Shown piece after piece: positions 1 through 64,000 of a DNA stretch of 64,000 nt. The notes beneath the pieces are model-generated. The model did not search any database and was not told where the DNA came from. It worked only from the letters and a program-made list of their open reading frames with translations. Position 1 is the stretch's first letter. Each line of letters opens with the position of its first letter. A program made the position numbers and the translations under genes. This DNA comes from Candidatus Gastranaerophilales bacterium (GTDB lineage Bacteria > Cyanobacteriota > Vampirovibrionia > Gastranaerophilales > Gastranaerophilaceae): NCBI GenBank assembly GCA_944322725.1, contig CALUPU010000001.1, positions 186,001 through 250,000 on the forward strand, written 5' to 3'.

Positions 1-37
1 CTATAAATAAAGTATAGATTGAATATTTTGTTTAAAT

Positions 38-111
<74 letters not shown>

Positions 112-219
112 TTTTTCTTGACAAGAAGCCGAAATTTATGAAGTATGAGAAGGGCAAATTATACGTATAGCTTGATTTTACATTAATTAAGAAAATGTTC
201 GAAAGTAGAATTTAGCTTA

Positions 220-411
220 TTATAGGCTCTTAACTATTCTCAGATAGTCTTTCATAGATTCCAAAACCGTTCCAGATATGAAATTTGTAAAAAGTTCACA
301 GTTGCCAGTTGTTTGTGCTTCTCAAATTGAACTAATGTAATCCGTTCAAACCACAGGCGGAATGATAATAACAGAAAAGCCGCTTGAAATATTGCTAAGC
401 ATAAGAAGGAC
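220..411 (-). pseudogene. Fic-domain protein, 3' remnant with two in-frame stops
   Basis: Reading the minus strand in one frame from about 411 to the stop at 220-222 gives LLMLSNISSGFSVIIIPPVV, a TGA stop (346-348), TDYISSI, a second TGA (322-324), then EAQTTGNCELFTNFISG and VLESMKDYLRIVKSL. This matches the usual end of Fic/DOC-family AMP transferases after the HPFxxGNGR loop: LLMNL, a hydrophobic stretch with IPP, a Y-I-x-x-L-E-x-A helix, then PF-x-x-F-I. The catalytic loop and everything upstream are missing, and two stops interrupt the rest, so this is a decayed 3' fragment of about 64 codons. The neighbouring dehydrogenase gene runs into its upstream edge. Confidence 0.72.
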
Positions 412-1441
412 TTTGGATAACTATTTTAAAACAGTTGTTATCTTTATTCTCAAAAAAGTTGTATGCATTGACGATGTCGTTTAGAGTATACTTTTTGCTT
501 ATTAACATGTCAGTGGAAATCTTTCCTTCTTCTATCAAATTTAAAAGCTTTTCACAATGTATAGCATCTACACCGCCTGTTTTAAATATTAAATTTTTCC
601 CATACATTTGAGGCAAAGGCAGAATCTGAGGTTCTTCATACATTGCTACTATTCCTACAATTGAATTTGGACGTGCTATTTTCCATGCAAGAGCCAGTGT
701 GTTACTTCCGCCTGCTGCTTCTATGACTCCATCTGCGCCTCTTTTATTTGTCTCATTATTTACTATATTTTCGACATTTTCCGTCTTTGAATTAATATAT
801 ATATCTGCAAGGTTATTATTTTGAACAAAATCAAGACGCCATTGATTAATATCAATTGCTATAATTTTTTTTGCACCGAGTATTCTTGCACATTGCATTG
901 CGCAGATTCCTACTGGACCGCATCCGATTACTGCAATAGTGTCCCCTGATTTGATTTCACATAATTCTGCACCAAAATATCCGCTTGAGAGTATATCTCC
1001 GACAAAAAGTGCATCTTCATAGCTGACTTTGTCGGGTATTTTAGTCAAGCCCGTATCCGCATACGGTACACGTACATAATCTGCTTGGCATCCGTCAATT
1101 TTGCATCCTATTTCCCAGCCGCCTTTTTCGCAGTTATTTATAAAACCTTGTCTGCAAAACCAGCACTCACCGCAAAAAGTTATACAATTAGCAGCTACTC
1201 TGTCATTTATTTTCAAGTTTTTAACCGCAGAACCTATTGCGACGACTTTACCCACAAACTCATGCCCTAGTGTTGTATTAGGTACAGCTGAAGGTACAGC
1301 ACCGTGAATTATGTGTAAATCACTTGTGCAGATAGATGATAATTCAACTTTTACTATTGCATCTCTTTCATCTTTAATCTTTGGAAAAGGCTTTTCTTCA
1401 AGCTTAATTTTTCCGTTATCATTCCAGATTAGTGCTTTCAT
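395..1441 (-). CDS. Zinc-dependent alcohol dehydrogenase (MDR family)
   Basis: A 348-residue medium-chain dehydrogenase that probably oxidises a secondary alcohol or polyol, or reduces the ketone, with a nicotinamide cofactor. Catalytic zinc ligands are visible as C38, H60-E61 (LGHEF) and D149 (VGDILSSG), the arrangement of bacterial secondary alcohol dehydrogenases. The structural zinc loop has C90, C93, C96 and C104. The Rossmann motif GCGPVG lies at about 173-178, and D197 at the end of the next strand favours NAD over NADP. An AAGGA ribosome site precedes the ATG. The last residues (about QSPSYA) are encoded inside the Fic remnant, so the natural C-terminus may have been replaced. The exact substrate cannot be told from sequence. 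Confidence 0.9.
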   Translation of the reverse strand: MKALIWNDNGKIKLEEKPFPKIKDERDAIVKVELSSICTSDLHIIHGAVPSAVPNTTLGHEFVGKVVAIGSAVKNLKINDRVAANCITFCGECWFCRQGFINNCEKGGWEIGCKIDGCQADYVRVPYADTGLTKIPDKVSYEDALFVGDILSSGYFGAELCEIKSGDTIAVIGCGPVGICAMQCARILGAKKIIAIDINQWRLDFVQNNNLADIYINSKTENVENIVNNETNKRGADGVIEAAGGSNTLALAWKIARPNSIVGIVAMYEEPQILPLPQMYGKNLIFKTGGVDAIHCEKLLNLIEEGKISTDMLISKKYTLNDIVNAYNFFENKDNNCFKIVIQSPSYA

Positions 1442-1517
1442 AAATCTTCCTTATCGGTTTATTTTTGCATTTTATCGCAATCATGTTTTGTTAACTAAAA
1501 AAGTAATTTTAAATTTA

Positions 1518-2219
1518 TTATTTATATATATGACTTTTTATGATGTTTTGTTTAACATCAAGATATTTGATTTCTCTTTGTTGAGCAAGTTCCATATATA
1601 TCTGTTTTGCTTTTTCTACAAGTTTAAGACTGTCTTGCGGATGTTTACGCATAAGCAAATCAGCGAGATTTGTATATGCGTATGCAAGTTGTATTTTTAT
1701 ACTGTTTTTGGTTGCAGGTGTTTTAGTCAGTGTATCAAAATTTGATGCGTAATGTTCGTAATTCTTAATTACTTCTTTCGAGTATTTTATTTTATCTTTT
1801 AAAACACCATACAGTTTTTTCTTGTCGCCGCAATCCTTGTATAAAAATTCTAAATCAGTCAGGCGTGCTAGCACATGTAATTTGTCGTCCATAGTTCTAC
1901 TTATCTCTAAAGATTTATTCAGTGCTCCTTCTGCAAGATGAATATTGCCGCTTCTGGCATAAATTTTTCCGAGTTCACCGAGTAAAATATTAGATAATTT
2001 GATGTTATTATGTGCCATCAGGTACTTATAAAGTCGTTCTGTTCCATCACAGAACAGCAGGTGAATGCCATTTTGCTTACAAACGTTATTTAGACGTATG
2101 AATTCACTTTTTACATTTGTGAGTTCATACTCATTATTGATGCAGGAACGTACAAAAGACTTTAATCTGTTTCTTGCTACTGCCTGTTGCAGCATATTTA
2201 TTTTAAGAGATATGTTCAT
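1518..2219 (-). CDS. TPR-repeat hypothetical protein
   Basis: A 233-residue soluble, mostly helical protein. Residues around 80-125 (LLGELGKIYARSGNIHLAEG, then KSLEISRTMDD) and 175-215 (AYAYTNLADLL, then DSLKLVEKAKQIYMEL) have the spacing and small/large residue pattern of tetratricopeptide repeats, which usually bind other proteins. No catalytic motif or signal peptide is visible. No good ribosome site precedes the first ATG; a second ATG eight codons in (MLQQAV) is possible. It is likely transcribed alone, leftward. The binding partner is unknown. Confidence 0.65.
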   Translation of the reverse strand: MNISLKINMLQQAVARNRLKSFVRSCINNEYELTNVKSEFIRLNNVCKQNGIHLLFCDGTERLYKYLMAHNNIKLSNILLGELGKIYARSGNIHLAEGALNKSLEISRTMDDKLHVLARLTDLEFLYKDCGDKKKLYGVLKDKIKYSKEVIKNYEHYASNFDTLTKTPATKNSIKIQLAYAYTNLADLLMRKHPQDSLKLVEKAKQIYMELAQQREIKYLDVKQNIIKSHIYK

Positions 2220-2299
2220 AATTATTTCAATGCAGTAAAACTAAAAAATTGCCTGAATAAGACAGAATTTTAAATAATTTTAACATAAAATTTAAGAAA

Positions 2300-2339
2300 A
2301 TACCGCTTACGAGTTTAGGGAGGTTCGTTATAGCGGTAT
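2300..2339 (-). terminator. Intrinsic terminator of the TolC-like gene
   Basis: An 8-bp perfect stem, ATACCGCT against AGCGGTAT, with a 24-base loop that can pair further (TACG/CGTTA). It is followed on the minus strand by TTTTC and an AT-rich run. It lies 41 bases past the stop of the TolC-like gene and ends that leftward transcript. Confidence 0.6.
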
Positions 2340-2380
2340 AATAGTTCTTATATAAGAAGTGTGGTTATTTAGAGTGTAAA

Positions 2381-3778
2381 CTACAGTTTTGCTCCGACTG
2401 CTTTGTACAGACCTATATAATCAATGTTGCAGTCGACTTTGTTGGAAACAACCTGTTTGTTCAAAGAAAGGAGATTTTCTTTTCTTTGGAGTAAATCAAG
2501 ATATGAAATCAAGCCTTCTTCATACTTAACAGTGCTGTAATCAAAATCTTTTTGTTCAAGTTTGTATACCTTAAGATTAGTTTTGTATTTTGAATCATCC
2601 TGTTTTAAAGAAACAAGAGAATCATTTACCTCCTGGATTGCTTTAAGATTGGTATTATAATAGTTGTGAAGAATCTGTTCGTACTGATTTTTCTTAAGTC
2701 TCAGGTTTGCAACCTTTCTCCCTCCAGCAAATAAATCAGCCATCAAACCTGCACTAAGTATTCCTAAGCTGTTACTCCAGTTAAAAACATTGCCGAATGA
2801 TGATGAACTAAAAGCAAGAAGTCCTATGAGATTAATTTTAGGAAGAAATTCTTTTTTAGCTATTCTGACATCAATACCTGCTTTTTCTACAGATTTTTCT
2901 GCTGCAAGATAATCAGGACGCTGGTCAATAATTTCTGAAGGAATAGATTCAGGTATTTTTACAAGGTAAGTATCTTCGTATTTTTTCCTTTTTAGCTGCT
3001 GTGCATTAGCCGGACTTTCTCCTATCAATACAGCAAGGCTGTTTAAAAGCGTTGCTCTCGATTTTTCGAGATCTTTTAAATCAGCGGTTGCTGCAACATA
3101 AGCCTTATTTGCGCGTACAACATCTGCGGTTGATGTTAGACCAGCTTTGTTTCTTTCTGACATAAGTTCATATATTTGTTTTCTTGATGCAATTATTTCC
3201 TTTTGCAGTTCTATTAATTTATCAGCACGTACAATGTTGAAATAAGTGGCACCGACTGCTGATACTACGGTAATATATGAAGAACGTTCTTCTATTTTTG
3301 ATTTTTCCCAGTCTTTTTTTGCAGATTTTGTTTTATCTCTGTTTTTTAAGAAAATATCTGCTTCATAGCTGACAAGAAGTGGAAATGCCCATGTTCCGCT
3401 TGTATTTGTTACTCCCGGCAGTTTTGTACCGGTGGGGGCAAACCCGCCGCTTACCGTAGGAAGTTCACTCGCAAGCTGCAGCTTGGTCATCTGCCTGTAC
3501 TGCTCTACACGAAGTGTGGCAATTTTTAAATCATAGTTATTCTCAACCGCTTTTATTATATATTCATTAAGATATTCGTCATTAAAAGACTTCCACCAGT
3601 CCGAATTAATATAATCAAATCTGTATTCAGAAACCTGAGATTTTATGAGTTTTGTCTTTTTAGATTTTTTGTCTGTGTTTTCAATTGTTTTGGATTTTGC
3701 AATGCATGCCACAGGCATAAGATTCATTGCAAAAATACTTGCTGTTATTATTGTTGCCGCTAATTTTTGGTATTTCAT
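2381..3778 (-). CDS. TolC/NodT-type outer-membrane efflux channel
   Basis: A 465-residue outer membrane factor, the channel of a tripartite exporter that carries drugs, metals or proteins across the outer membrane. The N-terminus (MKYQKLAATIITASIFAMNL, then MPVACIA) is a signal peptide, possibly with a lipobox-like Cys. Two repeats of the OEP domain follow, each mainly long coiled-coil helices: about 80-270 (NNYDLKIATLRVEQYRQM) and 280-465 (RPDYLAAEKSVEKAGIDVRI and YEEGLISYLDLLQRKENLL). Length and C-terminal IGLYKAVGA fit the NodT subfamily. The AGGAGA ribosome site is well placed. No inner-membrane pump or adaptor gene is adjacent, so it may serve pumps encoded elsewhere. A double palindrome just upstream suggests repressor control. 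Confidence 0.9.
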   Translation of the reverse strand: MKYQKLAATIITASIFAMNLMPVACIAKSKTIENTDKKSKKTKLIKSQVSEYRFDYINSDWWKSFNDEYLNEYIIKAVENNYDLKIATLRVEQYRQMTKLQLASELPTVSGGFAPTGTKLPGVTNTSGTWAFPLLVSYEADIFLKNRDKTKSAKKDWEKSKIEERSSYITVVSAVGATYFNIVRADKLIELQKEIIASRKQIYELMSERNKAGLTSTADVVRANKAYVAATADLKDLEKSRATLLNSLAVLIGESPANAQQLKRKKYEDTYLVKIPESIPSEIIDQRPDYLAAEKSVEKAGIDVRIAKKEFLPKINLIGLLAFSSSSFGNVFNWSNSLGILSAGLMADLFAGGRKVANLRLKKNQYEQILHNYYNTNLKAIQEVNDSLVSLKQDDSKYKTNLKVYKLEQKDFDYSTVKYEEGLISYLDLLQRKENLLSLNKQVVSNKVDCNIDYIGLYKAVGAKL

Positions 3779-3798
3779 GTTCTCTCCTGAGTATTATT

Positions 3799-3831
3799 GT
3801 TATCATAATAACATAATGTTATCATAATAAC
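3799..3831 (-). promoter_or_regulatory. Tandem palindromic operator upstream of the TolC-like gene
   Basis: Two identical 14-bp palindromes, GTTATCATAATAAC, at 3799-3812 and 3818-3831, start 19 bp apart, close to two helical turns. They sit about 20-50 bp upstream of the TolC-like start codon, over the likely promoter, whose minus-strand sequence is AT-rich with TATGAT-like hexamers. Paired palindromes of this size are typical of MarR/TetR-type repressor sites. No such regulator is encoded next to it. Confidence 0.6.
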
Positions 3832-3932
3832 AATTTTTTTCTTTGTCCATATATTAAAAATTGTATTTTTCTTTTAGCGCAATAGCAAATTTTTTATTCA
3901 TCATGTTTTATAATAAATGAAGGCATGAAGTT

Positions 3933-4760
3933 ATGAATACAATTAGTGTAAATAATTATTCACAATTACCATATACAAATTCTTATTCTCCGTACTGGCA
4001 GGGCGGAGTCGAATACCCTTATTACAATCAAAACAGAGAAGAAAGGGTAGAAAATCCTGCAAAAACACTGGGTCTGGCAGCATTATTGCAGGCTGTTGCT
4101 GTAGGTCTGCAAAAAGGTTCTGAATTTTTTGCAAAGAAACTTGAGGCAGGAAAAGAATTTACATCTGCTGAAAATGTAAATAAAATTGCAGACTCAATGA
4201 TAAAAAGTAATAAACTGGATGTTACGGTTGATTTTATTGACCACGCTAACAAATACAGATATTCTGCCAATCCTGCTTTGTATAATGAAATTGAGACTGT
4301 AGCTAACGGAAAAAATGCTTTTTATCTGGATGAGGCAAAATTGGCTGTCGCACCTAAAACTAAACCTTCATTGATACTTCATGAATTAGGTCATGCTTCA
4401 AACTCAAAGAATTTTATATTGAAAATGCTTCAGAAGTCCAGAAGATATGCTATGGCTGCTCCGATGGTACTTCTTATTGCATCAAAACTGCTGGGTAAAC
4501 GTGAAGACGGTCAGAAGAATTTTATTGAAAGAAATGCTTTTGGTCTTGGATTTGCTGCATTTTTGCCGACAATAATTGAAGAAGGTACTGCATCTTTAAA
4601 AGGTATAAATGCAATTAAAAAGGTTCCGCAAGGTGTATTAAAAGGTGCTTTGAATAAAAATGTACTTAAACGGAATTACCTGCTTGCACTTGCAACATAT
4701 GTAATTGCAGGACTGGGGCTAGGTGTTGCTTCAAAACAAACAATAATAGAAAATTCGTAA
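3933..4760 (+). CDS. Membrane protein with HELGH metallopeptidase motif
   Basis: A 275-residue protein not assignable to a named family. After a Tyr/Asn/Pro-rich N-terminus (residues 1-40), residues 46-60 form a hydrophobic helix. The motif LILHELGHASNSKN at 147-160 contains HExxH (H150, E151, H154), the zinc-binding signature of gluzincin proteases. A candidate third ligand is E216 or E217 (IIEEGTAS), 62-63 residues on. Hydrophobic segments near 173-187, 203-215 and 250-266 suggest it sits in the membrane, with the motif flanked by helices as in M48-type proteases. The sequence similarity is limited to the motif, so protease activity is an inference. It is transcribed rightward, apparently alone. 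Confidence 0.7.
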   Translation: MNTISVNNYSQLPYTNSYSPYWQGGVEYPYYNQNREERVENPAKTLGLAALLQAVAVGLQKGSEFFAKKLEAGKEFTSAENVNKIADSMIKSNKLDVTVDFIDHANKYRYSANPALYNEIETVANGKNAFYLDEAKLAVAPKTKPSLILHELGHASNSKNFILKMLQKSRRYAMAAPMVLLIASKLLGKREDGQKNFIERNAFGLGFAAFLPTIIEEGTASLKGINAIKKVPQGVLKGALNKNVLKRNYLLALATYVIAGLGLGVASKQTIIENS

Positions 4761-4834
4761 TTTAATATATCTTTGCAATCAATTTCCCTTATCCTGAATT
4801 TAATATAAAATATAATCAGGGATGAGGAGATTAC

Positions 4835-5317
4835 ATGAAGATAAAATATTTACCGGTTATTAGTTTTGTTCTGTTGCAATCAGTGTTATTCTGTGCAGCA
4901 AATGCTGCTGTCAGCTATACTCAGAGTTATCAGGGGATTGGCTCCGGCGTTAATACTATACAAAAAAGCGGTGTCCGTATGGGACAGTACAATGTTAAAT
5001 CTAATATTTCGGTTATTGAATATGACACATACGGCTCTGAGACAGGGTACTATATTGATGATGCCTTTGGCATGACAACAAAATACGATAAAAATGGTAA
5101 TGTTCTATCCAAATACAAAACTAATCAAATAGGAAAAACTATAGTGTATGATAAATACGGGCATGCTGCAGGATACTTTAAAGCTGTATCAAGAACAAGA
5201 ACCATGTTTTATGATAAAGACGGCACTCCTTTGGGATATTTTGAGCCTGATTCAAATGGTCTCGTCAAAAAGTATGATATGGACGGAAACCATTTGAATA
5301 CTTATAAAAAGCCCTAA
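4835..5317 (+). CDS. Exported YD-repeat protein
   Basis: A 160-residue protein with a clear signal peptide (MKIKYLPVISFVLLQSVLFC, cleavage near AANA-AV at about 25). The rest is built from about five degenerate units of roughly 20-25 residues with the pattern YDxxGxxxGY: YDTYGSETGYY, YDKNGNVLSKY, YDKYGHAAGYF, YDKDGTPLGYF and YDMDGNHLNTY. This resembles the YD repeats of RHS-type beta shells, though too few for a closed shell. A GAGGAGA ribosome site precedes the ATG. The stop codon overlaps the convergent gene on the other strand by four bases. The role is unknown; envelope or surface location is inferred. Confidence 0.7.
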   Translation: MKIKYLPVISFVLLQSVLFCAANAAVSYTQSYQGIGSGVNTIQKSGVRMGQYNVKSNISVIEYDTYGSETGYYIDDAFGMTTKYDKNGNVLSKYKTNQIGKTIVYDKYGHAAGYFKAVSRTRTMFYDKDGTPLGYFEPDSNGLVKKYDMDGNHLNTYKKP

Positions 5318-5640
5318 ATTTTGCTTATTCCCATACTGAATAAGGAAAGTACTATTGAGCCGAGCAGTGCACTTAAGAACCCATCTACTTCAAGACCCGG
5401 TGTGAGCCATCCTGCAAGCATCAATAAAAGCGCATTTATTACAAAGCTGAATAATCCTATTGTCAAAAAGTTTAAAGGCAGTGAAATAAACTCTATAACC
5501 GGTTTAATAAATGTATTAATCAGTGCAATAATTATGCAGGCAAGCATTGCACTTAAAAAACTGCTAACCTCAATGCCGGGTATAAGCCATGCAGTAAAAA
5601 TCAGTGCAAGAGCAAAGCATATCCATCTTACAAGAATCAT
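5314..5640 (-). CDS. Phage-holin-4-like membrane protein (YvlD type)
   Basis: A 108-residue, very hydrophobic protein of the YvlD/DUF360 family (often labelled phage holin family 4, though widespread in non-phage contexts). It has four predicted membrane segments and an internal duplication: AWLIPGIEVSSFLSAML (about 18-34) repeats as GWLTPGLEVDGFLSALL (about 77-93). The motif NTFIKPVI in the middle is typical of the family. It is last in the leftward series after the 10TM permease. There is no lysin or phage gene nearby, so a lysis role is unlikely; the family function is unknown. Confidence 0.8.
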   Translation of the reverse strand: MILVRWICFALALIFTAWLIPGIEVSSFLSAMLACIIIALINTFIKPVIEFISLPLNFLTIGLFSFVINALLLMLAGWLTPGLEVDGFLSALLGSIVLSLFSMGISKI

Positions 5641-5703
5641 AAAAATACCTCCTATTTACATATCTGCTTTATTCTATTATGGAAAAACATAAAAGAGTAA
5701 GGT

Positions 5704-6666
5704 CTAATTGTACACAGCCTGTATTATTATTCCGCAGAACATACTTACAAATAAAAGTATAAGTAGGATTTTTAATGTATCTTTAAGAGAATCATTCTTT
5801 TTAAATAAAACCAGTATACCGAGACCTGCACTGGATGACAGTCCGGCTATAACAGAGCCGAAGCCTATTGCTCCTTTCAAATACATTAGGGTAATTGCAA
5901 TTGAAACAGCACAGTTGGGTATCAAGCCGACTATGGCAGTGATTACAGGCTGAAATACGGAATTGTGCAGAAAATACTTCTGGAGATTTTCTTCTCCGCC
6001 TATTTTAAAAATAAAATAGTTCAGCCCGATTGTTATCAAAAGAATAAATATAAATACGTTAAAAGTATGCTTCACAGGATGATAAATCAGGTCTCTTTTT
6101 CTTGGTTTATTTATGTGGTGTTTACAGCAGCCCTGTTCATCATCTGCATCATCTGTTATTTCATTGTTTCTGCGGGATTTTGTCTGATCAAGTACAAAAT
6201 CTATAAGATATCCGGCAATAATAGCAATAGCTATTTTGGTAAGCAAAATAGGTACTACAAGGTGTATTTTGCTCGGTTCTGACATTATAACCGGTATTGC
6301 TTCATCAGATGTGGAAAGATATACGGCAAGAAGCGTGCCTTTTGTAATAAGCCGTTTTGTATAAAGTGTGCTGGCAATAACTGAAAATCCGCATTGCGGA
6401 AAAGATGCAGCAAGACTTCCCGCTAACGGCCCTGCTTTGCTTGAATACTTTGCCAGTTGAGACATTTTGTTTGAATAAAAATACTCTATAACTTCAATGA
6501 CAACGAATATAAAAAATAGAAACGGCAGCATATGAAAACTGTCTTTTAATGCGTCAATAAGCCACTCTGCAAACGGAAGTCTTTCTAAAAGCGAATCAGC
6601 AGGTGCAAACATATATTCGTTTATTTTATTTATAAAAGCTACTATGTTTAAAAGTAATTCGTGCAT
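5704..6666 (-). CDS. ArsP_2-type 10TM putative metal exporter
   Basis: A 320-residue polytopic membrane protein of the putative 10TM heavy-metal exporter family (PF11449-like), members of which are annotated as manganese or arsenic permeases. It is an inverted duplication: FPQCGFSVIAST in the first half (about 89-100) matches IPNCAVSIAITL in the second (about 252-263), each with a Cys inside a membrane helix. The central cytoplasmic loop (about 165-200) is acidic and ends in CCKHH, a plausible metal-binding site. It begins 12 bases after rfbA, so it may be cotranscribed with the rhamnose genes. The substrate is uncertain. Confidence 0.8.
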   Translation of the reverse strand: MHELLLNIVAFINKINEYMFAPADSLLERLPFAEWLIDALKDSFHMLPFLFFIFVVIEVIEYFYSNKMSQLAKYSSKAGPLAGSLAASFPQCGFSVIASTLYTKRLITKGTLLAVYLSTSDEAIPVIMSEPSKIHLVVPILLTKIAIAIIAGYLIDFVLDQTKSRRNNEITDDADDEQGCCKHHINKPRKRDLIYHPVKHTFNVFIFILLITIGLNYFIFKIGGEENLQKYFLHNSVFQPVITAIVGLIPNCAVSIAITLMYLKGAIGFGSVIAGLSSSAGLGILVLFKKNDSLKDTLKILLILLFVSMFCGIIIQAVYN

Positions 6667-6678
6667 ATTGAGTAAAAA

Positions 6679-7551
6679 TTAAGAAATTATTCTTTTTATA
6701 TAGTTAAAGTATTCGTTATTTTTGTACTGTTCAGCCTGTTTTTGGAGTTGTTCTCTTGTCACATAACCCATTCTGTATGCAACTTCTTCAAGGCAGGCTA
6801 TTTTAATGCCCTGATTTTCTTCAATTGTTTGAACGTACTGGCTTGCCTGTAAAAGAGAGTGGTGTGTTCCTGTATCAAGCCATGCAAAACCTCTTCCTAG
6901 AAGTTCTACACTTAATGTATTGTTCTCTAGATAAATTCTGTTTAAATCTGTAATTTCAAGTTCTCCTCTGGCTGAGGGCTTGAGATTTTTTGCATATTCA
7001 ACTACTTTATTATCGTAAAAGTACAAACCTGTTACTGCATAGTTAGACTTTGGTTTTAACGGCTTTTCTTCAATAGTCTGTGCTTTGCCGTTTTCATCAA
7101 ATGACACAACACCAAATCTTTCGGGGTCTTTTACCTGATAACCGAAAACAGTAGCTCCTCCGTCTTTTTCTGCTCTTTGAACAGCTTTTTTTAATGTTCC
7201 AGAAAAACCGGGACCGTAGAATATGTTATCTCCGAGAATTAATGCTGCACAATCCTCCCCGATAAATTCCTCGCCGAGAATAAAAGCCTGTGCCAGTCCG
7301 TCCGGTGAAGGCTGTTCTTTATAACTGAATCTGACTCCGAACTGAGAACCATCGCCCAGTAACTTTTTAAAGTTAGGCAAATCCTGCGGTGTAGAAATAA
7401 TAAGAATATCGTTAATACCTGCAAGCATAAGTACTGATATAGGATGGTAAATCATTGGTTTGTCATAAATTGGCAGCAGCTGTTTTGATACAACCATTGT
7501 ACTGGGATAGAGCCTTGTACCGGCTCCGCCTGCAAGAACTATACCTTTCAT
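6679..7551 (-). CDS. rfbA: Glucose-1-phosphate thymidylyltransferase
   Basis: RmlA, 290 residues, the normal length. It joins dTTP and glucose-1-phosphate to dTDP-glucose, the first step of dTDP-L-rhamnose synthesis. The nucleotide-binding loop [11 protein letters not shown] is at 6-16, followed by the Lys-containing [16 protein letters not shown] at about 22-37. LGDNIFYG near 108 and ITDLNRIYL near 200 are also standard. The start codon overlaps the rfbD stop by four bases (ATGA), indicating translational coupling. It is the last of the four rhamnose genes. Confidence 0.97.
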
Positions 7552-8387
7552 TCAACCCTCAATTCTATGTAATCATTAAGTGCACTTTTCCAATCTCTCA
7601 ACAAGCCTGCATTCTCCATTATACTGTATGCCGGTCTTTTTGCCTGTCTGGGAAACTCCTCTGTTGTACAAGGTAAAAGATTTACCTTTATATCAGCAAG
7701 ATTGAATATTTCTCTTGCAAAGCCATACCACGTAGTGCTTCCGCCTCCACAGGCATGGTATATGCCATAGGGCGCATGTTCTTCAATTAAGCTTATGATT
7801 GCTTCCGACAAATCCACAGTCCATGTAGGGCAGCCTATCTGGTCATCAACTACTTTTATCTCAGGTTTGTCTGCCAGAGACAGCATTGTCTCCACGAAAT
7901 TCTTGCCGTGATGCCCATACAGCCAGCTAGTTCTTGCTATATAATATTTTTCACAGTATTTTTGTACGGCTGTTTCGCCCTGTAATTTTGTAAGTCCGTA
8001 GTTGTTAACAGGATTTGTCTTGCTGTCAGGCTTGTAAGGTGCCTGTGCCGTACCGTCAAATACATAATCAGTTGATATATAAATCATAACCGCATCACAA
8101 GCATTACACGCTTTTGCAATGTTTTGTGCGCCTATATAATTTATCAACTCTGCTGTTTTTAAATCTTCTTCTGCCTTATCAACATTTGTATATGCTGCAC
8201 AGTGAATTACATAATCAGGTTTTACATCGGAAATTACTCGCATAGCCTGTAATTCATCAGTAATGTCAAGGTTATCAATATCTGTCTCAACAACTTCATA
8301 GCCGCAATCCTCCAGCATTGGACACAAATCCTGCCCGAGCATTCCGTTTGCACCTGTTACAAGTATTTTCCCCAGACTGTCACACAT
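7548..8387 (-). CDS. rfbD: dTDP-4-dehydrorhamnose reductase
   Basis: RmlD, which reduces dTDP-4-keto-L-rhamnose with NAD(P)H in the last step of the pathway. The Rossmann motif TGANGMLG is at 11-18 and the catalytic pair Y130/K134 lies in YGLTKLQGE. The frame is open for 14 more codons upstream, but the ATG at 8387 forms TAATG with the rfbB stop and gives the usual 279-residue length, so that start is preferred. It sits between rfbB and rfbA with overlaps on both sides, consistent with one operon. Confidence 0.95.
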
Positions 8388-9373
8388 TATACCAGACTCG
8401 CCTTCTTCGCTTCGATTGACTTCATCCAATCTTGATTTTTCAAATACCAGTCAATAGTTAATTTTATGCCTTCTTCAAAAGTTAATGACGGTTCCCAGCC
8501 GAGTTCGGTCTGGATTTTGTGGTTGTCTATAGCGTATCTTCTGTCATGGCCGAGTCTGTCTTCTACGTATCTTATTGAATTTTCATCCTTACCCATTGCG
8601 TCAAGAATAATTCTTGTTATTTCCATATTGGTTTTTTCGTTATGTCCGCCTATATTATAGACTTCGCCAACCCTGCCTTTATGCAAAACAGTATCGATTG
8701 CACTGCAATGGTCATAGACATAAAGCCAGTCTCTTACATTTAATCCGTCACCGTAAACAGGAACTTTTTCTCCTTTTAAAAGCTGTGAGATAAAGAACGG
8801 TATAAGCTTTTCAGGGTACTGGTACGGTCCGTAGTTGTTTGAGCATCTTGTATTTAATACAGGCATTTTATAAGTTTCATAATATGCTCTGACGAGCATA
8901 TCTGCACTTGCTTTTGATGCGGAATAGGGTGAATTTGGCGCTAACGGTGTTGTTTCATAAAAATATCCGTCTTTACCGAGTGTACCGTATACTTCATCAG
9001 TAGATACCTGCAAAAATCTGTGAGTTTTAGCTTCTTTAGCTGCCTGAAGAAGGTTTAAAGTACCTTGAACATTTGTTTCAATGAATATTTCAGGTCCTGT
9101 AATTGAGCGGTCTACATGGCTTTCTGCGGCAAAATTTATAACTGCATCAACACTACCGTCTATAATTAATTCCTTTGCAAGTTTTTTGTCACAGATATTT
9201 CCGTGCACAAATGTATAGTTAGGATTATCTTTAACATCATCGAGGTTTTCAATATTTCCTGCATAAGTAAGCGCATCAAGGTTGATTACTTTGTATTCCG
9301 GATATTTGTTAAGAATATGACGAACAAAACAGCTTCCAATAAAACCTGCTCCGCCTGTAACTAAAAGTTTCAA
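8387..9373 (-). CDS. rfbB: dTDP-glucose 4,6-dehydratase
   Basis: RmlB, 328 residues, converts dTDP-glucose to dTDP-4-keto-6-deoxyglucose with bound NAD. The extended SDR features are complete: GGAGFIGS at 7-14, catalytic T125-D126-E127 in STDEVYG, and Y150/K154 in YSASKAS. NYGPYQYPEKLIPFF in the substrate domain is characteristic. The start overlaps the end of rfbC by four bases. All four rml genes are present here, so the cell should make dTDP-L-rhamnose for envelope polysaccharide. Confidence 0.97.
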   Translation of the reverse strand: MKLLVTGGAGFIGSCFVRHILNKYPEYKVINLDALTYAGNIENLDDVKDNPNYTFVHGNICDKKLAKELIIDGSVDAVINFAAESHVDRSITGPEIFIETNVQGTLNLLQAAKEAKTHRFLQVSTDEVYGTLGKDGYFYETTPLAPNSPYSASKASADMLVRAYYETYKMPVLNTRCSNNYGPYQYPEKLIPFFISQLLKGEKVPVYGDGLNVRDWLYVYDHCSAIDTVLHKGRVGEVYNIGGHNEKTNMEITRIILDAMGKDENSIRYVEDRLGHDRRYAIDNHKIQTELGWEPSLTFEEGIKLTIDWYLKNQDWMKSIEAKKASLV

Positions 9374-9927
9374 AATAAATCCTCCTTGCTAACGTCTTTT
9401 AAATATGGCTGTTTAGAATCTTTTTCACTGATAAGAGGGTCAAAATCAATACCCCAGTTAATGTTTATTTCAGGGTCATTCCATCTTATGCCTCTGTCAT
9501 TTTCCGGAGAATATTCGTTAGATGCTTTGTATATAAGTTCAGCTTCATCACTGAGTACAACAAAGCCATGAGCAAATCCTGCCGGTATATAGAGCATATT
9601 TTTATTTTCTTCTGAAAGGATTTCTCCAACCCATTTGCCGAATGTAGCTGAATTTTGTCTTAAGTCAACTGCCACATCAAAAATTTTACCTTTAGAACAG
9701 CGCACGAGTTTAGCCTGTGATTTTGGATTTGTCTGGTAATGAAGACCTCTTAATACCCCTTTTGTTGACTTTGAGTGGTTGTCCTGAACAAATTCATCAG
9801 TAATACCGTTCTCACAAAATGCAGATTTCTGATATGTTTCCATAAAAAATCCGCGTGAATCACCAAAAACTTTAGGAGTTACAAGAATTACATCTTCAAT
9901 TTGCAGTTTTTTAAAACTAAAAGGCAT
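9370..9927 (-). CDS. rfbC: dTDP-4-dehydrorhamnose 3,5-epimerase
   Basis: RmlC, 185 residues, a cupin enzyme that epimerises C3 and C5 of the keto sugar. The catalytic base H63 lies in VLRGLHYQ, and IPAGFAHGF and the following AELIYKASNEYSPENDRGI are standard family blocks. It is the first gene of the leftward rfbC-rfbB-rfbD-rfbA operon, with a GGGAG ribosome site nine bases before the ATG. The 122-base gap to the divergent MATE gene must contain the promoters for both; no convincing hexamers stand out. Confidence 0.96.
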   Translation of the reverse strand: MPFSFKKLQIEDVILVTPKVFGDSRGFFMETYQKSAFCENGITDEFVQDNHSKSTKGVLRGLHYQTNPKSQAKLVRCSKGKIFDVAVDLRQNSATFGKWVGEILSEENKNMLYIPAGFAHGFVVLSDEAELIYKASNEYSPENDRGIRWNDPEININWGIDFDPLISEKDSKQPYLKDVSKEDLF

Positions 9928-10049
9928 TTTCTCCCCGTCAATAAAATTTCCACTATTGAAATTATATAATAAATTCAGTTTTTTAGATATATATTGTTAC
10001 TTTTGTATAACTTTGCTTAATAGTTTGGTTGTGCTAAATTTTATATACC

Positions 10050-11378
10050 ATGCAATTAGTCGAAAAAATAACATCATATAAAAAATACTTTACTGAGATA
10101 ATAAGCCTTTCTATCCCGATGATAATCGGTAATCTCGGACAGGTTTTAATCGGTGCAACGGATGTATTTATCGCAGCAAAGCACGCTACAAATACTCTCG
10201 CCTCAATAAGTATAGCTAATTCAATAATTTTTTGTATTTTGATTATGGGTATGGGCTTAATGTCGGCTATTTCGATACAAATGTCGAATCTTCGCGGAAA
10301 TCGTAAGCCCACAAAGAAATTTTTGATAACGGTTTTAAATTATGCACTTATTCTTGCTGTGATTTTTTGTGCTATTTGTCTTTTGATGGTGCCTGTAATT
10401 CCAAAAATGGGATTTGAGACGGTACTTGTGCCGATGATTAAAGAATATGTTTTTATCTGTGCATTTTCACTGTTTGGAATGTATCTATATCAGTGTTTAA
10501 GAGAATTTTTGATGGCGTATGAAATTGTGGCATTTCCAAATTTAATACTGGTATTAGCCCTTATATTAAATTTTATTCTGGCTTATTCACTGGTATTCGG
10601 AATTGGCCCCATACCCGGGCTGGGTGTAATAGGGCTTGCACTGGCTGCGTTTATTGTCAGGACACTTATGGGGTTAATACTGCTTGTTTATTGTTTTGAC
10701 TTAATACGTTTTAAAAATCCGTTTGACACAAACCTTATTAAGCAACTATTAAAAATAGGTTATCCTATCGGCATTGCTATGTTTTTAGAGTTTCTTGGCT
10801 TTAATCTCATAACAATTCTTGTTGGAAGAGAAGCCGGTATACTCGCTGCTACGCATAATATCGGTGTTACAATCACTTCAACCGCGTATATGATACCAAT
10901 GTCTATTTCTGCCGCAATTGCCATAAAGGTAGGGTATTTTAACGGTGCGCACAATTTGACTGAAATAAAAAGGTATTCTGTATGCGGTACTTCAATGTCA
11001 GTAATTTTTATGGCTGCATTTTCAGTGCTTTTAATCTTTTTCCCTGAACAACTGTTTGAAATTTTTACAAAAAATCCGCAAATGCTTGCGCTCGGTTTGC
11101 CAATACTCCATATTGCAGCGTATTATTTAATGTTTGATGGTTTGCAGGTCAGTTTGAGCGGAATCTTAAAGGGATTGAAAATGACTAAAATTGCATCAGT
11201 TTCTCTTATTTCCGGTTACTGGCTTTTTGGTCTGCCTTTTGGCTATTTTCTTGCATATCACTACCATATGTCTTTAAGAGGCTTCTGGATAGGTCTTGCA
11301 ACTTCTTTCTTGTTTATGAGTTTAATTTTTGCATCTGTGATTTATAGAAAATTTAAAAATTATAATTGTATTAATTAG
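10050..11378 (+). CDS. MATE-family multidrug exporter
   Basis: A 442-residue protein with twelve predicted membrane helices in two MatE halves (about 15-175 and 235-395). The first half opens with LSIPMIIGNLGQVLIGATDV, the characteristic P-x-x-x-x-x-x-x-x-x-x-x-D block of the family, and the second with KIGYPIGIAMFLEFLGFNL. MATE proteins export cationic drugs or metabolites using Na+ or H+ gradients; the substrate cannot be predicted. No strong ribosome site precedes the ATG at 10050, but no better start is in frame. It stands alone, divergent from the rhamnose operon. Confidence 0.9.
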   Translation: MQLVEKITSYKKYFTEIISLSIPMIIGNLGQVLIGATDVFIAAKHATNTLASISIANSIIFCILIMGMGLMSAISIQMSNLRGNRKPTKKFLITVLNYALILAVIFCAICLLMVPVIPKMGFETVLVPMIKEYVFICAFSLFGMYLYQCLREFLMAYEIVAFPNLILVLALILNFILAYSLVFGIGPIPGLGVIGLALAAFIVRTLMGLILLVYCFDLIRFKNPFDTNLIKQLLKIGYPIGIAMFLEFLGFNLITILVGREAGILAATHNIGVTITSTAYMIPMSISAAIAIKVGYFNGAHNLTEIKRYSVCGTSMSVIFMAAFSVLLIFFPEQLFEIFTKNPQMLALGLPILHIAAYYLMFDGLQVSLSGILKGLKMTKIASVSLISGYWLFGLPFGYFLAYHYHMSLRGFWIGLATSFLFMSLIFASVIYRKFKNYNCIN

Positions 11379-11430
11379 AATAAGCAACTAAACAGTATAA
11401 GCTATATTAATTCTGCATCTGCATAACCAA

Positions 11431-12069
11431 TCAAATAGTCGCTTTTGTTAAAATTTCGTCCAATTTTTTCTTTACATTTTCCAAATCTTTTTGCATAAGC
11501 CATCTCGGGCTTCCCTGTTCCATTGAATGATTTCTCAAAAGATAAGAAGGATGAAATATTGCCATAACCTCAATATTATCAAAGATATTAAGCCATTTAC
11601 CTCTTATCATTGAAATCTTAAATTCCTGTTTTATGAATGTTTGGGCAGCAGTCGAGCCGCATAAGAGAATGATTTTAGGTCTGACAATAGAAATTTGTCC
11701 GATGAGATATGCTTGACATGCAAGTTTTTCCTCGTTAGACGGAACTCTGTTTTGGGGCGGTCTGCATTTTATTGTATTACATATATACAAATCTTTTTGC
11801 CTGTCTATACCGGTTTCTTGAAGAAATTCATTCAGCAGCTGACCTGCTCTTCCGACAAACGGTATGCCTGAGGCATCTTCATCCGCACCCGGTGCTTCTC
11901 CTATAAGCATAATCTTTGCATCAGGAGAACCGTCAGAGAAAACAGTAGTTGTCCTTGTTTTTGCAAGTTCGCACGCTCTGCACTGGCTGCATACATTTTT
12001 TAACTCATTAAGCGCTTTGAGTTTTGTGTCTGCATCAGCACACTTCACATCAATAAGAAGATGATTCAT
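11431..12069 (-). CDS. Uracil-DNA glycosylase, family 4 (Fe-S type)
   Basis: A 212-residue DNA repair enzyme that removes uracil arising from cytosine deamination. Motif 1 is GEAPGADED (57-65), motif 3 is HPSYLLRN (173-180). Four Cys suit a 4Fe-4S cluster: two from C27/C30/C33 near the N-terminus, then C102 and C118, whose 16-residue spacing matches the family 4 enzymes. The 212-residue length is typical. It ends the leftward run that begins at the FAD oxidase gene; the spacing to the SEC-C protein upstream is 31 bases. Confidence 0.93.
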
Positions 12070-12100
12070 CCATTACCCCTAAATTGTCTGCATACTATTA

Positions 12101-13411
12101 TTATAGCATAGCTCCGCAGCATTTTTTATACTTTTTGCCGCTTCCGCACGGGCAAGGGTCATTTCTGCCTATTGTTGCACCTTTTGTTGTTTGTATTTCT
12201 TTAGCTTTTATTTCTTCTTCACTCGGTATAAAGCCCATTAAGTCACCGAATGATTTTGAGGCGTACAGGACGCTTGTGGGAGAGTAAATTTTGTTTTTGA
12301 GGTAATCAAGCTTATATTCCTCCAAAAACTCATTGAGCGTCTTCTGAGTGTCGTATAATTCATTTAATATGCAGACAAAATTGGAGTATTTGTCTGCCAG
12401 TCTTTGAACAAGCACTGCAGGAATTTTATCATTCTCCATAAAAGCCTTTATGCATTCATCCCAGCCCTGTATATCTTTGTAATTTTCTGTTTCAAAGATA
12501 TGGCAAAGTGTTCCGTAAAACGGAACTATAAACATTCCGAGTTCTTTGTCAAAAATAACACCCACATCATATCTCGAACTGTGGCTTGCAAATCCCGCCA
12601 TTGAAGACTCGATATAATTATCATAGCTGCTGTTAAATTCAGGGACTTTAAAATAAGCATAGTTTTCAATAGGTTTTATTAATTCTTTTATTGCAGACGG
12701 ATCTTTTGAAGAATCAAAATAATAGTCGTTAAATTCACTGATAAGACTGTCAACATATTCGTTTGTAGTTATTACTTCATCTGTACCAAAGCAGGAAATA
12801 AATTTTTCGGTAAATTTTGATATTTCATTTTCTATTTCCTGTAATTTTTCATTGTTGTCTTTATAAAGGTTTTCGGGCTGTTCGATAATTTTTGCAACCG
12901 CATATCTTAGCACTTTATCTTTATCCAAAGATGAATATGTTTCTCTTATTTCAATGATATAGTATTCATTCTCATAAGGGAAAATTCTTGCAAGAAGGTA
13001 ATTGCCTTTGTATATTCCTCTTAAATGGCTCATTTTAACAAGAGGCATTGCAAAATATTTTTTTTCATTTACGAGGCTATATAAGTCAAAACCGTTTTTT
13101 TGTACTGATTTTACTTCAAAAAGTGCATCAATTGAGTTTTGCAAGGCCATTACAATTTTTTTTGTATTTGAATCAATATCAGTTTTTTCTTTCAGATACA
13201 TTGAAAATACACTGTCAGCACCTTTATGAAACATCCTTTCAAAAACATATGTCACAAGTATGGAGTTCAATTCGGAAGCAGGCGCATTGTATGCTCCAAT
13301 CGTCTTGAGATATTCATCAAAATCTTCCTTAATCTCAGGATTTTGCTGTGCATATTGGAAAACGCTTGATAATGTGTCACTGATTGATGATAATTTATCT
13401 ATAACTGACAT
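12101..13411 (-). CDS. SEC-C motif protein of unknown function
   Basis: A 436-residue protein whose last 22 residues form a SEC-C zinc motif ([17 protein letters not shown], Cys pattern CxC...CC), as at the end of SecA, where it binds zinc and SecB or ribosome. The first 400 residues are not recognised: acidic, rich in Asp/Glu/Tyr, with no membrane segment or signal. Such SEC-C proteins are common and of unknown role. It lies 15 bases after pgeF and 31 before the glycosylase gene, in the same direction, so it is likely cotranscribed with them. Confidence 0.8.
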
Positions 13412-13426
13412 GTAAAACTCCCCTTG

Positions 13427-14176
13427 TTATTTATTTAGTTTTAGTACAGCACTGTGTCTGGCTGTGTTTCCGTGTTCTTTTCTGTATGAAAAGAATACAT
13501 CAACCGAATCATAAGTACAATAATTACACTTGTCAATTCTCAACAAGCCTAGTTCTTTAAGCTGATGATAATTGACGGTTTTTAAATCAAGATTATATTT
13601 TTGATTATTTTTGTCGAAAAAGAAATAATCATTATATGTATTTTTTAATGTTTTTGATACTTCTTTAAAAACACTCTCTTCTACCTGATAATTTTTCATT
13701 GAAATTGCAGGTCCTATTACTGCAGTAATATTTTCTGCTTTTGAGCCGTAGTTATCTATCATAAATTGAACTGTTTTTGAGGAAATTGACGCTGCTGTTC
13801 CTCTCCAGCCAGCATGTGCAATTGCTCCTATATTATTTTCTTCATCGTACAGAAGAACAGGCGTGCAGTCTGCAAAGTTCAACAAGATTGCTATATCTGT
13901 ATCAACAACTACCAGTGCATCTGTGTCAGGGTATTTTTTCCCTTTTTGAGCTATAGCTATATTGGAAGAATGGGTTTGTACCGGTATTATTATGTCTTTT
14001 TTATCAATTTGTAAATAATCTGCTATGTCGTTAAGATTGTTTTTACAGATAGTTTTCAATGATTGAATTTCTTTAGGCGTAACAACGCTTTCTCTTGTTG
14101 TAAAAAAGTGTTCCGCCTTTGTAATTGCATCAGATTTAAGGATTTTTTTGTTATTAATAGTTTCAAACTTAAACAT
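13427..14176 (-). CDS. pgeF: PgeF/YfiH laccase-domain protein
   Basis: A 249-residue member of the Cu-oxidase_4/YfiH family. Related proteins have purine nucleoside phosphorylase, adenosine deaminase or peptidoglycan-editing roles; the zinc-binding triad is visible as H69 (QTHSS), C104 (FADCTPVLL) and H121 (AHAGWRGT). The C-terminal CTYDS...FFSYRKEHGNTARH block is also diagnostic. It lies two bases after upp. The link to a nucleobase salvage gene fits a nucleoside role, but the choice between activities is open. Confidence 0.9.
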   Translation of the reverse strand: MFKFETINNKKILKSDAITKAEHFFTTRESVVTPKEIQSLKTICKNNLNDIADYLQIDKKDIIIPVQTHSSNIAIAQKGKKYPDTDALVVVDTDIAILLNFADCTPVLLYDEENNIGAIAHAGWRGTAASISSKTVQFMIDNYGSKAENITAVIGPAISMKNYQVEESVFKEVSKTLKNTYNDYFFFDKNNQKYNLDLKTVNYHQLKELGLLRIDKCNYCTYDSVDVFFSYRKEHGNTARHSAVLKLNK

Positions 14177-14178
14177 AA

Positions 14179-14844
14179 TTATTTCTCAAATGTGTTAAAC
14201 AGTCTGTCTCCTGCGTCGCCCAGACCAGGTACAATATATCCTCTTGCATTAAGTTTTTCATCTATTTTAGCCGTAATGATTTTTAGGTCTGGAAAATCAC
14301 CTGTTAAAAGTTCCAGCCCCTGCGGGCAGCTTAAAATTGAGACAAAGACAATATTTTCAATTTTTATACCTTTTTTCAAAAATAACGATACTGCAGCATG
14401 TGCTGAATTTCCTGTTGCAACCATAGGATCTAATATAAAGACTTTTATAGAGTCCGGATTATCGTATAGTACAGGGGTTTTGTCATAGTACCATACCGGT
14501 TCCAGGGTTGTTTCATCTCTGTACATACCCACATGCTGTATACTTGCATCAGGTACAATTTCGCTTGCAACATCAGATATGGCAAGCCCTGCTCTCAGTA
14601 TAGGTGCAAAAATAATTTTGTATTCATCACTTATTTTATTTACAAGACATTTTTGAATAGGTGTTTCGACTTCATAGCTTTTTAGGGGTAAATCTTTTGT
14701 TGCCTCGAGTATAAGTATGGTGGACAGGCGTTTTAATGAGTTTTTAAAACAGTCCGAATTTATATCTTTATCACGTATTACACCGAGATTATGCTCACAC
14801 AGAGGGTGGTTTACAACTACTACGTTATTGAATTTCTTTTGCAT
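14179..14844 (-). CDS. upp: Uracil phosphoribosyltransferase
   Basis: Makes UMP from uracil and PRPP (pyrimidine salvage). The frame is open for 28 more codons upstream, but the ATG at 14844 (MQKKFNNV) has an AAAGG ribosome site and gives a 221-residue protein, close to the family norm. The PRPP-binding loop is DPMVATGNSAHAA (about 137-149, normal sequence DPMLATGGSA), and the C-terminal uracil-binding block ARGYIVPGLGDAGDRLF is complete. PILRAGLAI is also typical. The start overlaps the mlaD-like gene by 20 bases. Confidence 0.95.
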   Translation of the reverse strand: MQKKFNNVVVVNHPLCEHNLGVIRDKDINSDCFKNSLKRLSTILILEATKDLPLKSYEVETPIQKCLVNKISDEYKIIFAPILRAGLAISDVASEIVPDASIQHVGMYRDETTLEPVWYYDKTPVLYDNPDSIKVFILDPMVATGNSAHAAVSLFLKKGIKIENIVFVSILSCPQGLELLTGDFPDLKIITAKIDEKLNARGYIVPGLGDAGDRLFNTFEK

Positions 14845-15445
14845 TTTTTTCGCCTTTATTTTTCTTTCTGTCCATAAAGGATGTTTCACTTTTCTGTATT
14901 TCATCAAGTACTGAATGTATGTCCTCAAGCATTGCAGGATTTTTTATAAAGTCTTTCAGCACGCCTGTTGTTCTGTCATTGAACATTCTCATAAAATCAG
15001 AAGTCATACTTACAATATTTTGTGCAATTTGTGTTTGGTATACGTAAAAATCCTGCAAACGGCGCGGTTCTATGGTTGTAATATAATTTTTACCCTTGTA
15101 ACCAGCAGGCGGAACAAAAAGTTCCAGTGATTTTGAACCTCCCATGCCTGTAAAAGCTACGGTTGCAATAAGATTTTCAGGCATATCAATGTCTTTATCG
15201 GTTATTATAAATGTGATAAAAACATCCTCATTTACAATCGCAATATTCGAAACATATCCGACATCATACCCCTGTATTTTAACAGGCGAGCCTTTTATAA
15301 GGCCGTCTGCATCGTTAAAAAAAACGTAGTAAGTGTGTTTTGCACGGATATTTTTATTGTAGATATAAAGGCTTACAAACAGGGTAGAAAATATGATTAA
15401 TCCCCATACAAACAATTCTATGAGCCATATTGTGTGTTTTTTCAT
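14825..15445 (-). CDS. MlaD/MCE-domain membrane protein
   Basis: A 206-residue protein with one N-terminal membrane anchor (about 7-28) followed by an MCE domain (about 35-115: VFFNDADGLIKGSPVKIQGY, then VGYV), then a helical tail. MCE proteins form hexameric rings that carry lipids between membranes, which implies an outer membrane. The usual partner genes (MlaE permease, MlaF ATPase) are not beside it. The C-terminal helical tail is charged and short. It overlaps upp by 20 bases and lies 40 bases after the HEFTH gene. Confidence 0.85.
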   Translation of the reverse strand: MKKHTIWLIELFVWGLIIFSTLFVSLYIYNKNIRAKHTYYVFFNDADGLIKGSPVKIQGYDVGYVSNIAIVNEDVFITFIITDKDIDMPENLIATVAFTGMGGSKSLELFVPPAGYKGKNYITTIEPRRLQDFYVYQTQIAQNIVSMTSDFMRMFNDRTTGVLKDFIKNPAMLEDIHSVLDEIQKSETSFMDRKKNKGEKNAKEIQ

Positions 15446-15485
15446 GTATACTATTATACTTTATTTTAAAAAATTGAGAAAATCT

Positions 15486-16322
15486 TTAAAAAAAGTTATT
15501 TATAAAATCAGCAAGTTCAAGATACCTGTTAAGAGCAAGTTCTTTACAAAACACAAGATAAGCGTATGGTGCAATTTCTGATATTTTATTTGTATCAATG
15601 AACAGCCCTTCAACAAAGCGTGCAAATAACTCTGTAGGGCGTTTGTAGTATGCATTTAGTCTTGATATTCTTCCTGCAATTTTTTTTAGTGTACGCTGTT
15701 TTGCTTTTATTTTTATGTAATTTATTATACAGTCGTCAAACTGTGGAAAGTCGCGCTCAATATCATTAACAGAGTAATTTTTTGTCTGCCCCAGAAACAT
15801 TGTTTTTACGCATACTCTGTCGTACTTAAGCAAATATTTTGCGTCGGTTTTTTTTATGATTTTTTCAAATTTTGCATAAGGATAAGAACGCTTAAAATCA
15901 GGAAATTTCTGTTTAATCTCTCTATCAATTTCTTTTATTTCTCTTAATATTTCTTCCCTGTGAATGTTCAGCCTGTCGTAAGATTTGTTTGCATCTACAA
16001 ACCTTGTAACATTGAGCATTTCTTCTTCAATTTTTGCTATATCAGCATCAGGAAAAAGCGGCTCAAGGCTCCCGTGGTTTTTAAATACGGATGAATCAAT
16101 TTTTGAATGTACATAGTGAGTAAACTCGTGAATTAGTACTTCAATTTTTCTTTTATATGGAATATTTGATGAAATATCTATCCTGTTTTTCAAAAAGAAA
16201 CCTTGATGTCCGCGTGCTTTGGTTTTTGTGTTTACAGTTAGCCCTAATGAACGCAAAAAATCAACCATTGCATTAAAGGTTTCGCAATACTCTTTTTCTT
16301 TATCTGATTCCAGTTCAATCAT
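15486..16322 (-). CDS. HEFTH metallopeptidase-like protein
   Basis: A 278-residue protein with VLIHEFTHYVH, an HExxH zinc motif (H65, E66, H69), and a late PTELFARFVEG block whose Glu residues could supply the third ligand, as in gluzincin families. No signal peptide or membrane helix is seen, so it is probably cytoplasmic. The central region (about 95-150) is a charged helix. The frame extends seven codons further, but the ATG at 16322 overlaps the cutA stop (ATGA), which marks translational coupling and is the preferred start. It is not assigned to a named family; ImmA/IrrE-like proteases share the motif but are otherwise different. Confidence 0.7.
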   Translation of the reverse strand: MIELESDKEKEYCETFNAMVDFLRSLGLTVNTKTKARGHQGFFLKNRIDISSNIPYKRKIEVLIHEFTHYVHSKIDSSVFKNHGSLEPLFPDADIAKIEEEMLNVTRFVDANKSYDRLNIHREEILREIKEIDREIKQKFPDFKRSYPYAKFEKIIKKTDAKYLLKYDRVCVKTMFLGQTKNYSVNDIERDFPQFDDCIINYIKIKAKQRTLKKIAGRISRLNAYYKRPTELFARFVEGLFIDTNKISEIAPYAYLVFCKELALNRYLELADFINNFF

Positions 16323-16633
16323 TCTGTTTCTTTTACAATCCAATTTTGATATTCTGCACTGCCTTTTACAATAGGCAATGCGATAATTTCGGGCACAGTG
16401 TATTCGTGCAGTGATTTTATTTTTGCTTCTACTGCCTCAAATTTTTCTTCACGGGTTTTAATTATAAGCAGCATCTCATTATCCGACTGAACAATTCCCT
16501 CCCATTTATAAACAGATGTCACGGAAGGCAGTATATTTACGCAGGCAGCAAGATTTTCTTCCACAAGAGAAGTTGCAATAAGATTTGCATTAAATTCGTT
16601 AGGAACAGTACAATAAATTACACAGTTTTTCAC
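16319..16633 (-). CDS. cutA: CutA divalent-cation tolerance protein
   Basis: A 104-residue CutA1, a small trimeric protein with a ferredoxin-like fold linked to copper tolerance but of uncertain biochemical role. Conserved blocks are LVEENLAACVNILPSV (about 23-38), YKWEGIVQSDNEMLLIIKTR, and HEYTVPEIIALPI near the C-terminus. The length is normal. It overlaps the HEFTH gene by four bases and lies 33 bases after the FAD oxidase gene. Confidence 0.95.
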   Translation of the reverse strand: MKNCVIYCTVPNEFNANLIATSLVEENLAACVNILPSVTSVYKWEGIVQSDNEMLLIIKTREEKFEAVEAKIKSLHEYTVPEIIALPIVKGSAEYQNWIVKETE

Positions 16634-16666
16634 ACGATTCTCCTTAATAAGGTTGGTATTAATATA

Positions 16667-18079
16667 TTACAACATTTTTTCAGGATTCAAAATATAATTG
16701 GGGTCAAATACATTTTTTATTTGCTTCATCAGTTTCATTGCTGTTTTATCAAGCGCAAGCGGAAGAAAATCAGCCTTCTGGCAGCCAATGCCATGTTCGC
16801 CTGAAAGCGTACCTCCAAGTGATACAGCGAGCCTGAACAACTCTGTTTTAGCTTTTTCAAAATTTTCTCTTTGTTTCTTATCTCTTAAATCCAGAGCAAA
16901 ATTGGGATGAATATTACCGTCTCCTATGTGCCCCATTACCATTGTAATAAGATTGTATTTTTTGCTGATATCAAGTATCCCTTTAGAAAGTTCTGATATT
17001 TTAGAGCGCGGTACAACAACATCTTCTGTTATTACATTTGGCGCAAGCTGTGCACAAGCACCGAAAGCAGAGCGTCTCGCTGTCCAGATTTTTGCTCTTT
17101 GCTCTTCATTATGTGCGCAGTCTATGTATTTTGCTCCATATTGATTGCACAAATCCATTATTTTTTTCTGCTGATGTTCTACAGAGGCATTGTCTCCGTC
17201 AATTTCAATAAGCAGTACAGCCTCTTTGTCGCACAGAAGTCCTGTAGGATAAAAACTTTCAATAGTTTGAACAGTTTTTTTATCAATTAAATCCACAACA
17301 GAAGGTGTCAGATGATTGTTTATAACTGCACTCACAGCATCTACGGCATTTTCTATTGTATCAAAATAAGCAAGCAGTACATTGGTTGTTTCAGGTACCG
17401 GAATAAGCCTCAACGTTGCTTCTGTGACTACAGCCAGTGTACCTTCCGAACCTACTATCAACTGTGTAAGATTGTAACCCGTAACATTTTTTACTGTTGC
17501 AGCACCTGTGTTAATAATAGTTCCGTCAGCCAGCACAACTTCCATGCTAAGTACATAGTCTTTAAAAGTTCCGTATTTGAATGCTCTCGGACCGCCTGAT
17601 GAAAGCGCAATTCCTCCGCCTATTGTTGAAACAGCAAGATTGGAAGGGTCAGGCGGAAAAAATAAACCTGTTTGCAAGACTTTTTTCTGCAATTCTCCTA
17701 CTATAACACCCGGCTGCACTCTGCAGGTTAAATCTTTATTATTTATTTCCAGAATTTTGTTCATTCTGGAAAAATGAAGGATTATCCCGCCCTTAACAGG
17801 TGCGCATCCCCCTGCATGATTTGTTGAAGCTCCGCGTGCAATGACAGGTATACAATGTTCATTTGCAAGTTTAAGTATTTCACTTACCTGTAGTGTGTTT
17901 TGCGGAAATACAACTACACAGGGATTTTTATCGGAATAAGGAATATGTGCGCAGTCAAAAGCATAGGCATACAAACCTTCTCTGTCAGAGATAATATTTT
18001 TTTTGCCTGCAATTTTTTCCAGAGTATTTAAGATGTTTTTATCAAATGAGGTTTCGTGTGTTTTAGAAATAGTTGTCAT
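16667..18079 (-). CDS. FAD-linked oxidase (GlcD/D-lactate dehydrogenase type)
   Basis: About 470 residues, of the family of GlcD and D-2-hydroxyacid dehydrogenases. The N-terminal FAD-binding domain (PCMH type) shows VIARGASTNHAGGC and PPDPSNLAVSTIGGGIALSS; the C-terminal oxidase domain ends with the metal/substrate region MGHIGDGNIHPNFALD and SGEHGIGCQKADFL. It likely oxidises glycolate or D-lactate and passes electrons onward. A GTG six codons earlier could start translation, but the ATG at 18079 gives the expected N-terminus. No glcE/glcF gene is adjacent. It heads the leftward eight-gene run. Confidence 0.9.
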   Translation of the reverse strand: MTTISKTHETSFDKNILNTLEKIAGKKNIISDREGLYAYAFDCAHIPYSDKNPCVVVFPQNTLQVSEILKLANEHCIPVIARGASTNHAGGCAPVKGGIILHFSRMNKILEINNKDLTCRVQPGVIVGELQKKVLQTGLFFPPDPSNLAVSTIGGGIALSSGGPRAFKYGTFKDYVLSMEVVLADGTIINTGAATVKNVTGYNLTQLIVGSEGTLAVVTEATLRLIPVPETTNVLLAYFDTIENAVDAVSAVINNHLTPSVVDLIDKKTVQTIESFYPTGLLCDKEAVLLIEIDGDNASVEHQQKKIMDLCNQYGAKYIDCAHNEEQRAKIWTARRSAFGACAQLAPNVITEDVVVPRSKISELSKGILDISKKYNLITMVMGHIGDGNIHPNFALDLRDKKQRENFEKAKTELFRLAVSLGGTLSGEHGIGCQKADFLPLALDKTAMKLMKQIKNVFDPNYILNPEKML

Positions 18080-18260
18080 AATGGGATTATAAAACACAAA
18101 TTTTTAAATTTAAACAGTATATTAAGTATTACAATAACAATAAATATTTTAATAAAAAGACAAATAATATTTCTGTTTCTCCTCTTTAGCATTATTTTTT
18201 TTCAAATAAAAACTCATAATTTGCACATAACAAGAAATTTGAGTCGAGAGGAGAAAATAC

Positions 18261-18968
18261 ATGCACAAATTTATTATTACAGCTTTGTCTCTGGCTGTTA
18301 TGTTCGCATCAACATTGCAGGAAGGGTACTGCGGAATTTTAGATAACAGATATGATGAAGACACAACAATATCACAGATTTATGAAAAAATGTCACCTGC
18401 TATTGTTTTGATAGAAGCTGATGTTAAAGAGGGACTCTCAAGCGGAACAGGCTGTATTATAGACCCTACAGGACTTATTCTGACAAGTTCACATGTTGTA
18501 TCAGGTGCACCGTCAGTGCAGGTCACTATTTCAACAGGAGAAGTCTTTAAAGGCGAAATTGTCTCTGTTATGGGCAAAGATAATGATCTTGCATTGCTTA
18601 AAATAAATGCAAAAAAAGCGCTTCCCGTTATAGAACTCGGTGACTCTGAAAAGGTTAAGGTAGGTCAAAAAGTTCTGGCCATAGGCAATCCGTTTGGCTT
18701 CAACAATACACTGACAACAGGAATCGTATCAAGGATTGATTACACAAAAAATAAAATTCAAACTGACGCTGCAATAAATCCGGGTAATTCCGGCGGTCCG
18801 ATTATTAATATTCACGGAGAGGTTATTGGTATCAGCCAGTCTATTTATAATCCGGACAACAATATATCAAATATCGGCATCGGGTTTGCCGTGCCGATAA
18901 ATGAAGCTAAAAACTTTATAAAACTTTCCATGTCTAATTCCAAAACTTTGAAATCAGCAACTAATTAG
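18261..18968 (+). CDS. Exported DegP-like serine protease without PDZ domain
   Basis: A 235-residue trypsin-fold protease of the S1C (HtrA/Deg) group. A signal peptide (about 1-24) is followed directly by the protease domain with the catalytic triad H78 (SSHVV), D109 (NDLALL) and S177 (GNSGGP). The protein stops soon after the domain, so the PDZ domain that normally controls DegP-type enzymes is missing. It probably degrades damaged or specific proteins in the envelope. It is convergent with the small coiled-coil gene, stop codons five bases apart. A GAGGAG ribosome site precedes the ATG. Confidence 0.9.
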   Translation: MHKFIITALSLAVMFASTLQEGYCGILDNRYDEDTTISQIYEKMSPAIVLIEADVKEGLSSGTGCIIDPTGLILTSSHVVSGAPSVQVTISTGEVFKGEIVSVMGKDNDLALLKINAKKALPVIELGDSEKVKVGQKVLAIGNPFGFNNTLTTGIVSRIDYTKNKIQTDAAINPGNSGGPIINIHGEVIGISQSIYNPDNNISNIGIGFAVPINEAKNFIKLSMSNSKTLKSATN

Positions 18969-18973
18969 CTTGT

Positions 18974-19297
18974 TTAGTATTTAAATGAGCGCTCGATATT
19001 CTTTTGCAGCATTTGCTCACAGGACTGATATTCTGTATCAATCATTTTCAGTTTGTTCTGATATTGCTGCATCTGCATATCGAGTTTCTTTTCCATTTGA
19101 TTTAAACGTTCTTTACGGGCTTCCAGTTTTTTTACCATCGGATCGTCAGAGTCAAGGTCTGTACCGACATTTAACAAGTCTGTACAGGTCTTTGACAGAT
19201 TCATTTTTGCTTCGGTAATCAACTGTATTTTATACTCAAGGTCAAGCCTGTAAGCATTTAAATACATTAATCTCAGTTGTGACGTTGCCATTCCCAT
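18974..19297 (-). CDS. Short MGMATSQ-family coiled-coil protein
   Basis: A 107-residue, helical protein. It begins MGMATSQLRLMYLNAYRLDL and ends in a coiled coil finishing ...LQKNIERSFKY. Both ends match the larger proteins at 20783 and 21991 and the short one at 49874, so it is a minimal member of that family with no central domain. The middle carries a DSDDP motif (about 49-53) also seen as ESDP in the 49874 protein. A GGGTGG ribosome site precedes the ATG. There is no signal peptide or membrane segment. Function unknown; see the family finding. Confidence 0.8.
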   Translation of the reverse strand: MGMATSQLRLMYLNAYRLDLEYKIQLITEAKMNLSKTCTDLLNVGTDLDSDDPMVKKLEARKERLNQMEKKLDMQMQQYQNKLKMIDTEYQSCEQMLQKNIERSFKY

Positions 19298-19321
19298 AAC
19301 GGGCCCACCCTTATCTAGTAG

Positions 19322-19594
19322 TTATCTTTGGATATTGAGCTTGTTTCCGCGTAAGAAAACGTGCTCGTTGTTTTCGGCAATAAGCTGTTCCATCTGGTTC
19401 AGTTTGTACATCTGATAATTAACTCTGTATTTGGCCATTTTGAGTTTTCTGTTCATAGTCAAATAGTCTTTTATCATTGCAACAATCTGTGACGCAAATG
19501 CCTGCACAGGATTATGCCTTCTAAAATAAGCCATTAAGTAGCCAAAGAAGTTTACTATTTTTTGCAAGTTTGTCATTAAAGCGTCTTGAAACAA
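19322..19594 (-). CDS. Small hypothetical protein with probable TTG start
   Basis: About 90 residues, basic and helical, with no recognised domain. The open frame reaches a GTG at 19612, but AAGGAG lies six bases before a TTG at 19594, a better initiation site; translation from there begins (M)FQDALMTNLQKIVNFFGYLM. The C-terminal half (KLKMAKYRVNYQMYKLNQME) is a probable coiled coil. It sits between the two small family members of the MGMA(A/T)SQ cluster and is probably cotranscribed with the 107-residue gene 24 bases downstream. Function unknown. Confidence 0.6.
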   Translation of the reverse strand: MFQDALMTNLQKIVNFFGYLMAYFRRHNPVQAFASQIVAMIKDYLTMNRKLKMAKYRVNYQMYKLNQMEQLIAENNEHVFLRGNKLNIQR

Positions 19595-19921
19595 TATCGA
19601 CTCCTTGTCCACTACTTGGACCTACATAACTATAAAAACAGAACACTCAATATAATTGCCTTATATAGAAAATCTTTTAATATTTCTTAATATATGAAAT
19701 TTATATTTGAACTGTCTGCTGCTTTTAAAAAGGCAAGACAGTCCTTGTGTTCTGTATTATTAGTCGACATAATTTCATTATTCTTGAATATATTTGGGTG
19801 ATAAATGAAGGAATTGTAATAAAAAGTTACAATTCTCTTTAAAAGAGAAAAAATAAAAAATCTGTCAAATACGGTAGAATTAAAAGTTCTTATGTAAGTT
19901 CGATTCATATAGTTCCTGTTA
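19595..19921. other. Intergenic stretch with hairpins, no convincing gene
   Basis: This AT-rich stretch between the 275-residue and 90-residue genes contains two adjoining inverted repeats, GAATTGTAA/TTACAATTC at 19811-19835 and TTCTCTTT/AAAGAGAA at about 19833-19849. A leftward frame of 73 codons (19687-19908) crosses both hairpins, has no ribosome site and resembles nothing, so it is not called. The hairpins may end the transcript of the Gly-rich gene or belong to its 3' region. Confidence 0.4.
19811..19849. repeat. Pair of overlapping inverted repeats
   Basis: GAATTGTAA and TTACAATTC form a perfect 9-bp stem with a 7-base loop; the right arm runs directly into a second dyad, TTCTCTTT/AAAGAGAA. 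No T-tract follows on the minus strand, so a terminator role is uncertain. Confidence 0.5.
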
Positions 19922-20749
19922 TTACATATTCTGGACTTGTTTGCTGTCGCTATCTATAGAGTCTTTGAGCATTTTCTTAACGATATCACCCTGTGTATCA
20001 AGCATTTTTACAACTGTTTCAATGTTTCTAACTTTATTGGAGAGAATTGTATCAGCGTTAGATAAAATGCTTCCTGAAATATTCTGATATGCTGCAAGAC
20101 CTGCAGAGGATGTACCCTGCAATAAGTTGCCGAGTACAGTAGCACCAAGACCAAAACTGCCCATATAAGGCGCCATTGCCTGCACAACGCCTGCAAAGCC
20201 GGAAACAATACCTGCAGTCGGCAATACCCAGCTTGTTCCGGGTACACCGAATCCGGAAGCCACACCTGCACCGTATGCAGCCGCGTTAAGCCCGACTGAA
20301 CCGCCTATGCTGCTTGCTGAATACAAACTGGATGCTCCGCCTGTAACAGTACCGCCGTCATAACTTGTGTCCATGCCGAATCCCCACGCTATCGGGGCTG
20401 CTCCGCTTGGAAAGCCGGGGTAGTTGCCAAGACCAGTTACACCAAACGCAGCACTGCCGCTGTCAAGAATAGAGTTGCCGCCGCTTATTGGAGACCAGTA
20501 TGATGTACCCGGTATGTTCATCATAGTGTTTCCGCCCATAACAGGCATAAAAGCACTCGGCGAAATTAACCTTGCAATCTGCCACAAGAAGCTGCCAGCA
20601 GTACCAAAGCCAGCACCGTCAAGGGCAGAGCCGCTGACAGTTAAATCTCTTAATCTGTCATATGTTTCAAACAGCTGTGCTTTTGCATCAGAACTTGCTT
20701 TTCCGAATTTATTTGCAATTACCAGGTATCCGTCATTTTTGTAAGACAT
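19922..20749 (-). CDS. Gly/Ala/Ser-rich structural-like protein
   Basis: A 275-residue protein with a charged helical N-terminus (residues 1-40, KAQLFETYDRLRDL), a long Gly/Ala/Ser/Pro-rich low-complexity middle (about 45-230, with runs such as GGASSLYSASSIGGSVG and AAAYGAGVASGFGVPG), and a helical C-terminus (about 230-275, VRNIETVVKMLDTQGDIVKK). No signal peptide is present. It lies in the MGMA(A/T)SQ cluster, 33 bases after the 321-residue protein. Its plan, helical ends around a flexible middle, is like its neighbours. A GAGG ribosome site precedes the ATG. Function unknown; a surface or structural role is a guess. Confidence 0.65.
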   Translation of the reverse strand: MSYKNDGYLVIANKFGKASSDAKAQLFETYDRLRDLTVSGSALDGAGFGTAGSFLWQIARLISPSAFMPVMGGNTMMNIPGTSYWSPISGGNSILDSGSAAFGVTGLGNYPGFPSGAAPIAWGFGMDTSYDGGTVTGGASSLYSASSIGGSVGLNAAAYGAGVASGFGVPGTSWVLPTAGIVSGFAGVVQAMAPYMGSFGLGATVLGNLLQGTSSAGLAAYQNISGSILSNADTILSNKVRNIETVVKMLDTQGDIVKKMLKDSIDSDSKQVQNM

Positions 20750-20782
20750 TATATCCTCACATATCTCTTAACTAACTTTTAA

Positions 20783-21748
20783 TTATTGAAATGTTTTAAA
20801 TATGTTATCAACATTTTTATCAATAACTTTTTTAACAGAATCAAGTTCCGTCTGGAGCGCTTCTTGCTCAGTATCAAGCTGTTTTAAACGAAGTTCCAGA
20901 GTTCTGTCTGTTTGCTGGAGTTCCTCTGTTTTTGCATTGATACGAGCTATTTCAGCTTCGTAATTTGCAATATCAACTCTGTATTGGTCCATTGCATTAT
21001 TATATGCCTGTTCATCATATTCCTGACCAGAAGAAAGCGTAACAGTATGTGAATATCCTGATTCATCAGTCCAGTACATTTGGTTATATAAACCTGATTC
21101 AGATTTACTTACAGTAACATTTTCAAGTTTATCGGTTACTTCTATCTGTGTTGATATCGCAGAAAATAAGTTATCAACAGTTTGTTCAGTCTTTTCTGCA
21201 ATATCGAAACCAGATTCATCAACGTTTATATAAAATCTTGTCTTGCTGACTGGATTATAGAAGGAATAATATTTATCATCTTTAGAGTTGTAATCCTGAC
21301 CGCAGGCTTCATTCATTTTGTCAATGACACTCTGGGAAGGCTCCCATTCTTCTATATCGAAAGCAGTTCCGTTTGCAAGCTGAATTTTTTCCCCGTCGTT
21401 TATTACGGTAACTTTTTGATCTGCCATACAGCCATATTGCAAAACATCCTCTTTATATTTTATATTTACTGTGTAAGTCAGAGGGTTAGAGCCAGTATTT
21501 TCTTGAATAGAAGAAACTGTGACATTGCCGTCAGAAGCTACCGGGTCACTATATGTATAAATATCAGTATAGTAATCATTTTGCGCAGGGGCAGTCGGTG
21601 CATCCAGTGTCATCAACTGTCTGAACAGACCTGCACTTTCATTAGCGAGAGCCGTTCTTTGCTGGTTGACTAGCTGACCTTCATATTCAACATTTGTTTT
21701 TCTTGCCGTTAAGCCTAAATATCTGGCTTGAGAAGCTGCCATACCCAT
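20783..21748 (-). CDS. MGMAASQ-family protein with central domain (321 aa)
   Basis: The N-terminal 60 residues (MGMAASQARYLGLTARKTNV, then EYEGQ) and the C-terminal 45 (TLELRLKQLDTEQEALQTEL, then KKVIDKNVDNIFKTFQ) are predicted helices that nearly match the 347-residue neighbour. Residues 60-250 form an acidic, Tyr/Asp-rich central region that is much less conserved and probably beta-rich. There is no signal peptide. Conserved helical ends with a divergent middle is the plan of flagellin and hook-associated proteins; the N-terminal SLTARK-type helix also recalls them, but no close match is claimed. Translation starts after GGAGACAAC. Function unknown. Confidence 0.75.
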   Translation of the reverse strand: MGMAASQARYLGLTARKTNVEYEGQLVNQQRTALANESAGLFRQLMTLDAPTAPAQNDYYTDIYTYSDPVASDGNVTVSSIQENTGSNPLTYTVNIKYKEDVLQYGCMADQKVTVINDGEKIQLANGTAFDIEEWEPSQSVIDKMNEACGQDYNSKDDKYYSFYNPVSKTRFYINVDESGFDIAEKTEQTVDNLFSAISTQIEVTDKLENVTVSKSESGLYNQMYWTDESGYSHTVTLSSGQEYDEQAYNNAMDQYRVDIANYEAEIARINAKTEELQQTDRTLELRLKQLDTEQEALQTELDSVKKVIDKNVDNIFKTFQ

Positions 21749-21928
21749 ATATGTTGTCTCCGTTCTTTCTTACTAACCTTTTAAAATTTAATTATCCTTG
21801 TGTAAATGTCACATTTTTTCTATTTTATATTAAGTTTTGTTACCCTTATTATAAGGGGTTTTCCGTCCAATTTTAAAGTCTTTTTAAACAAAAATACTCT
21901 GTTTGGAGTACTCTCAATTAAATGAAAA

Positions 21929-21976
21929 ACAGGCTTTCTTGGAGACTTTCAAGCAAATTCTTCTTCGAAAGCCTGT
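21929..21976 (-). terminator. Terminator of the 347-residue MGMAASQ gene
   Basis: A 10-bp perfect stem, ACAGGCTTTC/GAAAGCCTGT, followed on the minus strand by TTTTTC. It lies 15 bases past the stop codon of the 21991 gene and separates it from the paralogue downstream, which therefore has its own promoter. Confidence 0.75.
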
Positions 21977-21990
21977 AATTAATCGGAGTA

Positions 21991-23034
21991 TTATGCAAAT
22001 GTTTTGAATGTTTCTTCTATGTTTTTATCAATTACCTTCTTAACTGCGTCCATTTCTGTTTGAATTGCTTGTTGTTCTGTATCTAACTGGTCTAAGTGCA
22101 ATTCAAGTGTTTTATCCTGCTGCTGGATGATAGTTGTTTTTGCGTCTATATCTGCAACGGCTTTCTCATAAATAGCTTTTTCTGCTTTATATGTATCCAT
22201 TGCTTTGTTGTAGGCATCTTCGTCCTGAACAGTTTGAAGAGTGAGGGTGTATGTACGGCTTTTACCATTGGCATCTTTGCATATCATTGACTCATATCTG
22301 CCTGTACCGTCATCAGCTTTGATAAGTTGTGCACCTTCATAAACTTTAGTTTCTGTTTTTGTTGAGCCTTCTAATGTGTAAGCAAAGATATTGCCACTTG
22401 TAATTTCATCAGGAGTTGAATCTGCGCCGTTAGCCTTAATAAAATACTGAATGCCTGTTTGTGAATTAGTAAATTTAAAATAATAGTCTTCTATGTCAGG
22501 TTCAGCCGGCTTTACTGTATCTCCATCTTGTACATATTCATTATATGCTTCTTGAAATTTCTCAAACTTGCTTTTCATTTGAGTAGGACCTGTAAGGCTG
22601 TATGGTGTACCTCCATTCAGGCTAATATAATATTTACCATCTTCTTTTGTTATTGCAACAGAATCACCTGTCTGATTAGGATCAGTAACATTATTGTTAA
22701 GCAATAAAATATTACTTACATCAACAGATTTTTTTTCTGTTACGTGTACATCAGCAATGGTTTTTGAGGCATCGCTCAACGTATCATCTACATATATAGC
22801 ATCAACTGTCAAAGAGCCTGATGTAGCTGGATCAGTGAATACATATTCCGTTTTTGTATAATCTGTTGCTGCAGGAGGAGTAGGTACATCCAGTGCTAAC
22901 ATTTGATTAAACAAGCCTGCACTCTGGTTAGCCAACGCTGTTCTTTCCTGGTTTACCTGTTGACCCTGGTATTCAGTGTTGGTTTTTCTTGCCGTTAAGC
23001 TTAAGTATCTGGCTTGTGATGCTGCCATTCCCAT
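21991..23034 (-). CDS. MGMAASQ-family protein with central domain (347 aa)
   Basis: A paralogue of the 20783 protein. The N-terminus MGMAASQARYLSLTARKTNT is nearly identical, as are the following VNQERTALANQSAGLFNQ, the LDVPTPPAATDY segment and the C-terminal block LDQLDTEQQAIQTEMDAVKK with FKTF at the end. The central region (about 75-250) differs strongly in length and sequence and is rich in Asp, Thr and Lys. An AAAGGAG ribosome site precedes the ATG. It has its own terminator and sits divergent from nothing upstream, with a 254-base gap to ilvC. No signal peptide, so any export would need a dedicated pathway. Function unknown. Confidence 0.78.
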   Translation of the reverse strand: MGMAASQARYLSLTARKTNTEYQGQQVNQERTALANQSAGLFNQMLALDVPTPPAATDYTKTEYVFTDPATSGSLTVDAIYVDDTLSDASKTIADVHVTEKKSVDVSNILLLNNNVTDPNQTGDSVAITKEDGKYYISLNGGTPYSLTGPTQMKSKFEKFQEAYNEYVQDGDTVKPAEPDIEDYYFKFTNSQTGIQYFIKANGADSTPDEITSGNIFAYTLEGSTKTETKVYEGAQLIKADDGTGRYESMICKDANGKSRTYTLTLQTVQDEDAYNKAMDTYKAEKAIYEKAVADIDAKTTIIQQQDKTLELHLDQLDTEQQAIQTEMDAVKKVIDKNIEETFKTFA

Positions 23035-23136
23035 TGCTAATACTCCTTTAGTTTTTGCATATCTGTTTTTATATTCGACACTTTGTAGTAAAAACTTTAG
23101 AAATATGACTTATAATGTTAACAAATATTTACAATT

Positions 23137-23167
23137 TAGAGCCTCGTGTAATTGTTCATAGGCTCTA
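23137..23167. repeat. Inverted repeat in the leader of the 347-residue gene
   Basis: TAGAGCCT and AGGCTCTA form a perfect 8-bp stem around 15 bases. It lies about 100 bases upstream of the leftward gene at 23034 and has no T-tract on either side, so it is more likely a binding site or leader structure than a terminator. Confidence 0.4.
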
Positions 23168-23241
23168 ATTGCCTTTGTATAAAGACTTTTAACCTACGGA
23201 GTATATTTAATGATTTTTTGTAAAAAATCAATATTCAAGAA

Positions 23242-23267
23242 AAAAGCCGGAATTTTTTCCGGCTTTT
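23242..23267 (-). terminator. Intrinsic terminator of ilvC
   Basis: An 11-bp perfect stem, AAAAGCCGGAA/TTCCGGCTTTT, with a TTTT loop, 22 bases past the ilvC stop. A-rich and T-rich flanks allow it to work in both directions. Confidence 0.9.
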
Positions 23268-23288
23268 ATAAGTTATATAAGATATCAA

Positions 23289-24317
23289 TTAATTTTTATC
23301 TCGGTTGATAATTTTGTTGCTGTCTTTCCATGCAAATCTTGAACGGAGTTCTCTTCCTACAACTTCAATCTGATGCTCTTCGCCTTGTTTTTCAAGCGCT
23401 CTGAATTTCTTCATACCTGAATTGTATTCTTCCAGCCATTCTGTAGCAAATTTGCCGTCTTGAATTTCTTTTAAGACTTTTTTCATTTCTTCTTTAACAG
23501 CAGGAGTAATTATTCTCGGGCCGATTGTCAAATCACCCCACTCTGCAGTGTTGGAAATAGAATATCTCATGTCTGAAATACCGCCTTGATTTACAAGGTC
23601 AACGATTAATTTCATTTCATGGAGGCATTCAAAGTATGCCATATAAGGAGAATATCCTGCTTCAACAAGCACTTCAAATCCTGCAGTAATTAATGCTGAT
23701 AAACCGCCGCAAAGTACAGCCTGTTCACCGAAAAGGTCTGTTTCTGTTTCTTCTTTAAAAGAAGTTTGATAGATACCTGCTCTGCCTGCGCCTATCGCAG
23801 AAGCATATGCAAGTGCAACCTCTTTTGAATCCCCAGAAGGATCTTGATATACAGCGATAAGAGAAGGTACCCCTTTTCCTGCAACATATTCGCTTCTTAC
23901 AGTGTGTCCCGGACCTTTCGGGGCAACCATAAGCACATTTATATCAGAAGGAGGAACAATCTTCTTAAAATGAATATTGAAACCATGCGCAAACATCAAA
24001 TACTGACCTGCTCTAAGGTTGGGTTTGATTTGTTCCTCATATACTTTTGCCTGAACTTCATCAGGAATAAGAACCTGAATAACATCAGCCCATTTTACTG
24101 CATCTTCAATACTCATCACTTTCAAGCCTTCTGCCTCAGCTTTTTTTGCAGAAGCACCGCCAAGTCTTGCCCCAATTACAACGTCAACCCCGCTGTCTTT
24201 AAGATTTGTGGATTGACCGTAACCCTGTGAGCCATAGCCGATAACTGCAACTTTTTTATTAAGGATTTTGTTTTTATCTATATCAGAATCCATGTATACT
24301 TTTAATTCGTGTGACAT
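23289..24317 (-). CDS. ilvC: Ketol-acid reductoisomerase
   Basis: A 342-residue class I enzyme that isomerises and reduces acetolactate in valine, leucine and isoleucine synthesis. The NADPH Rossmann motif [10 protein letters not shown] lies near 27-36, and [17 protein letters not shown] and the all-helical C-terminal domain with metal-binding [12 protein letters not shown] and [13 protein letters not shown] are complete. An AAGGAG ribosome site precedes the ATG. It is transcribed alone; ilvB, ilvN and ilvD are not nearby. A leader of 20-60 bases is too short for a T-box. A TGCTAAAAT extended -10 sits about 55 bases upstream. Confidence 0.97.
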
Positions 24318-24477
24318 TCTCTTCTCCTTTATTAGTGTAATACCTCGTTCTCGTTCAAGTATTTTAGCACATGTGAATATATTTAGTAAAATTAATTTAA
24401 AAAAACTTCTACTTTTGTAATAATAGCACTGGACAACTAATTGTTTTTATGTATTAATAAGTGTAGTGTTAACAATT
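24318..24477. other. Intergenic region between ilvC and the leader RNA
   Basis: AT-rich. It contains the ilvC promoter (minus strand TAAAAT with upstream TG near 24367) and nothing else clear. With the leader RNA and 26-codon frame it makes up the longest gene-poor stretch in the window (24318-24863). Confidence 0.4.
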
Positions 24478-24506
24478 TTGACATGGAAAACGTAACAGAC
24501 TATGAG
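24478..24506 (+). promoter_or_regulatory. Sigma-70-type promoter of the leader RNA
   Basis: A perfect -35 hexamer TTGACA (24478-24483), a 17-base spacer and a -10-like TATGAG (24501-24506). Transcription would start near 24513, about 100 bases before the intrinsic terminator at 24611-24640. Confidence 0.6.
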
Positions 24507-24512
24507 AATCAG

Positions 24513-24640
24513 AAAGTATCAAAAACGACAATTTTATACTAACTAGAAGTCTTTACAAAATTTGAAAAGATTGCGCTTTTTGCTGCATGAGCATAGAACG
24601 GAATTTGTAAAGTCTTCTGAAAAATTCGGAAGGCTTTTTT
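24513..24640 (+). ncRNA. Leader or small RNA with terminator/antiterminator
   Basis: The predicted transcript has two mutually exclusive folds. The terminator stem pairs 24611-24621 (AGTCTTCTGAA) with 24625-24635 (TTCGGAAGGCT) in 11 pairs, followed by TTTTT. The alternative pairs 24545-24559 (AGAAGTCTTTACAAA) with 24604-24618, 15 pairs with one mismatch, and uses the left arm of the terminator. The segment between (24560-24603) is free to form a sensor or a binding site. No T-box, FMN, TPP or SAM consensus was recognised. The downstream genes are a 26-codon frame and a 458-residue membrane protein; alternatively the RNA acts alone. Confidence 0.55.
24611..24640 (+). terminator. Intrinsic terminator ending the leader RNA
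   Basis: An 11-pair stem with two G-U pairs, an AAA loop and a T-run (24635-24640). No gene precedes it on this strand within 600 bases except the leader itself, so it acts on the leader transcript. Confidence 0.8.
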
Positions 24641-24752
24641 GTCTCAAAAATCAGGAAAATTTGTTACAAATTATAAAAAATCATCGAAAAATTAGCACAA
24701 AATAGCATTCACTAACGTTAAAGAAATAAATCTTATCAAGGAGAAATCAATA

Positions 24753-24833
24753 ATGTTAAATATCCGACGAAATACACAATCAAGAACAAACGGAAAAATT
24801 GTATTAGTTATGAACTTGGTATGGGGTCTATAA
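24753..24833 (+). CDS. 26-residue peptide with strong ribosome site
   Basis: A 26-codon frame, MLNIRRNTQSRTNGKIV...VWGL, starts seven bases after a strong AAGGAG. The N-terminus is basic (IRRNTQSRTNGK), the C-terminus hydrophobic (IVLVMNLVWGL). It ends 30 bases before the next gene. It could be a leader peptide that couples translation, a small membrane peptide, or a decayed N-terminus. No similarity is recognised. Confidence 0.45.
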   Translation: MLNIRRNTQSRTNGKIVLVMNLVWGL

Positions 24834-24863
24834 TACAGACTCCTGTGTATAAAGGAATTTTAA

Positions 24864-26240
24864 ATGTTAATTAATAAACTTACATCTACATTTGGCGATC
24901 ACTCATCATTATTACCCCTATTTACAAAGGACGTTGTTAACAGCGCAGGTATGACTGCATTTTCGTACGACGCCGGCGGAAAAATTGAAGCAAAAGACAG
25001 ATTTATAGACGAATTCGGAACACAGGCTATCTGGATGGGCGGTTTACCATTTTTCAAATGGGCTTTTGATAAAACCGTGTATAAAATGGCAAAAATGGCA
25101 CCGGATGTCGATGTCAGACTTTTAAAAGACAAAGACCAGTATTCAGTTGCACAAAAATATGCACAATCACTAGAAAACAAAAAATACTCAGAAACACTTG
25201 TTGATTCATATAAAAATATAAAAAAAGCAAAAGGTCTGTTCTTTGGCAAATTTGCTGCTGCAACTGCATTGACTCTTGCATCTTTCTTTACTCTTGTGAA
25301 AGTAAAACAGCATTACACAAAAAAACAAATTGAGAAACAATTCTGGGCTAAAAAATCAGAAGAACATTTCTACAATGATAAAGTAGCTAAAAGCCCTGCT
25401 TTTAAAGCGTTTATGCATAGTGAAGGCGTTCAGGGCAGTGCATCAAAAAATGTTTCATTCAAAGGGCAGAGTCTTGGTGCAGTGTTAAAAGGATTTATGT
25501 TTGATCCTGTTCAGAATTTATTTATAGTTGATGCCGGCATAACCGGAGAAAGGCTTGTAAATTCAAGAACAAAAACAGAATTCGCTGAAACAGCAATTAA
25601 AGAAGGCAGCCTTTTGTTCTTCCTGTATTGTGCAGGTAAATTTGTACAGGAAGGTATAGAAAAACTCAGCGAAATGTTCGGCAAACCGATTGGGCTTCAT
25701 GCAGAAGTGCTTGCGTCTTCGGATTTGCACAAATCTATTAAATCAGGAAAGGTAAACAGTGATATTAAAGCAGTAACTGACCTGGCGGATAATAAAAAAG
25801 CATTATATGAATTTATATATGACTCTAAAAATGCTGATAATATAGTAATTAAAGCAGCAAAACAGTCTAAAATTATTAAGACTATTGTAAATGGAACAAG
25901 GCTTGAAAAATTAAAAGGAAAAGCTGTAGATACGGGCATTATCAATCCGCATCAATATATAAATCCGGAGGAAATTCTGGGTGTTGCAAATAACATTAAA
26001 AAACTTTCTGCAAAAGCCCCTGCCGGTGAAAAACTTGGTGATTTCTTAAAATCATGCAGAAATATGAAAATTGGCTCTGTTGCAGCTAATATGGGTATTA
26101 CCTGCTTATTCCTCGGGTTGATTGTACCTTACTCAATGATGAAATACAGAGAAAAACAGCAAAACGGTAACAAAGAGTTCCATGTTCAATCAGAAATAGA
26201 AAAACAGCTTGAGAAAAACTTTAAAGGAAGAATTGCATAG
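24864..26240 (+). CDS. Membrane protein with VSFKG motif, unknown function
   Basis: A 458-residue protein. Two clear membrane helices are visible near 125-146 (FGKFAAATALTLASFFTLVK) and 417-437 (MGITCLFLGLIVPYSMMKY), and weaker hydrophobic stretches near 50-65 and 240-262. The sequence KNVSFKGQSLG near 198-208 is a short motif I associate with many proteins of this bacterial lineage. The rest is basic and helical, with no catalytic motif. An AAAGGA ribosome site precedes the ATG. It lies downstream of the leader RNA and is convergent with the 270-residue gene. The role is unknown. Confidence 0.7.
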   Translation: MLINKLTSTFGDHSSLLPLFTKDVVNSAGMTAFSYDAGGKIEAKDRFIDEFGTQAIWMGGLPFFKWAFDKTVYKMAKMAPDVDVRLLKDKDQYSVAQKYAQSLENKKYSETLVDSYKNIKKAKGLFFGKFAAATALTLASFFTLVKVKQHYTKKQIEKQFWAKKSEEHFYNDKVAKSPAFKAFMHSEGVQGSASKNVSFKGQSLGAVLKGFMFDPVQNLFIVDAGITGERLVNSRTKTEFAETAIKEGSLLFFLYCAGKFVQEGIEKLSEMFGKPIGLHAEVLASSDLHKSIKSGKVNSDIKAVTDLADNKKALYEFIYDSKNADNIVIKAAKQSKIIKTIVNGTRLEKLKGKAVDTGIINPHQYINPEEILGVANNIKKLSAKAPAGEKLGDFLKSCRNMKIGSVAANMGITCLFLGLIVPYSMMKYREKQQNGNKEFHVQSEIEKQLEKNFKGRIA

Positions 26241-26248
26241 ATTTTTAT

Positions 26249-27061
26249 TTAGTCCGCAAGTGACTTGAAGAGTCTGTTTTCAGCCTTATAAACAATAAGT
26301 TCCGCTTTGAGTTGCTTGCGTTCTTCTTCTGTTAAATCTTTTGATTTTAACTTTTCTTCTTTTTCTTTGATTTCTTTATCTGTTTTGCTTATAAATCCGT
26401 TAAGCATTTCTGTTGTATTTTTTCCGAAAAGTTGCTTTTCATTTCTATCTATTGTATCGTACTGGTCTTTTTTGCTTTCTGCATCTGAAAAATCAGATGG
26501 CTTAGAGTTTACATTAGTAAGAAGCATATCAAGCATTGAAGTCATTTCCTGTGTGTTTACACCTGACTTTTGCAGTGAAATAAAGGTAGGAGCCAGTGCC
26601 TTTATAATTTCTGATATATTAAATAAAGTTGCCACCTTTATATTCCCTTCTTCACAACATGCTTCGATTTTATTTTTCAGCATTTTTATTCTTGATTCTT
26701 TTTCAGAATCACTCAAAAACGGGTTGTTCATAATCATAGAAATTTGAGCGGCATATCCGCTTACTTCTAATTTAACCGAACTTACAACAGAATTTGCCTG
26801 TGAAGCTGTTTTTAGGGCAAGTGATGTTAATCCTCCCGCGTTAAGATTGCACAAGATATCAACATTGTTGGCAATTTTAACGGCATAACCAATCATAGAA
26901 GTCATCTCAATTGTATAATCTGTTTCCTTGGCATTGTTGTTAGAAACAGATTGATTGCTGTTAAAATTGAATAAAGAAGTCTCTTCGTTAACTTTACTAG
27001 TGTTTTCAGACCTGCCAATTTTAGTACTGTAATTAGAGGCTTGTATCCCTGATAGCCGCAT
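26249..27061 (-). CDS. Hypothetical helical protein
   Basis: About 270 residues, with an Asn/Ser-rich N-terminal 50 residues, a helical middle (about 55-175), and a highly charged coiled coil at the C-terminus (KEIKEKEEKLKSKDLTEEE, then RKQLKAEL). No signal peptide or domain was recognised. The frame extends four codons further (METI), but GGAG lies six bases before the ATG at 27061, so translation probably begins MRLSGIQASN. It is convergent with the 458-residue membrane protein gene, stops eight bases apart. The sequence around CCEEG (about 133) is conspicuous but not diagnostic. Confidence 0.65.
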   Translation of the reverse strand: MRLSGIQASNYSTKIGRSENTSKVNEETSLFNFNSNQSVSNNNAKETDYTIEMTSMIGYAVKIANNVDILCNLNAGGLTSLALKTASQANSVVSSVKLEVSGYAAQISMIMNNPFLSDSEKESRIKMLKNKIEACCEEGNIKVATLFNISEIIKALAPTFISLQKSGVNTQEMTSMLDMLLTNVNSKPSDFSDAESKKDQYDTIDRNEKQLFGKNTTEMLNGFISKTDKEIKEKEEKLKSKDLTEEERKQLKAELIVYKAENRLFKSLAD

Positions 27062-27139
27062 AATTGTCTCCATGTATAATTTTAACCAAATTATATATCG
27101 GCATCAGTATTTTGTATCTTTAAAAAAACAATTAATATG

Positions 27140-28126
27140 TTAAGATTTTTTAACAGGTCTGTAAGCTTGAGGGTAGTAATAATCTTCCTTAAAACCTAGT
27201 CTCCTGTACATTTTGAGAGCCGGATAGTTGTCCGTTTCCGTACTAGCATTAACCTCAGAAAGATGACTTAAATGTGTGTCAATAAGTTTTTTCAGGGTTG
27301 AATATAGCAATGCTTCACCCAGACCTTTTGAGCAGTGTTCTTTGTTTAAACCTATTAAAGGAATATTTGCAATTCTGCCTGCTGTAATATTTGAAAAACA
27401 TATACCAGCAGGCTTTTTGTTATATAAAAGAATACTCGAACACTCCGGCAAAAACTGTCCGTACACGCCTGTAATAATTTTGTTTAAGATATCAGTGCTT
27501 CCCTCAATAGAGGCAAATCTGGGATCAAAAAGAGCGTCTGAAGTATCTTTAAAAGCTGTATTTATAACCTTAATTATATCGTCGCAATATTTTGCATCCC
27601 ATTCAACTATTGAATATCCATCCGGAAGCGCAGGTTGTTTATACGTTTTAAAGATTTCAATTGATTTAATATTATTAAAGTCAAAGCGCTCAACAGCCAA
27701 TCCGACCAGTTTAAATCCGTATTTTGTTATCTCCGGTGTAAACTGATCTTGTGCACCGAGCATAGGATATGTAACAACTTTCTCGTTTATGGTTTCTCTG
27801 TTTAGTTCCATAAACTTATCCATTAAAATTTTTCGTTTTTCGTTTAAGCTTTCTTCACCTATGCAGTGTATCATGTTCAATTCCAGAGATTCGCTGATTT
27901 CTGTTGTATAAACCATAAAACCTGTGGGAATATCCTCTTCAAGAAGCACGAGACAGTCAATCAGCCCTTCATTTACACTAGAAGTAAATTCCTCATATTC
28001 TAAGGGTTCAAGTTCGAATTTGTACTCGGAATATGCTTTTTGTTTAAAGTCATTGTATACGCCTTTAAAAATATTTTTTATGTCGTCGTTATATTTTTGT
28101 ACTTTAAAAGTAAGTGTATCTTGCAT
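27140..28126 (-). CDS. GNAT-family N-acetyltransferase (two-domain)
   Basis: A 328-residue protein. The C-terminal half carries a normal acetyl-CoA site (CSKGLGEALLYSTLKKL, about 264-280) followed by VNASTETDNYPALKMYRRLG with FKED, the typical GNAT ending. The N-terminal half (about 1-160) is probably a degenerate second GNAT fold without that loop. The acyl acceptor is unknown. The start codon overlaps the ribBA stop, so it is cotranslated with the riboflavin genes; a link to flavins is suggested only by that position. Confidence 0.8.
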   Translation of the reverse strand: MQDTLTFKVQKYNDDIKNIFKGVYNDFKQKAYSEYKFELEPLEYEEFTSSVNEGLIDCLVLLEEDIPTGFMVYTTEISESLELNMIHCIGEESLNEKRKILMDKFMELNRETINEKVVTYPMLGAQDQFTPEITKYGFKLVGLAVERFDFNNIKSIEIFKTYKQPALPDGYSIVEWDAKYCDDIIKVINTAFKDTSDALFDPRFASIEGSTDILNKIITGVYGQFLPECSSILLYNKKPAGICFSNITAGRIANIPLIGLNKEHCSKGLGEALLYSTLKKLIDTHLSHLSEVNASTETDNYPALKMYRRLGFKEDYYYPQAYRPVKKS

Positions 28127-29409
28127 TATTTTTGCTCCGCATTTTTGTCTAAGCTGTTCACATCAAGCATATGATGCATTTTATTTGCTTTGGTACAAAG
28201 GTACCTGTAGTTGTATCTGTTGCACTCTGATTCAACCTGTACTCTTTCGGTAATCTCAAGACCGTAACCTTCCAATCCCACAATTTTTTGTGGATTGTTT
28301 GTTATCAATTTAAATTTATTAAATCCTAAATCAAGCAATATTTGCGCTCCGTCGCCGTAATCTCTCAAATCCGAGTTAAAACCGAGCGAAAGATTTGCCT
28401 GAACAGTATCTTCGCCTTTATCCTGGAGTGCATAGGCTTTGATTTTGTTTACAATTCCTATACCTCTTCCCTCATGGTTCATAAGATATACAACTGCACC
28501 TTTTCCGTAATTTTCTATCATCTTCATAGAGTTTTGAAGCTGGCTGTTGCAATCACAGCGCAGACTGTGGAATGTATCGCCGGTCAGGCAGATACTGTGC
28601 ATTCTGACAAGAGGGATTTTGTCTGAGCCGTCGTCTTTTAAAAGAGCAACGTGCTCCTGTCCTGTTAAAGCGTGCCTGTATCCTATAAGACGAAAAGTAC
28701 CGAATGCTGTAGGCATATTGACTTCAGCCTCTCTTAGCATAAGTCTTTCGGTTTTGAGCCTGTATGCAATAAGTTGGGCAACTGTAATAAATTTCAGGTT
28801 ATGTTTATCAGCGAATTTTCTTAAATCGTCTCTTCTTGCCATTGAACCGTCAGGATTTACTATTTCACAGCACACCGCAGCGTCTTTAAGACCTGCAAAT
28901 CTGCATAAGTCAACCGCTGCCTCAGTATGTCCGACTCTTTCAAGCACTCCGCCATTTTTTGCTATCAGCGGAAATATGTGCCCGGGCTGTCTTAAATCAA
29001 CAGGCTTTGTTAAATCATCAGCAATAAGCTTTAAAGTAATTGAACGGTCAATAGCAGATACGCCTGTTGTTACTCCATACTTAGGGTCTGCATCAACACT
29101 CTGTGTAAAAGCAGTACCTTTTACGTCTGTGTTGTCTTTTACCATAAAATCAAGACCGAGTTTTTTTGCTCTTTCCTCGCTTATCGGAGCACAAAGCACA
29201 CCTTTGGCTTCTGTAATCATAAAATTCACATTCTCGGTAGTGGCAAATTCAGCCGCACAAATCAAATCACCTTCATTTTCTCTTGATTCATCATCGGCAA
29301 CAATAATCATACCGCCATTTTTTATGCTTTCTATTGCCTCCTCAACACTATCGAAGCGAAAAGAGGCGTCTTTTGTAAAGACATCTTTTATATTTTCAAG
29401 TAATGACAT
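28126..29409 (-). CDS. ribBA: Bifunctional DHBP synthase / GTP cyclohydrolase II
   Basis: A 427-residue fusion for two early steps of riboflavin synthesis. The first half makes 3,4-dihydroxy-2-butanone 4-phosphate from ribulose 5-phosphate (DDESRENEGDLICAAE near 40-55, GVTTGVSAIDR, and GHIFPL). The second half opens the GTP ring; its zinc site is CLTGDTFHSLRCDC (about 274-287) and its GTP site contains NHEGRGIG. Both parts look complete. Its start overlaps the ribE stop and its stop overlaps the GNAT start. ribD and ribH are not in this window. Confidence 0.97.
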   Translation of the reverse strand: MSLLENIKDVFTKDASFRFDSVEEAIESIKNGGMIIVADDESRENEGDLICAAEFATTENVNFMITEAKGVLCAPISEERAKKLGLDFMVKDNTDVKGTAFTQSVDADPKYGVTTGVSAIDRSITLKLIADDLTKPVDLRQPGHIFPLIAKNGGVLERVGHTEAAVDLCRFAGLKDAAVCCEIVNPDGSMARRDDLRKFADKHNLKFITVAQLIAYRLKTERLMLREAEVNMPTAFGTFRLIGYRHALTGQEHVALLKDDGSDKIPLVRMHSICLTGDTFHSLRCDCNSQLQNSMKMIENYGKGAVVYLMNHEGRGIGIVNKIKAYALQDKGEDTVQANLSLGFNSDLRDYGDGAQILLDLGFNKFKLITNNPQKIVGLEGYGLEITERVQVESECNRYNYRYLCTKANKMHHMLDVNSLDKNAEQK

Positions 29410-30062
29410 TAAAGGAACCCGTTTCTTTCTAACAAATCCATACTTACGGATGTACTTTTGCTGGTAATATTATTGTTCGATAATAAATATTTTTCAATAT
29501 ATTTAGCTATAATATCAGTTTCAATATTGACGGTTGAACCGGCTTTTAAATATTGCAAAGTAGTATTTTCAAGTGTGTGAGGAATGACTGCAATACTAAA
29601 TGATTCGCCTTCAATATCAGCAATGGTAAGGCTTATGCCGTCTATTGCCACAGAACCTTTTTTTACAAGCTGCCCGGATAGCATAGCAGGTGCGTCAAAA
29701 GCAAAAACAGTAGTCTCTCCGGTTTTGCTTATTGATTTAACACTTGCAACACCGTCTATGTGTCCGCTTACCATGTGTCCGTCAAGCCTGTCACAGAGCC
29801 TTAAAGTGCGTTCCAAATTAACCTTTTGACCTGTTTTATACAAAGAAAAAGCAGTAATTGCAAGTGTTTCCGATGAGGCAAAGACTTTAAAATATTCATT
29901 GCCAAATTCAATCACAGTCTGACATGCACCGTTAACTGCAATGCTGTCTCCAATCTTAATCCCATCAAGGACTTTAGAACATTTTACAGTAATATAGAGT
30001 GAATTATCAGATTTTTTTAAACCGGTAATGGTGCCTATTTCTTCAATTAAACCTGTAAACAT
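29409..30062 (-). CDS. ribE: Riboflavin synthase alpha chain
   Basis: A 217-residue enzyme that dismutates two 6,7-dimethyl-8-ribityllumazine molecules to riboflavin. It has the two lumazine-binding repeats: MFTGLIEEIGTI at the N-terminus with GDSIAVNGACQTV, and GHMVSGHIDGVASVKSI with GSVAIDGISLTI. The usual length is about 210. It lies 24 bases after the FAD-oxidoreductase gene, too close for an FMN riboswitch, and none is visible. Confidence 0.97.
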   Translation of the reverse strand: MFTGLIEEIGTITGLKKSDNSLYITVKCSKVLDGIKIGDSIAVNGACQTVIEFGNEYFKVFASSETLAITAFSLYKTGQKVNLERTLRLCDRLDGHMVSGHIDGVASVKSISKTGETTVFAFDAPAMLSGQLVKKGSVAIDGISLTIADIEGESFSIAVIPHTLENTTLQYLKAGSTVNIETDIIAKYIEKYLLSNNNITSKSTSVSMDLLERNGFL

Positions 30063-30086
30063 AACAATAATTTATCATAAAAAAAA

Positions 30087-31355
30087 CTATCTTAAAATGT
30101 CTCTTATGTGTTTGGCAACAGCTTCTCCCATAGAAAAACATGAGGTCTGTATCCTAAGTGCTGCCTGAGCTTCAAAGTCTGCAGACAAATTTCTTCCGGC
30201 AATATACAAATTCTCAAAGTCACAAGAGCGCAAGGCATCTATAGGAAGCTGATATGGTTGACTCACCTTATCCAGTACTGATGAATCTTTTTTGTGTGAA
30301 TGAATGTCAATCGGATAATCCGAGCAAAGAACAGGATTATCATAAGTCTTACCTTGAAGTATGTCATCTTTTGTATAAATAGTGCACCCCTGTACTCTTC
30401 TTGACTCTCTTACTCCAAGCATATCCGCTATATTAGATATAAACGAATTTTCAAAACCTTTGAAGTGTTTTTTCATAAAATTATAAATCCGCCATATCTG
30501 TTTTCGCCCTTGTATCAAGGCTTTTGAGACATCGTAAGGGTTGAGCGGGTCTAATTCTGTGTCCAGTAATATTCTCGGGCAATTTAATGATACAGTACCC
30601 GGCATTCCTGGGATTGTAAACAGCTGAAAATAAGCAGTATCAGGCTCTTTTAGGTCACCTGCCTTAACCGCTTCCTCAAATAATGGTCTTAAAGCCCAGT
30701 TTTTAGAAGTATCCCAGGTACAAGCAGTAGAAAGATGAATTTCGTTATTTACATTACAGCTTGTTGTAACTTCACGATTTTTATCCAAATCAGTTATCCA
30801 TTCGGAAAATTTTTCTAAATTTATGCCGGATACATGAAAACGCAAAGTCATTTGTTGAAATTTGTTAAAATTTTCTAAAATTTTATTTTTTGCGAGAACT
30901 GAAAAATTTCCATCACCTGTTGAGTCTAAAAAATACTTCGATTCGATATATAGTGATAACATTTTTGAAGTAATTTTAATTTTATTTATTACATTATTAG
31001 TAGAAATTACATCACAAACTGCTGCATCATATAAAATTTCGCAGCCTGCTTCACTAAGCATATCATCGAGTGCAATTTTGGCTATTTCAGGATTGAACCA
31101 GCCGTCATTACCATCGCAATATGTAATTTGTCCGCCATACTCCGACATTTTTTTTACAAAATCATTATAAAAATCGCAATTAATATTTTTTTTAACGGAT
31201 TTCATAGCAGGAATTACAAGCGCTGATGTAATTGTCCCGCCCAGATGTATATTTTTTTCTATAATTAATGTTTTCATCCCGAGTTTTGCTGCTGTGTACC
31301 CTGCTGCGACTCCTGCAGTGCCTCCTCCGCATATTACCAGATCATATTCAGGCAT
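30087..31355 (-). CDS. FAD-dependent oxidoreductase (FAD_oxidored type)
   Basis: A 422-residue flavoprotein with the N-terminal FAD dinucleotide motif DLVICGGGTAGVAAGYTAAK (about 5-24), the second acidic strand end TLIIEKN, and a C-terminal FAD-closing motif NLYIAGRNLSADFEAQAALR. The family (PF12831-like) covers proteins with unknown substrates. It follows the MnmC-type gene by three bases, with GGAG inside the end of that gene as ribosome site, and precedes ribE. Cotranscription with flavin synthesis genes fits a flavoenzyme. Confidence 0.88.
   Translation of the reverse strand: MPEYDLVICGGGTAGVAAGYTAAKLGMKTLIIEKNIHLGGTITSALVIPAMKSVKKNINCDFYNDFVKKMSEYGGQITYCDGNDGWFNPEIAKIALDDMLSEAGCEILYDAAVCDVISTNNVINKIKITSKMLSLYIESKYFLDSTGDGNFSVLAKNKILENFNKFQQMTLRFHVSGINLEKFSEWITDLDKNREVTTSCNVNNEIHLSTACTWDTSKNWALRPLFEEAVKAGDLKEPDTAYFQLFTIPGMPGTVSLNCPRILLDTELDPLNPYDVSKALIQGRKQIWRIYNFMKKHFKGFENSFISNIADMLGVRESRRVQGCTIYTKDDILQGKTYDNPVLCSDYPIDIHSHKKDSSVLDKVSQPYQLPIDALRSCDFENLYIAGRNLSADFEAQAALRIQTSCFSMGEAVAKHIRDILR
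30939..30959 (-). repeat. Copy 1 of the 21-bp motif
   Basis: The minus strand reads TTATCACTATATATCG then AATCG, 20 of 21 bases matching the consensus (TTATCACTATATATCG then AAACG). It lies inside the FAD-oxidoreductase gene, encoding SLYIES. Confidence 0.6.
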
Positions 31356-31358
31356 TTA

Positions 31359-32444
31359 TTAGCTCCTTTTATTTCTTTTTATGTATTGACTGGACGATTC
31401 CAGATTTAAAAGTTTTCTTCTTTGCGAATATTCTTCGAGAATTTCTTGCGAAGAATTTTTTAGTCCGGAATCCTTGTAATAAACTCCCGCACTTGTTTTT
31501 AATAATCCCAAATCATACTCATCTAATTTGTTTTCTATCAATAATTTATTTTTTGATGCAATAGTTCCGCAGGGATGTTTTTTATTATCAAAAATTTTCC
31601 CGACAAAATATCCTGCCTCAATCATTGCATGTCTTACTGCTGCAGAATTTGAATAAGTTACAAGTAAACAATCTTCGGAAGAATGCTTGAATAACTCTTC
31701 AAAAAAATCTAAAGACCATAAAGTCGGAAGTTTAGCAGGGGTAAAAGCGTCTAAAAATATAATGTCGTACTCTTTGTTTAAGGATTTTATAGATGCTCTT
31801 GCATCATCAAAATATGTCCGGACATAAAAGTTCTCAATTTTTGGGAGTTTTAGGTATCTTTTCTTGCGTTGCGATATATAGTGATAATATATATTATGTA
31901 AGAAGGCTTTATTTTGGCTTACTGGGTTATAACTATACTCTGTTTTTTCATATTTTTTAATTAAACGCCTGTAAAAGGGCTCAATAAATTTTTTATTATC
32001 GCTCTTATATAAAATTTCCATAACTTCTTCTTTGTTGTTAAAAATTTCATCCATAAGCAAGTTGATTAAAATATAAGATATGTCCGGTGATGTTTTAAAA
32101 TAACTATCATTAATAAAAGGAGAAATTAATACAAGATTTTTGTCATATTCAAGAATATCTATACTAACTTTGCCTTTGTATTTTAGTTTTAGTATTTTAT
32201 TTAAAAATGCCTTGGTGTTATATCCTATTCCGTAACAAATATCCAGTACATTTAATTCTTTTTTTTTGAAAAAATTTTTATGAAAATTCAGCGGTTTTAT
32301 GAATTTTTCTTCAGCTTCAGTTCTTGCCCCGAATTTTGAATGGTAAATATCCCCTACTATGTTATTGTACAAGCCGACAGAACCGTCATCTGTGAAAACA
32401 AAATTGAAATAATCGTGTGTTTGGTAAGAAAAATTGCTTTGCAT
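31359..32444 (-). CDS. MnmC-type SAM methyltransferase (MnmC1-like)
   Basis: About 361 residues from the ATG at 32444 (MQSNFSYQTHDYF); a frame extends 19 codons further but encodes a poor N-terminus. The SAM motif is LNVLDICYGIGYNTKAFLNK and the conserved LDAFTPAKLPTLWSLDFF block matches the methyltransferase half of MnmC, which modifies U34 of certain tRNAs. Between them is an insertion of about 100 residues (about 135-220). The C-terminal FAD oxidase half of MnmC is missing. It is the first gene of the riboflavin operon run. Confidence 0.8.
   Translation of the reverse strand: MQSNFSYQTHDYFNFVFTDDGSVGLYNNIVGDIYHSKFGARTEAEEKFIKPLNFHKNFFKKKELNVLDICYGIGYNTKAFLNKILKLKYKGKVSIDILEYDKNLVLISPFINDSYFKTSPDISYILINLLMDEIFNNKEEVMEILYKSDNKKFIEPFYRRLIKKYEKTEYSYNPVSQNKAFLHNIYYHYISQRKKRYLKLPKIENFYVRTYFDDARASIKSLNKEYDIIFLDAFTPAKLPTLWSLDFFEELFKHSSEDCLLVTYSNSAAVRHAMIEAGYFVGKIFDNKKHPCGTIASKNKLLIENKLDEYDLGLLKTSAGVYYKDSGLKNSSQEILEEYSQRRKLLNLESSSQYIKRNKRS
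31867..31887 (-). repeat. Copy 2 of the 21-bp motif
   Basis: The minus strand reads TTATCACTATATATCG then CAACG, 20 of 21 bases. It lies in the MnmC-type gene, in a different reading frame from copy 1 (encoding YHYISQR), so the match is not due to related protein sequence. Confidence 0.6.
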
Positions 32445-32494
32445 GTTTATATTATAAGTTTTGTATGTTATAAAGGACAGTTTTTTACAAAATA

Positions 32495-32515
32495 TTATCA
32501 ATATATATCGACACG
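32495..32515 (+). repeat. Copy 3 of the 21-bp motif
   Basis: Reads TTATCAATATATATCG then ACACG, 19 of 21 bases, in the region upstream of the MnmC-type gene start. Confidence 0.55.
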
Positions 32516-32520
32516 TAACA

Positions 32521-32560
32521 TAGCGATAAAATTTTGTTTGATTATTTTATTTTATCGCTA
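32521..32560 (+). repeat. 12-bp inverted repeat running into copy 4 of the 21-bp motif
   Basis: TAGCGATAAAAT and ATTTTATCGCTA form a perfect stem around 16 bases. The right arm is the beginning of copy 4 (32552-32572, TTATCGCTATATACCG then AAACG, 19 of 21 bases). The same arrangement recurs at 33705. Confidence 0.65.
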
Positions 32561-32572
32561 TATACCGAAACG
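32552..32572 (+). repeat. Copy 4 of the 21-bp motif
   Basis: TTATCGCTATATACCG then AAACG; two differences from the consensus. Intergenic, between the divergent MnmC-type and EF-hand genes. Confidence 0.6.
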
Positions 32573-32673
32573 ATATACAAAATGTAAATTTTTGTAATTA
32601 TGTTTTAAAGATTCCTAAAGAAAAAAAAAAAATAACGATTATACTAATGTAATACAATATAAGGAGATTTATT

Positions 32674-33684
32674 ATGGCATGGTATGATTTAGGTCCGGTA
32701 AACAATCAAAACCCTTTATTATTTAAAGCTGCGTCCAATGCAGATTTGCAAAAAATAAATAAGGAAGAGAATTTGGGTTTGAAATTGAATTCCACTGATG
32801 ATGAAGGTACAGTTGCGTTTGAGCCGGCTGATCCTTATGCTCTATCAACTGTTGCTCCCTCTAAAGATAAACTCGGGCTTGATAAGCTGGCAGGGCAAAA
32901 TACAGGTAATACTTTTACTCTCGGTTCACTGCTTCAAGCACAAAATCTTGTTAATTCAATAGGAGATTCTTCTATATACGGCAGTACACCGAGCAATAAA
33001 ACTGATTTTGTTGCTATTTTACATAATTTGCGTCTTTACAATAGCGGAAATGAAGTTAGTGCCGATACAGCTGCATTTTATGACATGATAAATGAAGCAT
33101 TAAATACCCTTGGCATTGATTCTGAGTCAGATTATGCGCAGTATTATATTAAAGAATTGATAAAAGCTATTGCTAATTCGGATAAAGACCTAACAAAAAT
33201 AGCAAGCAACGGTATTGAACTTACTGCAGAGAACCTTGCTCAATTAGATACAAACTGTGACGGTTCATTCATGGACGAACTCGCAACTTTGTCTTTCTCC
33301 GATGAAGTTCTAAAAAATGCACAAAAAGAAATCACAAAAGCTCAAATATCTGATGAGATGGACTCTGATAATGACGGTTATATAACTCTTGAAGAAATGG
33401 AAAATTCATTCAACAATAACGGAACTATTGCAAGTTTATTTACTGATGATAAGGGAAATTTTGATGCAGCATTGTTTTATGCAGTTGCGGATACTGTGGG
33501 AGGTCAGTATAAGGTTACACCAATGGTTTTGCTCGCTTGGCTTGATACAAATAACGACGGAAAAATTACGGCTGATGAAGTAAAACAGTTTAAACAGGGC
33601 AAATCGGTTGACCCGAATAGCCCTAAAGACAATCCCGTATATGTCGATGCCTATCAAAGAGGGGTTGATTACTTAAATAAATAA
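32674..33684 (+). CDS. EF-hand calcium-binding protein
   Basis: A 336-residue acidic protein. Two canonical EF-hand loops are visible, DSDNDGYITLEE (230-241) and DTNNDGKITADE (291-302), each with Glu at position 12, and a degenerate one, DTNCDGSFMDEL (192-203), with Leu at 12. The N-terminal 180 residues are helical and unrecognised. There is no signal peptide at the N-terminus (MAWYDLGPVNNQ). An AAGGAG ribosome site precedes the ATG. Calcium-binding is a family-based inference. It is followed by a strong hairpin and then a response regulator gene on the same strand. Confidence 0.85.
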   Translation: MAWYDLGPVNNQNPLLFKAASNADLQKINKEENLGLKLNSTDDEGTVAFEPADPYALSTVAPSKDKLGLDKLAGQNTGNTFTLGSLLQAQNLVNSIGDSSIYGSTPSNKTDFVAILHNLRLYNSGNEVSADTAAFYDMINEALNTLGIDSESDYAQYYIKELIKAIANSDKDLTKIASNGIELTAENLAQLDTNCDGSFMDELATLSFSDEVLKNAQKEITKAQISDEMDSDNDGYITLEEMENSFNNNGTIASLFTDDKGNFDAALFYAVADTVGGQYKVTPMVLLAWLDTNNDGKITADEVKQFKQGKSVDPNSPKDNPVYVDAYQRGVDYLNK

Positions 33685-33700
33685 AACATTGTTTTTGCAG

Positions 33701-33736
33701 TGATAAAGTTGTTAGCACCTCTAACAACTTTATCAC
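33701..33736 (+). terminator. Perfect 16-bp hairpin after the EF-hand gene
   Basis: GTGATAAAGTTGTTAG and CTAACAACTTTATCAC form a perfect stem around a five-base loop (CACCT), 17 bases past the EF-hand stop. No T-run follows; the right arm begins copy 5 of the 21-bp motif. It may end transcription but its shape also fits a repeat element. Confidence 0.6.
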
Positions 33737-33750
33737 TATATATCGAAACG
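33730..33750 (+). repeat. Copy 5 of the 21-bp motif
   Basis: TTATCACTATATATCG then AAACG, the consensus form, starting within the right arm of the 16-bp hairpin between the EF-hand and response-regulator genes. Confidence 0.65.
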
Positions 33751-33875
33751 TAATAATTTTTATTTAAATTTTTAAATTAAAAAAATATGCCATGCAAAAT
33801 AATTTATCGGTGATGTTGTTTCAACAGGCTTTAATTATATTTTAGATAGAAAATTAGTGAGAGAAGGAAATTTTT

Positions 33876-34538
33876 ATGAAATCCATATCGATTCTTATGG
33901 TCGAAGATCATAAACTTTTGCGTGTCGGTCTGAGGTCATTGTTTAACGAAAGCAATGACATAAAGGTTATAGCTGAAGCTGAAACAGGCAAAGAGGCTGT
34001 AGAAAAGGCCAAAGTAATGAACCCTGACGTAATCTTAATGGATATAGGTTTGCCTGATATATCAGGGATAGAGGCTGCAAGGCGTATTTTAAACAACAAT
34101 GTTGAGCAAAAAATAATGATGCTGACATCTCATGTAGATGAGAAAGAGGTTATGGACTCTCTGAGCGCAGGTGCATACGCATATGTTCTAAAAGATATAA
34201 ATACAGAGTTTTTGATTATGGTAATAAAATCCGTAAATCAAGGCGCAATATGGCTTGATCCTCAAATAGTACCGCTTATTAGAGACAAGTCTTCGTGCTT
34301 TATTCCTCAAAAACAAAATTCCAGAGCAGCTTTTAGAGCACAGCATGGAAATTTAACGGAACGTGAATATGAGGTATTGAAGCTTGTTGTTGACGGACAA
34401 TCTAATGCGGAAATTGCCAATACGCTTACTATCAGTGAGCATACGGCAAAAGCTCATGTTTGTAACATAATACAAAAGCTTGTTGTTGATGACAGGACTC
34501 AAGCAGCAGTAAAAGCCATAAAAGAAGGTCTTGTTTAA
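33876..34538 (+). CDS. NarL/LuxR-type response regulator
   Basis: A 220-residue two-component regulator. The receiver domain (about 4-120) has the acidic pair E10-D11, phosphoacceptor D56 (LMDIGLPD), a Thr/Ser at 84-85 and K106 (VLKD). The C-terminal LuxR-type helix-turn-helix (about 158-215) has LTEREYEVLKLVVDGQSNAE and SEHTAKAHVCNIIQKL. No histidine kinase is adjacent, so the partner is encoded elsewhere. A GAAGGA ribosome site precedes the ATG. The convergent etfA gene ends ten bases away. Confidence 0.93.
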   Translation: MKSISILMVEDHKLLRVGLRSLFNESNDIKVIAEAETGKEAVEKAKVMNPDVILMDIGLPDISGIEAARRILNNNVEQKIMMLTSHVDEKEVMDSLSAGAYAYVLKDINTEFLIMVIKSVNQGAIWLDPQIVPLIRDKSSCFIPQKQNSRAAFRAQHGNLTEREYEVLKLVVDGQSNAEIANTLTISEHTAKAHVCNIIQKLVVDDRTQAAVKAIKEGLV

Positions 34539-34547
34539 TAATTTATT

Positions 34548-35522
34548 TTACTTGGTGCAGGTTTTCAGCAATGAATTCAATACAGCGGCTGCATCTGCAG
34601 CAAGTGCAATATCGGCAGATTTCATAATTGGTGCGCTGGTATCTGTATTAATTGCAATAATTTTATCGGCATTTGTTATTCCTACCATATGCTGCATAGC
34701 ACCTGATATTCCAAATGCAATGTAGAGTTTGGGTGATACAGAACTTCCTGTCTGCCCTACCTGGATACTCTGAGGTGCCCAGCCCTGTTCAACGGCAGCT
34801 CGTGAAGCAGCAGGTTTTGCATCAAGATATTCAGCAAGTTTGTATATTAAATCAAAATTTTCTTTTGTTTTAAGACCAAGACCGCCTGCAATAATGATTT
34901 CTGCACATGTCCAATCCTCCACAGGAGGTTTATTTTCACTGTAAACAATCTCCATAAGGCTGCATAAGCCCGTTATGTCAGGCGTTATTTCGATAATTTC
35001 CGCCTCTTGTGAACTCTTTTGTATATTCAATTTAAATGCACCGGAGCGTACAGTGGCAAAATTTGGAAGTGTTTTTGAAATAATTGTTGCCATCATTTTA
35101 CCTCCGTATGTAGGTCTGGTAGCCAGCAGATGTCCGTTTTCATCAATCTGCAGATCCGTACAGTCTGCAGTCAAACCTATATTTAATTTAGAAGCAAGTC
35201 TGGGAGCAAGGTCTCTGCCGTCACATGTTGCGCCCATCAAAAGAATATCAGGCTTATTTTCTTTGATAAAACGTTCAAGAACACGTGAATATACGCAGGT
35301 ATTATGTATATCAAAAAGATTGTCTTTTAAGATATAGAGTTTGTGCAATCCTATATTTTTTAATTCATTAACGGCTTCACTCATTGTGTTTTCATCGCAA
35401 GCTATTACGCCGTTAATGTTAGTATCAGCAAAATTTTTCAAAGCATGTGATATGATTTCCAATGAAACTTTTGCTGGTTTTTTATTATTTAATTCAATAT
35501 AAATAAGTACGTTTCTAGTCAT
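34548..35522 (-). CDS. etfA: Electron transfer flavoprotein alpha subunit
   Basis: A 324-residue EtfA. The C-terminal FAD domain has the family signature: IIAGGLGLKTKENF, AAVEQGWAPQSIQVGQTGSS and LYIAFGISGAMQHMVGI, then IAINTDTSAPI. With EtfB it carries electrons between flavoprotein dehydrogenases. Its start overlaps the etfB stop by eight bases. The context (nadB, nadC, etfB) is discussed as a finding. Confidence 0.96.
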   Translation of the reverse strand: MTRNVLIYIELNNKKPAKVSLEIISHALKNFADTNINGVIACDENTMSEAVNELKNIGLHKLYILKDNLFDIHNTCVYSRVLERFIKENKPDILLMGATCDGRDLAPRLASKLNIGLTADCTDLQIDENGHLLATRPTYGGKMMATIISKTLPNFATVRSGAFKLNIQKSSQEAEIIEITPDITGLCSLMEIVYSENKPPVEDWTCAEIIIAGGLGLKTKENFDLIYKLAEYLDAKPAASRAAVEQGWAPQSIQVGQTGSSVSPKLYIAFGISGAMQHMVGITNADKIIAINTDTSAPIMKSADIALAADAAAVLNSLLKTCTK

Positions 35523-36315
35523 TATTTGCCTTGCATTTATTTATTTCATTAATTATAAAGTGAGTGTAATCTTCTAAAGATGCATTTTCTATCAATTCCG
35601 TATTACGTTCAATATGCGGTCTATATGCGTTTTTTACCTGTGTAGGCGAGCCTTTAAGACCGATGCACTGTTCGTTTGCATTAATATCATCCGCATCCAG
35701 TACATTTATTACAGTATTTTGCGCTTTCATATATCCTTTTATGTCCGGCAATATTTCCGTATTATTTGCCGAAGCTGCAATTAATGCCGGATGGGGAAGT
35801 CTAACTTCCTGCATATAGTCGCATGTGTTTTTTATCCAAACTGAATTATCCTTATTGAAACTCTTTAGCGCAATTACATTTGTAAGCTGTTCAATACCGA
35901 GTTTTTCGGCAAGTGATGAAGGTGTTTGTGCTGTATCTCCGTCAACAGCCTGCTGACCGCATATAATTAAATTAAAATCAGGTATAATGCTTTTAACAAA
36001 CTGTGAAAGCGTATACGCTGTAGCAAGTGTGTCAGCGCCAGAAAATCTTTTATCAGACAGCAAGAATGCTTTATCACATCCCATGGCAATTGCCTGTTTA
36101 AGAATATCCTGTGCCTGCATTGGACCCATTGTTACAACGCTGATTTCAGTATCTTCATTTAAAAATTTTATATTTTTTGCAAGCTGAACGGCGGATAAAT
36201 CATACGGATTTATTATGGAATCCAGGCCTTCCCGCTGAATAGTATTGTTTTTAGTCCATCTGATATCGTTTGTGTCAGGAACCTGTTTTATACAAACTAT
36301 TACTTTAAATGTCAT
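35515..36315 (-). CDS. etfB: Electron transfer flavoprotein beta subunit
   Basis: A 266-residue EtfB. It begins VIVCIKQVPDTNDIRW, has NPYDLSAVQLA, the ANP/AMP-binding CGQQAVDGDTAQTPSSLAEKLG (in two parts, CGQQAVDGDTA and QTPSSLAEKLG), and a C-terminal region without the long anchor seen in some bifurcating Etfs. It starts immediately after the nadC stop codon, so the order nadB-nadC-etfB-etfA is tightly coupled. Confidence 0.96.
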   Translation of the reverse strand: MTFKVIVCIKQVPDTNDIRWTKNNTIQREGLDSIINPYDLSAVQLAKNIKFLNEDTEISVVTMGPMQAQDILKQAIAMGCDKAFLLSDKRFSGADTLATAYTLSQFVKSIIPDFNLIICGQQAVDGDTAQTPSSLAEKLGIEQLTNVIALKSFNKDNSVWIKNTCDYMQEVRLPHPALIAASANNTEILPDIKGYMKAQNTVINVLDADDINANEQCIGLKGSPTQVKNAYRPHIERNTELIENASLEDYTHFIINEINKCKANND

Positions 36316-37161
36316 CTAAGAAATGTCCAATCCTAAGTCTAATACCGGCGCTTGTGCAACTATAGCGCTTGTGGAAATTACATCCACACCTGTTGATGCA
36401 ATTTCATTTATGGTATTTATTTTAACATTTCCGCTTGCTTCTACAATAGCCCTCTTATTGATAAAATCAACACTTTTTTTCATTTCGGGTATTGCCATGT
36501 TGTCGAGCATTATAATGTCACAACCTGCAGCTACTGCTTCTATAACCTGTTCAAAAGTATCGCATTCTACTTCTATTTTGTGTGCATGCGAGATGTTTTC
36601 TTTTATTTGATTAACAGCATTTGTCAATGAACCTGCATGTTGTATATGGTTATCTTTTATCATTACACAATCGCTTAGATTAAACCTGTGTAAACGCGCA
36701 CCGCCAATCATTACAGAGTATTTTTCAAACATTCTGAAACCTGGAGTATTTTTCCTTGTATCTGTAACAGAGGCTGTGTATGGTTTAATTGCTTCCTGAT
36801 ACTTTCTTGTCTCTGTTGCTATGCCTGACATTCTCTGCATATAATTTAATGCGGTTCTTTCACCGGTCAGTATTGCTCTTGCCGGTCCGGTAACTTCTGC
36901 TATTGTTGAGCCGGCAGAGGCAAGTTCACCGTCATTTTTATAAATTTTTACTTTAACATCAGTTGATAGTATTTCAAAAACTTTTTTAAATACATTAATA
37001 CCGCACACAACTGCATCAACACGTGTGTTAAGCTTTGCTGAGAGTGTATCTGTATCATTGTATAAAAAATCAGTTGTTATATCACCAAAACCTATATCTT
37101 CTTTCAGGGCATTTTTTATATGCTCTTCTATCATAAAATCATGCAGTAACTGTTGACTCAT
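36316..37161 (-). CDS. nadC: Quinolinate phosphoribosyltransferase
   Basis: A 281-residue enzyme that converts quinolinate and PRPP to nicotinate mononucleotide in de novo NAD synthesis. Key blocks are LKEDIGFGDITTD near the N-terminus, GERTALNYMQRMSGIAT, TRKNTPGFRMFEKY, and EVECDTFEQ. The start at 37161 (MSQQLLHDF) has an AGAGGA ribosome site at good spacing and is preferred to the longer frame or to the later ATG at 37134. It overlaps the nadB end by 23 bases. Confidence 0.96.
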   Translation of the reverse strand: MSQQLLHDFMIEEHIKNALKEDIGFGDITTDFLYNDTDTLSAKLNTRVDAVVCGINVFKKVFEILSTDVKVKIYKNDGELASAGSTIAEVTGPARAILTGERTALNYMQRMSGIATETRKYQEAIKPYTASVTDTRKNTPGFRMFEKYSVMIGGARLHRFNLSDCVMIKDNHIQHAGSLTNAVNQIKENISHAHKIEVECDTFEQVIEAVAAGCDIIMLDNMAIPEMKKSVDFINKRAIVEASGNVKINTINEIASTGVDVISTSAIVAQAPVLDLGLDIS

Positions 37162-38767
37162 GGATTTTATCCTCTGTATGCAATTCATTTTCTACTTGAA
37201 TTTTTACGGAATCTGCTCTGAAATGTGCACCAATTGACTCTTTTCTTTCAAGTGCAGAATTGATAATACATTTAGAAACATATATTAAATTGCGCAGTTC
37301 ATATTCTTCAATATTGCTGCATTTATCTACAGCACCAAACTCTGATGCTATTTTATTTATTTCTGACATTGCTTCGAGTAAAGATGACTCTGTTCTTATA
37401 ATGCCCACTTTGTCCCACATAACTGTTTTAAGTTTATCCATCAATTCGGAAACATTATTAATTTCTGCCTGCTCATTTTCTTCGTTTGAATACTTTTTAA
37501 TTGTTGTCATAATTGATTCATCAATTATTTGTGAAGGCAGCAGCTGCTGTTTTACAAGTGTATTAACAAGTTCATACGCACATACAACACATTCAAGAAG
37601 AGAATTGCTTGCAAGCCTGTTTGCACCGTGCAACGATGTACATGCTACTTCGCCTATAGCATATAAATTATCAATAGAGGTTTTTCCGTTAATTTCGGTT
37701 TTTATTCCGCCCATACAATAGTGAGCAGCCGGAGAAACAGGAATAAAATCCTTAGTTACATCAATATTGTTTTCTAAACATTTGTTATAGATGTTCGGAA
37801 ATCTTGTTTTAAACTTCTCAATATCTATAAATGTTGCATCAAGGTAAACTTTGTTAGCTTTTGAAAGCTGAGCAAATATTTCTCTTGCTACAACATCTCT
37901 CGGTGCCAAATCTTTTTGAGGATGTTCAGACATAAAATAATCGCCGTTTTGATTTACAAGCCTTGCCCCCTCGCCGCGTACAGATTCAGAAATCAAAAAT
38001 CTTGAATCATCGTTTTCTATAGACAGTGCAGTTGGGTGAAACTGGATAAATTCCATGTCTTTTATTTTGGCATTTGCTCTGAGACCGAGAGCGAGACCGT
38101 CCCCTGTAGTTACAGACGGGTTTGTCGTGTATTTATAGACCTGTCCCGTACCTCCTGTGGCAAGAATGGTAACCGGTGCATAAATGGTTTCGTATTCCTG
38201 CGTCAAGTCGTTAAAAGATATAATACCGCGGCATTTGTTTTTTGAATCTACCAGCAAATCTATAGCCAGAGTCTGCTCATAGATTGTAATATTGGAAGAA
38301 ATTACGGGATCATTTTTAACTTTTTCAACAAGTGCTTTTTCTATACCATATCCTGTGGCATCGCCGCCCACATGCAGGATTCTGCGCACACTGTGTGCGC
38401 CTTCCAGTGTAAAATTAAGCTGGTTTTGTTCATTTCTGTCAAAGTTTACGCCGTATTTCATTAAGTCTTTAATAGCGTGGCAGCTATTTTCGGAAATAAA
38501 TTTAACAACATTAAAATCACACAATCCGCAGCCTGCTTTAATTGTATCAGCGACATGCAGGCTTATAGAATCCGGCTTGTTTTCAGGCAAAACACCAACA
38601 ATACCGCCCTGGGCGTATCTTGAGTTGCATTCTGCAAGCTGAGACTTTGTTAACAAAAGGATTCCATCGGGAAGATTCATTGTCTCAGACAATTTTATTG
38701 CGGCATAAAGACCTGCTATACCGCTTCCTACAATAATTACAGAATATGTTGAATGTTTCATCGGCAT
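37139..38767 (-). CDS. nadB: L-aspartate oxidase
   Basis: A 542-residue flavoprotein that oxidises L-aspartate to iminoaspartate, the first step of quinolinate synthesis. FAD motif VIIVGSGIAGLYAAIKLS (about 9-26), the succinate-dehydrogenase-like HPTALSIEND and EGARLVNQNG, and REIFAQL are present. C-terminal helices are complete. In anaerobes NadB passes electrons to fumarate rather than oxygen. The Etf genes downstream suggest another acceptor here. nadA is not in the window. Confidence 0.96.
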   Translation of the reverse strand: MPMKHSTYSVIIVGSGIAGLYAAIKLSETMNLPDGILLLTKSQLAECNSRYAQGGIVGVLPENKPDSISLHVADTIKAGCGLCDFNVVKFISENSCHAIKDLMKYGVNFDRNEQNQLNFTLEGAHSVRRILHVGGDATGYGIEKALVEKVKNDPVISSNITIYEQTLAIDLLVDSKNKCRGIISFNDLTQEYETIYAPVTILATGGTGQVYKYTTNPSVTTGDGLALGLRANAKIKDMEFIQFHPTALSIENDDSRFLISESVRGEGARLVNQNGDYFMSEHPQKDLAPRDVVAREIFAQLSKANKVYLDATFIDIEKFKTRFPNIYNKCLENNIDVTKDFIPVSPAAHYCMGGIKTEINGKTSIDNLYAIGEVACTSLHGANRLASNSLLECVVCAYELVNTLVKQQLLPSQIIDESIMTTIKKYSNEENEQAEINNVSELMDKLKTVMWDKVGIIRTESSLLEAMSEINKIASEFGAVDKCSNIEEYELRNLIYVSKCIINSALERKESIGAHFRADSVKIQVENELHTEDKIHESTVTA

Positions 38768-39032
38768 GTTTACCTCTTGTTTTAATTTTAATACAAATAC
38801 TTTTTTTTTACTACTATCTATGTAGAGAATTATTCTATTGTTTGCAATTCAAATATGTTGGGGGTAAGATTATTTTACTAGGTTTGGAATAAGTAGATTT
38901 TTACCATTGCCGACTTCAAAGTTATTTTTTGTTAACTTTTGTTAAAAAATAAAAGTTTTACTAACAAATTTTTTTGTATTCGGTTATTAAGCAAATATAG
39001 TCAAAAATCTATACTTACACAACGGAGGAAAA

Positions 39033-39257
39033 ATGATTCAACAACCATCATTACCGGTACAGCAAGCTGCTGTGACACAACAATACCAGCAAGGTCTTGT
39101 TCCGGCAGCACCGGAATTTAACGCCATAAAGATTAATATTAACGGTGCAAGAGTTGACGCACCTTCTCAGGGTGTTCCTGCTACTATGCCTATGCCTTTA
39201 CCTACAGAACAGCAGTCTGAAGCGCAGCAAGCACAGAATTTGAATTACTTAGCATAA
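39033..39257 (+). CDS. Small Gln/Pro-rich protein with NAIKINI motif
   Basis: A 74-residue protein, rich in Gln, Pro and Ala, starting after a CGGAGG ribosome site. The segment APEFNAIKININGARVDAPS (about 31-50) closely matches APEYNAIKINIIDPKVNAPG in the 370-residue neighbour, so it is a shortened paralogue. There is no signal peptide or cysteine. It ends just before a good terminator and is thus its own transcript. Function unknown. Confidence 0.7.
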   Translation: MIQQPSLPVQQAAVTQQYQQGLVPAAPEFNAIKININGARVDAPSQGVPATMPMPLPTEQQSEAQQAQNLNYLA

Positions 39258-39262
39258 TAAAT

Positions 39263-39294
39263 AAAGAGCAATCGTACTCAAGCGGTTGCTTTTT
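39263..39294 (+). terminator. Terminator of the small Gln/Pro-rich gene
   Basis: AGCAATCG and CGGTTGCT pair with one G-U and extend through A-U pairs, followed by TTTTT. It separates the two NAIKINI genes into different transcripts. Confidence 0.8.
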
Positions 39295-39414
39295 AAATAA
39301 GAAGCACAGTCGAAACTTATGTTAAGAATTATTAAATCTCTAAGAAAAAATAGCAATTTTCAATCTTGAGTTCTATTAAATAAGTATCAATAAAAGACTA
39401 ATAAGGGGAAAAAC

Positions 39415-40527
39415 ATGATACAAGGACCTATACAAAATTATGCACCGGCACCTCAATATTGCGTTCCAATGCAGCAGCCTGCACCTGAATACAATGCAAT
39501 TAAAATCAATATTATTGATCCAAAGGTAAATGCACCAGGTTCACAACAGGTACCGGCACCGGTATACAGCTATCCGCAGGCTTCAGTATATAGTTATCCG
39601 CAAGCGCAGACGCAAACTCAGGCTCCGGCATATAATCTACAGCCGGGATATTGCATCCCTGCTCCGGTTTGCAGCCCTCAACCCGCAGTTGTGCAGCAGC
39701 AAGGTCAGGTATTCATGCAGCCCCAGCAGCCTCAACAACTGGCTCCTGTTCAAGTACCTGCACCGCAGGTTATAAATCAGCAGACTGTTAATCAGATACC
39801 GCAATCAGTAATTCCTCAACAGCCTGTACCGGCTCCTGTTGCAGAAACAGTGCCTCCTGCGGCAGCACCTGAGGTAAACAAGGCACCTGCAGCTGATGTT
39901 CCTGCTTTTACACAAAGAATCAAATCAGATAATCTTGAAGATGTAGGAAAAGCAATTGAAGAAGTTGCTGATATCGCTCAAACAAGACCGGCTCCTGAAT
40001 TACTTGATACAGATTTAATGGAAGCATTACTCGGTGTTATCGGCAAAGACAGTTCAACGCTTGAAGCACCTACGGAAAAACAAAAAGAATTAAGACAGCA
40101 GGCTCTTGAAGGCAAACAGCTTTCTGAAGCAGATATGGCTGAAGCCAATAAAATTTCACCTCTTGAAATGGCAGAAAGAAATAAACAGTATGCTTTATTT
40201 ACAACAGCTATCCTTCAAAGCCAGTTAATAGACGAATTCAAGAAAGCAAATAATATAACTCCGGATATCAAGGACCTTCCGGGTATGGAACAGATTGTAA
40301 CCACAGTAAAAGACAATCCGAACCCGATGTTAAGAGCAAGTGCACTTGCAGCATTAGCTTATAACGCAAGACCCGAATACAAACCTGTTATGAAAGAAAT
40401 ATTTGAACTTTCAAAACAAGATGCGGATGAAAATGTTCAAAAAGTAGCAGAAGAAGGACTTGCAAAACTGGCAACAGTTACGGATGCACCGCAGGCTCAA
40501 CCTGCTGCTCCTCAACAAGCTGCTTAA
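39415..40527 (+). CDS. Gln/Pro-rich protein with HEAT-like C-terminal half
   Basis: A 370-residue protein. The N-terminal 160 residues are Pro/Gln/Ala/Tyr low-complexity sequence with the NAIKINI motif near 27. The C-terminal half (about 165-355) is helical, with repeated units (ADVPAFTQRIKSDNLEDVGK, MLRASALAALAY and DENVQKVAEEGLAKL) resembling HEAT-type alpha-solenoid repeats, which bind proteins. No signal peptide is visible. A GGGG-rich ribosome site precedes the ATG. The function is unknown; the architecture suggests a scaffold. Confidence 0.7.
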   Translation: MIQGPIQNYAPAPQYCVPMQQPAPEYNAIKINIIDPKVNAPGSQQVPAPVYSYPQASVYSYPQAQTQTQAPAYNLQPGYCIPAPVCSPQPAVVQQQGQVFMQPQQPQQLAPVQVPAPQVINQQTVNQIPQSVIPQQPVPAPVAETVPPAAAPEVNKAPAADVPAFTQRIKSDNLEDVGKAIEEVADIAQTRPAPELLDTDLMEALLGVIGKDSSTLEAPTEKQKELRQQALEGKQLSEADMAEANKISPLEMAERNKQYALFTTAILQSQLIDEFKKANNITPDIKDLPGMEQIVTTVKDNPNPMLRASALAALAYNARPEYKPVMKEIFELSKQDADENVQKVAEEGLAKLATVTDAPQAQPAAPQQAA

Positions 40528-40543
40528 CAATTTATAACAAAAA

Positions 40544-40579
40544 AAAAAACGGACACTGTATACATAGTGTCCGTTTTTT
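40544..40579 (+). terminator. Strong terminator after the Gln/Pro-rich gene
   Basis: A 14-bp perfect stem, AAAAAACGGACACT/AGTGTCCGTTTTTT, with an eight-base loop. Confidence 0.95.
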
Positions 40580-40630
40580 AATATTTGTAAATTCTTAGAC
40601 TATACCGAGAAAATACGTTTTAATAGAATT

Positions 40631-40975
40631 ATGTCAGAAGAAATCAGTAAAAAAGTAATAAATATTTTCAGCAAACATATTAAAAACAAACCCGTTGACA
40701 CAAAAGAAAAAGTCAAAACATTTGCAGGGTTTAGCTATGTTCGTATGGATAAAGATGTTAACGGATATCCGTTTAAAGAAGAAAAACTGCTGGATTATGC
40801 CAAGGAATGTCACTACATAGTCAAAGTAATGAGAGACAAAAACGGCTCACCATCTCTGTACAGCTATAATGTGCCCAACGACAAACTGCTTGATTTTCTA
40901 CTTAAGTTCAGAAATAATGAACTAAACGGAACAATAATTGAAATAGATAAATTTTTGCCGAAAAGTATAATTTAA
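40631..40975 (+). CDS. Hypothetical 114-residue protein
   Basis: A small soluble protein, basic and Lys-rich, with no recognised domain. Conspicuous features are KTFAGFSYVRMDKDVNGYPF and the C-terminal ELNGTIIEIDKFLPKSII. It ends four bases before the radical SAM gene, so the two are probably cotranslated and it may be a partner or a modified substrate of that protein. No strong ribosome site precedes its ATG. Confidence 0.6.
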   Translation: MSEEISKKVINIFSKHIKNKPVDTKEKVKTFAGFSYVRMDKDVNGYPFKEEKLLDYAKECHYIVKVMRDKNGSPSLYSYNVPNDKLLDFLLKFRNNELNGTIIEIDKFLPKSII

Positions 40976-40978
40976 GAT

Positions 40979-43483
40979 ATGAAAAAGTTAGATAATCAAA
41001 CTCTCGACAGGCTTTTGTACAGCGTCAACAAGCCTTATCAATATGCAGGGCATGAACTTTATTCTTATAATAAAGATTTTGAAACCTCTGAAGTACGCTT
41101 TGCAATAGCATTCCCGGACAAGTATGAGGTTGGCGCAAGCAATCTTGGTCACAGAATTATTTATGAAACTCTCAATTCTATAGACGGTTGTATGTGTGAT
41201 AGAGCATATGCGCCTGATACAGATTGCAAAGAAGAAATTGAAAAGCAGGATTTATATCTTTATGCAGTGGAATCAAAAGTAAGACTGAAAGATTTTGATT
41301 TATTAGGTTTTTCTCTGCAATACGAACTCGCATATCCGACAGTACTTGCTATGATGAACCTGGCAGACATTCCTGTTAAAAATATAGACCGCACAGAGGA
41401 TGACCCTATTATTTTATCAGGAGGTCCGTGTGCGTTTAACCCTGAGCCAATGAAAGAGTTTATAGACGGATTTTTGATAGGTGATGGGGAAGATATTTTA
41501 AAAGAACTTGTTGAAACTTATAAAGTTGCTAAAAAGCAGGATAAAACAAGAAAAGAAATTATTGAACTTCTTGCTGAAATTGACGGATTATATGTTCCTG
41601 CACTGCACAAAGGCAAAAAAATAAACAAAAGAATCTATGATTTTTCTTCTGATTCTGTACCAAGAAAACATCCTGTACCGTTTTCTACATCTATTCATGA
41701 TAGGGCTGTTACTGAGATTAGACGCGGTTGCGGCAGAATGTGCCGTTTTTGTCAGCCAGGCCACGTAAATTTACCCATTCGAGAAAGAAAAGCCGAAGAT
41801 ATTATAGAAATAACAAAGAATCTTGTTAAAAATACAGGATATGATGAGTTTTCAATGTTATCTTTATCTTCTAACGACTACACTAATATAGAACCTGTAT
41901 TAGAGGAGTTAACATGCTATTTTAGCGATAAAAAAGTATCTGCATCATTGCCGAGCCAGAGAATAGACCGCTTTAATATAAGGCTGTCAAACCTTGTTAA
42001 AGATGTAAGAAAAACTACGATTACCCTTGCTCCAGAAGCTGGCTCTCAGCGTCTTAGAGATGTTATTAACAAGAATATTTCGAAAGAACAAATCGTCAAC
42101 ACAACTCTTGATTGTTATAAAAATGGGTACGACAGCATAAAATACTACTTTATTCTGGGCTTGCCAACAGAAACATATGAAGATATCGATGAAATGATAG
42201 AGCTTTTGAGCGGAATCAGGTATCGAGCAAAGCAAATTAAAAATGAACTTGGCTTAAAGCAGGACTTAAAGCTTAACTGCACCCTTTCAATTTTTGTGCC
42301 AAAACCGTTTACGCCTTTTCAATGGGTAGGACAGGATTCTCTTGAAGTAATAACTCAAAAAATAGCTTATATTAGAGAAAAATCAAAATCTTTAAAAAGC
42401 GTGCGAATAAAAATTCATGAAAAATATATATCAGAAATAGAAGCTGTACTCACTAGAGGGGACAGCTCTTTATGCGGTTATATTGAAGAACTATACAACG
42501 CAGGATGCTATCTCGATACGTGGGATGAAAATTTTGACAGGCATAAATGGTATGAACTTGCACAAAAATGCGGTTTTAGTGTTGGAGAATTGTCACAAAA
42601 GCAATTTAGTCTTGATGAAGAGCTTCCATGGGACTTTATAAATGTTGGTATAAAAAAAGAATGGTTTATCCAAGAATACAAAAAAGCTCTAGAGAGCAAA
42701 TCAAGCGAGCCTTGTGAAACAAAATGTTCAAATTGCGGAATTTGTCCGGAGTATAAAGTATCTAAACATTTAGACAAACCTTATGAGCCCAAGCTGACTG
42801 AAAAAACAGATTATTCAAATATTCCTGTAAAAAAATACAGGGCAAAAGTAACAAAAAAAGGATATTTAAAATTTTTGTCACATCTTGACTGGCAAAATAC
42901 TCTTGTAAAAGGCCTATTTAGAAGCGGACTGCCTGTTGTGTTTACAGAAGGTTTTAACCCGATACCAAAGATTTCGCTGGGTGCTGCTTTGCCTATTTTT
43001 ATTGAGAGCGAAACTGAATTCATTGATTTTGAACTCTACGGTGTGAATAATCTTGAAAAAATAAAGCAAACATTAAACACTTCTTTTGACCCTATGGCAC
43101 AAATTATTAATATATATGAAATTGATAAAACAGCTAAGTCTCTTGATATTACGACCCAATGGGCAAGGTATGAAATATCACCTTTAGAAAAAAATGTTTC
43201 AAATTTTGAGAATTTAATGTATATTAAAGATAAGCTTACTTCACAAGATGAAATTTTCTTAAAGAAGAAGACTAAAAAAGGTGTAGACAAATTAATAAAC
43301 ATTAAACAATCAGTAAAAGATGTTGAACTCAAAGACAATAAGCTTTATGTAACGTTAAAAACGGGGCAGAATCAGGATATCCCGTCCGTTCGTGCTGATG
43401 ACTTAATGAAAATTTTCTATCCCAATGAGAAGTTTAATATTACAAGGCTTATGCTTTTTGACGCCGAGTTTACGGTCTTATAG
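40979..43483 (+). CDS. B12-binding radical SAM protein fused to DUF2344
   Basis: An 834-residue fusion (TIGR03960 plus TIGR03936/DUF2344). After a B12-binding-like N-terminal domain (about 40-180), the radical SAM cluster motif CGRMCRFC (C251, C255, C258) opens the barrel. A Cys-rich linker (CETKCSNCGICPEYK, about 580-595) probably holds another cluster. The C-terminal DUF2344 part starts near 618 (YRAKVTKKGYLKFLSHLDWQ). Genes of this type are regularly found beside RNase E/G, as here. The substrate is not known from this sequence, though a role in RNA or ribosome modification is often suggested. Confidence 0.9.
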   Translation: MKKLDNQTLDRLLYSVNKPYQYAGHELYSYNKDFETSEVRFAIAFPDKYEVGASNLGHRIIYETLNSIDGCMCDRAYAPDTDCKEEIEKQDLYLYAVESKVRLKDFDLLGFSLQYELAYPTVLAMMNLADIPVKNIDRTEDDPIILSGGPCAFNPEPMKEFIDGFLIGDGEDILKELVETYKVAKKQDKTRKEIIELLAEIDGLYVPALHKGKKINKRIYDFSSDSVPRKHPVPFSTSIHDRAVTEIRRGCGRMCRFCQPGHVNLPIRERKAEDIIEITKNLVKNTGYDEFSMLSLSSNDYTNIEPVLEELTCYFSDKKVSASLPSQRIDRFNIRLSNLVKDVRKTTITLAPEAGSQRLRDVINKNISKEQIVNTTLDCYKNGYDSIKYYFILGLPTETYEDIDEMIELLSGIRYRAKQIKNELGLKQDLKLNCTLSIFVPKPFTPFQWVGQDSLEVITQKIAYIREKSKSLKSVRIKIHEKYISEIEAVLTRGDSSLCGYIEELYNAGCYLDTWDENFDRHKWYELAQKCGFSVGELSQKQFSLDEELPWDFINVGIKKEWFIQEYKKALESKSSEPCETKCSNCGICPEYKVSKHLDKPYEPKLTEKTDYSNIPVKKYRAKVTKKGYLKFLSHLDWQNTLVKGLFRSGLPVVFTEGFNPIPKISLGAALPIFIESETEFIDFELYGVNNLEKIKQTLNTSFDPMAQIINIYEIDKTAKSLDITTQWARYEISPLEKNVSNFENLMYIKDKLTSQDEIFLKKKTKKGVDKLINIKQSVKDVELKDNKLYVTLKTGQNQDIPSVRADDLMKIFYPNEKFNITRLMLFDAEFTVL

Positions 43484-43534
43484 GCAAGCTGCGTAAGATT
43501 ATAAAAGGTTTATACAATTTTAAAGGAAATCAAT

Positions 43535-45403
43535 ATGGCAAAATCAATCGTTATTGCAGAACGCGACAATATAGCAGCGGTGTTCGAAGACAATAAAGTT
43601 ACCGAGTTTTTTATACACAGAGGTGATATACTCCTTGGAGATGTTTATTTAAGTAAAGTAGAAAACATCCTGCCCAGTATAGAAGCTGCTTTTGTAAATG
43701 TAGGTTCTGATAAAATGGGCTTTTTGCACGCAGCAGATGTTATTGGCAAAGGCGGCTTGCAGGATAAACTTTCACCCAAACAAAAGCTTGTTGTTCAGGT
43801 TGTGAAAGAACCAACAGGACACAAAGGACCGAGAGTTACCACCTCATTGAGTTTACCCGGAAGATTTTGTGTTCTAATGCCGCAAGAGGCAGGTATCAGT
43901 GTTAGTAAAAAAATCATGTCCGCAAAAGAAAGAGCAAGACTCAAATCTATTGTCAGCCTGATAAAACCTGTCGGACTTGGTGTAATAATCAGAACCGAAG
44001 CAGAAGGTCAAACAGAAGCTGAAATACAAGAAGATTTAGAAATTCTGCTTGAAAAATGGAACACCATTGTTACTCAGGCAGAACTTGTTGACGCACCCAA
44101 TCTTCTCTACAGAGATCAAGATTTACTTTACAGAGTTATAAGAGAAGCCTGCACGGAAGATGTTAAGGAAATTGTGGTTGACACTCCTTATGCAATGCAC
44201 AGAACACAGCAGCTGATTCAAAACTGGAATCTCAATAAAAATATTGATATTTCAGTATACAAAGGCAGCGAACCGTTACTTGTTGCTTCCGGTGTAAAAA
44301 AAGAAATTGAACAGGCGCTTCAAATTAAAGTTAACCTGCCGTCTGGAGGATACCTTTTTATACAGACAACAGAAGCTTTGACTGTAATAGATGTAAACAG
44401 CGGCAAGTTTATAAGTTCTGCCACACAGGACGAAACAATCTTAAAAACAAATAAAGAAGCTGTAAAAGAAATAGCAAGACAGCTGAAACTGCGTAATATA
44501 GGCGGAATGATTATCATTGACTTTATAGATATGCTAAGCCGTGCTGACAAAATTGCTATTTTGGAAGAACTGGAAATGGCTGTAGAATCAGACAAATCAA
44601 AACCGCAAGTCGGTCAGCTTTCAGATCTTGGCTTAGTTGAAATGACTCGCCACAGACAGGGACAAAGCCTAGCAGAAATATTTACTAAAAAATGTTCCCA
44701 CTGCAACGGTACAGGACAAATTTTAGAAGACTTTGGATTTGCATCATCGCTGGCAGAAGGCGAAAATCGTTCTAAAGCTGCAAAATTAAAGCTTCCTATG
44801 AACGGAAAAAATAAACATAACAACGATAAGCACAATAAAGTATTCAATCACCAGAATCCCCAAAATAATAATCAAAAAAACGATTACGATAGACGCAATC
44901 ATACAAAACAGGATGAAATTGTTTCTGAAAATCTTCCTGAAAATCAAGAATCAGGTCAGTCTCAGGAACAACTAAGACGAGACAATAAAAATAGACGTTA
45001 TAATAAAAATAAAAAATACAATAACAGAAGCAGAAAAGAGGAGTTGCAAGAACAATCAACATTGCAGCCGGAAAATGCAGAACTGCAGTCTCAAGAAACT
45101 CTGACAACAGTTCCTGAGCAACCTGCACTATCTTCTGCTATTGATGTGGCAGAGCAGGTCGAAGCAAAAGAAGAAAAGCCTGCTAAAACAACAAGAAAAA
45201 GAGCACCCAGAAAAACTAAAAAATCAGAAGTCCAGGCAGTAGAAGCAGCAGTTTCACAAGAGGTAAAAGTACAGGAAGAACAAACTGAGACACTTTCTGT
45301 AGAAGAAGCCAAACCTGCTAAAAAAACTAAAACAAGAAAAGCTGCCAGGACAAGAAAAAAAGCTTCTGAACAGCCATCAGAACAAGTTGAAGCAAATGTT
45401 TAA
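43535..45403 (+). CDS. rng: Ribonuclease E/G
   Basis: A 622-residue RNase E/G. The S1-like N-terminal domain (about 30-115), the DNase-I-like catalytic domain with VIDVNSGKF (about 286-294) and MIIIDFIDM (about 329-337), and the zinc link KKCSHCNGTGQ (about 386-396) are all present. The last 200 residues are a low-complexity tail rich in Asn, Lys, Glu and Arg, as in RNase E rather than RNase G, but without recognisable degradosome sites. Such tails bind RNA or partner proteins. It is preceded by the radical SAM gene as in many bacteria. Ribosomal protein genes are not adjacent. Confidence 0.95.
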   Translation: MAKSIVIAERDNIAAVFEDNKVTEFFIHRGDILLGDVYLSKVENILPSIEAAFVNVGSDKMGFLHAADVIGKGGLQDKLSPKQKLVVQVVKEPTGHKGPRVTTSLSLPGRFCVLMPQEAGISVSKKIMSAKERARLKSIVSLIKPVGLGVIIRTEAEGQTEAEIQEDLEILLEKWNTIVTQAELVDAPNLLYRDQDLLYRVIREACTEDVKEIVVDTPYAMHRTQQLIQNWNLNKNIDISVYKGSEPLLVASGVKKEIEQALQIKVNLPSGGYLFIQTTEALTVIDVNSGKFISSATQDETILKTNKEAVKEIARQLKLRNIGGMIIIDFIDMLSRADKIAILEELEMAVESDKSKPQVGQLSDLGLVEMTRHRQGQSLAEIFTKKCSHCNGTGQILEDFGFASSLAEGENRSKAAKLKLPMNGKNKHNNDKHNKVFNHQNPQNNNQKNDYDRRNHTKQDEIVSENLPENQESGQSQEQLRRDNKNRRYNKNKKYNNRSRKEELQEQSTLQPENAELQSQETLTTVPEQPALSSAIDVAEQVEAKEEKPAKTTRKRAPRKTKKSEVQAVEAAVSQEVKVQEEQTETLSVEEAKPAKKTKTRKAARTRKKASEQPSEQVEANV

Positions 45404-45418
45404 CAAACAGAGGTTATA

Positions 45419-45781
45419 ATGACTATAAAGAAAAAAATAATATCTTTATTTACGGCAGTTGTAATTGCAATAAGCGGAACTGTTCTGTACTGTAATGCAG
45501 AGACAGTTGACACTGAACAGCAGCAAACACAGCCAATAGTCCAAAAGACAGAAACTACCGTTAAATCAAGAAAAAGCGAAATAAAACATGTAATTAAAAA
45601 ATTCGCTGTTTCTATGTCCTGGGTATTTTTGTCAATAATTGTTATTTTGGCAGTGCTTCTTGTCTATAAAAAACTTGGTAACACAAGGAATATCAAAACA
45701 AATAGAGAAGATATTTCAAAAAATTTAAACTCACCGGAAACAGTAGAAGAAGCTACAAGATTTTTTATTGAAAAGTTCTAG
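45419..45781 (+). CDS. Small membrane protein, exported type
   Basis: A 120-residue protein with an N-terminal signal or anchor (about 6-25, ISLFTAVVIAISGTVLYCNA), a short Gln/Thr-rich loop, and one membrane helix (about 63-85, VSMSWVFLSIIVILAVLLVY). The C-terminus is charged. It follows rng by 15 bases and is convergent with the small Cys-rich gene, overlapping by four bases. An AGAGG ribosome site is present. Function unknown. Confidence 0.7.
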   Translation: MTIKKKIISLFTAVVIAISGTVLYCNAETVDTEQQQTQPIVQKTETTVKSRKSEIKHVIKKFAVSMSWVFLSIIVILAVLLVYKKLGNTRNIKTNREDISKNLNSPETVEEATRFFIEKF

Positions 45782-46017
45782 AAGTTAGAGATTTGTTTAA
45801 GACAGCTTTCAGGCTCTCCGTATTCTTTAAGGAGAGCTTTTACAATTTTGGGCATCTGGCATACAAAAGAATAATTTCCACCTGCAAGAGAGCATTTTGC
45901 GCAATCACAGTTAATCTCATAGCACTCGATTGCCTGCTGTGTCCAGTTTTGCATAATAGATGCAGAAATTTCACCGTTTGTCTGCGGAGTATACAAGTCA
46001 GAAATTATAGAAATCAT
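45778..46017 (-). CDS. Small Cys-rich hypothetical protein
   Basis: About 79 residues from the ATG at 46017, which has an AGGGG ribosome site; a TTG two codons earlier is less likely. It has a cluster of Cys (ECYEINCDCAKCSLAGG) and a later FVCQMPKIVKALLKEYG, which could bind a metal or cluster. Similar small Cys-rich proteins are widespread in anaerobes, but I do not recognise a named family. It overlaps the convergent gene by four bases. Confidence 0.65.
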   Translation of the reverse strand: MISIISDLYTPQTNGEISASIMQNWTQQAIECYEINCDCAKCSLAGGNYSFVCQMPKIVKALLKEYGEPESCLKQISNF

Positions 46018-46100
46018 AATCAAACCCCTGTATTACAACATCCCCATTTGTAATATAACTTATTTTTGATTAGATTTACTCGGCTTAATGAATGATTTTA

Positions 46101-46874
46101 CTACACAAGTAAAACATGTGCGTCATATATAAGTTTCAGACCTTCAAGAGTAATATTCGGACTGATAAAATCAAATTTTCTTTCCATATATTGTGCTACT
46201 ATATCAGAATATCCGCCTGTAGCTATAATTAAAGCAGTTTCGCCCAGTTCTTTTTCACACTCTTTTATCAAGCCGTCTATCATGCAGGCGTGACCCCGTA
46301 CTATACCGGAAAGCATTGCATCAATTGTATTTTTCCCTATAGCATTATTAGGGGCTTCGATTTTAATTAAAGGCAGTTTAGAAGTAAATTTTTTCAAACT
46401 TTCTGCCTGAATTTTCATACCTGCACAAATCACTCCGCCCAGAAAATCTCCGTTCCCTCTGACTACATCAAAAGAAGTTGCTGTTCCCATATCAACAACA
46501 ATAGATGTTTTTTTATAGAGACTGTAGGCAGCAAAGGCATTAACAATTCTGTCCGCACCTACTTCCTCAGGGGAATCTACACAGTAGTTAAGAAGATTTG
46601 TCGTTTTATTTGATACAACAAAAGGATTTATATTGAGATATCTCCTGAGTGCGTTTTTATAACGTTCTGTAAGGCATACTACTACACTGCACAGGCATGC
46701 CGAATCTATTTCGTTTTCATAATTATGAATCTTTAACAGATTAATAAGCAGTATGCCTATTTCATCTTCGGAGCGATGCTTTTCGGAGGCAATTGACCAT
46801 GTTTCAACAAGCTTTTCCTCGTTAAAAAGCCCTATAGTTGTAGATGTATTTCCTATATCCAGTGTTAATAACAT
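46101..46874 (-). CDS. coaX: Type III pantothenate kinase
   Basis: A 257-residue CoaX, the first step of CoA synthesis from pantothenate. It has the ASKHA fold signature: DIGNTSTTIGLF (5-16), GADRIVNAFAAY (about 104-115), and VVDMGTATSFDVV (about 123-135) with the catalytic Asp. With panB and panC elsewhere in this window, most of the pantothenate route up to 4'-phosphopantothenate is represented, except panD and panE. A GAGG ribosome site precedes the ATG. Confidence 0.96.
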   Translation of the reverse strand: MLLTLDIGNTSTTIGLFNEEKLVETWSIASEKHRSEDEIGILLINLLKIHNYENEIDSACLCSVVVCLTERYKNALRRYLNINPFVVSNKTTNLLNYCVDSPEEVGADRIVNAFAAYSLYKKTSIVVDMGTATSFDVVRGNGDFLGGVICAGMKIQAESLKKFTSKLPLIKIEAPNNAIGKNTIDAMLSGIVRGHACMIDGLIKECEKELGETALIIATGGYSDIVAQYMERKFDFISPNITLEGLKLIYDAHVLLV

Positions 46875-46959
46875 ATTTACCTCACATAATATTTTAACAA
46901 AAAAATATTATTAAACATTTTTTGATATAATATTTGTGATGGAAATAATGAGAGATAAT

Positions 46960-47895
46960 ATGAAAAAAATAATACTATTCTTTGTACTTGTGTTCTGTTT
47001 TTGTTCAGGAACACAGGCATTTTGTTCGGAAAACTTCAACCTGTCAGAGATTGGCTTTCATAAAAAGACTGATATTGCACCTCAAATACAAATAAGAAAT
47101 ATCTTTGAAAACTATCAAAAATATACAAATTCACATAACCTTGACAAATTTTTAAATCTTCATGACAGTTCTTACAGGAGTTCTGACGGATACGACAGAG
47201 AACGTCTTAAAGAACTTGCGCAAGAATCTTGGAAAGAATATCCGGATGTAAAATATTCTGTTAAAGTGCTTTCTGTTGATGTCGATGTTGATAATGCAAC
47301 GGTAATTACAAAAGAAACACTCTCAGGTACGACCCATACAGCCGTTGAGTTTGTTAAGGGAACAGGCTATATTGACTCAGAATCCACTGCTATATACTAT
47401 CTCAGAAGATGTTCCAATGAATGGAAAATAATATCGGACTTTGTTGTATCTGAAAAAACTTCAATGAGATACGGTATGGCAAAGTTTATACCGATGAGTC
47501 TTGATGCTCCTGCTATTGTTGCGCCTGAGGAAGAATACACTGCTATCTTAAAAATGAATGTACCTCGTTCATATCTTGCCCTTGTTTCAATAGCAAACGA
47601 ACCTATTACCTATCCTTTGCAGAAAAGTACGGATGTATTCAGAAACTTAAAGAATACCGGAATACAGGAAAGAATCCTGAAAAGCAATAACGGTTCAAAA
47701 AACGAGAATGCGGTTGCGTCTATAGGTATAGCAAAACCTGATATCAAAGACAATAACATTAATGTTAATATTGTCGGAGTGGCTTTCTTGTCGAGCCGTG
47801 TTAATGTTGTTAAACACAAACTCGACAACATTGCACCTTTAACTGAAAAATCTGTAGATGCACAAATTACCCAAGAGGCTGATTCTAAAAAATGA
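46960..47895 (+). CDS. Exported protein with NTF2-like domain
   Basis: About 311 residues from the ATG at 46960 (MKKIILFFVLVF); earlier in-frame starts at 46936 (GTG) to 46948 are possible. A signal peptide is followed by a region (about 45-165) with the layout of NTF2/SnoaL-like folds: an N-terminal helix pair (IFENYQKYTNSHNLDKFLNL) and beta strands ending WKIISDFVV. The second half is beta-rich and unrecognised. It overlaps the lspA start by four bases, so the two are coupled. The function is unknown; such domains bind small ligands. Confidence 0.65.
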   Translation: MKKIILFFVLVFCFCSGTQAFCSENFNLSEIGFHKKTDIAPQIQIRNIFENYQKYTNSHNLDKFLNLHDSSYRSSDGYDRERLKELAQESWKEYPDVKYSVKVLSVDVDVDNATVITKETLSGTTHTAVEFVKGTGYIDSESTAIYYLRRCSNEWKIISDFVVSEKTSMRYGMAKFIPMSLDAPAIVAPEEEYTAILKMNVPRSYLALVSIANEPITYPLQKSTDVFRNLKNTGIQERILKSNNGSKNENAVASIGIAKPDIKDNNINVNIVGVAFLSSRVNVVKHKLDNIAPLTEKSVDAQITQEADSKK

Positions 47896-48359
47896 ATGTA
47901 TATAAATGTAAAAAAACATTGATATTTACATTATTGACACTTGTTTTTTGCGCATTTTCTCTTTTTATGCGAGATTTGCTGGTTTCAGGCTTCAACAATT
48001 TAGATGCAGGTATTTTTAAAATTGATTATATAAAAAATTATGGTGCAGCATTCAGTTTGTTTCACACGCACACTTCTTTTTTGATAACAGTGTCAATCTG
48101 CATATTATTTGCAGCTTTATATTACATATTGACAAACATAAAATCCTTTACAAAGTCAGATATATTTTTTTGTGCTCTTTTGTGCGCAGGTATTATTTGC
48201 AACCTTTCAGAGAGATTGCTGGACGGATTTGTAACTGATTATATCAGATTGAATTTTGTTGTCTTTCCAATTTTTAACATATCAGATGTGTTTATAAGTA
48301 TTGGTGCTTTTGCGCTTATTTGTAATATACTGTTTAATAATGAACAGGAAAGAAATTGA
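47892..48359 (+). CDS. lspA: Signal peptidase II (lipoprotein)
   Basis: A 155-residue integral membrane aspartyl protease that cleaves prolipoprotein signal peptides. Motifs are NYGAAFSLF (49-57, usual NxGaAFG) and the catalytic Asp pair D116 (VTDYI) and D132 (FNISDVFI). Four membrane helices fit the family. The NLSERLLDG segment replaces the more usual N-l-i-D-R-l-x-x-G. It overlaps the upstream exported-protein gene by four bases. Confidence 0.88.
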   Translation: MNVYKCKKTLIFTLLTLVFCAFSLFMRDLLVSGFNNLDAGIFKIDYIKNYGAAFSLFHTHTSFLITVSICILFAALYYILTNIKSFTKSDIFFCALLCAGIICNLSERLLDGFVTDYIRLNFVVFPIFNISDVFISIGAFALICNILFNNEQERN

Positions 48360-49266
48360 AGAATATAAAATAGAACAGGATGATGCAAATCAGCGTCTGG
48401 ATGCTTTTTTAAGCACTGTATATCCGGATATATCCCGTTCGTATTTACAAAAGCAGATTAAAAATAATACTGTTTTAGTTAACAACAAACAGGCGAAACC
48501 ATCTCAAATACTTAAAATTGATGATATTGTGTCAATAAATTTTGATGTTGAGAAAGAAATTAATATTAACCCTGAAAATATACCTCTTGATATCAGGTAT
48601 GAAGATGACTCAATGCTGGTAGTGAACAAGCCCTCCGGCATGCTGACACATCCGACTTCTGTTGAAAAAAACGGGACTCTTGTTAATGCACTGCTGTATT
48701 ATACACAGGGAAAACTTTCTGACTGTAACGGCAAATTACGACCCGGAATAGTTCACAGGCTGGATAGAAATACTTCCGGACTGCTTATGATAGCAAAAAC
48801 AAATGAGGCATATGAATGTTTGAAACATCAAATGCAGGATAAATTGACAGAAAAAAAATATTACGCTGTTGTTTGCGGCAATATCAATACGGATGAAGGC
48901 ACAATTAATAAAAATATAGGAAGACACCCGTCAAAACCGGAGAAAATGGCTGTAACTGCCGATGGTAAGCCTTCGGTAACACATTTTAAAGTTCTTGAAC
49001 GTTTCGGCAGTCATACATTTCTTGATATAACACTCGAAACAGGCAGAACTCACCAGATAAGAGTGCATATGTCATATATAAAACATCCTATAGTTAATGA
49101 TACGATGTACGGCGGCGGAAAATTACCGGTTAAAACAGATGAGCAGGTTCTTCAAGCATATTCTTTGAAATTTATTTCACCGTTTGACAATAAACAGAAG
49201 CATATAGAACTTGAACCTGATAATGATATAATTAAGACATTAAATTATTTGAGGAACAAAAAATGA
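48340..49266 (+). CDS. RluA/RluD-type pseudouridine synthase
   Basis: About 308 residues from the ATG at 48340 (MNRKEIEEYK); the frame opens 13 codons earlier inside lspA. An S4-type RNA-binding domain (about 10-75, RLDAFLSTVYPDISRSYLQK) precedes the catalytic domain with HRLDRNTSGLLMIAK, whose Asp is the nucleophile, and later GRTHQIRVHM. It probably modifies 23S rRNA or tRNA. Start and lspA stop overlap by 20 bases. Confidence 0.93.
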   Translation: MNRKEIEEYKIEQDDANQRLDAFLSTVYPDISRSYLQKQIKNNTVLVNNKQAKPSQILKIDDIVSINFDVEKEININPENIPLDIRYEDDSMLVVNKPSGMLTHPTSVEKNGTLVNALLYYTQGKLSDCNGKLRPGIVHRLDRNTSGLLMIAKTNEAYECLKHQMQDKLTEKKYYAVVCGNINTDEGTINKNIGRHPSKPEKMAVTADGKPSVTHFKVLERFGSHTFLDITLETGRTHQIRVHMSYIKHPIVNDTMYGGGKLPVKTDEQVLQAYSLKFISPFDNKQKHIELEPDNDIIKTLNYLRNKK

Positions 49267-49625
49267 TTAAACAAATAGAAAAATATCTGTATATACTTGT
49301 TGAATTACTTATAATTACTGCTTTTTGTGTATTTATATATTTTAATATTGATAAATCAGCCCAGTTTTTCTGTCCTTTGATGCAAAAAACATATACTGCA
49401 AAACTGATTTATCTTGCAATCCTGCACGGAGCACTGGGATTTGCTGCAGGCTATATTCTGTGTGCGCTTTTGAGAACCAAAGTAACCGAGTTATGTGAAG
49501 CTTATCAAAAAAGGCATGAAAATATATCTATTCAAAATGATGGTGACAAAGCCAGAATTGAAGTACTTGAAGCTAAAATTAAAACGCTGGAAGCTGCGTT
49601 GGATGCAGCATTAAAGGATAAATAA
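49263..49625 (+). CDS. LapA-like small membrane protein
   Basis: A 120-residue protein with two membrane helices (about 7-28 and 48-70) and a C-terminal coiled coil (about 70-118, IEVLEAKIKTLEAALDAALK), the layout of the LapA/DUF1049 family, though with little sequence identity. Cytoplasmic C-terminal coiled coils of this kind are linked to envelope assembly in E. coli. It overlaps the pseudouridine synthase stop by four bases and precedes a terminator, so it closes the operon. Confidence 0.65.
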   Translation: MIKQIEKYLYILVELLIITAFCVFIYFNIDKSAQFFCPLMQKTYTAKLIYLAILHGALGFAAGYILCALLRTKVTELCEAYQKRHENISIQNDGDKARIEVLEAKIKTLEAALDAALKDK

Positions 49626-49657
49626 ATAAAAAGTATATACTCGCATAATGTTTATTC

Positions 49658-49689
49658 TAAAACCGCTTACATTAAAATAAGCGGTTTTA
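49658..49689 (+). terminator. Terminator closing the lspA operon
   Basis: A 12-bp perfect stem, TAAAACCGCTTA/TAAGCGGTTTTA, with an eight-base loop and TTTTA tail. Confidence 0.93.
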
Positions 49690-49873
49690 TTGCATTTTAA
49701 ACAATTTGTTAAGATTTGTAACATGGTATATAACAAATATAGCAATTTTCTATACAAAATTTTGTTTATATAAATACAGAGAGAAAATCAAAAAAGCAAA
49801 ACTAAAAACTAACACAAAATTCCAACTACAAACCACTACCCGTACCACTAAAGATTGTTTTAAGGAGAAAAAA

Positions 49874-50179
49874 ATGACTATTGGGGCTATTAACACAAGA
49901 TTGTTATCGCTGACAATGTACAAGAGTAATCTTGAGTTCAGCATAACTTCAATAACTAACAAAAGGCAGCAAATTGCATATCAAACAATGCAGTTGTCCG
50001 ATGCAGATTGGGAATCCGATCCAAGAGTGCAGCAGCTTCAAGCATATGACCAGTATCTTGAATTGCAGCAGAAAAACCTTGAGACTCAGCAAAAGGCAGC
50101 TACAAATGAGTTAGAAAGTATGCAGAAAATACTTGATACTAACGTCAAGAAAGACTTTACACTGCAACTGAATGCATAA
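49874..50179 (+). CDS. Short MGMA(A/T)SQ-family paralogue
   Basis: A 101-residue helical protein, MTIGAINTRLLSLTMYKSNL..., ending DTNVKKDFTLQLNA. An AAGGAG site lies seven bases before this ATG, so the earlier in-frame start (49706) is rejected. It aligns with the 107-residue protein at 18974 over its full length: the ESDPRVQQL segment matches SDDPMVKKL, and the last helix (NELESMQKILDTNV) matches the C-terminal helix of that protein and of the two large ones. It is a stand-alone paralogue 27 kb from the cluster. Confidence 0.75.
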   Translation: MTIGAINTRLLSLTMYKSNLEFSITSITNKRQQIAYQTMQLSDADWESDPRVQQLQAYDQYLELQQKNLETQQKAATNELESMQKILDTNVKKDFTLQLNA

Positions 50180-50287
50180 TTTTCCCGGGAATTAGGCATT
50201 CAAGGGAAATGCAGCAATTTGTAAAACCATCTTATTTTACCTTTCCTATAATTGAATTTAAGAATCTTATTTGATAAGATTAGTTTA

Positions 50288-50575
50288 ATGAATATATTTC
50301 AAACATTTGAACTATTCTTGTCACAACCATTAAGTATTATTCGTAATCGAATAATACAAATTTGTCATGTTGAAGCAAACGGTGTGGAAATTCAAAACAA
50401 ACTGCAGTTTAATTTGTCGGAGGAATCAGCACAGATTAATGTCTATAACAGTCCCGGGATGTATAATCTGCTTTCGTCCGTACTGTACAAAAGAAAAAAA
50501 TTGAGTGAATTAAACAATGATAATAAAAAAAGCAAAATTTATAACGAGCGCACAAAAACTCTCACAATGTCCTGA
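50288..50575 (+). CDS. Possible small protein overlapping engB
   Basis: A 95-codon frame, MNIFQTFELFLSQPLSIIRN onwards, whose last 59 bases overlap the start of engB in another frame. Residues 20-65 (NRIIQICHVEANGVEIQNKL) look like normal coding sequence, the tail (KIYNERTKTL) is a by-product of the engB frame. No good ribosome site. It may be a gene that lost its end, or an upstream extension. It is listed as uncertain. Confidence 0.35.
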   Translation: MNIFQTFELFLSQPLSIIRNRIIQICHVEANGVEIQNKLQFNLSEESAQINVYNSPGMYNLLSSVLYKRKKLSELNNDNKKSKIYNERTKTLTMS

Positions 50576-51092
50576 TTTCGGTATACCTGAGATTGCACTG
50601 CTCGGCCGTTCCAATGTCGGCAAATCATCATTTATTAATGCAATCACAAACAATAATAAACTGGCAAAAACAAGTAATAAACCGGGCAAAACAAGACTTA
50701 TAAATCTTTTTGATTTTGATGAAAAATATATTGTTGCCGATTTACCGGGTTACGGATATGCACAGGTATCAAGACAAATGCAGAATGAATGGCAGAAAAA
50801 CTTAGAAGAGTACCTCTTAAACAGAGATACTCTTAAGCTTTTGATTCAATTTATTGATTCACGCCATGAAATCCAAAAAAATGATTTACAAATGCAGGAA
50901 TGGCTCTTTCACAACGGTCTGAATTCTGTTGTAATAGCCACAAAGATAGATTTAACGCAAAAATCCAGAATTCAGACAAAAATAAATGAACTTAAGAAAG
51001 TCACACAAAGAGATGTTTTCCCTTTTTCTGCCGTAAATAACAGATATAATGATGCAATAATAAAATACCTTGAAAATGCTGTAACAGTTTAA
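50517..51092 (+). CDS. engB: GTP-binding protein EngB/YsxC
   Basis: A 191-residue GTPase needed for 50S ribosome assembly. G motifs: GRSNVGKS (G1, about 31-38), T in the switch I region KPGKT, DLPGYG (G3) and TKIDL (G4, about 146-150). Length is normal. It starts inside a small overlapping frame. The stop is next to the convergent zinc-ribbon gene. Confidence 0.95.
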   Translation: MIIKKAKFITSAQKLSQCPDFGIPEIALLGRSNVGKSSFINAITNNNKLAKTSNKPGKTRLINLFDFDEKYIVADLPGYGYAQVSRQMQNEWQKNLEEYLLNRDTLKLLIQFIDSRHEIQKNDLQMQEWLFHNGLNSVVIATKIDLTQKSRIQTKINELKKVTQRDVFPFSAVNNRYNDAIIKYLENAVTV

Positions 51093-51093
51093 T

Positions 51094-51435
51094 TTAAGTT
51101 TGTTTTCTCAAATTTTCAGGTATATATTTCTGCCAGTCATCCTCAAGGCTGCTGAAGAAATTGTGCGCATCAATCACATCATCGTAACAAATAGCGTCAG
51201 GACCCTCCTGAATCTGCAATGCAGCCTCAGAAAGCGTTGTATTTTTGTCAATTTTTTCTTCGCATCCGCCAAGAAGCGCTATACCGAATGATTTACCGCA
51301 ATTCTGGCATACAATCTGCAATACTGTTAAATTTTTTTCTTTTCTTAAAACAAATACAGAATCTTCTGTAAAATCCGCTTTACACTCCGAACAGCACATG
51401 TCGGCAAAAAGCATTTTAACTATTTTCTTGTCCAT
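51094..51435 (-). CDS. Zinc-ribbon hypothetical protein
   Basis: A 113-residue protein whose N-terminal half holds two Cys pairs, CCSECK and CQNCGKSFG (about 14-19 and 42-50), the usual CxxC...CxxC zinc ribbon. The C-terminal half is acidic (DAICYDDVIDAHNFFSSLED). Proteins of this kind, often found with GTPase or ribosome genes, have no known function. It is convergent with engB (stop codons one base apart). Confidence 0.7.
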   Translation of the reverse strand: MDKKIVKMLFADMCCSECKADFTEDSVFVLRKEKNLTVLQIVCQNCGKSFGIALLGGCEEKIDKNTTLSEAALQIQEGPDAICYDDVIDAHNFFSSLEDDWQKYIPENLRKQT

Positions 51436-51583
51436 ACAATCCTCATATTACTATAAAAAAAATTAAGATTTTAACACTTTTTAAACTTTTCCTCCATAAA
51501 GATGTTTAGAATTTTTTAAACGGGGAATTATAATTATGTGATAGATAAAAGTAGTAGTTTAAATAGATAAAGTAGGTGGCATC
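51436..51583. other. Intergenic region upstream of the micro-ORF
   Basis: AT-rich. It contains a TATAAT-like hexamer (about 51529-51534) and a TTTAGA-like hexamer about 17 bases before it, a possible promoter for the 31-residue frame. Nothing else stands out. Confidence 0.35.
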
Positions 51584-51679
51584 ATGGAAATTTTAAGTTT
51601 AGTAGCATTTGGCGGTTTGATGTATTTGTGCTTCATTACAATTCCTGAAATTATGGAAAAAAGAGCAGCACAACACTAA
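51584..51679 (+). CDS. 31-residue single-membrane-helix protein
   Basis: A small frame, MEILSLVAFGGLMYLCFITI then PEIMEKRAAQH. One hydrophobic helix covers about residues 4-20, with a charged C-terminus. An AGGTGG ribosome site lies six bases before the ATG and a terminator-like hairpin follows the stop. Codon use looks normal. It resembles the single-helix membrane microproteins that accompany membrane enzyme complexes, but no family is recognised. Confidence 0.6.
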   Translation: MEILSLVAFGGLMYLCFITIPEIMEKRAAQH

Positions 51680-51707
51680 TCCTCAAATACAAAAAAGTAT
51701 CAATGTT

Positions 51708-51746
51708 ATGCCCTTGAAAGCTGTTTTTACGGTCTTTTAGGGGCAT
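51708..51746 (+). terminator. Terminator after the 31-residue gene
   Basis: ATGCCCTTGAAAG and CTTTTAGGGGCAT form 13 pairs with two G-U wobbles, followed by TTTCTTAAT. The T-run is weak. Confidence 0.55.
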
Positions 51747-51785
51747 TTCTTAATCAATATGACGACATAAGTGTACAAAAGTTCC

Positions 51786-52361
51786 TTATAAAATACCTTT
51801 AGTTGAAGGAATCTCTTCTGAGTTACCTGCAGTTACAGCTTGCTTTAAAGCCCTGGCAAATGATTTAAACATTGCTTCCGCAGTGTGGTGTGCATCAGTA
51901 CCTTCTAATTGTTTTATATGTACACACATGCCTGCATTTTGTGCAAGACTGTTAAAAAAGTGAGGAATCAGTATTGTTGAAAAATCAGATATTTTTTCTT
52001 CTGTTATTGTAGAAGTAACTTTAGAATACGGTCTTCCTGACAAATCAACAGCACACATCACCAGTGCGTCATCCATTGGCAGAATGAATTGACCGTATCT
52101 GTTTATACCTTTTTTGTCTTTTAACGCGTCAGAGAGTGCGCAGCCTAGCGCTAATGCAACATCTTCAACAAGGTGGTGTTCATCTCCGTCCAGAGAAACA
52201 GCGTTGATATCTACATCAAAACCACTGTGGTAGGCAAATTGCTCTAGCATGTGTTTAAAAAATTTAAATTCACAGTTTATATTGTACTTACTGCTTCCGT
52301 CAATATTTAGCTTAACCGAGATTTCAGTTTCCCTGGTTTTTCTGTCAATTTGGGACTCTCT
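51786..52361 (-). CDS. hisB: Imidazoleglycerol-phosphate dehydratase
   Basis: A 191-residue HisB (dehydratase only). Histidine motifs of the manganese site are EHHLVEDVALALG (about 60-72) and DAHHTAEAMFKS (about 158-169); AQNAGMCVHI is also standard. The ATG at 52361 has GGAG ten bases upstream and gives the expected length; the frame extends 12 codons more. It overlaps the end of the HisC-HAD gene by 17 bases, so steps 7 and 8 of histidine synthesis are coupled. Confidence 0.95.
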   Translation of the reverse strand, partial: RESQIDRKTRETEISVKLNIDGSSKYNINCEFKFFKHMLEQFAYHSGFDVDINAVSLDGDEHHLVEDVALALGCALSDALKDKKGINRYGQFILPMDDALVMCAVDLSGRPYSKVTSTITEEKISDFSTILIPHFFNSLAQNAGMCVHIKQLEGTDAHHTAEAMFKSFARALKQAVTAGNSEEIPSTKGIL

Positions 52362-54081
52362 CATCAGCTTTTTTCTCCAATACATCATATACATCATTAA
52401 TGCTGCTTATTACGACTTTTGCACCCGAATCATACAAGAGTTTTATCAATTCACGGCTCTTGTCATTTGGCGGCAGTACACCAACTCCGTATGCACCGAA
52501 GGAGACAGCACATTTCGCATCATCAACTGTGTCGCCGAAATAAATAATTTCATCTGTAATCAAATCTTTTTTTATCAGCCTGAGACCCTCACAATTCGGT
52601 TTTTGTTTGTCAGAAGGCAAATCAGTCATTGTAACAATTTTTTGAAAATACTTTGAAATACCAAATTTGTTTAAAGTATAATATGCCTCTTCCCTCGGTC
52701 TTCCGGTAAAGACAGCAAGATTGTATTTTTTAGACAAATCTTCAAGAATCGTTGCATCTATTAAAAGATTTTCATTATTTATAGAGCCTTCACCGTCATC
52801 CCAATAATGTTTTTGGAATACATTTACTATATCGTCATATGAAAATTTAAAGCCATACTGCTGTATCAAATGCCGGGTTAAATCCCAGTCATTATTAAGC
52901 CCGCCAAGCTTCTTTGCATTGTTAATATCCTCAGAGGACAACTCTTTTCCTGTAAAGTGCTTATAAGTATGTTTTATTGCTTCATAATATGAAGAACTTA
53001 CATCTACAAGTACTCCATCCATATCAAAAACCAGTGTATCTCTGGATTTAATAAGATTTATTATGCGCTGAACAGCACTAAAAGTAGGAACTGTTATACG
53101 TAAACAATTTTTTAAAGTTTCATTCTTTGCAAAGGATTTAACAATAATATTATTGGATTTTAATTTTTCATATATAAGCCCGCATTTCCCGCCAAAATCA
53201 ACCAGCAGAAAATTGGCGTGTGAAAGATATGGTTTAAAACCCAGGTTAATTAACTCTTCTGACAGGAGCATTTTTGAACGGGTAACCTCATTTCTTATCA
53301 TATTAAGGTAGTTTTCGTCATTTAATGCTGCCACACCTGCTTTCACAACAACAGAATTAACATTATACGGACTCAATACTCTTTTTATATTATCAATGTT
53401 ATTTTTATCTGAAACAATACATCCAAATCGCAACCCTGCAAGACCGTAATCCTTTGAAAAGGATTTTATAACTATTGCATTATTATACTTTTCGGTGAGG
53501 CAAATATTGGATATACCGGCAAAAGATGAGTATGTCTCATCAATAACAACAGCCTTGTCAGGGAACTTTTCCAATAATTCAACAATTTGTTCAAGAGGTA
53601 CTATATCACCTGTAGGATTATTCGGTGTTGTAATCAAAATCATTTTGACTTCATCACTGACAGATTTTATAATCTCCTCAAAAGGGTATACCCACTTAGT
53701 TTTATAAGGTATTTCAATATATTTTGCACCTGTAGTCTGTGCATAGATTCCGGGCATCGCAAAAGACGGTTTTACAGTCAATATTGCATCATCTTTAGAA
53801 ATATAAGTATTTATAACAGCAGACAATGCCTCGTCAGCGCCGTTTGTCAATGCAATATTTGAAGAAGCAACTTCAAAGTTGTGTGCAAGAACATCGTATA
53901 AAATACCATAATAAGGATAATGAGAAATTTGTTCAGGTTCAAGATTTTTTATTGCATTCAAAACCGCTGTTGAAGGACCGATATAATTTTCGTTACAATC
54001 AAGCTTCATATCCCATTTTTTAGGGTATAAATCTGTTTCATATATATTGAGACCAATTAATTCTTTTTTAGGTTTTAGCAT
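52345..54081 (-). CDS. HisC aminotransferase fused to HAD phosphatase
   Basis: A 578-residue fusion. Residues 1-345 are histidinol-phosphate aminotransferase: DCNENYIGPS near 28-37, TTPNNPTGDI (151-160), the PLP lysine K210 in KSFSKDYGLAGLRFG. Residues 348-578 are a HAD hydrolase with FDMDGVLVD (nucleophile D353, D355), TGRPREEA, the Lys in KQKPNCEGL and YFGDTVDDAKCA. A HAD next to HisC could be the histidinol-phosphate phosphatase, so the fusion would do two successive steps. It is transcribed with hisB. No other his genes are near. Confidence 0.9.
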   Translation of the reverse strand: MLKPKKELIGLNIYETDLYPKKWDMKLDCNENYIGPSTAVLNAIKNLEPEQISHYPYYGILYDVLAHNFEVASSNIALTNGADEALSAVINTYISKDDAILTVKPSFAMPGIYAQTTGAKYIEIPYKTKWVYPFEEIIKSVSDEVKMILITTPNNPTGDIVPLEQIVELLEKFPDKAVVIDETYSSFAGISNICLTEKYNNAIVIKSFSKDYGLAGLRFGCIVSDKNNIDNIKRVLSPYNVNSVVVKAGVAALNDENYLNMIRNEVTRSKMLLSEELINLGFKPYLSHANFLLVDFGGKCGLIYEKLKSNNIIVKSFAKNETLKNCLRITVPTFSAVQRIINLIKSRDTLVFDMDGVLVDVSSSYYEAIKHTYKHFTGKELSSEDINNAKKLGGLNNDWDLTRHLIQQYGFKFSYDDIVNVFQKHYWDDGEGSINNENLLIDATILEDLSKKYNLAVFTGRPREEAYYTLNKFGISKYFQKIVTMTDLPSDKQKPNCEGLRLIKKDLITDEIIYFGDTVDDAKCAVSFGAYGVGVLPPNDKSRELIKLLYDSGAKVVISSINDVYDVLEKKADERVPN

Positions 54082-54121
54082 TTATTCCACGAAGCTTGCA
54101 ACTAAATATTGACTGCACGAT

Positions 54122-54532
54122 TTATCTGATTATTTTATCATCGTTATCGTTTTGAGAGGTATTATTCTCATCAATATTATCATCTTTTTTGTCTACAGGC
54201 AATATTTGTGCATTTTGCTCGTTAAAATGTCTTATTATTTCCTTAATTCTTTCTTCGTTAGGTGCAGGCTGAACAGCAGTGCCAAAAGATATTGCAAGGC
54301 TGTTTTTATTTAAGGCATAAACAGACAAAGCTATAATACACCACAGCATAGAGCCGTGCAGCATAGTCATTACAGGCATGCCGCTAAAAAAGCCGGCAGC
54401 AAAATTCCATATATTCATACACACCCAGCCGGGAAAAATTAAAAAGCCCGCAATCAGGCAGCCGACTATAAATAAAGCAAGCAATATACCTTTAAAACCA
54501 TTAATTTTTATTACACTAAATTTTTTATTCAT
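54122..54532 (-). CDS. Small membrane protein, unknown function
   Basis: A 136-residue protein with two or three membrane helices (about 14-33 and 44-74) and a hydrophilic, Asp/Asn-rich C-terminus (NIDENNTSQNDNDDK). It begins one base after ligA ends and is followed by the HisC-HAD gene after a 40-base gap. No family is recognised. Confidence 0.65.
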   Translation of the reverse strand: MNKKFSVIKINGFKGILLALFIVGCLIAGFLIFPGWVCMNIWNFAAGFFSGMPVMTMLHGSMLWCIIALSVYALNKNSLAISFGTAVQPAPNEERIKEIIRHFNEQNAQILPVDKKDDNIDENNTSQNDNDDKIIR

Positions 54533-54533
54533 T

Positions 54534-56549
<2,016 letters not shown>

Positions 56550-56604
56550 TTATTTCCTGTATAATCTACACAGTACTATTTTACAACAAAAGACAGCTTA
56601 GTAT

Positions 56605-57960
56605 ATGAGTCTGATAAGAAAAATTAAGGATTATTATAAAAAAGGTAAATATTTGCTTTTCACTACCCCGTCACACGCACAGGGTGAGTTTATAATTCCT
56701 GCCGCACGCCAAATCCTCGGTGAAAAGTTTTTTAAATCTGATTTTTCTGAAATTGAAGGTTTTGACAACCTGAGACAACCTGAGGGTATTATAAAAAAAT
56801 TAAATACAAGAATATCAGATATTTATAATACAAAAGCTTCTTTTATGCTTACAAACGGGTCAACATCCGGAATGATTGCTGCAATGCTATCAATATTAAA
56901 AGCCGGAGATAAAGTACTTATTGCACGGAATACACATATATCTGTCTACAACGGTCTTGTTTTGACAGGAGCAAAACCTGTCTGGTTTATGCCGGAATAT
57001 GATGAGATTTGGGGAATATACAAAGGTATTCAATCAAAACAAATTAAAGATTTGCTGAATAAACACACAGACATTAAAGCTCTTATTATCACAAGTCCGA
57101 CCTATGAAGGACTGTTTAGTGAAACAGAGGAAATAGCAAAAATATGTAAGGATAACAATGTTATTTTTATTGTGGATGAAGCACACGGTGCACTTTTAAA
57201 CTTTGCTGATTTCATGTCAAAACCGGCTTGTTGCTGCGCTGCCGACATTAGTATTAATTCTCTTCATAAAACGGCAGGTGCGCCTAATCCCTGTGCTCTC
57301 CTGCATGTATCAAAATACTCTCAGGTGGAGCCGGATGATATTCAAAGCGCACTAAACTTAATAAACACAACCTCTCCTTCGTATCCGCTTTTGTGCGCTA
57401 TAGAGGCGTGTGTTAATTATTTAGACAGTAATCAAGGCAGAAAACAAATAATAAATCTTCTTGAAAATATTGAAAAATTTAAACAAAACCTGAGCAAAAA
57501 TTTTAAAGTATATGAAGGTTTCAATGACCCCACCAAACTGCTTATAAAAACAGAATCAACATCAGCCTGCGCAATAGCCGAATTTTTAAACAAAAAATAT
57601 AAAATAGAAGAAGAATATTCTACTGACAATGCTATGCTTTTTATAACAGGTATCGGTACAAAACAATACAAGTTAAACCATCTTGAAAAAGCCTTAAAAC
57701 ACATAATTGAACACGAAAAAATACATCCACACCCTGGTCATAATAATACTGCACATATACCCCAAATGCATTGTACACCGGCAGAGGCATTTCAAAAAGT
57801 GCATAAACATATTGATAAATCAGAAGCTGCAGGTATGGTTTGTGCTTCACCGATTACATTATATCCGCCCGGTATACCGCTTATTCTGCCCGGAGAGGTT
57901 TTTGACACAAATACTATTAAAATAATTACATTTATGGATGAAGTTGATATTTGTTGTTAA
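56605..57960 (+). CDS. Orn/Lys/Arg decarboxylase-family PLP enzyme
   Basis: A 451-residue fold-type I PLP enzyme of the short, Gram-positive style group (as SpeA/YaaO of Bacillus). The PLP lysine is in INSLHKTAGAPNP (about 217-229), with DEAHGALL at about 192-199 and C-terminal decarboxylase block SPITLYPPGIPLILPGE (about 415-431). It probably makes agmatine, cadaverine or putrescine, but the substrate cannot be told from sequence. It is convergent with a membrane protein gene and overlaps it by four bases. Confidence 0.85.
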   Translation: MSLIRKIKDYYKKGKYLLFTTPSHAQGEFIIPAARQILGEKFFKSDFSEIEGFDNLRQPEGIIKKLNTRISDIYNTKASFMLTNGSTSGMIAAMLSILKAGDKVLIARNTHISVYNGLVLTGAKPVWFMPEYDEIWGIYKGIQSKQIKDLLNKHTDIKALIITSPTYEGLFSETEEIAKICKDNNVIFIVDEAHGALLNFADFMSKPACCCAADISINSLHKTAGAPNPCALLHVSKYSQVEPDDIQSALNLINTTSPSYPLLCAIEACVNYLDSNQGRKQIINLLENIEKFKQNLSKNFKVYEGFNDPTKLLIKTESTSACAIAEFLNKKYKIEEEYSTDNAMLFITGIGTKQYKLNHLEKALKHIIEHEKIHPHPGHNNTAHIPQMHCTPAEAFQKVHKHIDKSEAAGMVCASPITLYPPGIPLILPGEVFDTNTIKIITFMDEVDICC

Positions 57961-58886
57961 TTTTTACGTCTTATAGAATATACCATAACATCTTTTTTTG
58001 ACGCATCATCATTAGAAAGATTGTATTCACCCATTACTTCAAAAGTAAATGCATTCGGGTAAATATTTTCAAAATATACCTTATATCTTGGTAAAACCAC
58101 CATTTTATTTCTAATTTTAAGGTTCAAAAGTCTGTCTGCATATGCATCAATTTCCTGCATTTCCTGAATATCATTAAAAACTTCTATACCGCAATAAAAA
58201 TTTATATCAACTTTGGGTTTCAAATGCTGTTTTATAAATCTTGCCGATACATTAACAAGTTCTGCAAGAAAATCTTTTGCCTGAGCCAAATCAGCTATTA
58301 AAAAGTATACAGAGCCATTAGTTATGCCCTTTTTTTGTATAATTTCAGAATTCAGTTCACAAAGAATCTGCTTTTGTATAAGACCTTCAAGTGCTTCTGC
58401 ATCAAAAGGAGTTTCTGTTGCCGCGGTAAGATAAGACTCCTGTTTAGAAGCTTCTATTTTAATTTTTGCAAGCATAAATGAAGTACGATTTAATTCTTTA
58501 ATAAAATCATTGTGCAATTCACGATTTATTGTTTTTTCAAGATTCACTTTATAACTGTTAACAGAATTTTTAAATGCAGTATGATTATTTTCAAGAAAAA
58601 TCATTATACAGTTCGCAATGTATGTAAGTATAATAAAAACACCGCATGTATAAACAGGCAAAGCCGGAACCAACTGCTTATACATAGGAGTGGATTTAAA
58701 AGACATTGCAAAAAAATCTATAATAGACCACATAAACCAGTTCAGCCAATCAGGCAGAGGTATCTTTGCACTAAATAACAGCCAATAGATAAAAAATAAC
58801 ATAGCAAGACCAATCAATACAAAAATCAGCAATGATAAAAATTGTTTTAATTGATAGAATAATTTATCTATAGCCCTAAAAAACAT
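57957..58886 (-). CDS. Membrane protein of unknown function
   Basis: A 309-residue protein with two N-terminal membrane helices (about 13-37 and 73-98). Then comes a long helical cytoplasmic or periplasmic part (about 100-160) and a domain with strands (about 185-305, SVYFLIADLAQAKDFLAELV). It is not assignable to a family. It starts directly after panC stops, in the same direction, and is last in the panB-panC run. It overlaps the convergent decarboxylase by four bases. Confidence 0.65.
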   Translation of the reverse strand: MFFRAIDKLFYQLKQFLSLLIFVLIGLAMLFFIYWLLFSAKIPLPDWLNWFMWSIIDFFAMSFKSTPMYKQLVPALPVYTCGVFIILTYIANCIMIFLENNHTAFKNSVNSYKVNLEKTINRELHNDFIKELNRTSFMLAKIKIEASKQESYLTAATETPFDAEALEGLIQKQILCELNSEIIQKKGITNGSVYFLIADLAQAKDFLAELVNVSARFIKQHLKPKVDINFYCGIEVFNDIQEMQEIDAYADRLLNLKIRNKMVVLPRYKVYFENIYPNAFTFEVMGEYNLSNDDASKKDVMVYSIRRKN

Positions 58887-59747
58887 TTACACCTCTAAAA
58901 TTATATTATCAATCAATCTTACATTTCCCACACGTGCTGCCATGGCACATATAGTGTCTTGATTTACGGATTCAACCGGCTTAAAAGTGTTTTCATCAAC
59001 AAATTCAAGATATTCCAGTTCTACACCTTTATCAAGATTTGCCAGACCAGTATCAAACAGTTTTTTTGTCTCTTTGATACCTGCCTTATAAGCATCTCTT
59101 ATTGCAAAAACAGAACGGCTTATAGATAAAGCCTTAACTTTATCCTCATCAGAGAGATATTTATTTCTGGAACTCAATGCCAGCCCATTTTTTTCTCTTA
59201 CGAGAGGGCAGGGAATTATTTCAACCGGAATATTCAAATCTCTGACCATTTTTTTAATCAAAAATAACTGCTGAATATCTTTCATACCAAAACATGCAAT
59301 ATCAGGCTGTACTATATTGAATAATTTTGTAACGACTGTTTCTACGCCGTCAAAATGTCCGACTCTGGATTTACCGCACATAATATCAGTTAATTCATAA
59401 GGAGGTACAACCATAGTTAAATCCGAGAATTTCTGCAAATTCGGATACATCTCACTCACAGACGGCGCAAATATAATATCTGCGCCCGCACTCTGTGCAG
59501 CATCTTTATCTGCTTCAAGAGTTCTGGGATACCTGTCATAGTCCTCGCCGGGGCAGAATTGTATCGGGTTAACAAATACCGACACTATTGTCAAATCAGC
59601 AATTGAAGAAGCTTTTGCAATCAAAGATTTATGACCCTCATGCAAACATCCCATTGTCGGAACAAGTGCAATAGTTTTGGGTTCTTTTCTGTTTTCTTTT
59701 ATTATTTCTCTTAGCTTTTTTATCTCATTTATTACAAGTACACTCAA
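58887..59747 (-). CDS. panC: Pantothenate synthetase
   Basis: A 286-residue PanC that joins pantoate and beta-alanine with ATP. Motifs are VPTMGCLHEGHKSLI (about 29-43, the HxGH nucleotide site), VFVNPIQFCPGEDYDRYPRT, GKSRVGHFDGVETVV, and PLVREKNGLALSSRN. The length is normal. It overlaps panB by 23 bases. Confidence 0.97.
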   Translation of the reverse strand: MSVLVINEIKKLREIIKENRKEPKTIALVPTMGCLHEGHKSLIAKASSIADLTIVSVFVNPIQFCPGEDYDRYPRTLEADKDAAQSAGADIIFAPSVSEMYPNLQKFSDLTMVVPPYELTDIMCGKSRVGHFDGVETVVTKLFNIVQPDIACFGMKDIQQLFLIKKMVRDLNIPVEIIPCPLVREKNGLALSSRNKYLSDEDKVKALSISRSVFAIRDAYKAGIKETKKLFDTGLANLDKGVELEYLEFVDENTFKPVESVNQDTICAMAARVGNVRLIDNIILEV

Positions 59748-60606
59748 CTCTATCCATCTCCTTTAGTTCATTTAAAGCCTCTTCGCTCAAATGAAATATC
59801 TCTGTTTCATCGGGGAAATTTCCCTCTTTAACATCATTTATATATTTATCTGCAGAAGCAGTAATAATAGATTTTAAATCAGCGTATCTTCGTGCAAATT
59901 TAGGCTTAAATTCGGAGAATTTACCCAGAATATCATCAGCAACAAGCACCTGACCGTCTGTATAACGTCCTGCACCAATACCGATTGTTGGAATATCAAG
60001 ATTATTTGAGATTAACTGAGCGCATTCCTCGGGAACCATCTCAAGTACAACGGAAAAAGCACCTGCCTCCTGCAGTTTTTGTGCCTGTGCCAGAATAAAT
60101 TTTGTATTTTCAGCAGTTTTGCCCTGAACTCTGTATCCGCCGAGAACATTTAAATACTGAGGTGTAAACCCGAGATGTCCCATAACAGGAATTCCTGACT
60201 CTACGCATCTTTTTACAACTTGCAATATATGTTCGTTAGCACCTTCGAGTTTAACAGCCTGTGCACCTGCTCTGATTAATTCAGCTGCATTTTTTACAGC
60301 TTCTTCAACATTAGCATGATAACTCATAAAAGGCATATCAGCTACAACCATACAGCGTTTTGCACCTCTTGATACTGCACCGGTAAATATTTTCATATCT
60401 GTCATTGTAACCTGTGTTGTTGCTTCATAGCCAAGAATTACCATACCGAGAGAATCACCAACCAGTATTGCATCAATACCTGCTTCATCAAAATACTTTG
60501 CTGTAGAACAGTCATACGCCGTGAGCATTGTAATTTTTTCATTATTTTCTTTTTTAGTTAAAAAGGTATTAACAGTAACACTTTTAACTTTTGATTCAAC
60601 TGACAT
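59725..60606 (-). CDS. panB: Ketopantoate hydroxymethyltransferase
   Basis: A 293-residue PanB; transfers a hydroxymethyl group from methylene-THF to ketoisovalerate. Typical blocks are TAYDCSTAKYFDEAGIDAIL, VGDSLGMVILGYEATTQVTM, KLEGANEH, and GHLGFTPQYLNVLGGYRVQG. The C-terminus is somewhat long (about 20 residues more, ending DRVECTCNK). It starts directly after yvcK and overlaps panC. Confidence 0.97.
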   Translation of the reverse strand: MSVESKVKSVTVNTFLTKKENNEKITMLTAYDCSTAKYFDEAGIDAILVGDSLGMVILGYEATTQVTMTDMKIFTGAVSRGAKRCMVVADMPFMSYHANVEEAVKNAAELIRAGAQAVKLEGANEHILQVVKRCVESGIPVMGHLGFTPQYLNVLGGYRVQGKTAENTKFILAQAQKLQEAGAFSVVLEMVPEECAQLISNNLDIPTIGIGAGRYTDGQVLVADDILGKFSEFKPKFARRYADLKSIITASADKYINDVKEGNFPDETEIFHLSEEALNELKEMDRVECTCNK

Positions 60607-61941
60607 TTATTTTACCTGCTTTTTATTAATATCTTTTGCTTTCAATTGTTTTTTATACCAGTATCCTATTGCTCTTGCAAGCCTTGAAGGACTGTGACGG
60701 ACAAACTTTTGCTCATTTTCTTCATACAATCTCGTACTTACGACACTGATATTTTTAGCTTTAATTTTATCTATGTCAACAACAACAGGGAATGAATTTG
60801 ATTTTTCATAGTCGGGAGACAGATCATCAGGCAGCGAGTTGTTAACCATCATTGCATCAACAATATTGGGATAACCCGCATGGTCCAAAATAGCCTGAAT
60901 GTGCTCTGATGCAGTATAATCAGTAGTTTCTCCGGGCTGTGTCATAATATTGCAGACATATATTTTCTTTGCGTTTGATTTTGATATTGCCTGTGAAATT
61001 TCTTTAATCAAAAGGTTAGGAATAACACTGGTATAAAGGCTTCCCGGACCGAGAATTATTAAATCGGCTTCCTTAATAGCCTGTATAACTTCTTTTAACG
61101 GCTTACAATTAGCAGGTGTTGTAAAAAGTCTTTTAATTTTTTTGCCTGTTTCCGGAATATTGGATTCACCTTCTACTATTGTTCCATCTTCCATTTCAGC
61201 AGAGAGTTTCATATCATCAAGTGTAGATGGAAGAACCCTTCCTCTGATATTCAAAACCTTGGAAGACTCCTGAACAGCACGAACCATATTGCCTGTAATA
61301 GCACATAACGCTGTCAAAAACAGGTTGCCGAAACTGTGACCTTCCAATCCTTCGCCGGTTTTAAAACGGTATTGAAAGAGTTTTGTAACAAGATCCTCAT
61401 CATCTGCAAGCGCTGCAATGCAGTTTCGGATGTCACCGGGAGGAAGAATCCCCATTTCCTGTCTTAAACGTCCTGAACTTCCGCCGTCATCGCCTACAGT
61501 AACAACTGCTGTAATATTGTTTGTAATCTTTTTTATGCCTTTAAGCATTGTAGAAAGACCTGTCCCGCCGCCTACCGCAACAATTTTTGGACCGTAGTTA
61601 AGTTTTCTTCTTTTGTATAAAGATTCTAAAAGAGCATGCCTGTCTCTTTCCTCGGTCAAATCGAGGATAGAATAGTTTGTATTTTTCCAGCCTTTAAGAA
61701 AAATATATGCACCTGCAACAACCAGAATAATACCAAGAAGTTCTTGATTAACGGTAACCGCAATATATTTTAAAATGCCAACTGCAAAGTACACAGGTCT
61801 CATATTAAATATGACGCACAAGCCAAGAAGAGCAATTATTGTACCGAGAATAATAAGTCCGAACCATCTTTTAATCTGTAGACCCGGCAGGAGCCAGCCT
61901 GCTTCTTTAGGCATTTTTATTTTATAAATAATATTTTTCAA
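60607..61941 (-). CDS. yvcK: YvcK/CofD-like gluconeogenesis factor with membrane anchor
   Basis: A 444-residue protein. The N-terminus carries two membrane helices (about 28-50 and 60-83) before the CofD/YvcK domain (about 120-430). The nucleotide loop is VAVGGGTGLSTMLKGIKK, then VGDDGGSSGRLRQEMG and GHSFGNLFLTAL. YvcK binds UDP-GlcNAc and supports growth on gluconeogenic carbon and cell-wall synthesis in Bacillus. The membrane anchor is found in some lineages. It is followed without a gap by panB. Confidence 0.9.
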   Translation of the reverse strand: MKNIIYKIKMPKEAGWLLPGLQIKRWFGLIILGTIIALLGLCVIFNMRPVYFAVGILKYIAVTVNQELLGIILVVAGAYIFLKGWKNTNYSILDLTEERDRHALLESLYKRRKLNYGPKIVAVGGGTGLSTMLKGIKKITNNITAVVTVGDDGGSSGRLRQEMGILPPGDIRNCIAALADDEDLVTKLFQYRFKTGEGLEGHSFGNLFLTALCAITGNMVRAVQESSKVLNIRGRVLPSTLDDMKLSAEMEDGTIVEGESNIPETGKKIKRLFTTPANCKPLKEVIQAIKEADLIILGPGSLYTSVIPNLLIKEISQAISKSNAKKIYVCNIMTQPGETTDYTASEHIQAILDHAGYPNIVDAMMVNNSLPDDLSPDYEKSNSFPVVVDIDKIKAKNISVVSTRLYEENEQKFVRHSPSRLARAIGYWYKKQLKAKDINKKQVK

Positions 61942-61970
61942 AACTATTCTCCTATTACCCTTTTATTTTT

Positions 61971-62648
61971 TTATTCTACCCAGCCTGAAGCTGCCGCTCT
62001 GTTAAAGTTAACAGGCGTAGCAGAAACTATTTCAGAAACTTTTTGAAGAAGTTCGGACACATTTTCTGAATTCAAGCTGAAATGCAAAGTATCCGGTAAA
62101 TTATTCTGCTCAATCATTTCTTTTAATTTCTCTATTGATGCATCATCTTCAATTTTAAACTCAGAAGCAATTGTTATATTTGTCTCTTTTGCTGTCTTTT
62201 CCAGTGTATCGCCCATTGCACCGTACAGCACAAACCATCTGTTAAATTTTTTCACTGCATTAGCTATTTTTATAGAGAAATCAGGATTTTCTAAAGCTAA
62301 ATCATACATTCTTCCATGAGGTCTTACATGCTCAATATTCAAACTGTATGCTTTTGCAAAAGCAGAAATAGCACCAAGTTGATACAGTATAATTGCTTCA
62401 ATTTCTTCCTCTGACAATTCAAGAGGATTCTTTATATTCTCCGGCAAGCCAATCAACGCACCTATTACCTTGCTTTTGAATTTACAATGTTCAATTGCTT
62501 TCATCATAGATAACGGACAGCCGTTTTCCAGACCGCACGCAATATTAACCGAACTTACATAATCTATAAGTTCCAGAGATTTATCTTCATCGGAAGAACC
62601 GCACTGCGCAAGGTCGCAATTAAAATCCAAACTCTTTTTATTATCCAT
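61971..62648 (-). CDS. LamB/YcsF-family protein (PxpA-like), altered active site
   Basis: About 225 residues from the ATG at 62648 (MDNKKSLDFNCD); the frame is open 17 codons further without a ribosome site. It matches the PxpA/YcsF family: DFNCDLAQCGSSDED (usual DlNcDlGEsfG), VSSVNIACGLENGCPLSMM (usual ANIACGfHAGDP), and HVRPHGRMYDLALENPD (usual VKPHGALYN). The usual GAHPGYPD is GALIGLPEN here, and the His of FHAGD is replaced, so 5-oxoprolinase activity is doubtful. No pxpB/pxpC neighbours. It heads the leftward yvcK-panBC run. Confidence 0.8.
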   Translation of the reverse strand: MDNKKSLDFNCDLAQCGSSDEDKSLELIDYVSSVNIACGLENGCPLSMMKAIEHCKFKSKVIGALIGLPENIKNPLELSEEEIEAIILYQLGAISAFAKAYSLNIEHVRPHGRMYDLALENPDFSIKIANAVKKFNRWFVLYGAMGDTLEKTAKETNITIASEFKIEDDASIEKLKEMIEQNNLPDTLHFSLNSENVSELLQKVSEIVSATPVNFNRAAASGWVE

Positions 62649-62750
62649 ATTAAATAATATTAACTCCAAATCTAGTTCCACAAATTTATTATATATCAAG
62701 AAATCAGTTAGTCTAGAAAATTAACATTAAGATTTGATAAAGAAATTATA

Positions 62751-62778
62751 TTGAAATATTCTGATTTAATGTTATTAT
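62751..62778 (+). promoter_or_regulatory. Probable rimP-nusA promoter
   Basis: A -35 TTGAAA (62751-62756) and -10 TATTAT (62773-62778) with a 16-base spacer. Transcription would start close to 62785, just before a strong terminator-like hairpin. Confidence 0.45.
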
Positions 62779-62791
62779 ATATTTGCTAGGT

Positions 62792-62823
62792 AAAAAGAAA
62801 CGGTAACCCCGTTTCTTTTTTTC
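62792..62823 (+). terminator. Terminator hairpin inside the rimP-nusA leader
   Basis: A 12-bp perfect stem, AAAAAGAAACGG/CCGTTTCTTTTT, with a TAACC loop and a following T-run. The flanking genes are divergent (pxpA-like leftward, rimP rightward), so no gene ends here. It must act on the rimP-nusA transcript, as attenuator. Confidence 0.75.
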
Positions 62824-62840
62824 TTAAATGCGGAGAACTT

Positions 62841-63329
62841 ATGGAACCAAAGCACTTTAATAAAAATGAAATACTGGATAAGCTTGTACCTCTCATTGAC
62901 AATACAGCGATGAGATACAATCTTATTCCTCTAGAAATTGACTTCACTAAGGAAAACGGAAAGTGGTTTTTGCGTATATTTCTTTATAAAGAAGAAGGCG
63001 TCACACTTGATGACTGTGAAAATGTTTCAAGAAGCTTAAACCCGTTTTTGGATGAACTTATTCCTGTTAAATTCTATCTGGAAGTAAGTTCTCCAGGATT
63101 GGACAGAAAACTTAAATCAGATAAAGAATATATTATTTTCCAGGGTAAACTCATCAATTTAAAATTAAAAAGCCAGATTGAAGGCATTGATGAAAAACAG
63201 TTTGTATGCAAAATTCTGGACTTTGACCCTGAAAACGGATTAAAGGTATTAAAAACAGATGATAACAAAGAACTAATTGTTCCAAAAGATAAAATACACA
63301 GAGCACAATTACATATAGAAGACATATAA
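62841..63329 (+). CDS. rimP: Ribosome maturation factor RimP
   Basis: A 162-residue RimP, required for 30S assembly. Family blocks are YLEVSSPGLDRKLKSDKEY (about 74-92, consensus LEVSSPGldRpL) and LVPKDKIHRAQLHIE at the end. A CGGAGA ribosome site precedes the ATG. It lies 13 bases before nusA, in the universal rimP-nusA order. Confidence 0.95.
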   Translation: MEPKHFNKNEILDKLVPLIDNTAMRYNLIPLEIDFTKENGKWFLRIFLYKEEGVTLDDCENVSRSLNPFLDELIPVKFYLEVSSPGLDRKLKSDKEYIIFQGKLINLKLKSQIEGIDEKQFVCKILDFDPENGLKVLKTDDNKELIVPKDKIHRAQLHIEDI

Positions 63330-63342
63330 AAAGGAGAAAAAG

Positions 63343-64000
63343 ATGATTAAAATCGGTACAGCTCTTTTTGAGGCAACAGAAGAACTGGAAAGAGAAAAGG
63401 GGATTTCAAAAGAAGTAATTATTGAATCTTTAAAAGATGCCCTTGTTGCGGCTTATAAAAAACATATCAAAGTAAAAGAAGCACCGAATGTAGAAGCGAT
63501 TCTCGATGAAGTAACAGGCGAAATCGGCGTTTTCAGAACAAAGCTTGTTGTAGAAAACGTAGAAGACGAAAACCTCGAAATTTCTTTGGAAGACGCAAAA
63601 GAAATCGATGACGAGGTAGAACTTGAAGATGAGGTTAAAATCGAAGTTACTCCTGAAAACTTTGGTCGTATTGCAGCTCAATCAGCTAAACAGGTAATCA
63701 CACAAAGAATCAGAGAAGCTGAAAGAAAACTTGTTCTTGACGAATTCCTCGAAAAGAAAGGTACTCTCACTACAGGTATCATCCAACGTGTTGAAAACAG
63801 AAATGTGTTTGTTAACATCGGCAAAACTGATGCTATTCTGCCTTTCAGAGAACAAATCCCCGGTGAATACTACAAACCTGGTAACAGAATCAGAGTATTT
63901 GTTCTTAACGTAAAAGAAACAAACAGATTGCCGCAGGTTATTGTTTCTCACGCTCACGCTGAAATCGTAAGAGAACTTTTCGAACTTGAGGTACCAGAAA
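63343..64000 (+). CDS. nusA: Transcription factor NusA (5' part, runs off window end)
   Basis: The first 219 codons of NusA. AAGGAG lies six bases before the ATG. The N-terminal RNA-polymerase-binding domain (about 1-130, LVAAYKKHIKVKEAPNVEA) is followed by the S1 domain (about 140-200, KGTLTTGIIQRVENRNVFVN), with IGKTDAILPFREQIPGE, and the beginning of KH1 (LPQVIVSHAHAEIVRELFEL). NusA regulates pausing and termination, and in other bacteria affects its own leader. It continues beyond 64000. Confidence 0.96.
   Translation, partial: MIKIGTALFEATEELEREKGISKEVIIESLKDALVAAYKKHIKVKEAPNVEAILDEVTGEIGVFRTKLVVENVEDENLEISLEDAKEIDDEVELEDEVKIEVTPENFGRIAAQSAKQVITQRIREAERKLVLDEFLEKKGTLTTGIIQRVENRNVFVNIGKTDAILPFREQIPGEYYKPGNRIRVFVLNVKETNRLPQVIVSHAHAEIVRELFELEVPE

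What the first reader, a model, noticed from the sequence alone, without database searches (positions are those of the whole stretch)
18974..23034. A family of MGMA(A/T)SQ proteins with fixed helical ends and a variable middle, flagellin-like but without flagellar genes
Four proteins share the same ends. The large ones (21991, 347 aa; 20783, 321 aa) have nearly identical first 60 residues (MGMAASQARYL...RKTN) and last 45 (LDTEQ...VKKVIDKN...FKTF). The short ones (18974, 107 aa; 49874, 101 aa) have the same terminal helices and no middle. The central regions of the large two are strongly diverged. Axial proteins of flagella and hooks follow this plan. None of the four has a signal peptide or membrane segment, so export would need another route. 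Two other odd genes sit in the cluster: a 275-aa Gly/Ala/Ser-rich protein with helical ends and a 90-aa helical protein. Cluster and plan suggest a filament or surface structure. Seen: shared ends and plan. Inferred: filament role.
Basis: partly seen in the sequence, partly recalled or inferred. Interest (0 to 1): 0.82.

Follow-up and report, generated by a model that had tools for sequence, protein, structure and literature searches.

The report
Flagellin-like proteins without a flagellum
A family of flagellin-shaped proteins in gut relatives of cyanobacteria persists in lineages that have lost their flagella, alongside a second flagellum-type export machine, so the 'leftover flagellar genes' reported there probably build a different surface structure.

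Summary
The shared ends are real. Two large proteins (347, 321 aa) and two short ones (107, 101 aa) share both termini far beyond chance. Among 24 orthologues the ends are 89-94% identical and the middle 40%. AlphaFold2 (pLDDT 89) gives a long N-terminal helix, an all-beta middle and a long C-terminal helix; the best PDB matches are flagellins, FlgL and hook proteins. There is no sequence homology to flagellin.

'Without flagellar genes' holds only for the window. The genome (Candidatus Gastranaerophilales) has flagellins and two export gates (two FlhA, two FliP). Of 118 genomes searched, all 94 of the order carry the family. In the 31 without flagellin, all keep one FliP and 29 keep the second-type FlhA. 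In five of these the same four-gene cluster lies about 2-5 kb from fliE-fliF-X-fliH-flhA. A sigma-28-type box precedes 73/141 family genes versus 24/1674 other ORFs.

Best explanation: secreted, axial-type subunits of a second flagellum-derived type III system. Earlier papers read the incomplete flagellar gene sets of these bacteria as reduction or loss. Export and polymerisation are inferred, not shown.

The parts
21991..23034 (-). Large family member, 347 aa: conserved helix 2-47, beta-rich variable middle 60-270, conserved helix 272-346
   Evidence: ORF; conservation; AlphaFold2 model; PDB comparison
23073..23099 (-). Sigma-28-type promoter box TAAAGTTTTTACTACAAAGTGTCGAAT, 65 bases before the 347-aa start codon
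   Evidence: Conserved in alignment of 17 orthologous upstream regions; enrichment; E. coli consensus TAAAGTTT-n11-GCCGATAA in PMC2859248
20783..21748 (-). Second large family member, 321 aa, same ends, diverged middle
19922..20749 (-). 275-aa Gly/Ala/Ser-rich cluster gene; C-terminal helix; one near-hydrophobic stretch from residue 175 (KD19 1.54)
   Evidence: Synteny; hydropathy; low-confidence single-sequence model
19322..19594 (-). 90-aa helical cluster gene (probable TTG start at 19594); orthologues often preceded by a sigma-28-type box
   Evidence: Synteny; looser box pattern upstream of 19 of 39 orthologues against 7% of all ORFs in those loci
18974..19297 (-). Short family member, 107 aa, with conserved VGxDxxxDxP motif between its two conserved ends; 70-99% identical in the nearest orthologues
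   Evidence: Alignment
49874..50179 (+). Distant short family member, 101 aa (starts MTIGAINTR), away from the cluster

Best explanation
The MGMAASQ family are exported, axial-type structural subunits of a second, flagellum-derived type III secretion system found across the Gastranaerophilales. Their conserved terminal helices would pack into a common helical core, as in flagellin D0/D1, and the fast-changing beta domain of the large members would face outward. The short member, with ends but no inserted domain, would be a needle- or rod-like element. The 275-aa and 90-aa proteins would be co-exported or accessory parts. A sigma-28-type factor (own C9:9453-10115, beside flhB) would switch the genes on late. 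Shown: shared ends, variable middle, sigma-28-type box, co-occurrence and gene linkage with the second gate; the fold is predicted. Inferred: secretion, polymerisation, surface position, which sigma factor acts, and which member sits where.
For: Two gates: flagellin-positive genomes of the order have 2-3 FliP in 60 of 63; all 31 flagellin-less ones have exactly one, where listed of the 229-240-bit type. In 29 of those 31 the best FlhA is of the second type; none shows the first type (flagellin). The family is in all 94 order genomes, median 19 matches per genome in the flagellin-less against 10 in the rest. The four-gene cluster lies beside fliE-fliF-X-fliH-flhA2 in five flagellin-less genomes; SpoA-fliO?-fliP-fliQ-fliR stand together in three. 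All 31 keep SpoA and FlgE/F/G-type proteins. AlphaFold2 pLDDT 89 with helix-beta-helix plan; 28 of the top 29 structural rows are flagellar axial proteins, Z 9.3-5.2. Ends 89-94% and middle 40% identical. Sigma-28-type box: 73/141 family genes vs 24/1674. Nearest sigma factor kept at 69-81% identity in 30 of 31 flagellin-less genomes.
Against: No sequence homology to flagellin (hhalign probability 1.8%) or to any solved chain. Structural Z of 8-9 for long helices can be a common arrangement (note). In the window's own genome the cluster is on a different contig from the flhA2 operon. The large genes of five flagellin-less genomes lack the strict box, and own flagellins lack it too, so it is not a simple flagellar-regulon mark. 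The C9 sigma factor scores below the curated FliA/WhiG cut-off (85 vs 189.6). The genomes are related to one another, so co-occurrence counts are not independent.
Confidence: 0.62

Rival explanations
1. The second gate is an injectisome-like delivery system: the short protein is the needle, the large ones tip or filament parts, and the 275-aa protein a pore-forming translocator that opens a host or neighbour cell.
For: The short protein is 107 aa with two conserved ends around a conserved polar loop and ends in N-I-x-x-S/T-F. The 275-aa protein has a Gly/Ala-rich stretch with KD19 1.54 and a confident C-terminal helix. One gene cluster carries all of them. SctF needles resemble flagellin/FlgL in profile searches (PMC3459982).
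Against: FliE and FlgB/FlgC-type rod genes, which mark flagella rather than injectisomes in PMC3459982, are present. FlhA2, FliI2, FliR2 and SpoA2 miss the curated SctV, SctN, SctT and SctQ cut-offs. No profile match to a solved needle, tip or translocator. No effector candidate was sought.
Confidence: 0.2
2. The family are ordinary accessory parts of the flagellum (extra flagellins or hook-associated proteins) exported by the flagellar gate.
For: The window's genome is flagellated; the fold resembles flagellin and FlgL; the promoter box is of the flagellar sigma type.
Against: All 31 order genomes without flagellin and without first-type FlhA keep the family, with more matches on average. Own flagellins lack the promoter box.
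Confidence: 0.07
3. The second gate and the family are decaying remnants of a lost flagellum, as the literature implies.
For: Di Rienzi 2013 and Soo 2014 describe incomplete flagellar gene sets in some Gastranaerophilales as reduction or loss (PMC3787301, PMC4040986).
Against: The gate is present in flagellated relatives as a second, separate set and is kept in the flagellin-less genomes (one FliP in 31 of 31). Ends of the family are 89-94% identical, the 275-aa protein 71-96% across the nearest 24 loci, and the ORFs are intact.
Confidence: 0.04
4. The proteins are cytoplasmic coiled-coil proteins unrelated to export, and the co-occurrence reflects shared ancestry only.
For: No signal-peptide-like or membrane stretch; weak coiled-coil profile hits only; co-occurrence within one order is not independent.
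Against: Hypervariable insert between near-invariant ends, gene linkage to fliE-fliF-fliH-flhA2 in five genomes, and the sigma-28-type box.
Confidence: 0.07

Closest known systems
Bacterial flagellin FliC and hook-associated protein FlgL (PF00669/PF00700)
   Same: Helix at each end, variable domain between; terminal helices align to flagellin D1 and FlgL (9n59 Z 8.8, 1.8 A over 106 residues; FlgL 5yti Z 8.2, 2.6 A over 119); exported by a flagellum-type gate by inference.
   Different: No sequence homology; short members lack the middle; kept where flagellin is lost; linked to the second gate.
Flagellar type III export apparatus and basal body
   Same: FlhA, FliP/Q/R, FliH/I, FliF, FliE, SpoA and rod proteins are homologous.
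   Different: FlhA2, FliI2, FliF2, FliR2, FliQ2 and SpoA2 fall below the curated flagellar cut-offs, no recognisable FliG at the fliG position, and the set survives without flagellin, flagellar FlhA or the high-scoring FliM/FliN-class SpoA.
Non-flagellar type III secretion system (injectisome; SctJNQRSTUV)
   Same: Shared core components; the short protein resembles a needle subunit in size and layout.
   Different: Misses curated SctV, SctN, SctQ, SctT cut-offs; has rod genes FliE/FlgB/FlgC; secretin not examined.
Myxococcales 'Myxo' type III system (Abby and Rocha 2012, PMC3459982)
   Same: Also first annotated as relics and later argued to be a distinct, conserved system derived from the flagellum.
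   Different: Myxo systems lack FlgBC, FliE and the needle subunit; this one has rod genes and a dedicated axial-like family.

Membership tests
Flagellin (FliC) | Match to Flagellin_N / Flagellin_C sequence models | tested here: not met
   No PF00669/PF00700 hit at E<=1 for any window member; hhalign probability 1.8% against own flagellins
Flagellin (FliC) | D0/D1-type terminal helices around an inserted variable domain | tested here: inconclusive
   Predicted plan agrees and top structural rows are flagellins and FlgL at Z 8-9.3, but the tool warns that Z below about 13 for long helices may be a common arrangement
Flagellin (FliC) | Occurs with a flagellum | tested here: not met
   Family in all 31 order genomes without flagellin and without first-type FlhA
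Flagellum (second gate) | FlhA, FliI, FliF above curated flagellar equivalog cut-offs | tested here: not met
   FlhA2 694<772.1, FliI2 557.7<629.8; FliF2 108.1<129.75. FliP2 does pass (231.9>217.45)
Flagellum (second gate) | FliE / rod proteins present | tested here: met
   FliE 2.6e-17 in G027; FlgC, FlgB, FlgG, FlgF-type proteins on own contig C5; FlgE/F/G-type hits in all 31 flagellin-less genomes
Flagellum (second gate) | Motor: FliG, MotA/MotB | not tested
   Only the protein at the fliG position was scanned (no FliG hit); FliG and MotAB were not searched in flagellin-less genomes
Injectisome (NF-T3SS) | Core SctJNQRSTUV homologues | tested here: met
   YscJ_FliF, FliI, SpoA, FliP/Q/R, FlhA homologues; the FlhB on own contig C9 just passes the flagellar FlhB model, and which gate it serves is not known
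Injectisome (NF-T3SS) | Curated Sct equivalog cut-offs | tested here: not met
   SctV 589<692, SctN 537<604.75, SctQ 55.5<100.8, SctT 109.8<163.05, SctR 197.1<208.6
Injectisome (NF-T3SS) | Absence of FlgB, FlgC, FliE (PMC3459982) | tested here: not met
   FliE and rod-type genes present
Injectisome (NF-T3SS) | Secretin SctC | not tested
Sigma-28 regulon | TAAAGTTT-n11-GCCGATAA upstream | tested here: met
   TAAAGTTT-n11/12-G(C/T)CGA in the aligned orthologous upstream regions; 73/141 vs 24/1674; consensus from PMC2859248. Binding by a sigma factor not tested

The most novel reading that the evidence does not exclude
A third branch of flagellum-derived type III machines, neither flagellum nor injectisome, is universal in Gastranaerophilales and builds a non-motile appendage from an expanded family with invariant core helices and a hypervariable surface domain. 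It would be an adhesin-like or immune-facing filament in gut non-photosynthetic cyanobacteria.
Probability: 0.5. Interest if true: 0.9.

Novelty: new variant of a known kind. Interest (0 to 1): 0.77.

Why it matters
The incomplete flagellar gene sets of many gut Gastranaerophilales have been read as genome reduction or loss. The data here suggest instead that two export gates coexist in flagellated members and that non-flagellated members keep the second one with its own putative substrates. That gives a testable surface structure for a common, poorly cultured gut lineage related to Cyanobacteria. It also adds a possible intermediate to the question of how flagella gave rise to other secretion machines. 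A hypervariable outer domain on an invariant core would be a candidate for host contact or immune-facing variation.

Tried and rejected
Pfam, NCBIfam and PHROG scans of the family, the 275-aa and the 90-aa proteins gave only weak or coiled-coil hits. Profile searches of the PDB by sequence found nothing credible. The viral structure library gave no convincing match. The 275-aa protein was folded without an alignment by oversight; the model (pLDDT 43) is unusable and was not searched. A sigma-28-type box was looked for upstream of own flagellins, motA, flgK, hook and rod genes and not found. Class members f10-f12 have FlhA genes but no family match; their FlhA sequences group apart from FlhA2, though long branches make this tree weak and there is no outgroup. 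The idea that the gene at the fliG position is FliG was not supported by Pfam. Literature searches found no paper joining Gastranaerophilales with a second type III system; subscription papers and preprints were not covered.
Full report
WHAT IS THERE. The window holds, on the minus strand, 347-, 321-, 275-, 90- and 107-aa ORFs in a row (23034 down to 18974), plus a 101-aa ORF at 49874. The 347- and 321-aa proteins share both ends; the 107- and 101-aa proteins carry related ends without the middle (z 7 to 9 against shuffles; hhalign 94% probability over the C-terminal 38 columns). The 275-aa and 90-aa proteins do not share the N-terminus; the 275-aa protein has a slight C-terminal resemblance (z 3.8). 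The 101-aa protein starts MTIGAINTR, so the MGMA(A/T)SQ motif fits only three of the four. Elsewhere in the genome lie a 224-aa member (C3) and two near-identical 236-aa members (C9, C4). In all fetched loci, 166 ORFs match at both ends, 223 to 616 aa long, median 335 (some loci overlap).

CONSERVATION AND FOLD. In 24 orthologues of the 347-aa protein the mean pairwise identity is 0.89 at residues 1-60, 0.40 at 61-240, 0.65 at 241-300 and 0.94 at 301-347. AlphaFold2 on a 45-sequence alignment gives mean pLDDT 89.0, pTM 0.55: helix 2-47, beta strands 60-270, helix 272-346. Of the top 29 rows of the VIA-align comparison 28 are flagellar filament, FlgL, FlgK, hook, rod or cap-complex chains, with Z from 9.3 to 5.2; for example the Azotobacter filament (Z 8.8, 1.8 A over 106 residues) and Legionella FlgL (Z 8.2, 2.6 A over 119). 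One unrelated channel reaches Z 8.4, and the tool warns about long helices, so this supports a shared plan but is not proof of kinship. Foldseek alone is weak. Sequence comparison with own flagellins is negative.

THE GENOME IS NOT FREE OF FLAGELLAR GENES. Titles of related records name Candidatus Gastranaerophilales. The window's genome (1.9 Mb, 95.6% complete) has eight Flagellin_N-domain hits (an FlgL-type one included), rod and hook genes, FliM, FliN, MotA/B-like genes, and two full FlhA genes, on contigs C12 and C16, plus a protein with only the FlhA cytoplasmic part. The C12 FlhA scores 868 bits and the C16 one 724 against Pfam. The C16 operon carries FliF, a 326-aa protein, FliH, FlhA2 and FliI2. 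FliP is also present twice, 262 and 232 bits.

CO-OCCURRENCE. The same 118 genomes were searched with the family profile and six other queries. All 94 genomes of the order, own included, carry the family; so do five of the other class members (families f9, f14). Of the 94, 31 lack flagellin. None of the 31 has the high-scoring FlhA; 29 have the second type (one, G065, shows only low-scoring partial matches; one, G052, is 63% complete and has none). All 31 have exactly one FliP, 1-2 SpoA and 2-7 FlgE/F/G-type matches. Family matches per genome have a median of 19 in these 31 and 10 in the 63 others; matches are not gene counts and the first look is capped, so this is only a trend. Five class families (f8, f10-f13) have no family match; some of them do have an FlhA.

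LINKAGE. In five flagellin-less genomes (G027, G028, G059, G064, G070) the order is: large MGMAASQ gene, 275-aa homologue, 90-aa homologue, short family gene, a ~200-aa gene on the other strand, one or more unrelated genes, then fliE, fliF, a ~338-aa gene, fliH, flhA2. In three genomes SpoA, a FliO-like ORF, FliP, FliQ and FliR stand together. Own contig C5 has a matching set: FliE-like ORF, lytic transglycosylase, FlgC, FlgB, FlgG- and FlgF-type proteins. In the window's own genome the cluster and the flhA2 operon are on different contigs.

WHAT KIND OF GATE. FlhA2, FliI2, FliR2, FliQ2 and SpoA2 score below the curated cut-offs of both the flagellar and the injectisome models, while the other FliI of the same genome passes the flagellar one. 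FliF2 misses both. FliP2 passes the flagellar FliP model, and the C9 FlhB just passes the flagellar model. Rod genes are present, which separates it from injectisomes as defined in PMC3459982.

REGULATION. Upstream regions of 17 orthologous 347-aa genes align with a block TAAAGTTT-n11/12-G(C/T)CGA, the E. coli sigma-28 consensus being TAAAGTTT-n11-GCCGATAA (PMC2859248). The strict pattern occurs within 200 bases upstream of 73 of 141 family genes and 24 of 1674 other ORFs; several of those 24 are the 90-aa cluster gene. The genes are related, so the Fisher p-value (6e-69) overstates the evidence; at least the 347-aa group, the 224-aa group and several other-genus groups share the box. Of the flagellin-less genomes, G039 (a 286-aa member) and G070 (90-aa gene) keep a strict box; G027, G028, G059 and G064 have a TAAAGTTT...CCGT variant before the 90-aa gene. 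Own flagellins do not have it. The FliA/WhiG-like sigma gene next to flhB on C9 is present at 69-81% identity in 30 of the 31 flagellin-less genomes.

RELATION TO WHAT IS KNOWN. [quoted passage not shown] Soo 2014 (PMC4040986) reads the subsets as loss of functional flagella. The present data fit better with two machines. No held paper found proposes this.

MECHANISM, WITH STATUS. (1) A sigma-28-type factor turns on the family: box shown, factor inferred. (2) The second gate exports them: co-occurrence and linkage shown, export inferred. (3) Conserved helices assemble on the rod into a tube with the variable domain outside: fold predicted, assembly inferred. (4) Function at the surface, such as adhesion, host contact or delivery: speculation.

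Noticed in passing
L010:6359-7069 (C9) and L011:6927-7637 (C4), own genome: Two 236-aa family members differ by about one residue and share about 60 bases of near-identical upstream DNA although their wider surroundings differ: a recent duplication or transposition of the gene.
   Followed up: no
L027:17882-19342 (own contig C3): A 486-aa soluble protein holds only the FlhA cytoplasmic part (PF00771 positions 303-654, E 2.3e-53). Most flagellin-less relatives also show a second FlhA match that may be this gene.
   Followed up: partly
L025:8508-9326 (own contig C16): A 272-aa diverged flagellin relative (Flagellin_N 9e-15, Flagellin_C 1e-7) lies about 4 kb from fliI2 and flhA2; it scores far below the curated flagellin models.
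   Followed up: partly
L047:8956-9636 (own contig C5): A lytic transglycosylase (SLT, 1.7e-33) sits between the FliE-like and FlgC-like genes of the second rod set, a plausible wall-piercing enzyme for the second machine.
   Followed up: no
L185:13378-14955 and L010:7276-7830: EF-hand-like proteins (D-x-D/N-x-D-G motifs) lie beside family genes in two genomes; the 525-aa one in flagellin-less G063 has a sigma-28-type box.
   Followed up: no
window 18261-18968 (+): A trypsin-like serine protease with a signal-peptide-like start (Trypsin_2, 1.3e-31) ends 5 bases from the end of the 107-aa gene, convergent with it.
   Followed up: no
L083:7233-7868, L085:4186-4848, L087:9408-9983, L090:3334-3951, L091:6572-7216: A roughly 200-aa gene of unknown family (N-terminal (T/S)(E/D)GVGKKIVEALK-like) flanks the cluster on the opposite strand in all five flagellin-less loci.
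   Followed up: no
L133 (CASFTO010000001.1): A contig titled Alphaproteobacteria carries a family gene with the same length and the same upstream box as L130 of Gastranaerophilales; probably a binning error.
   Followed up: no
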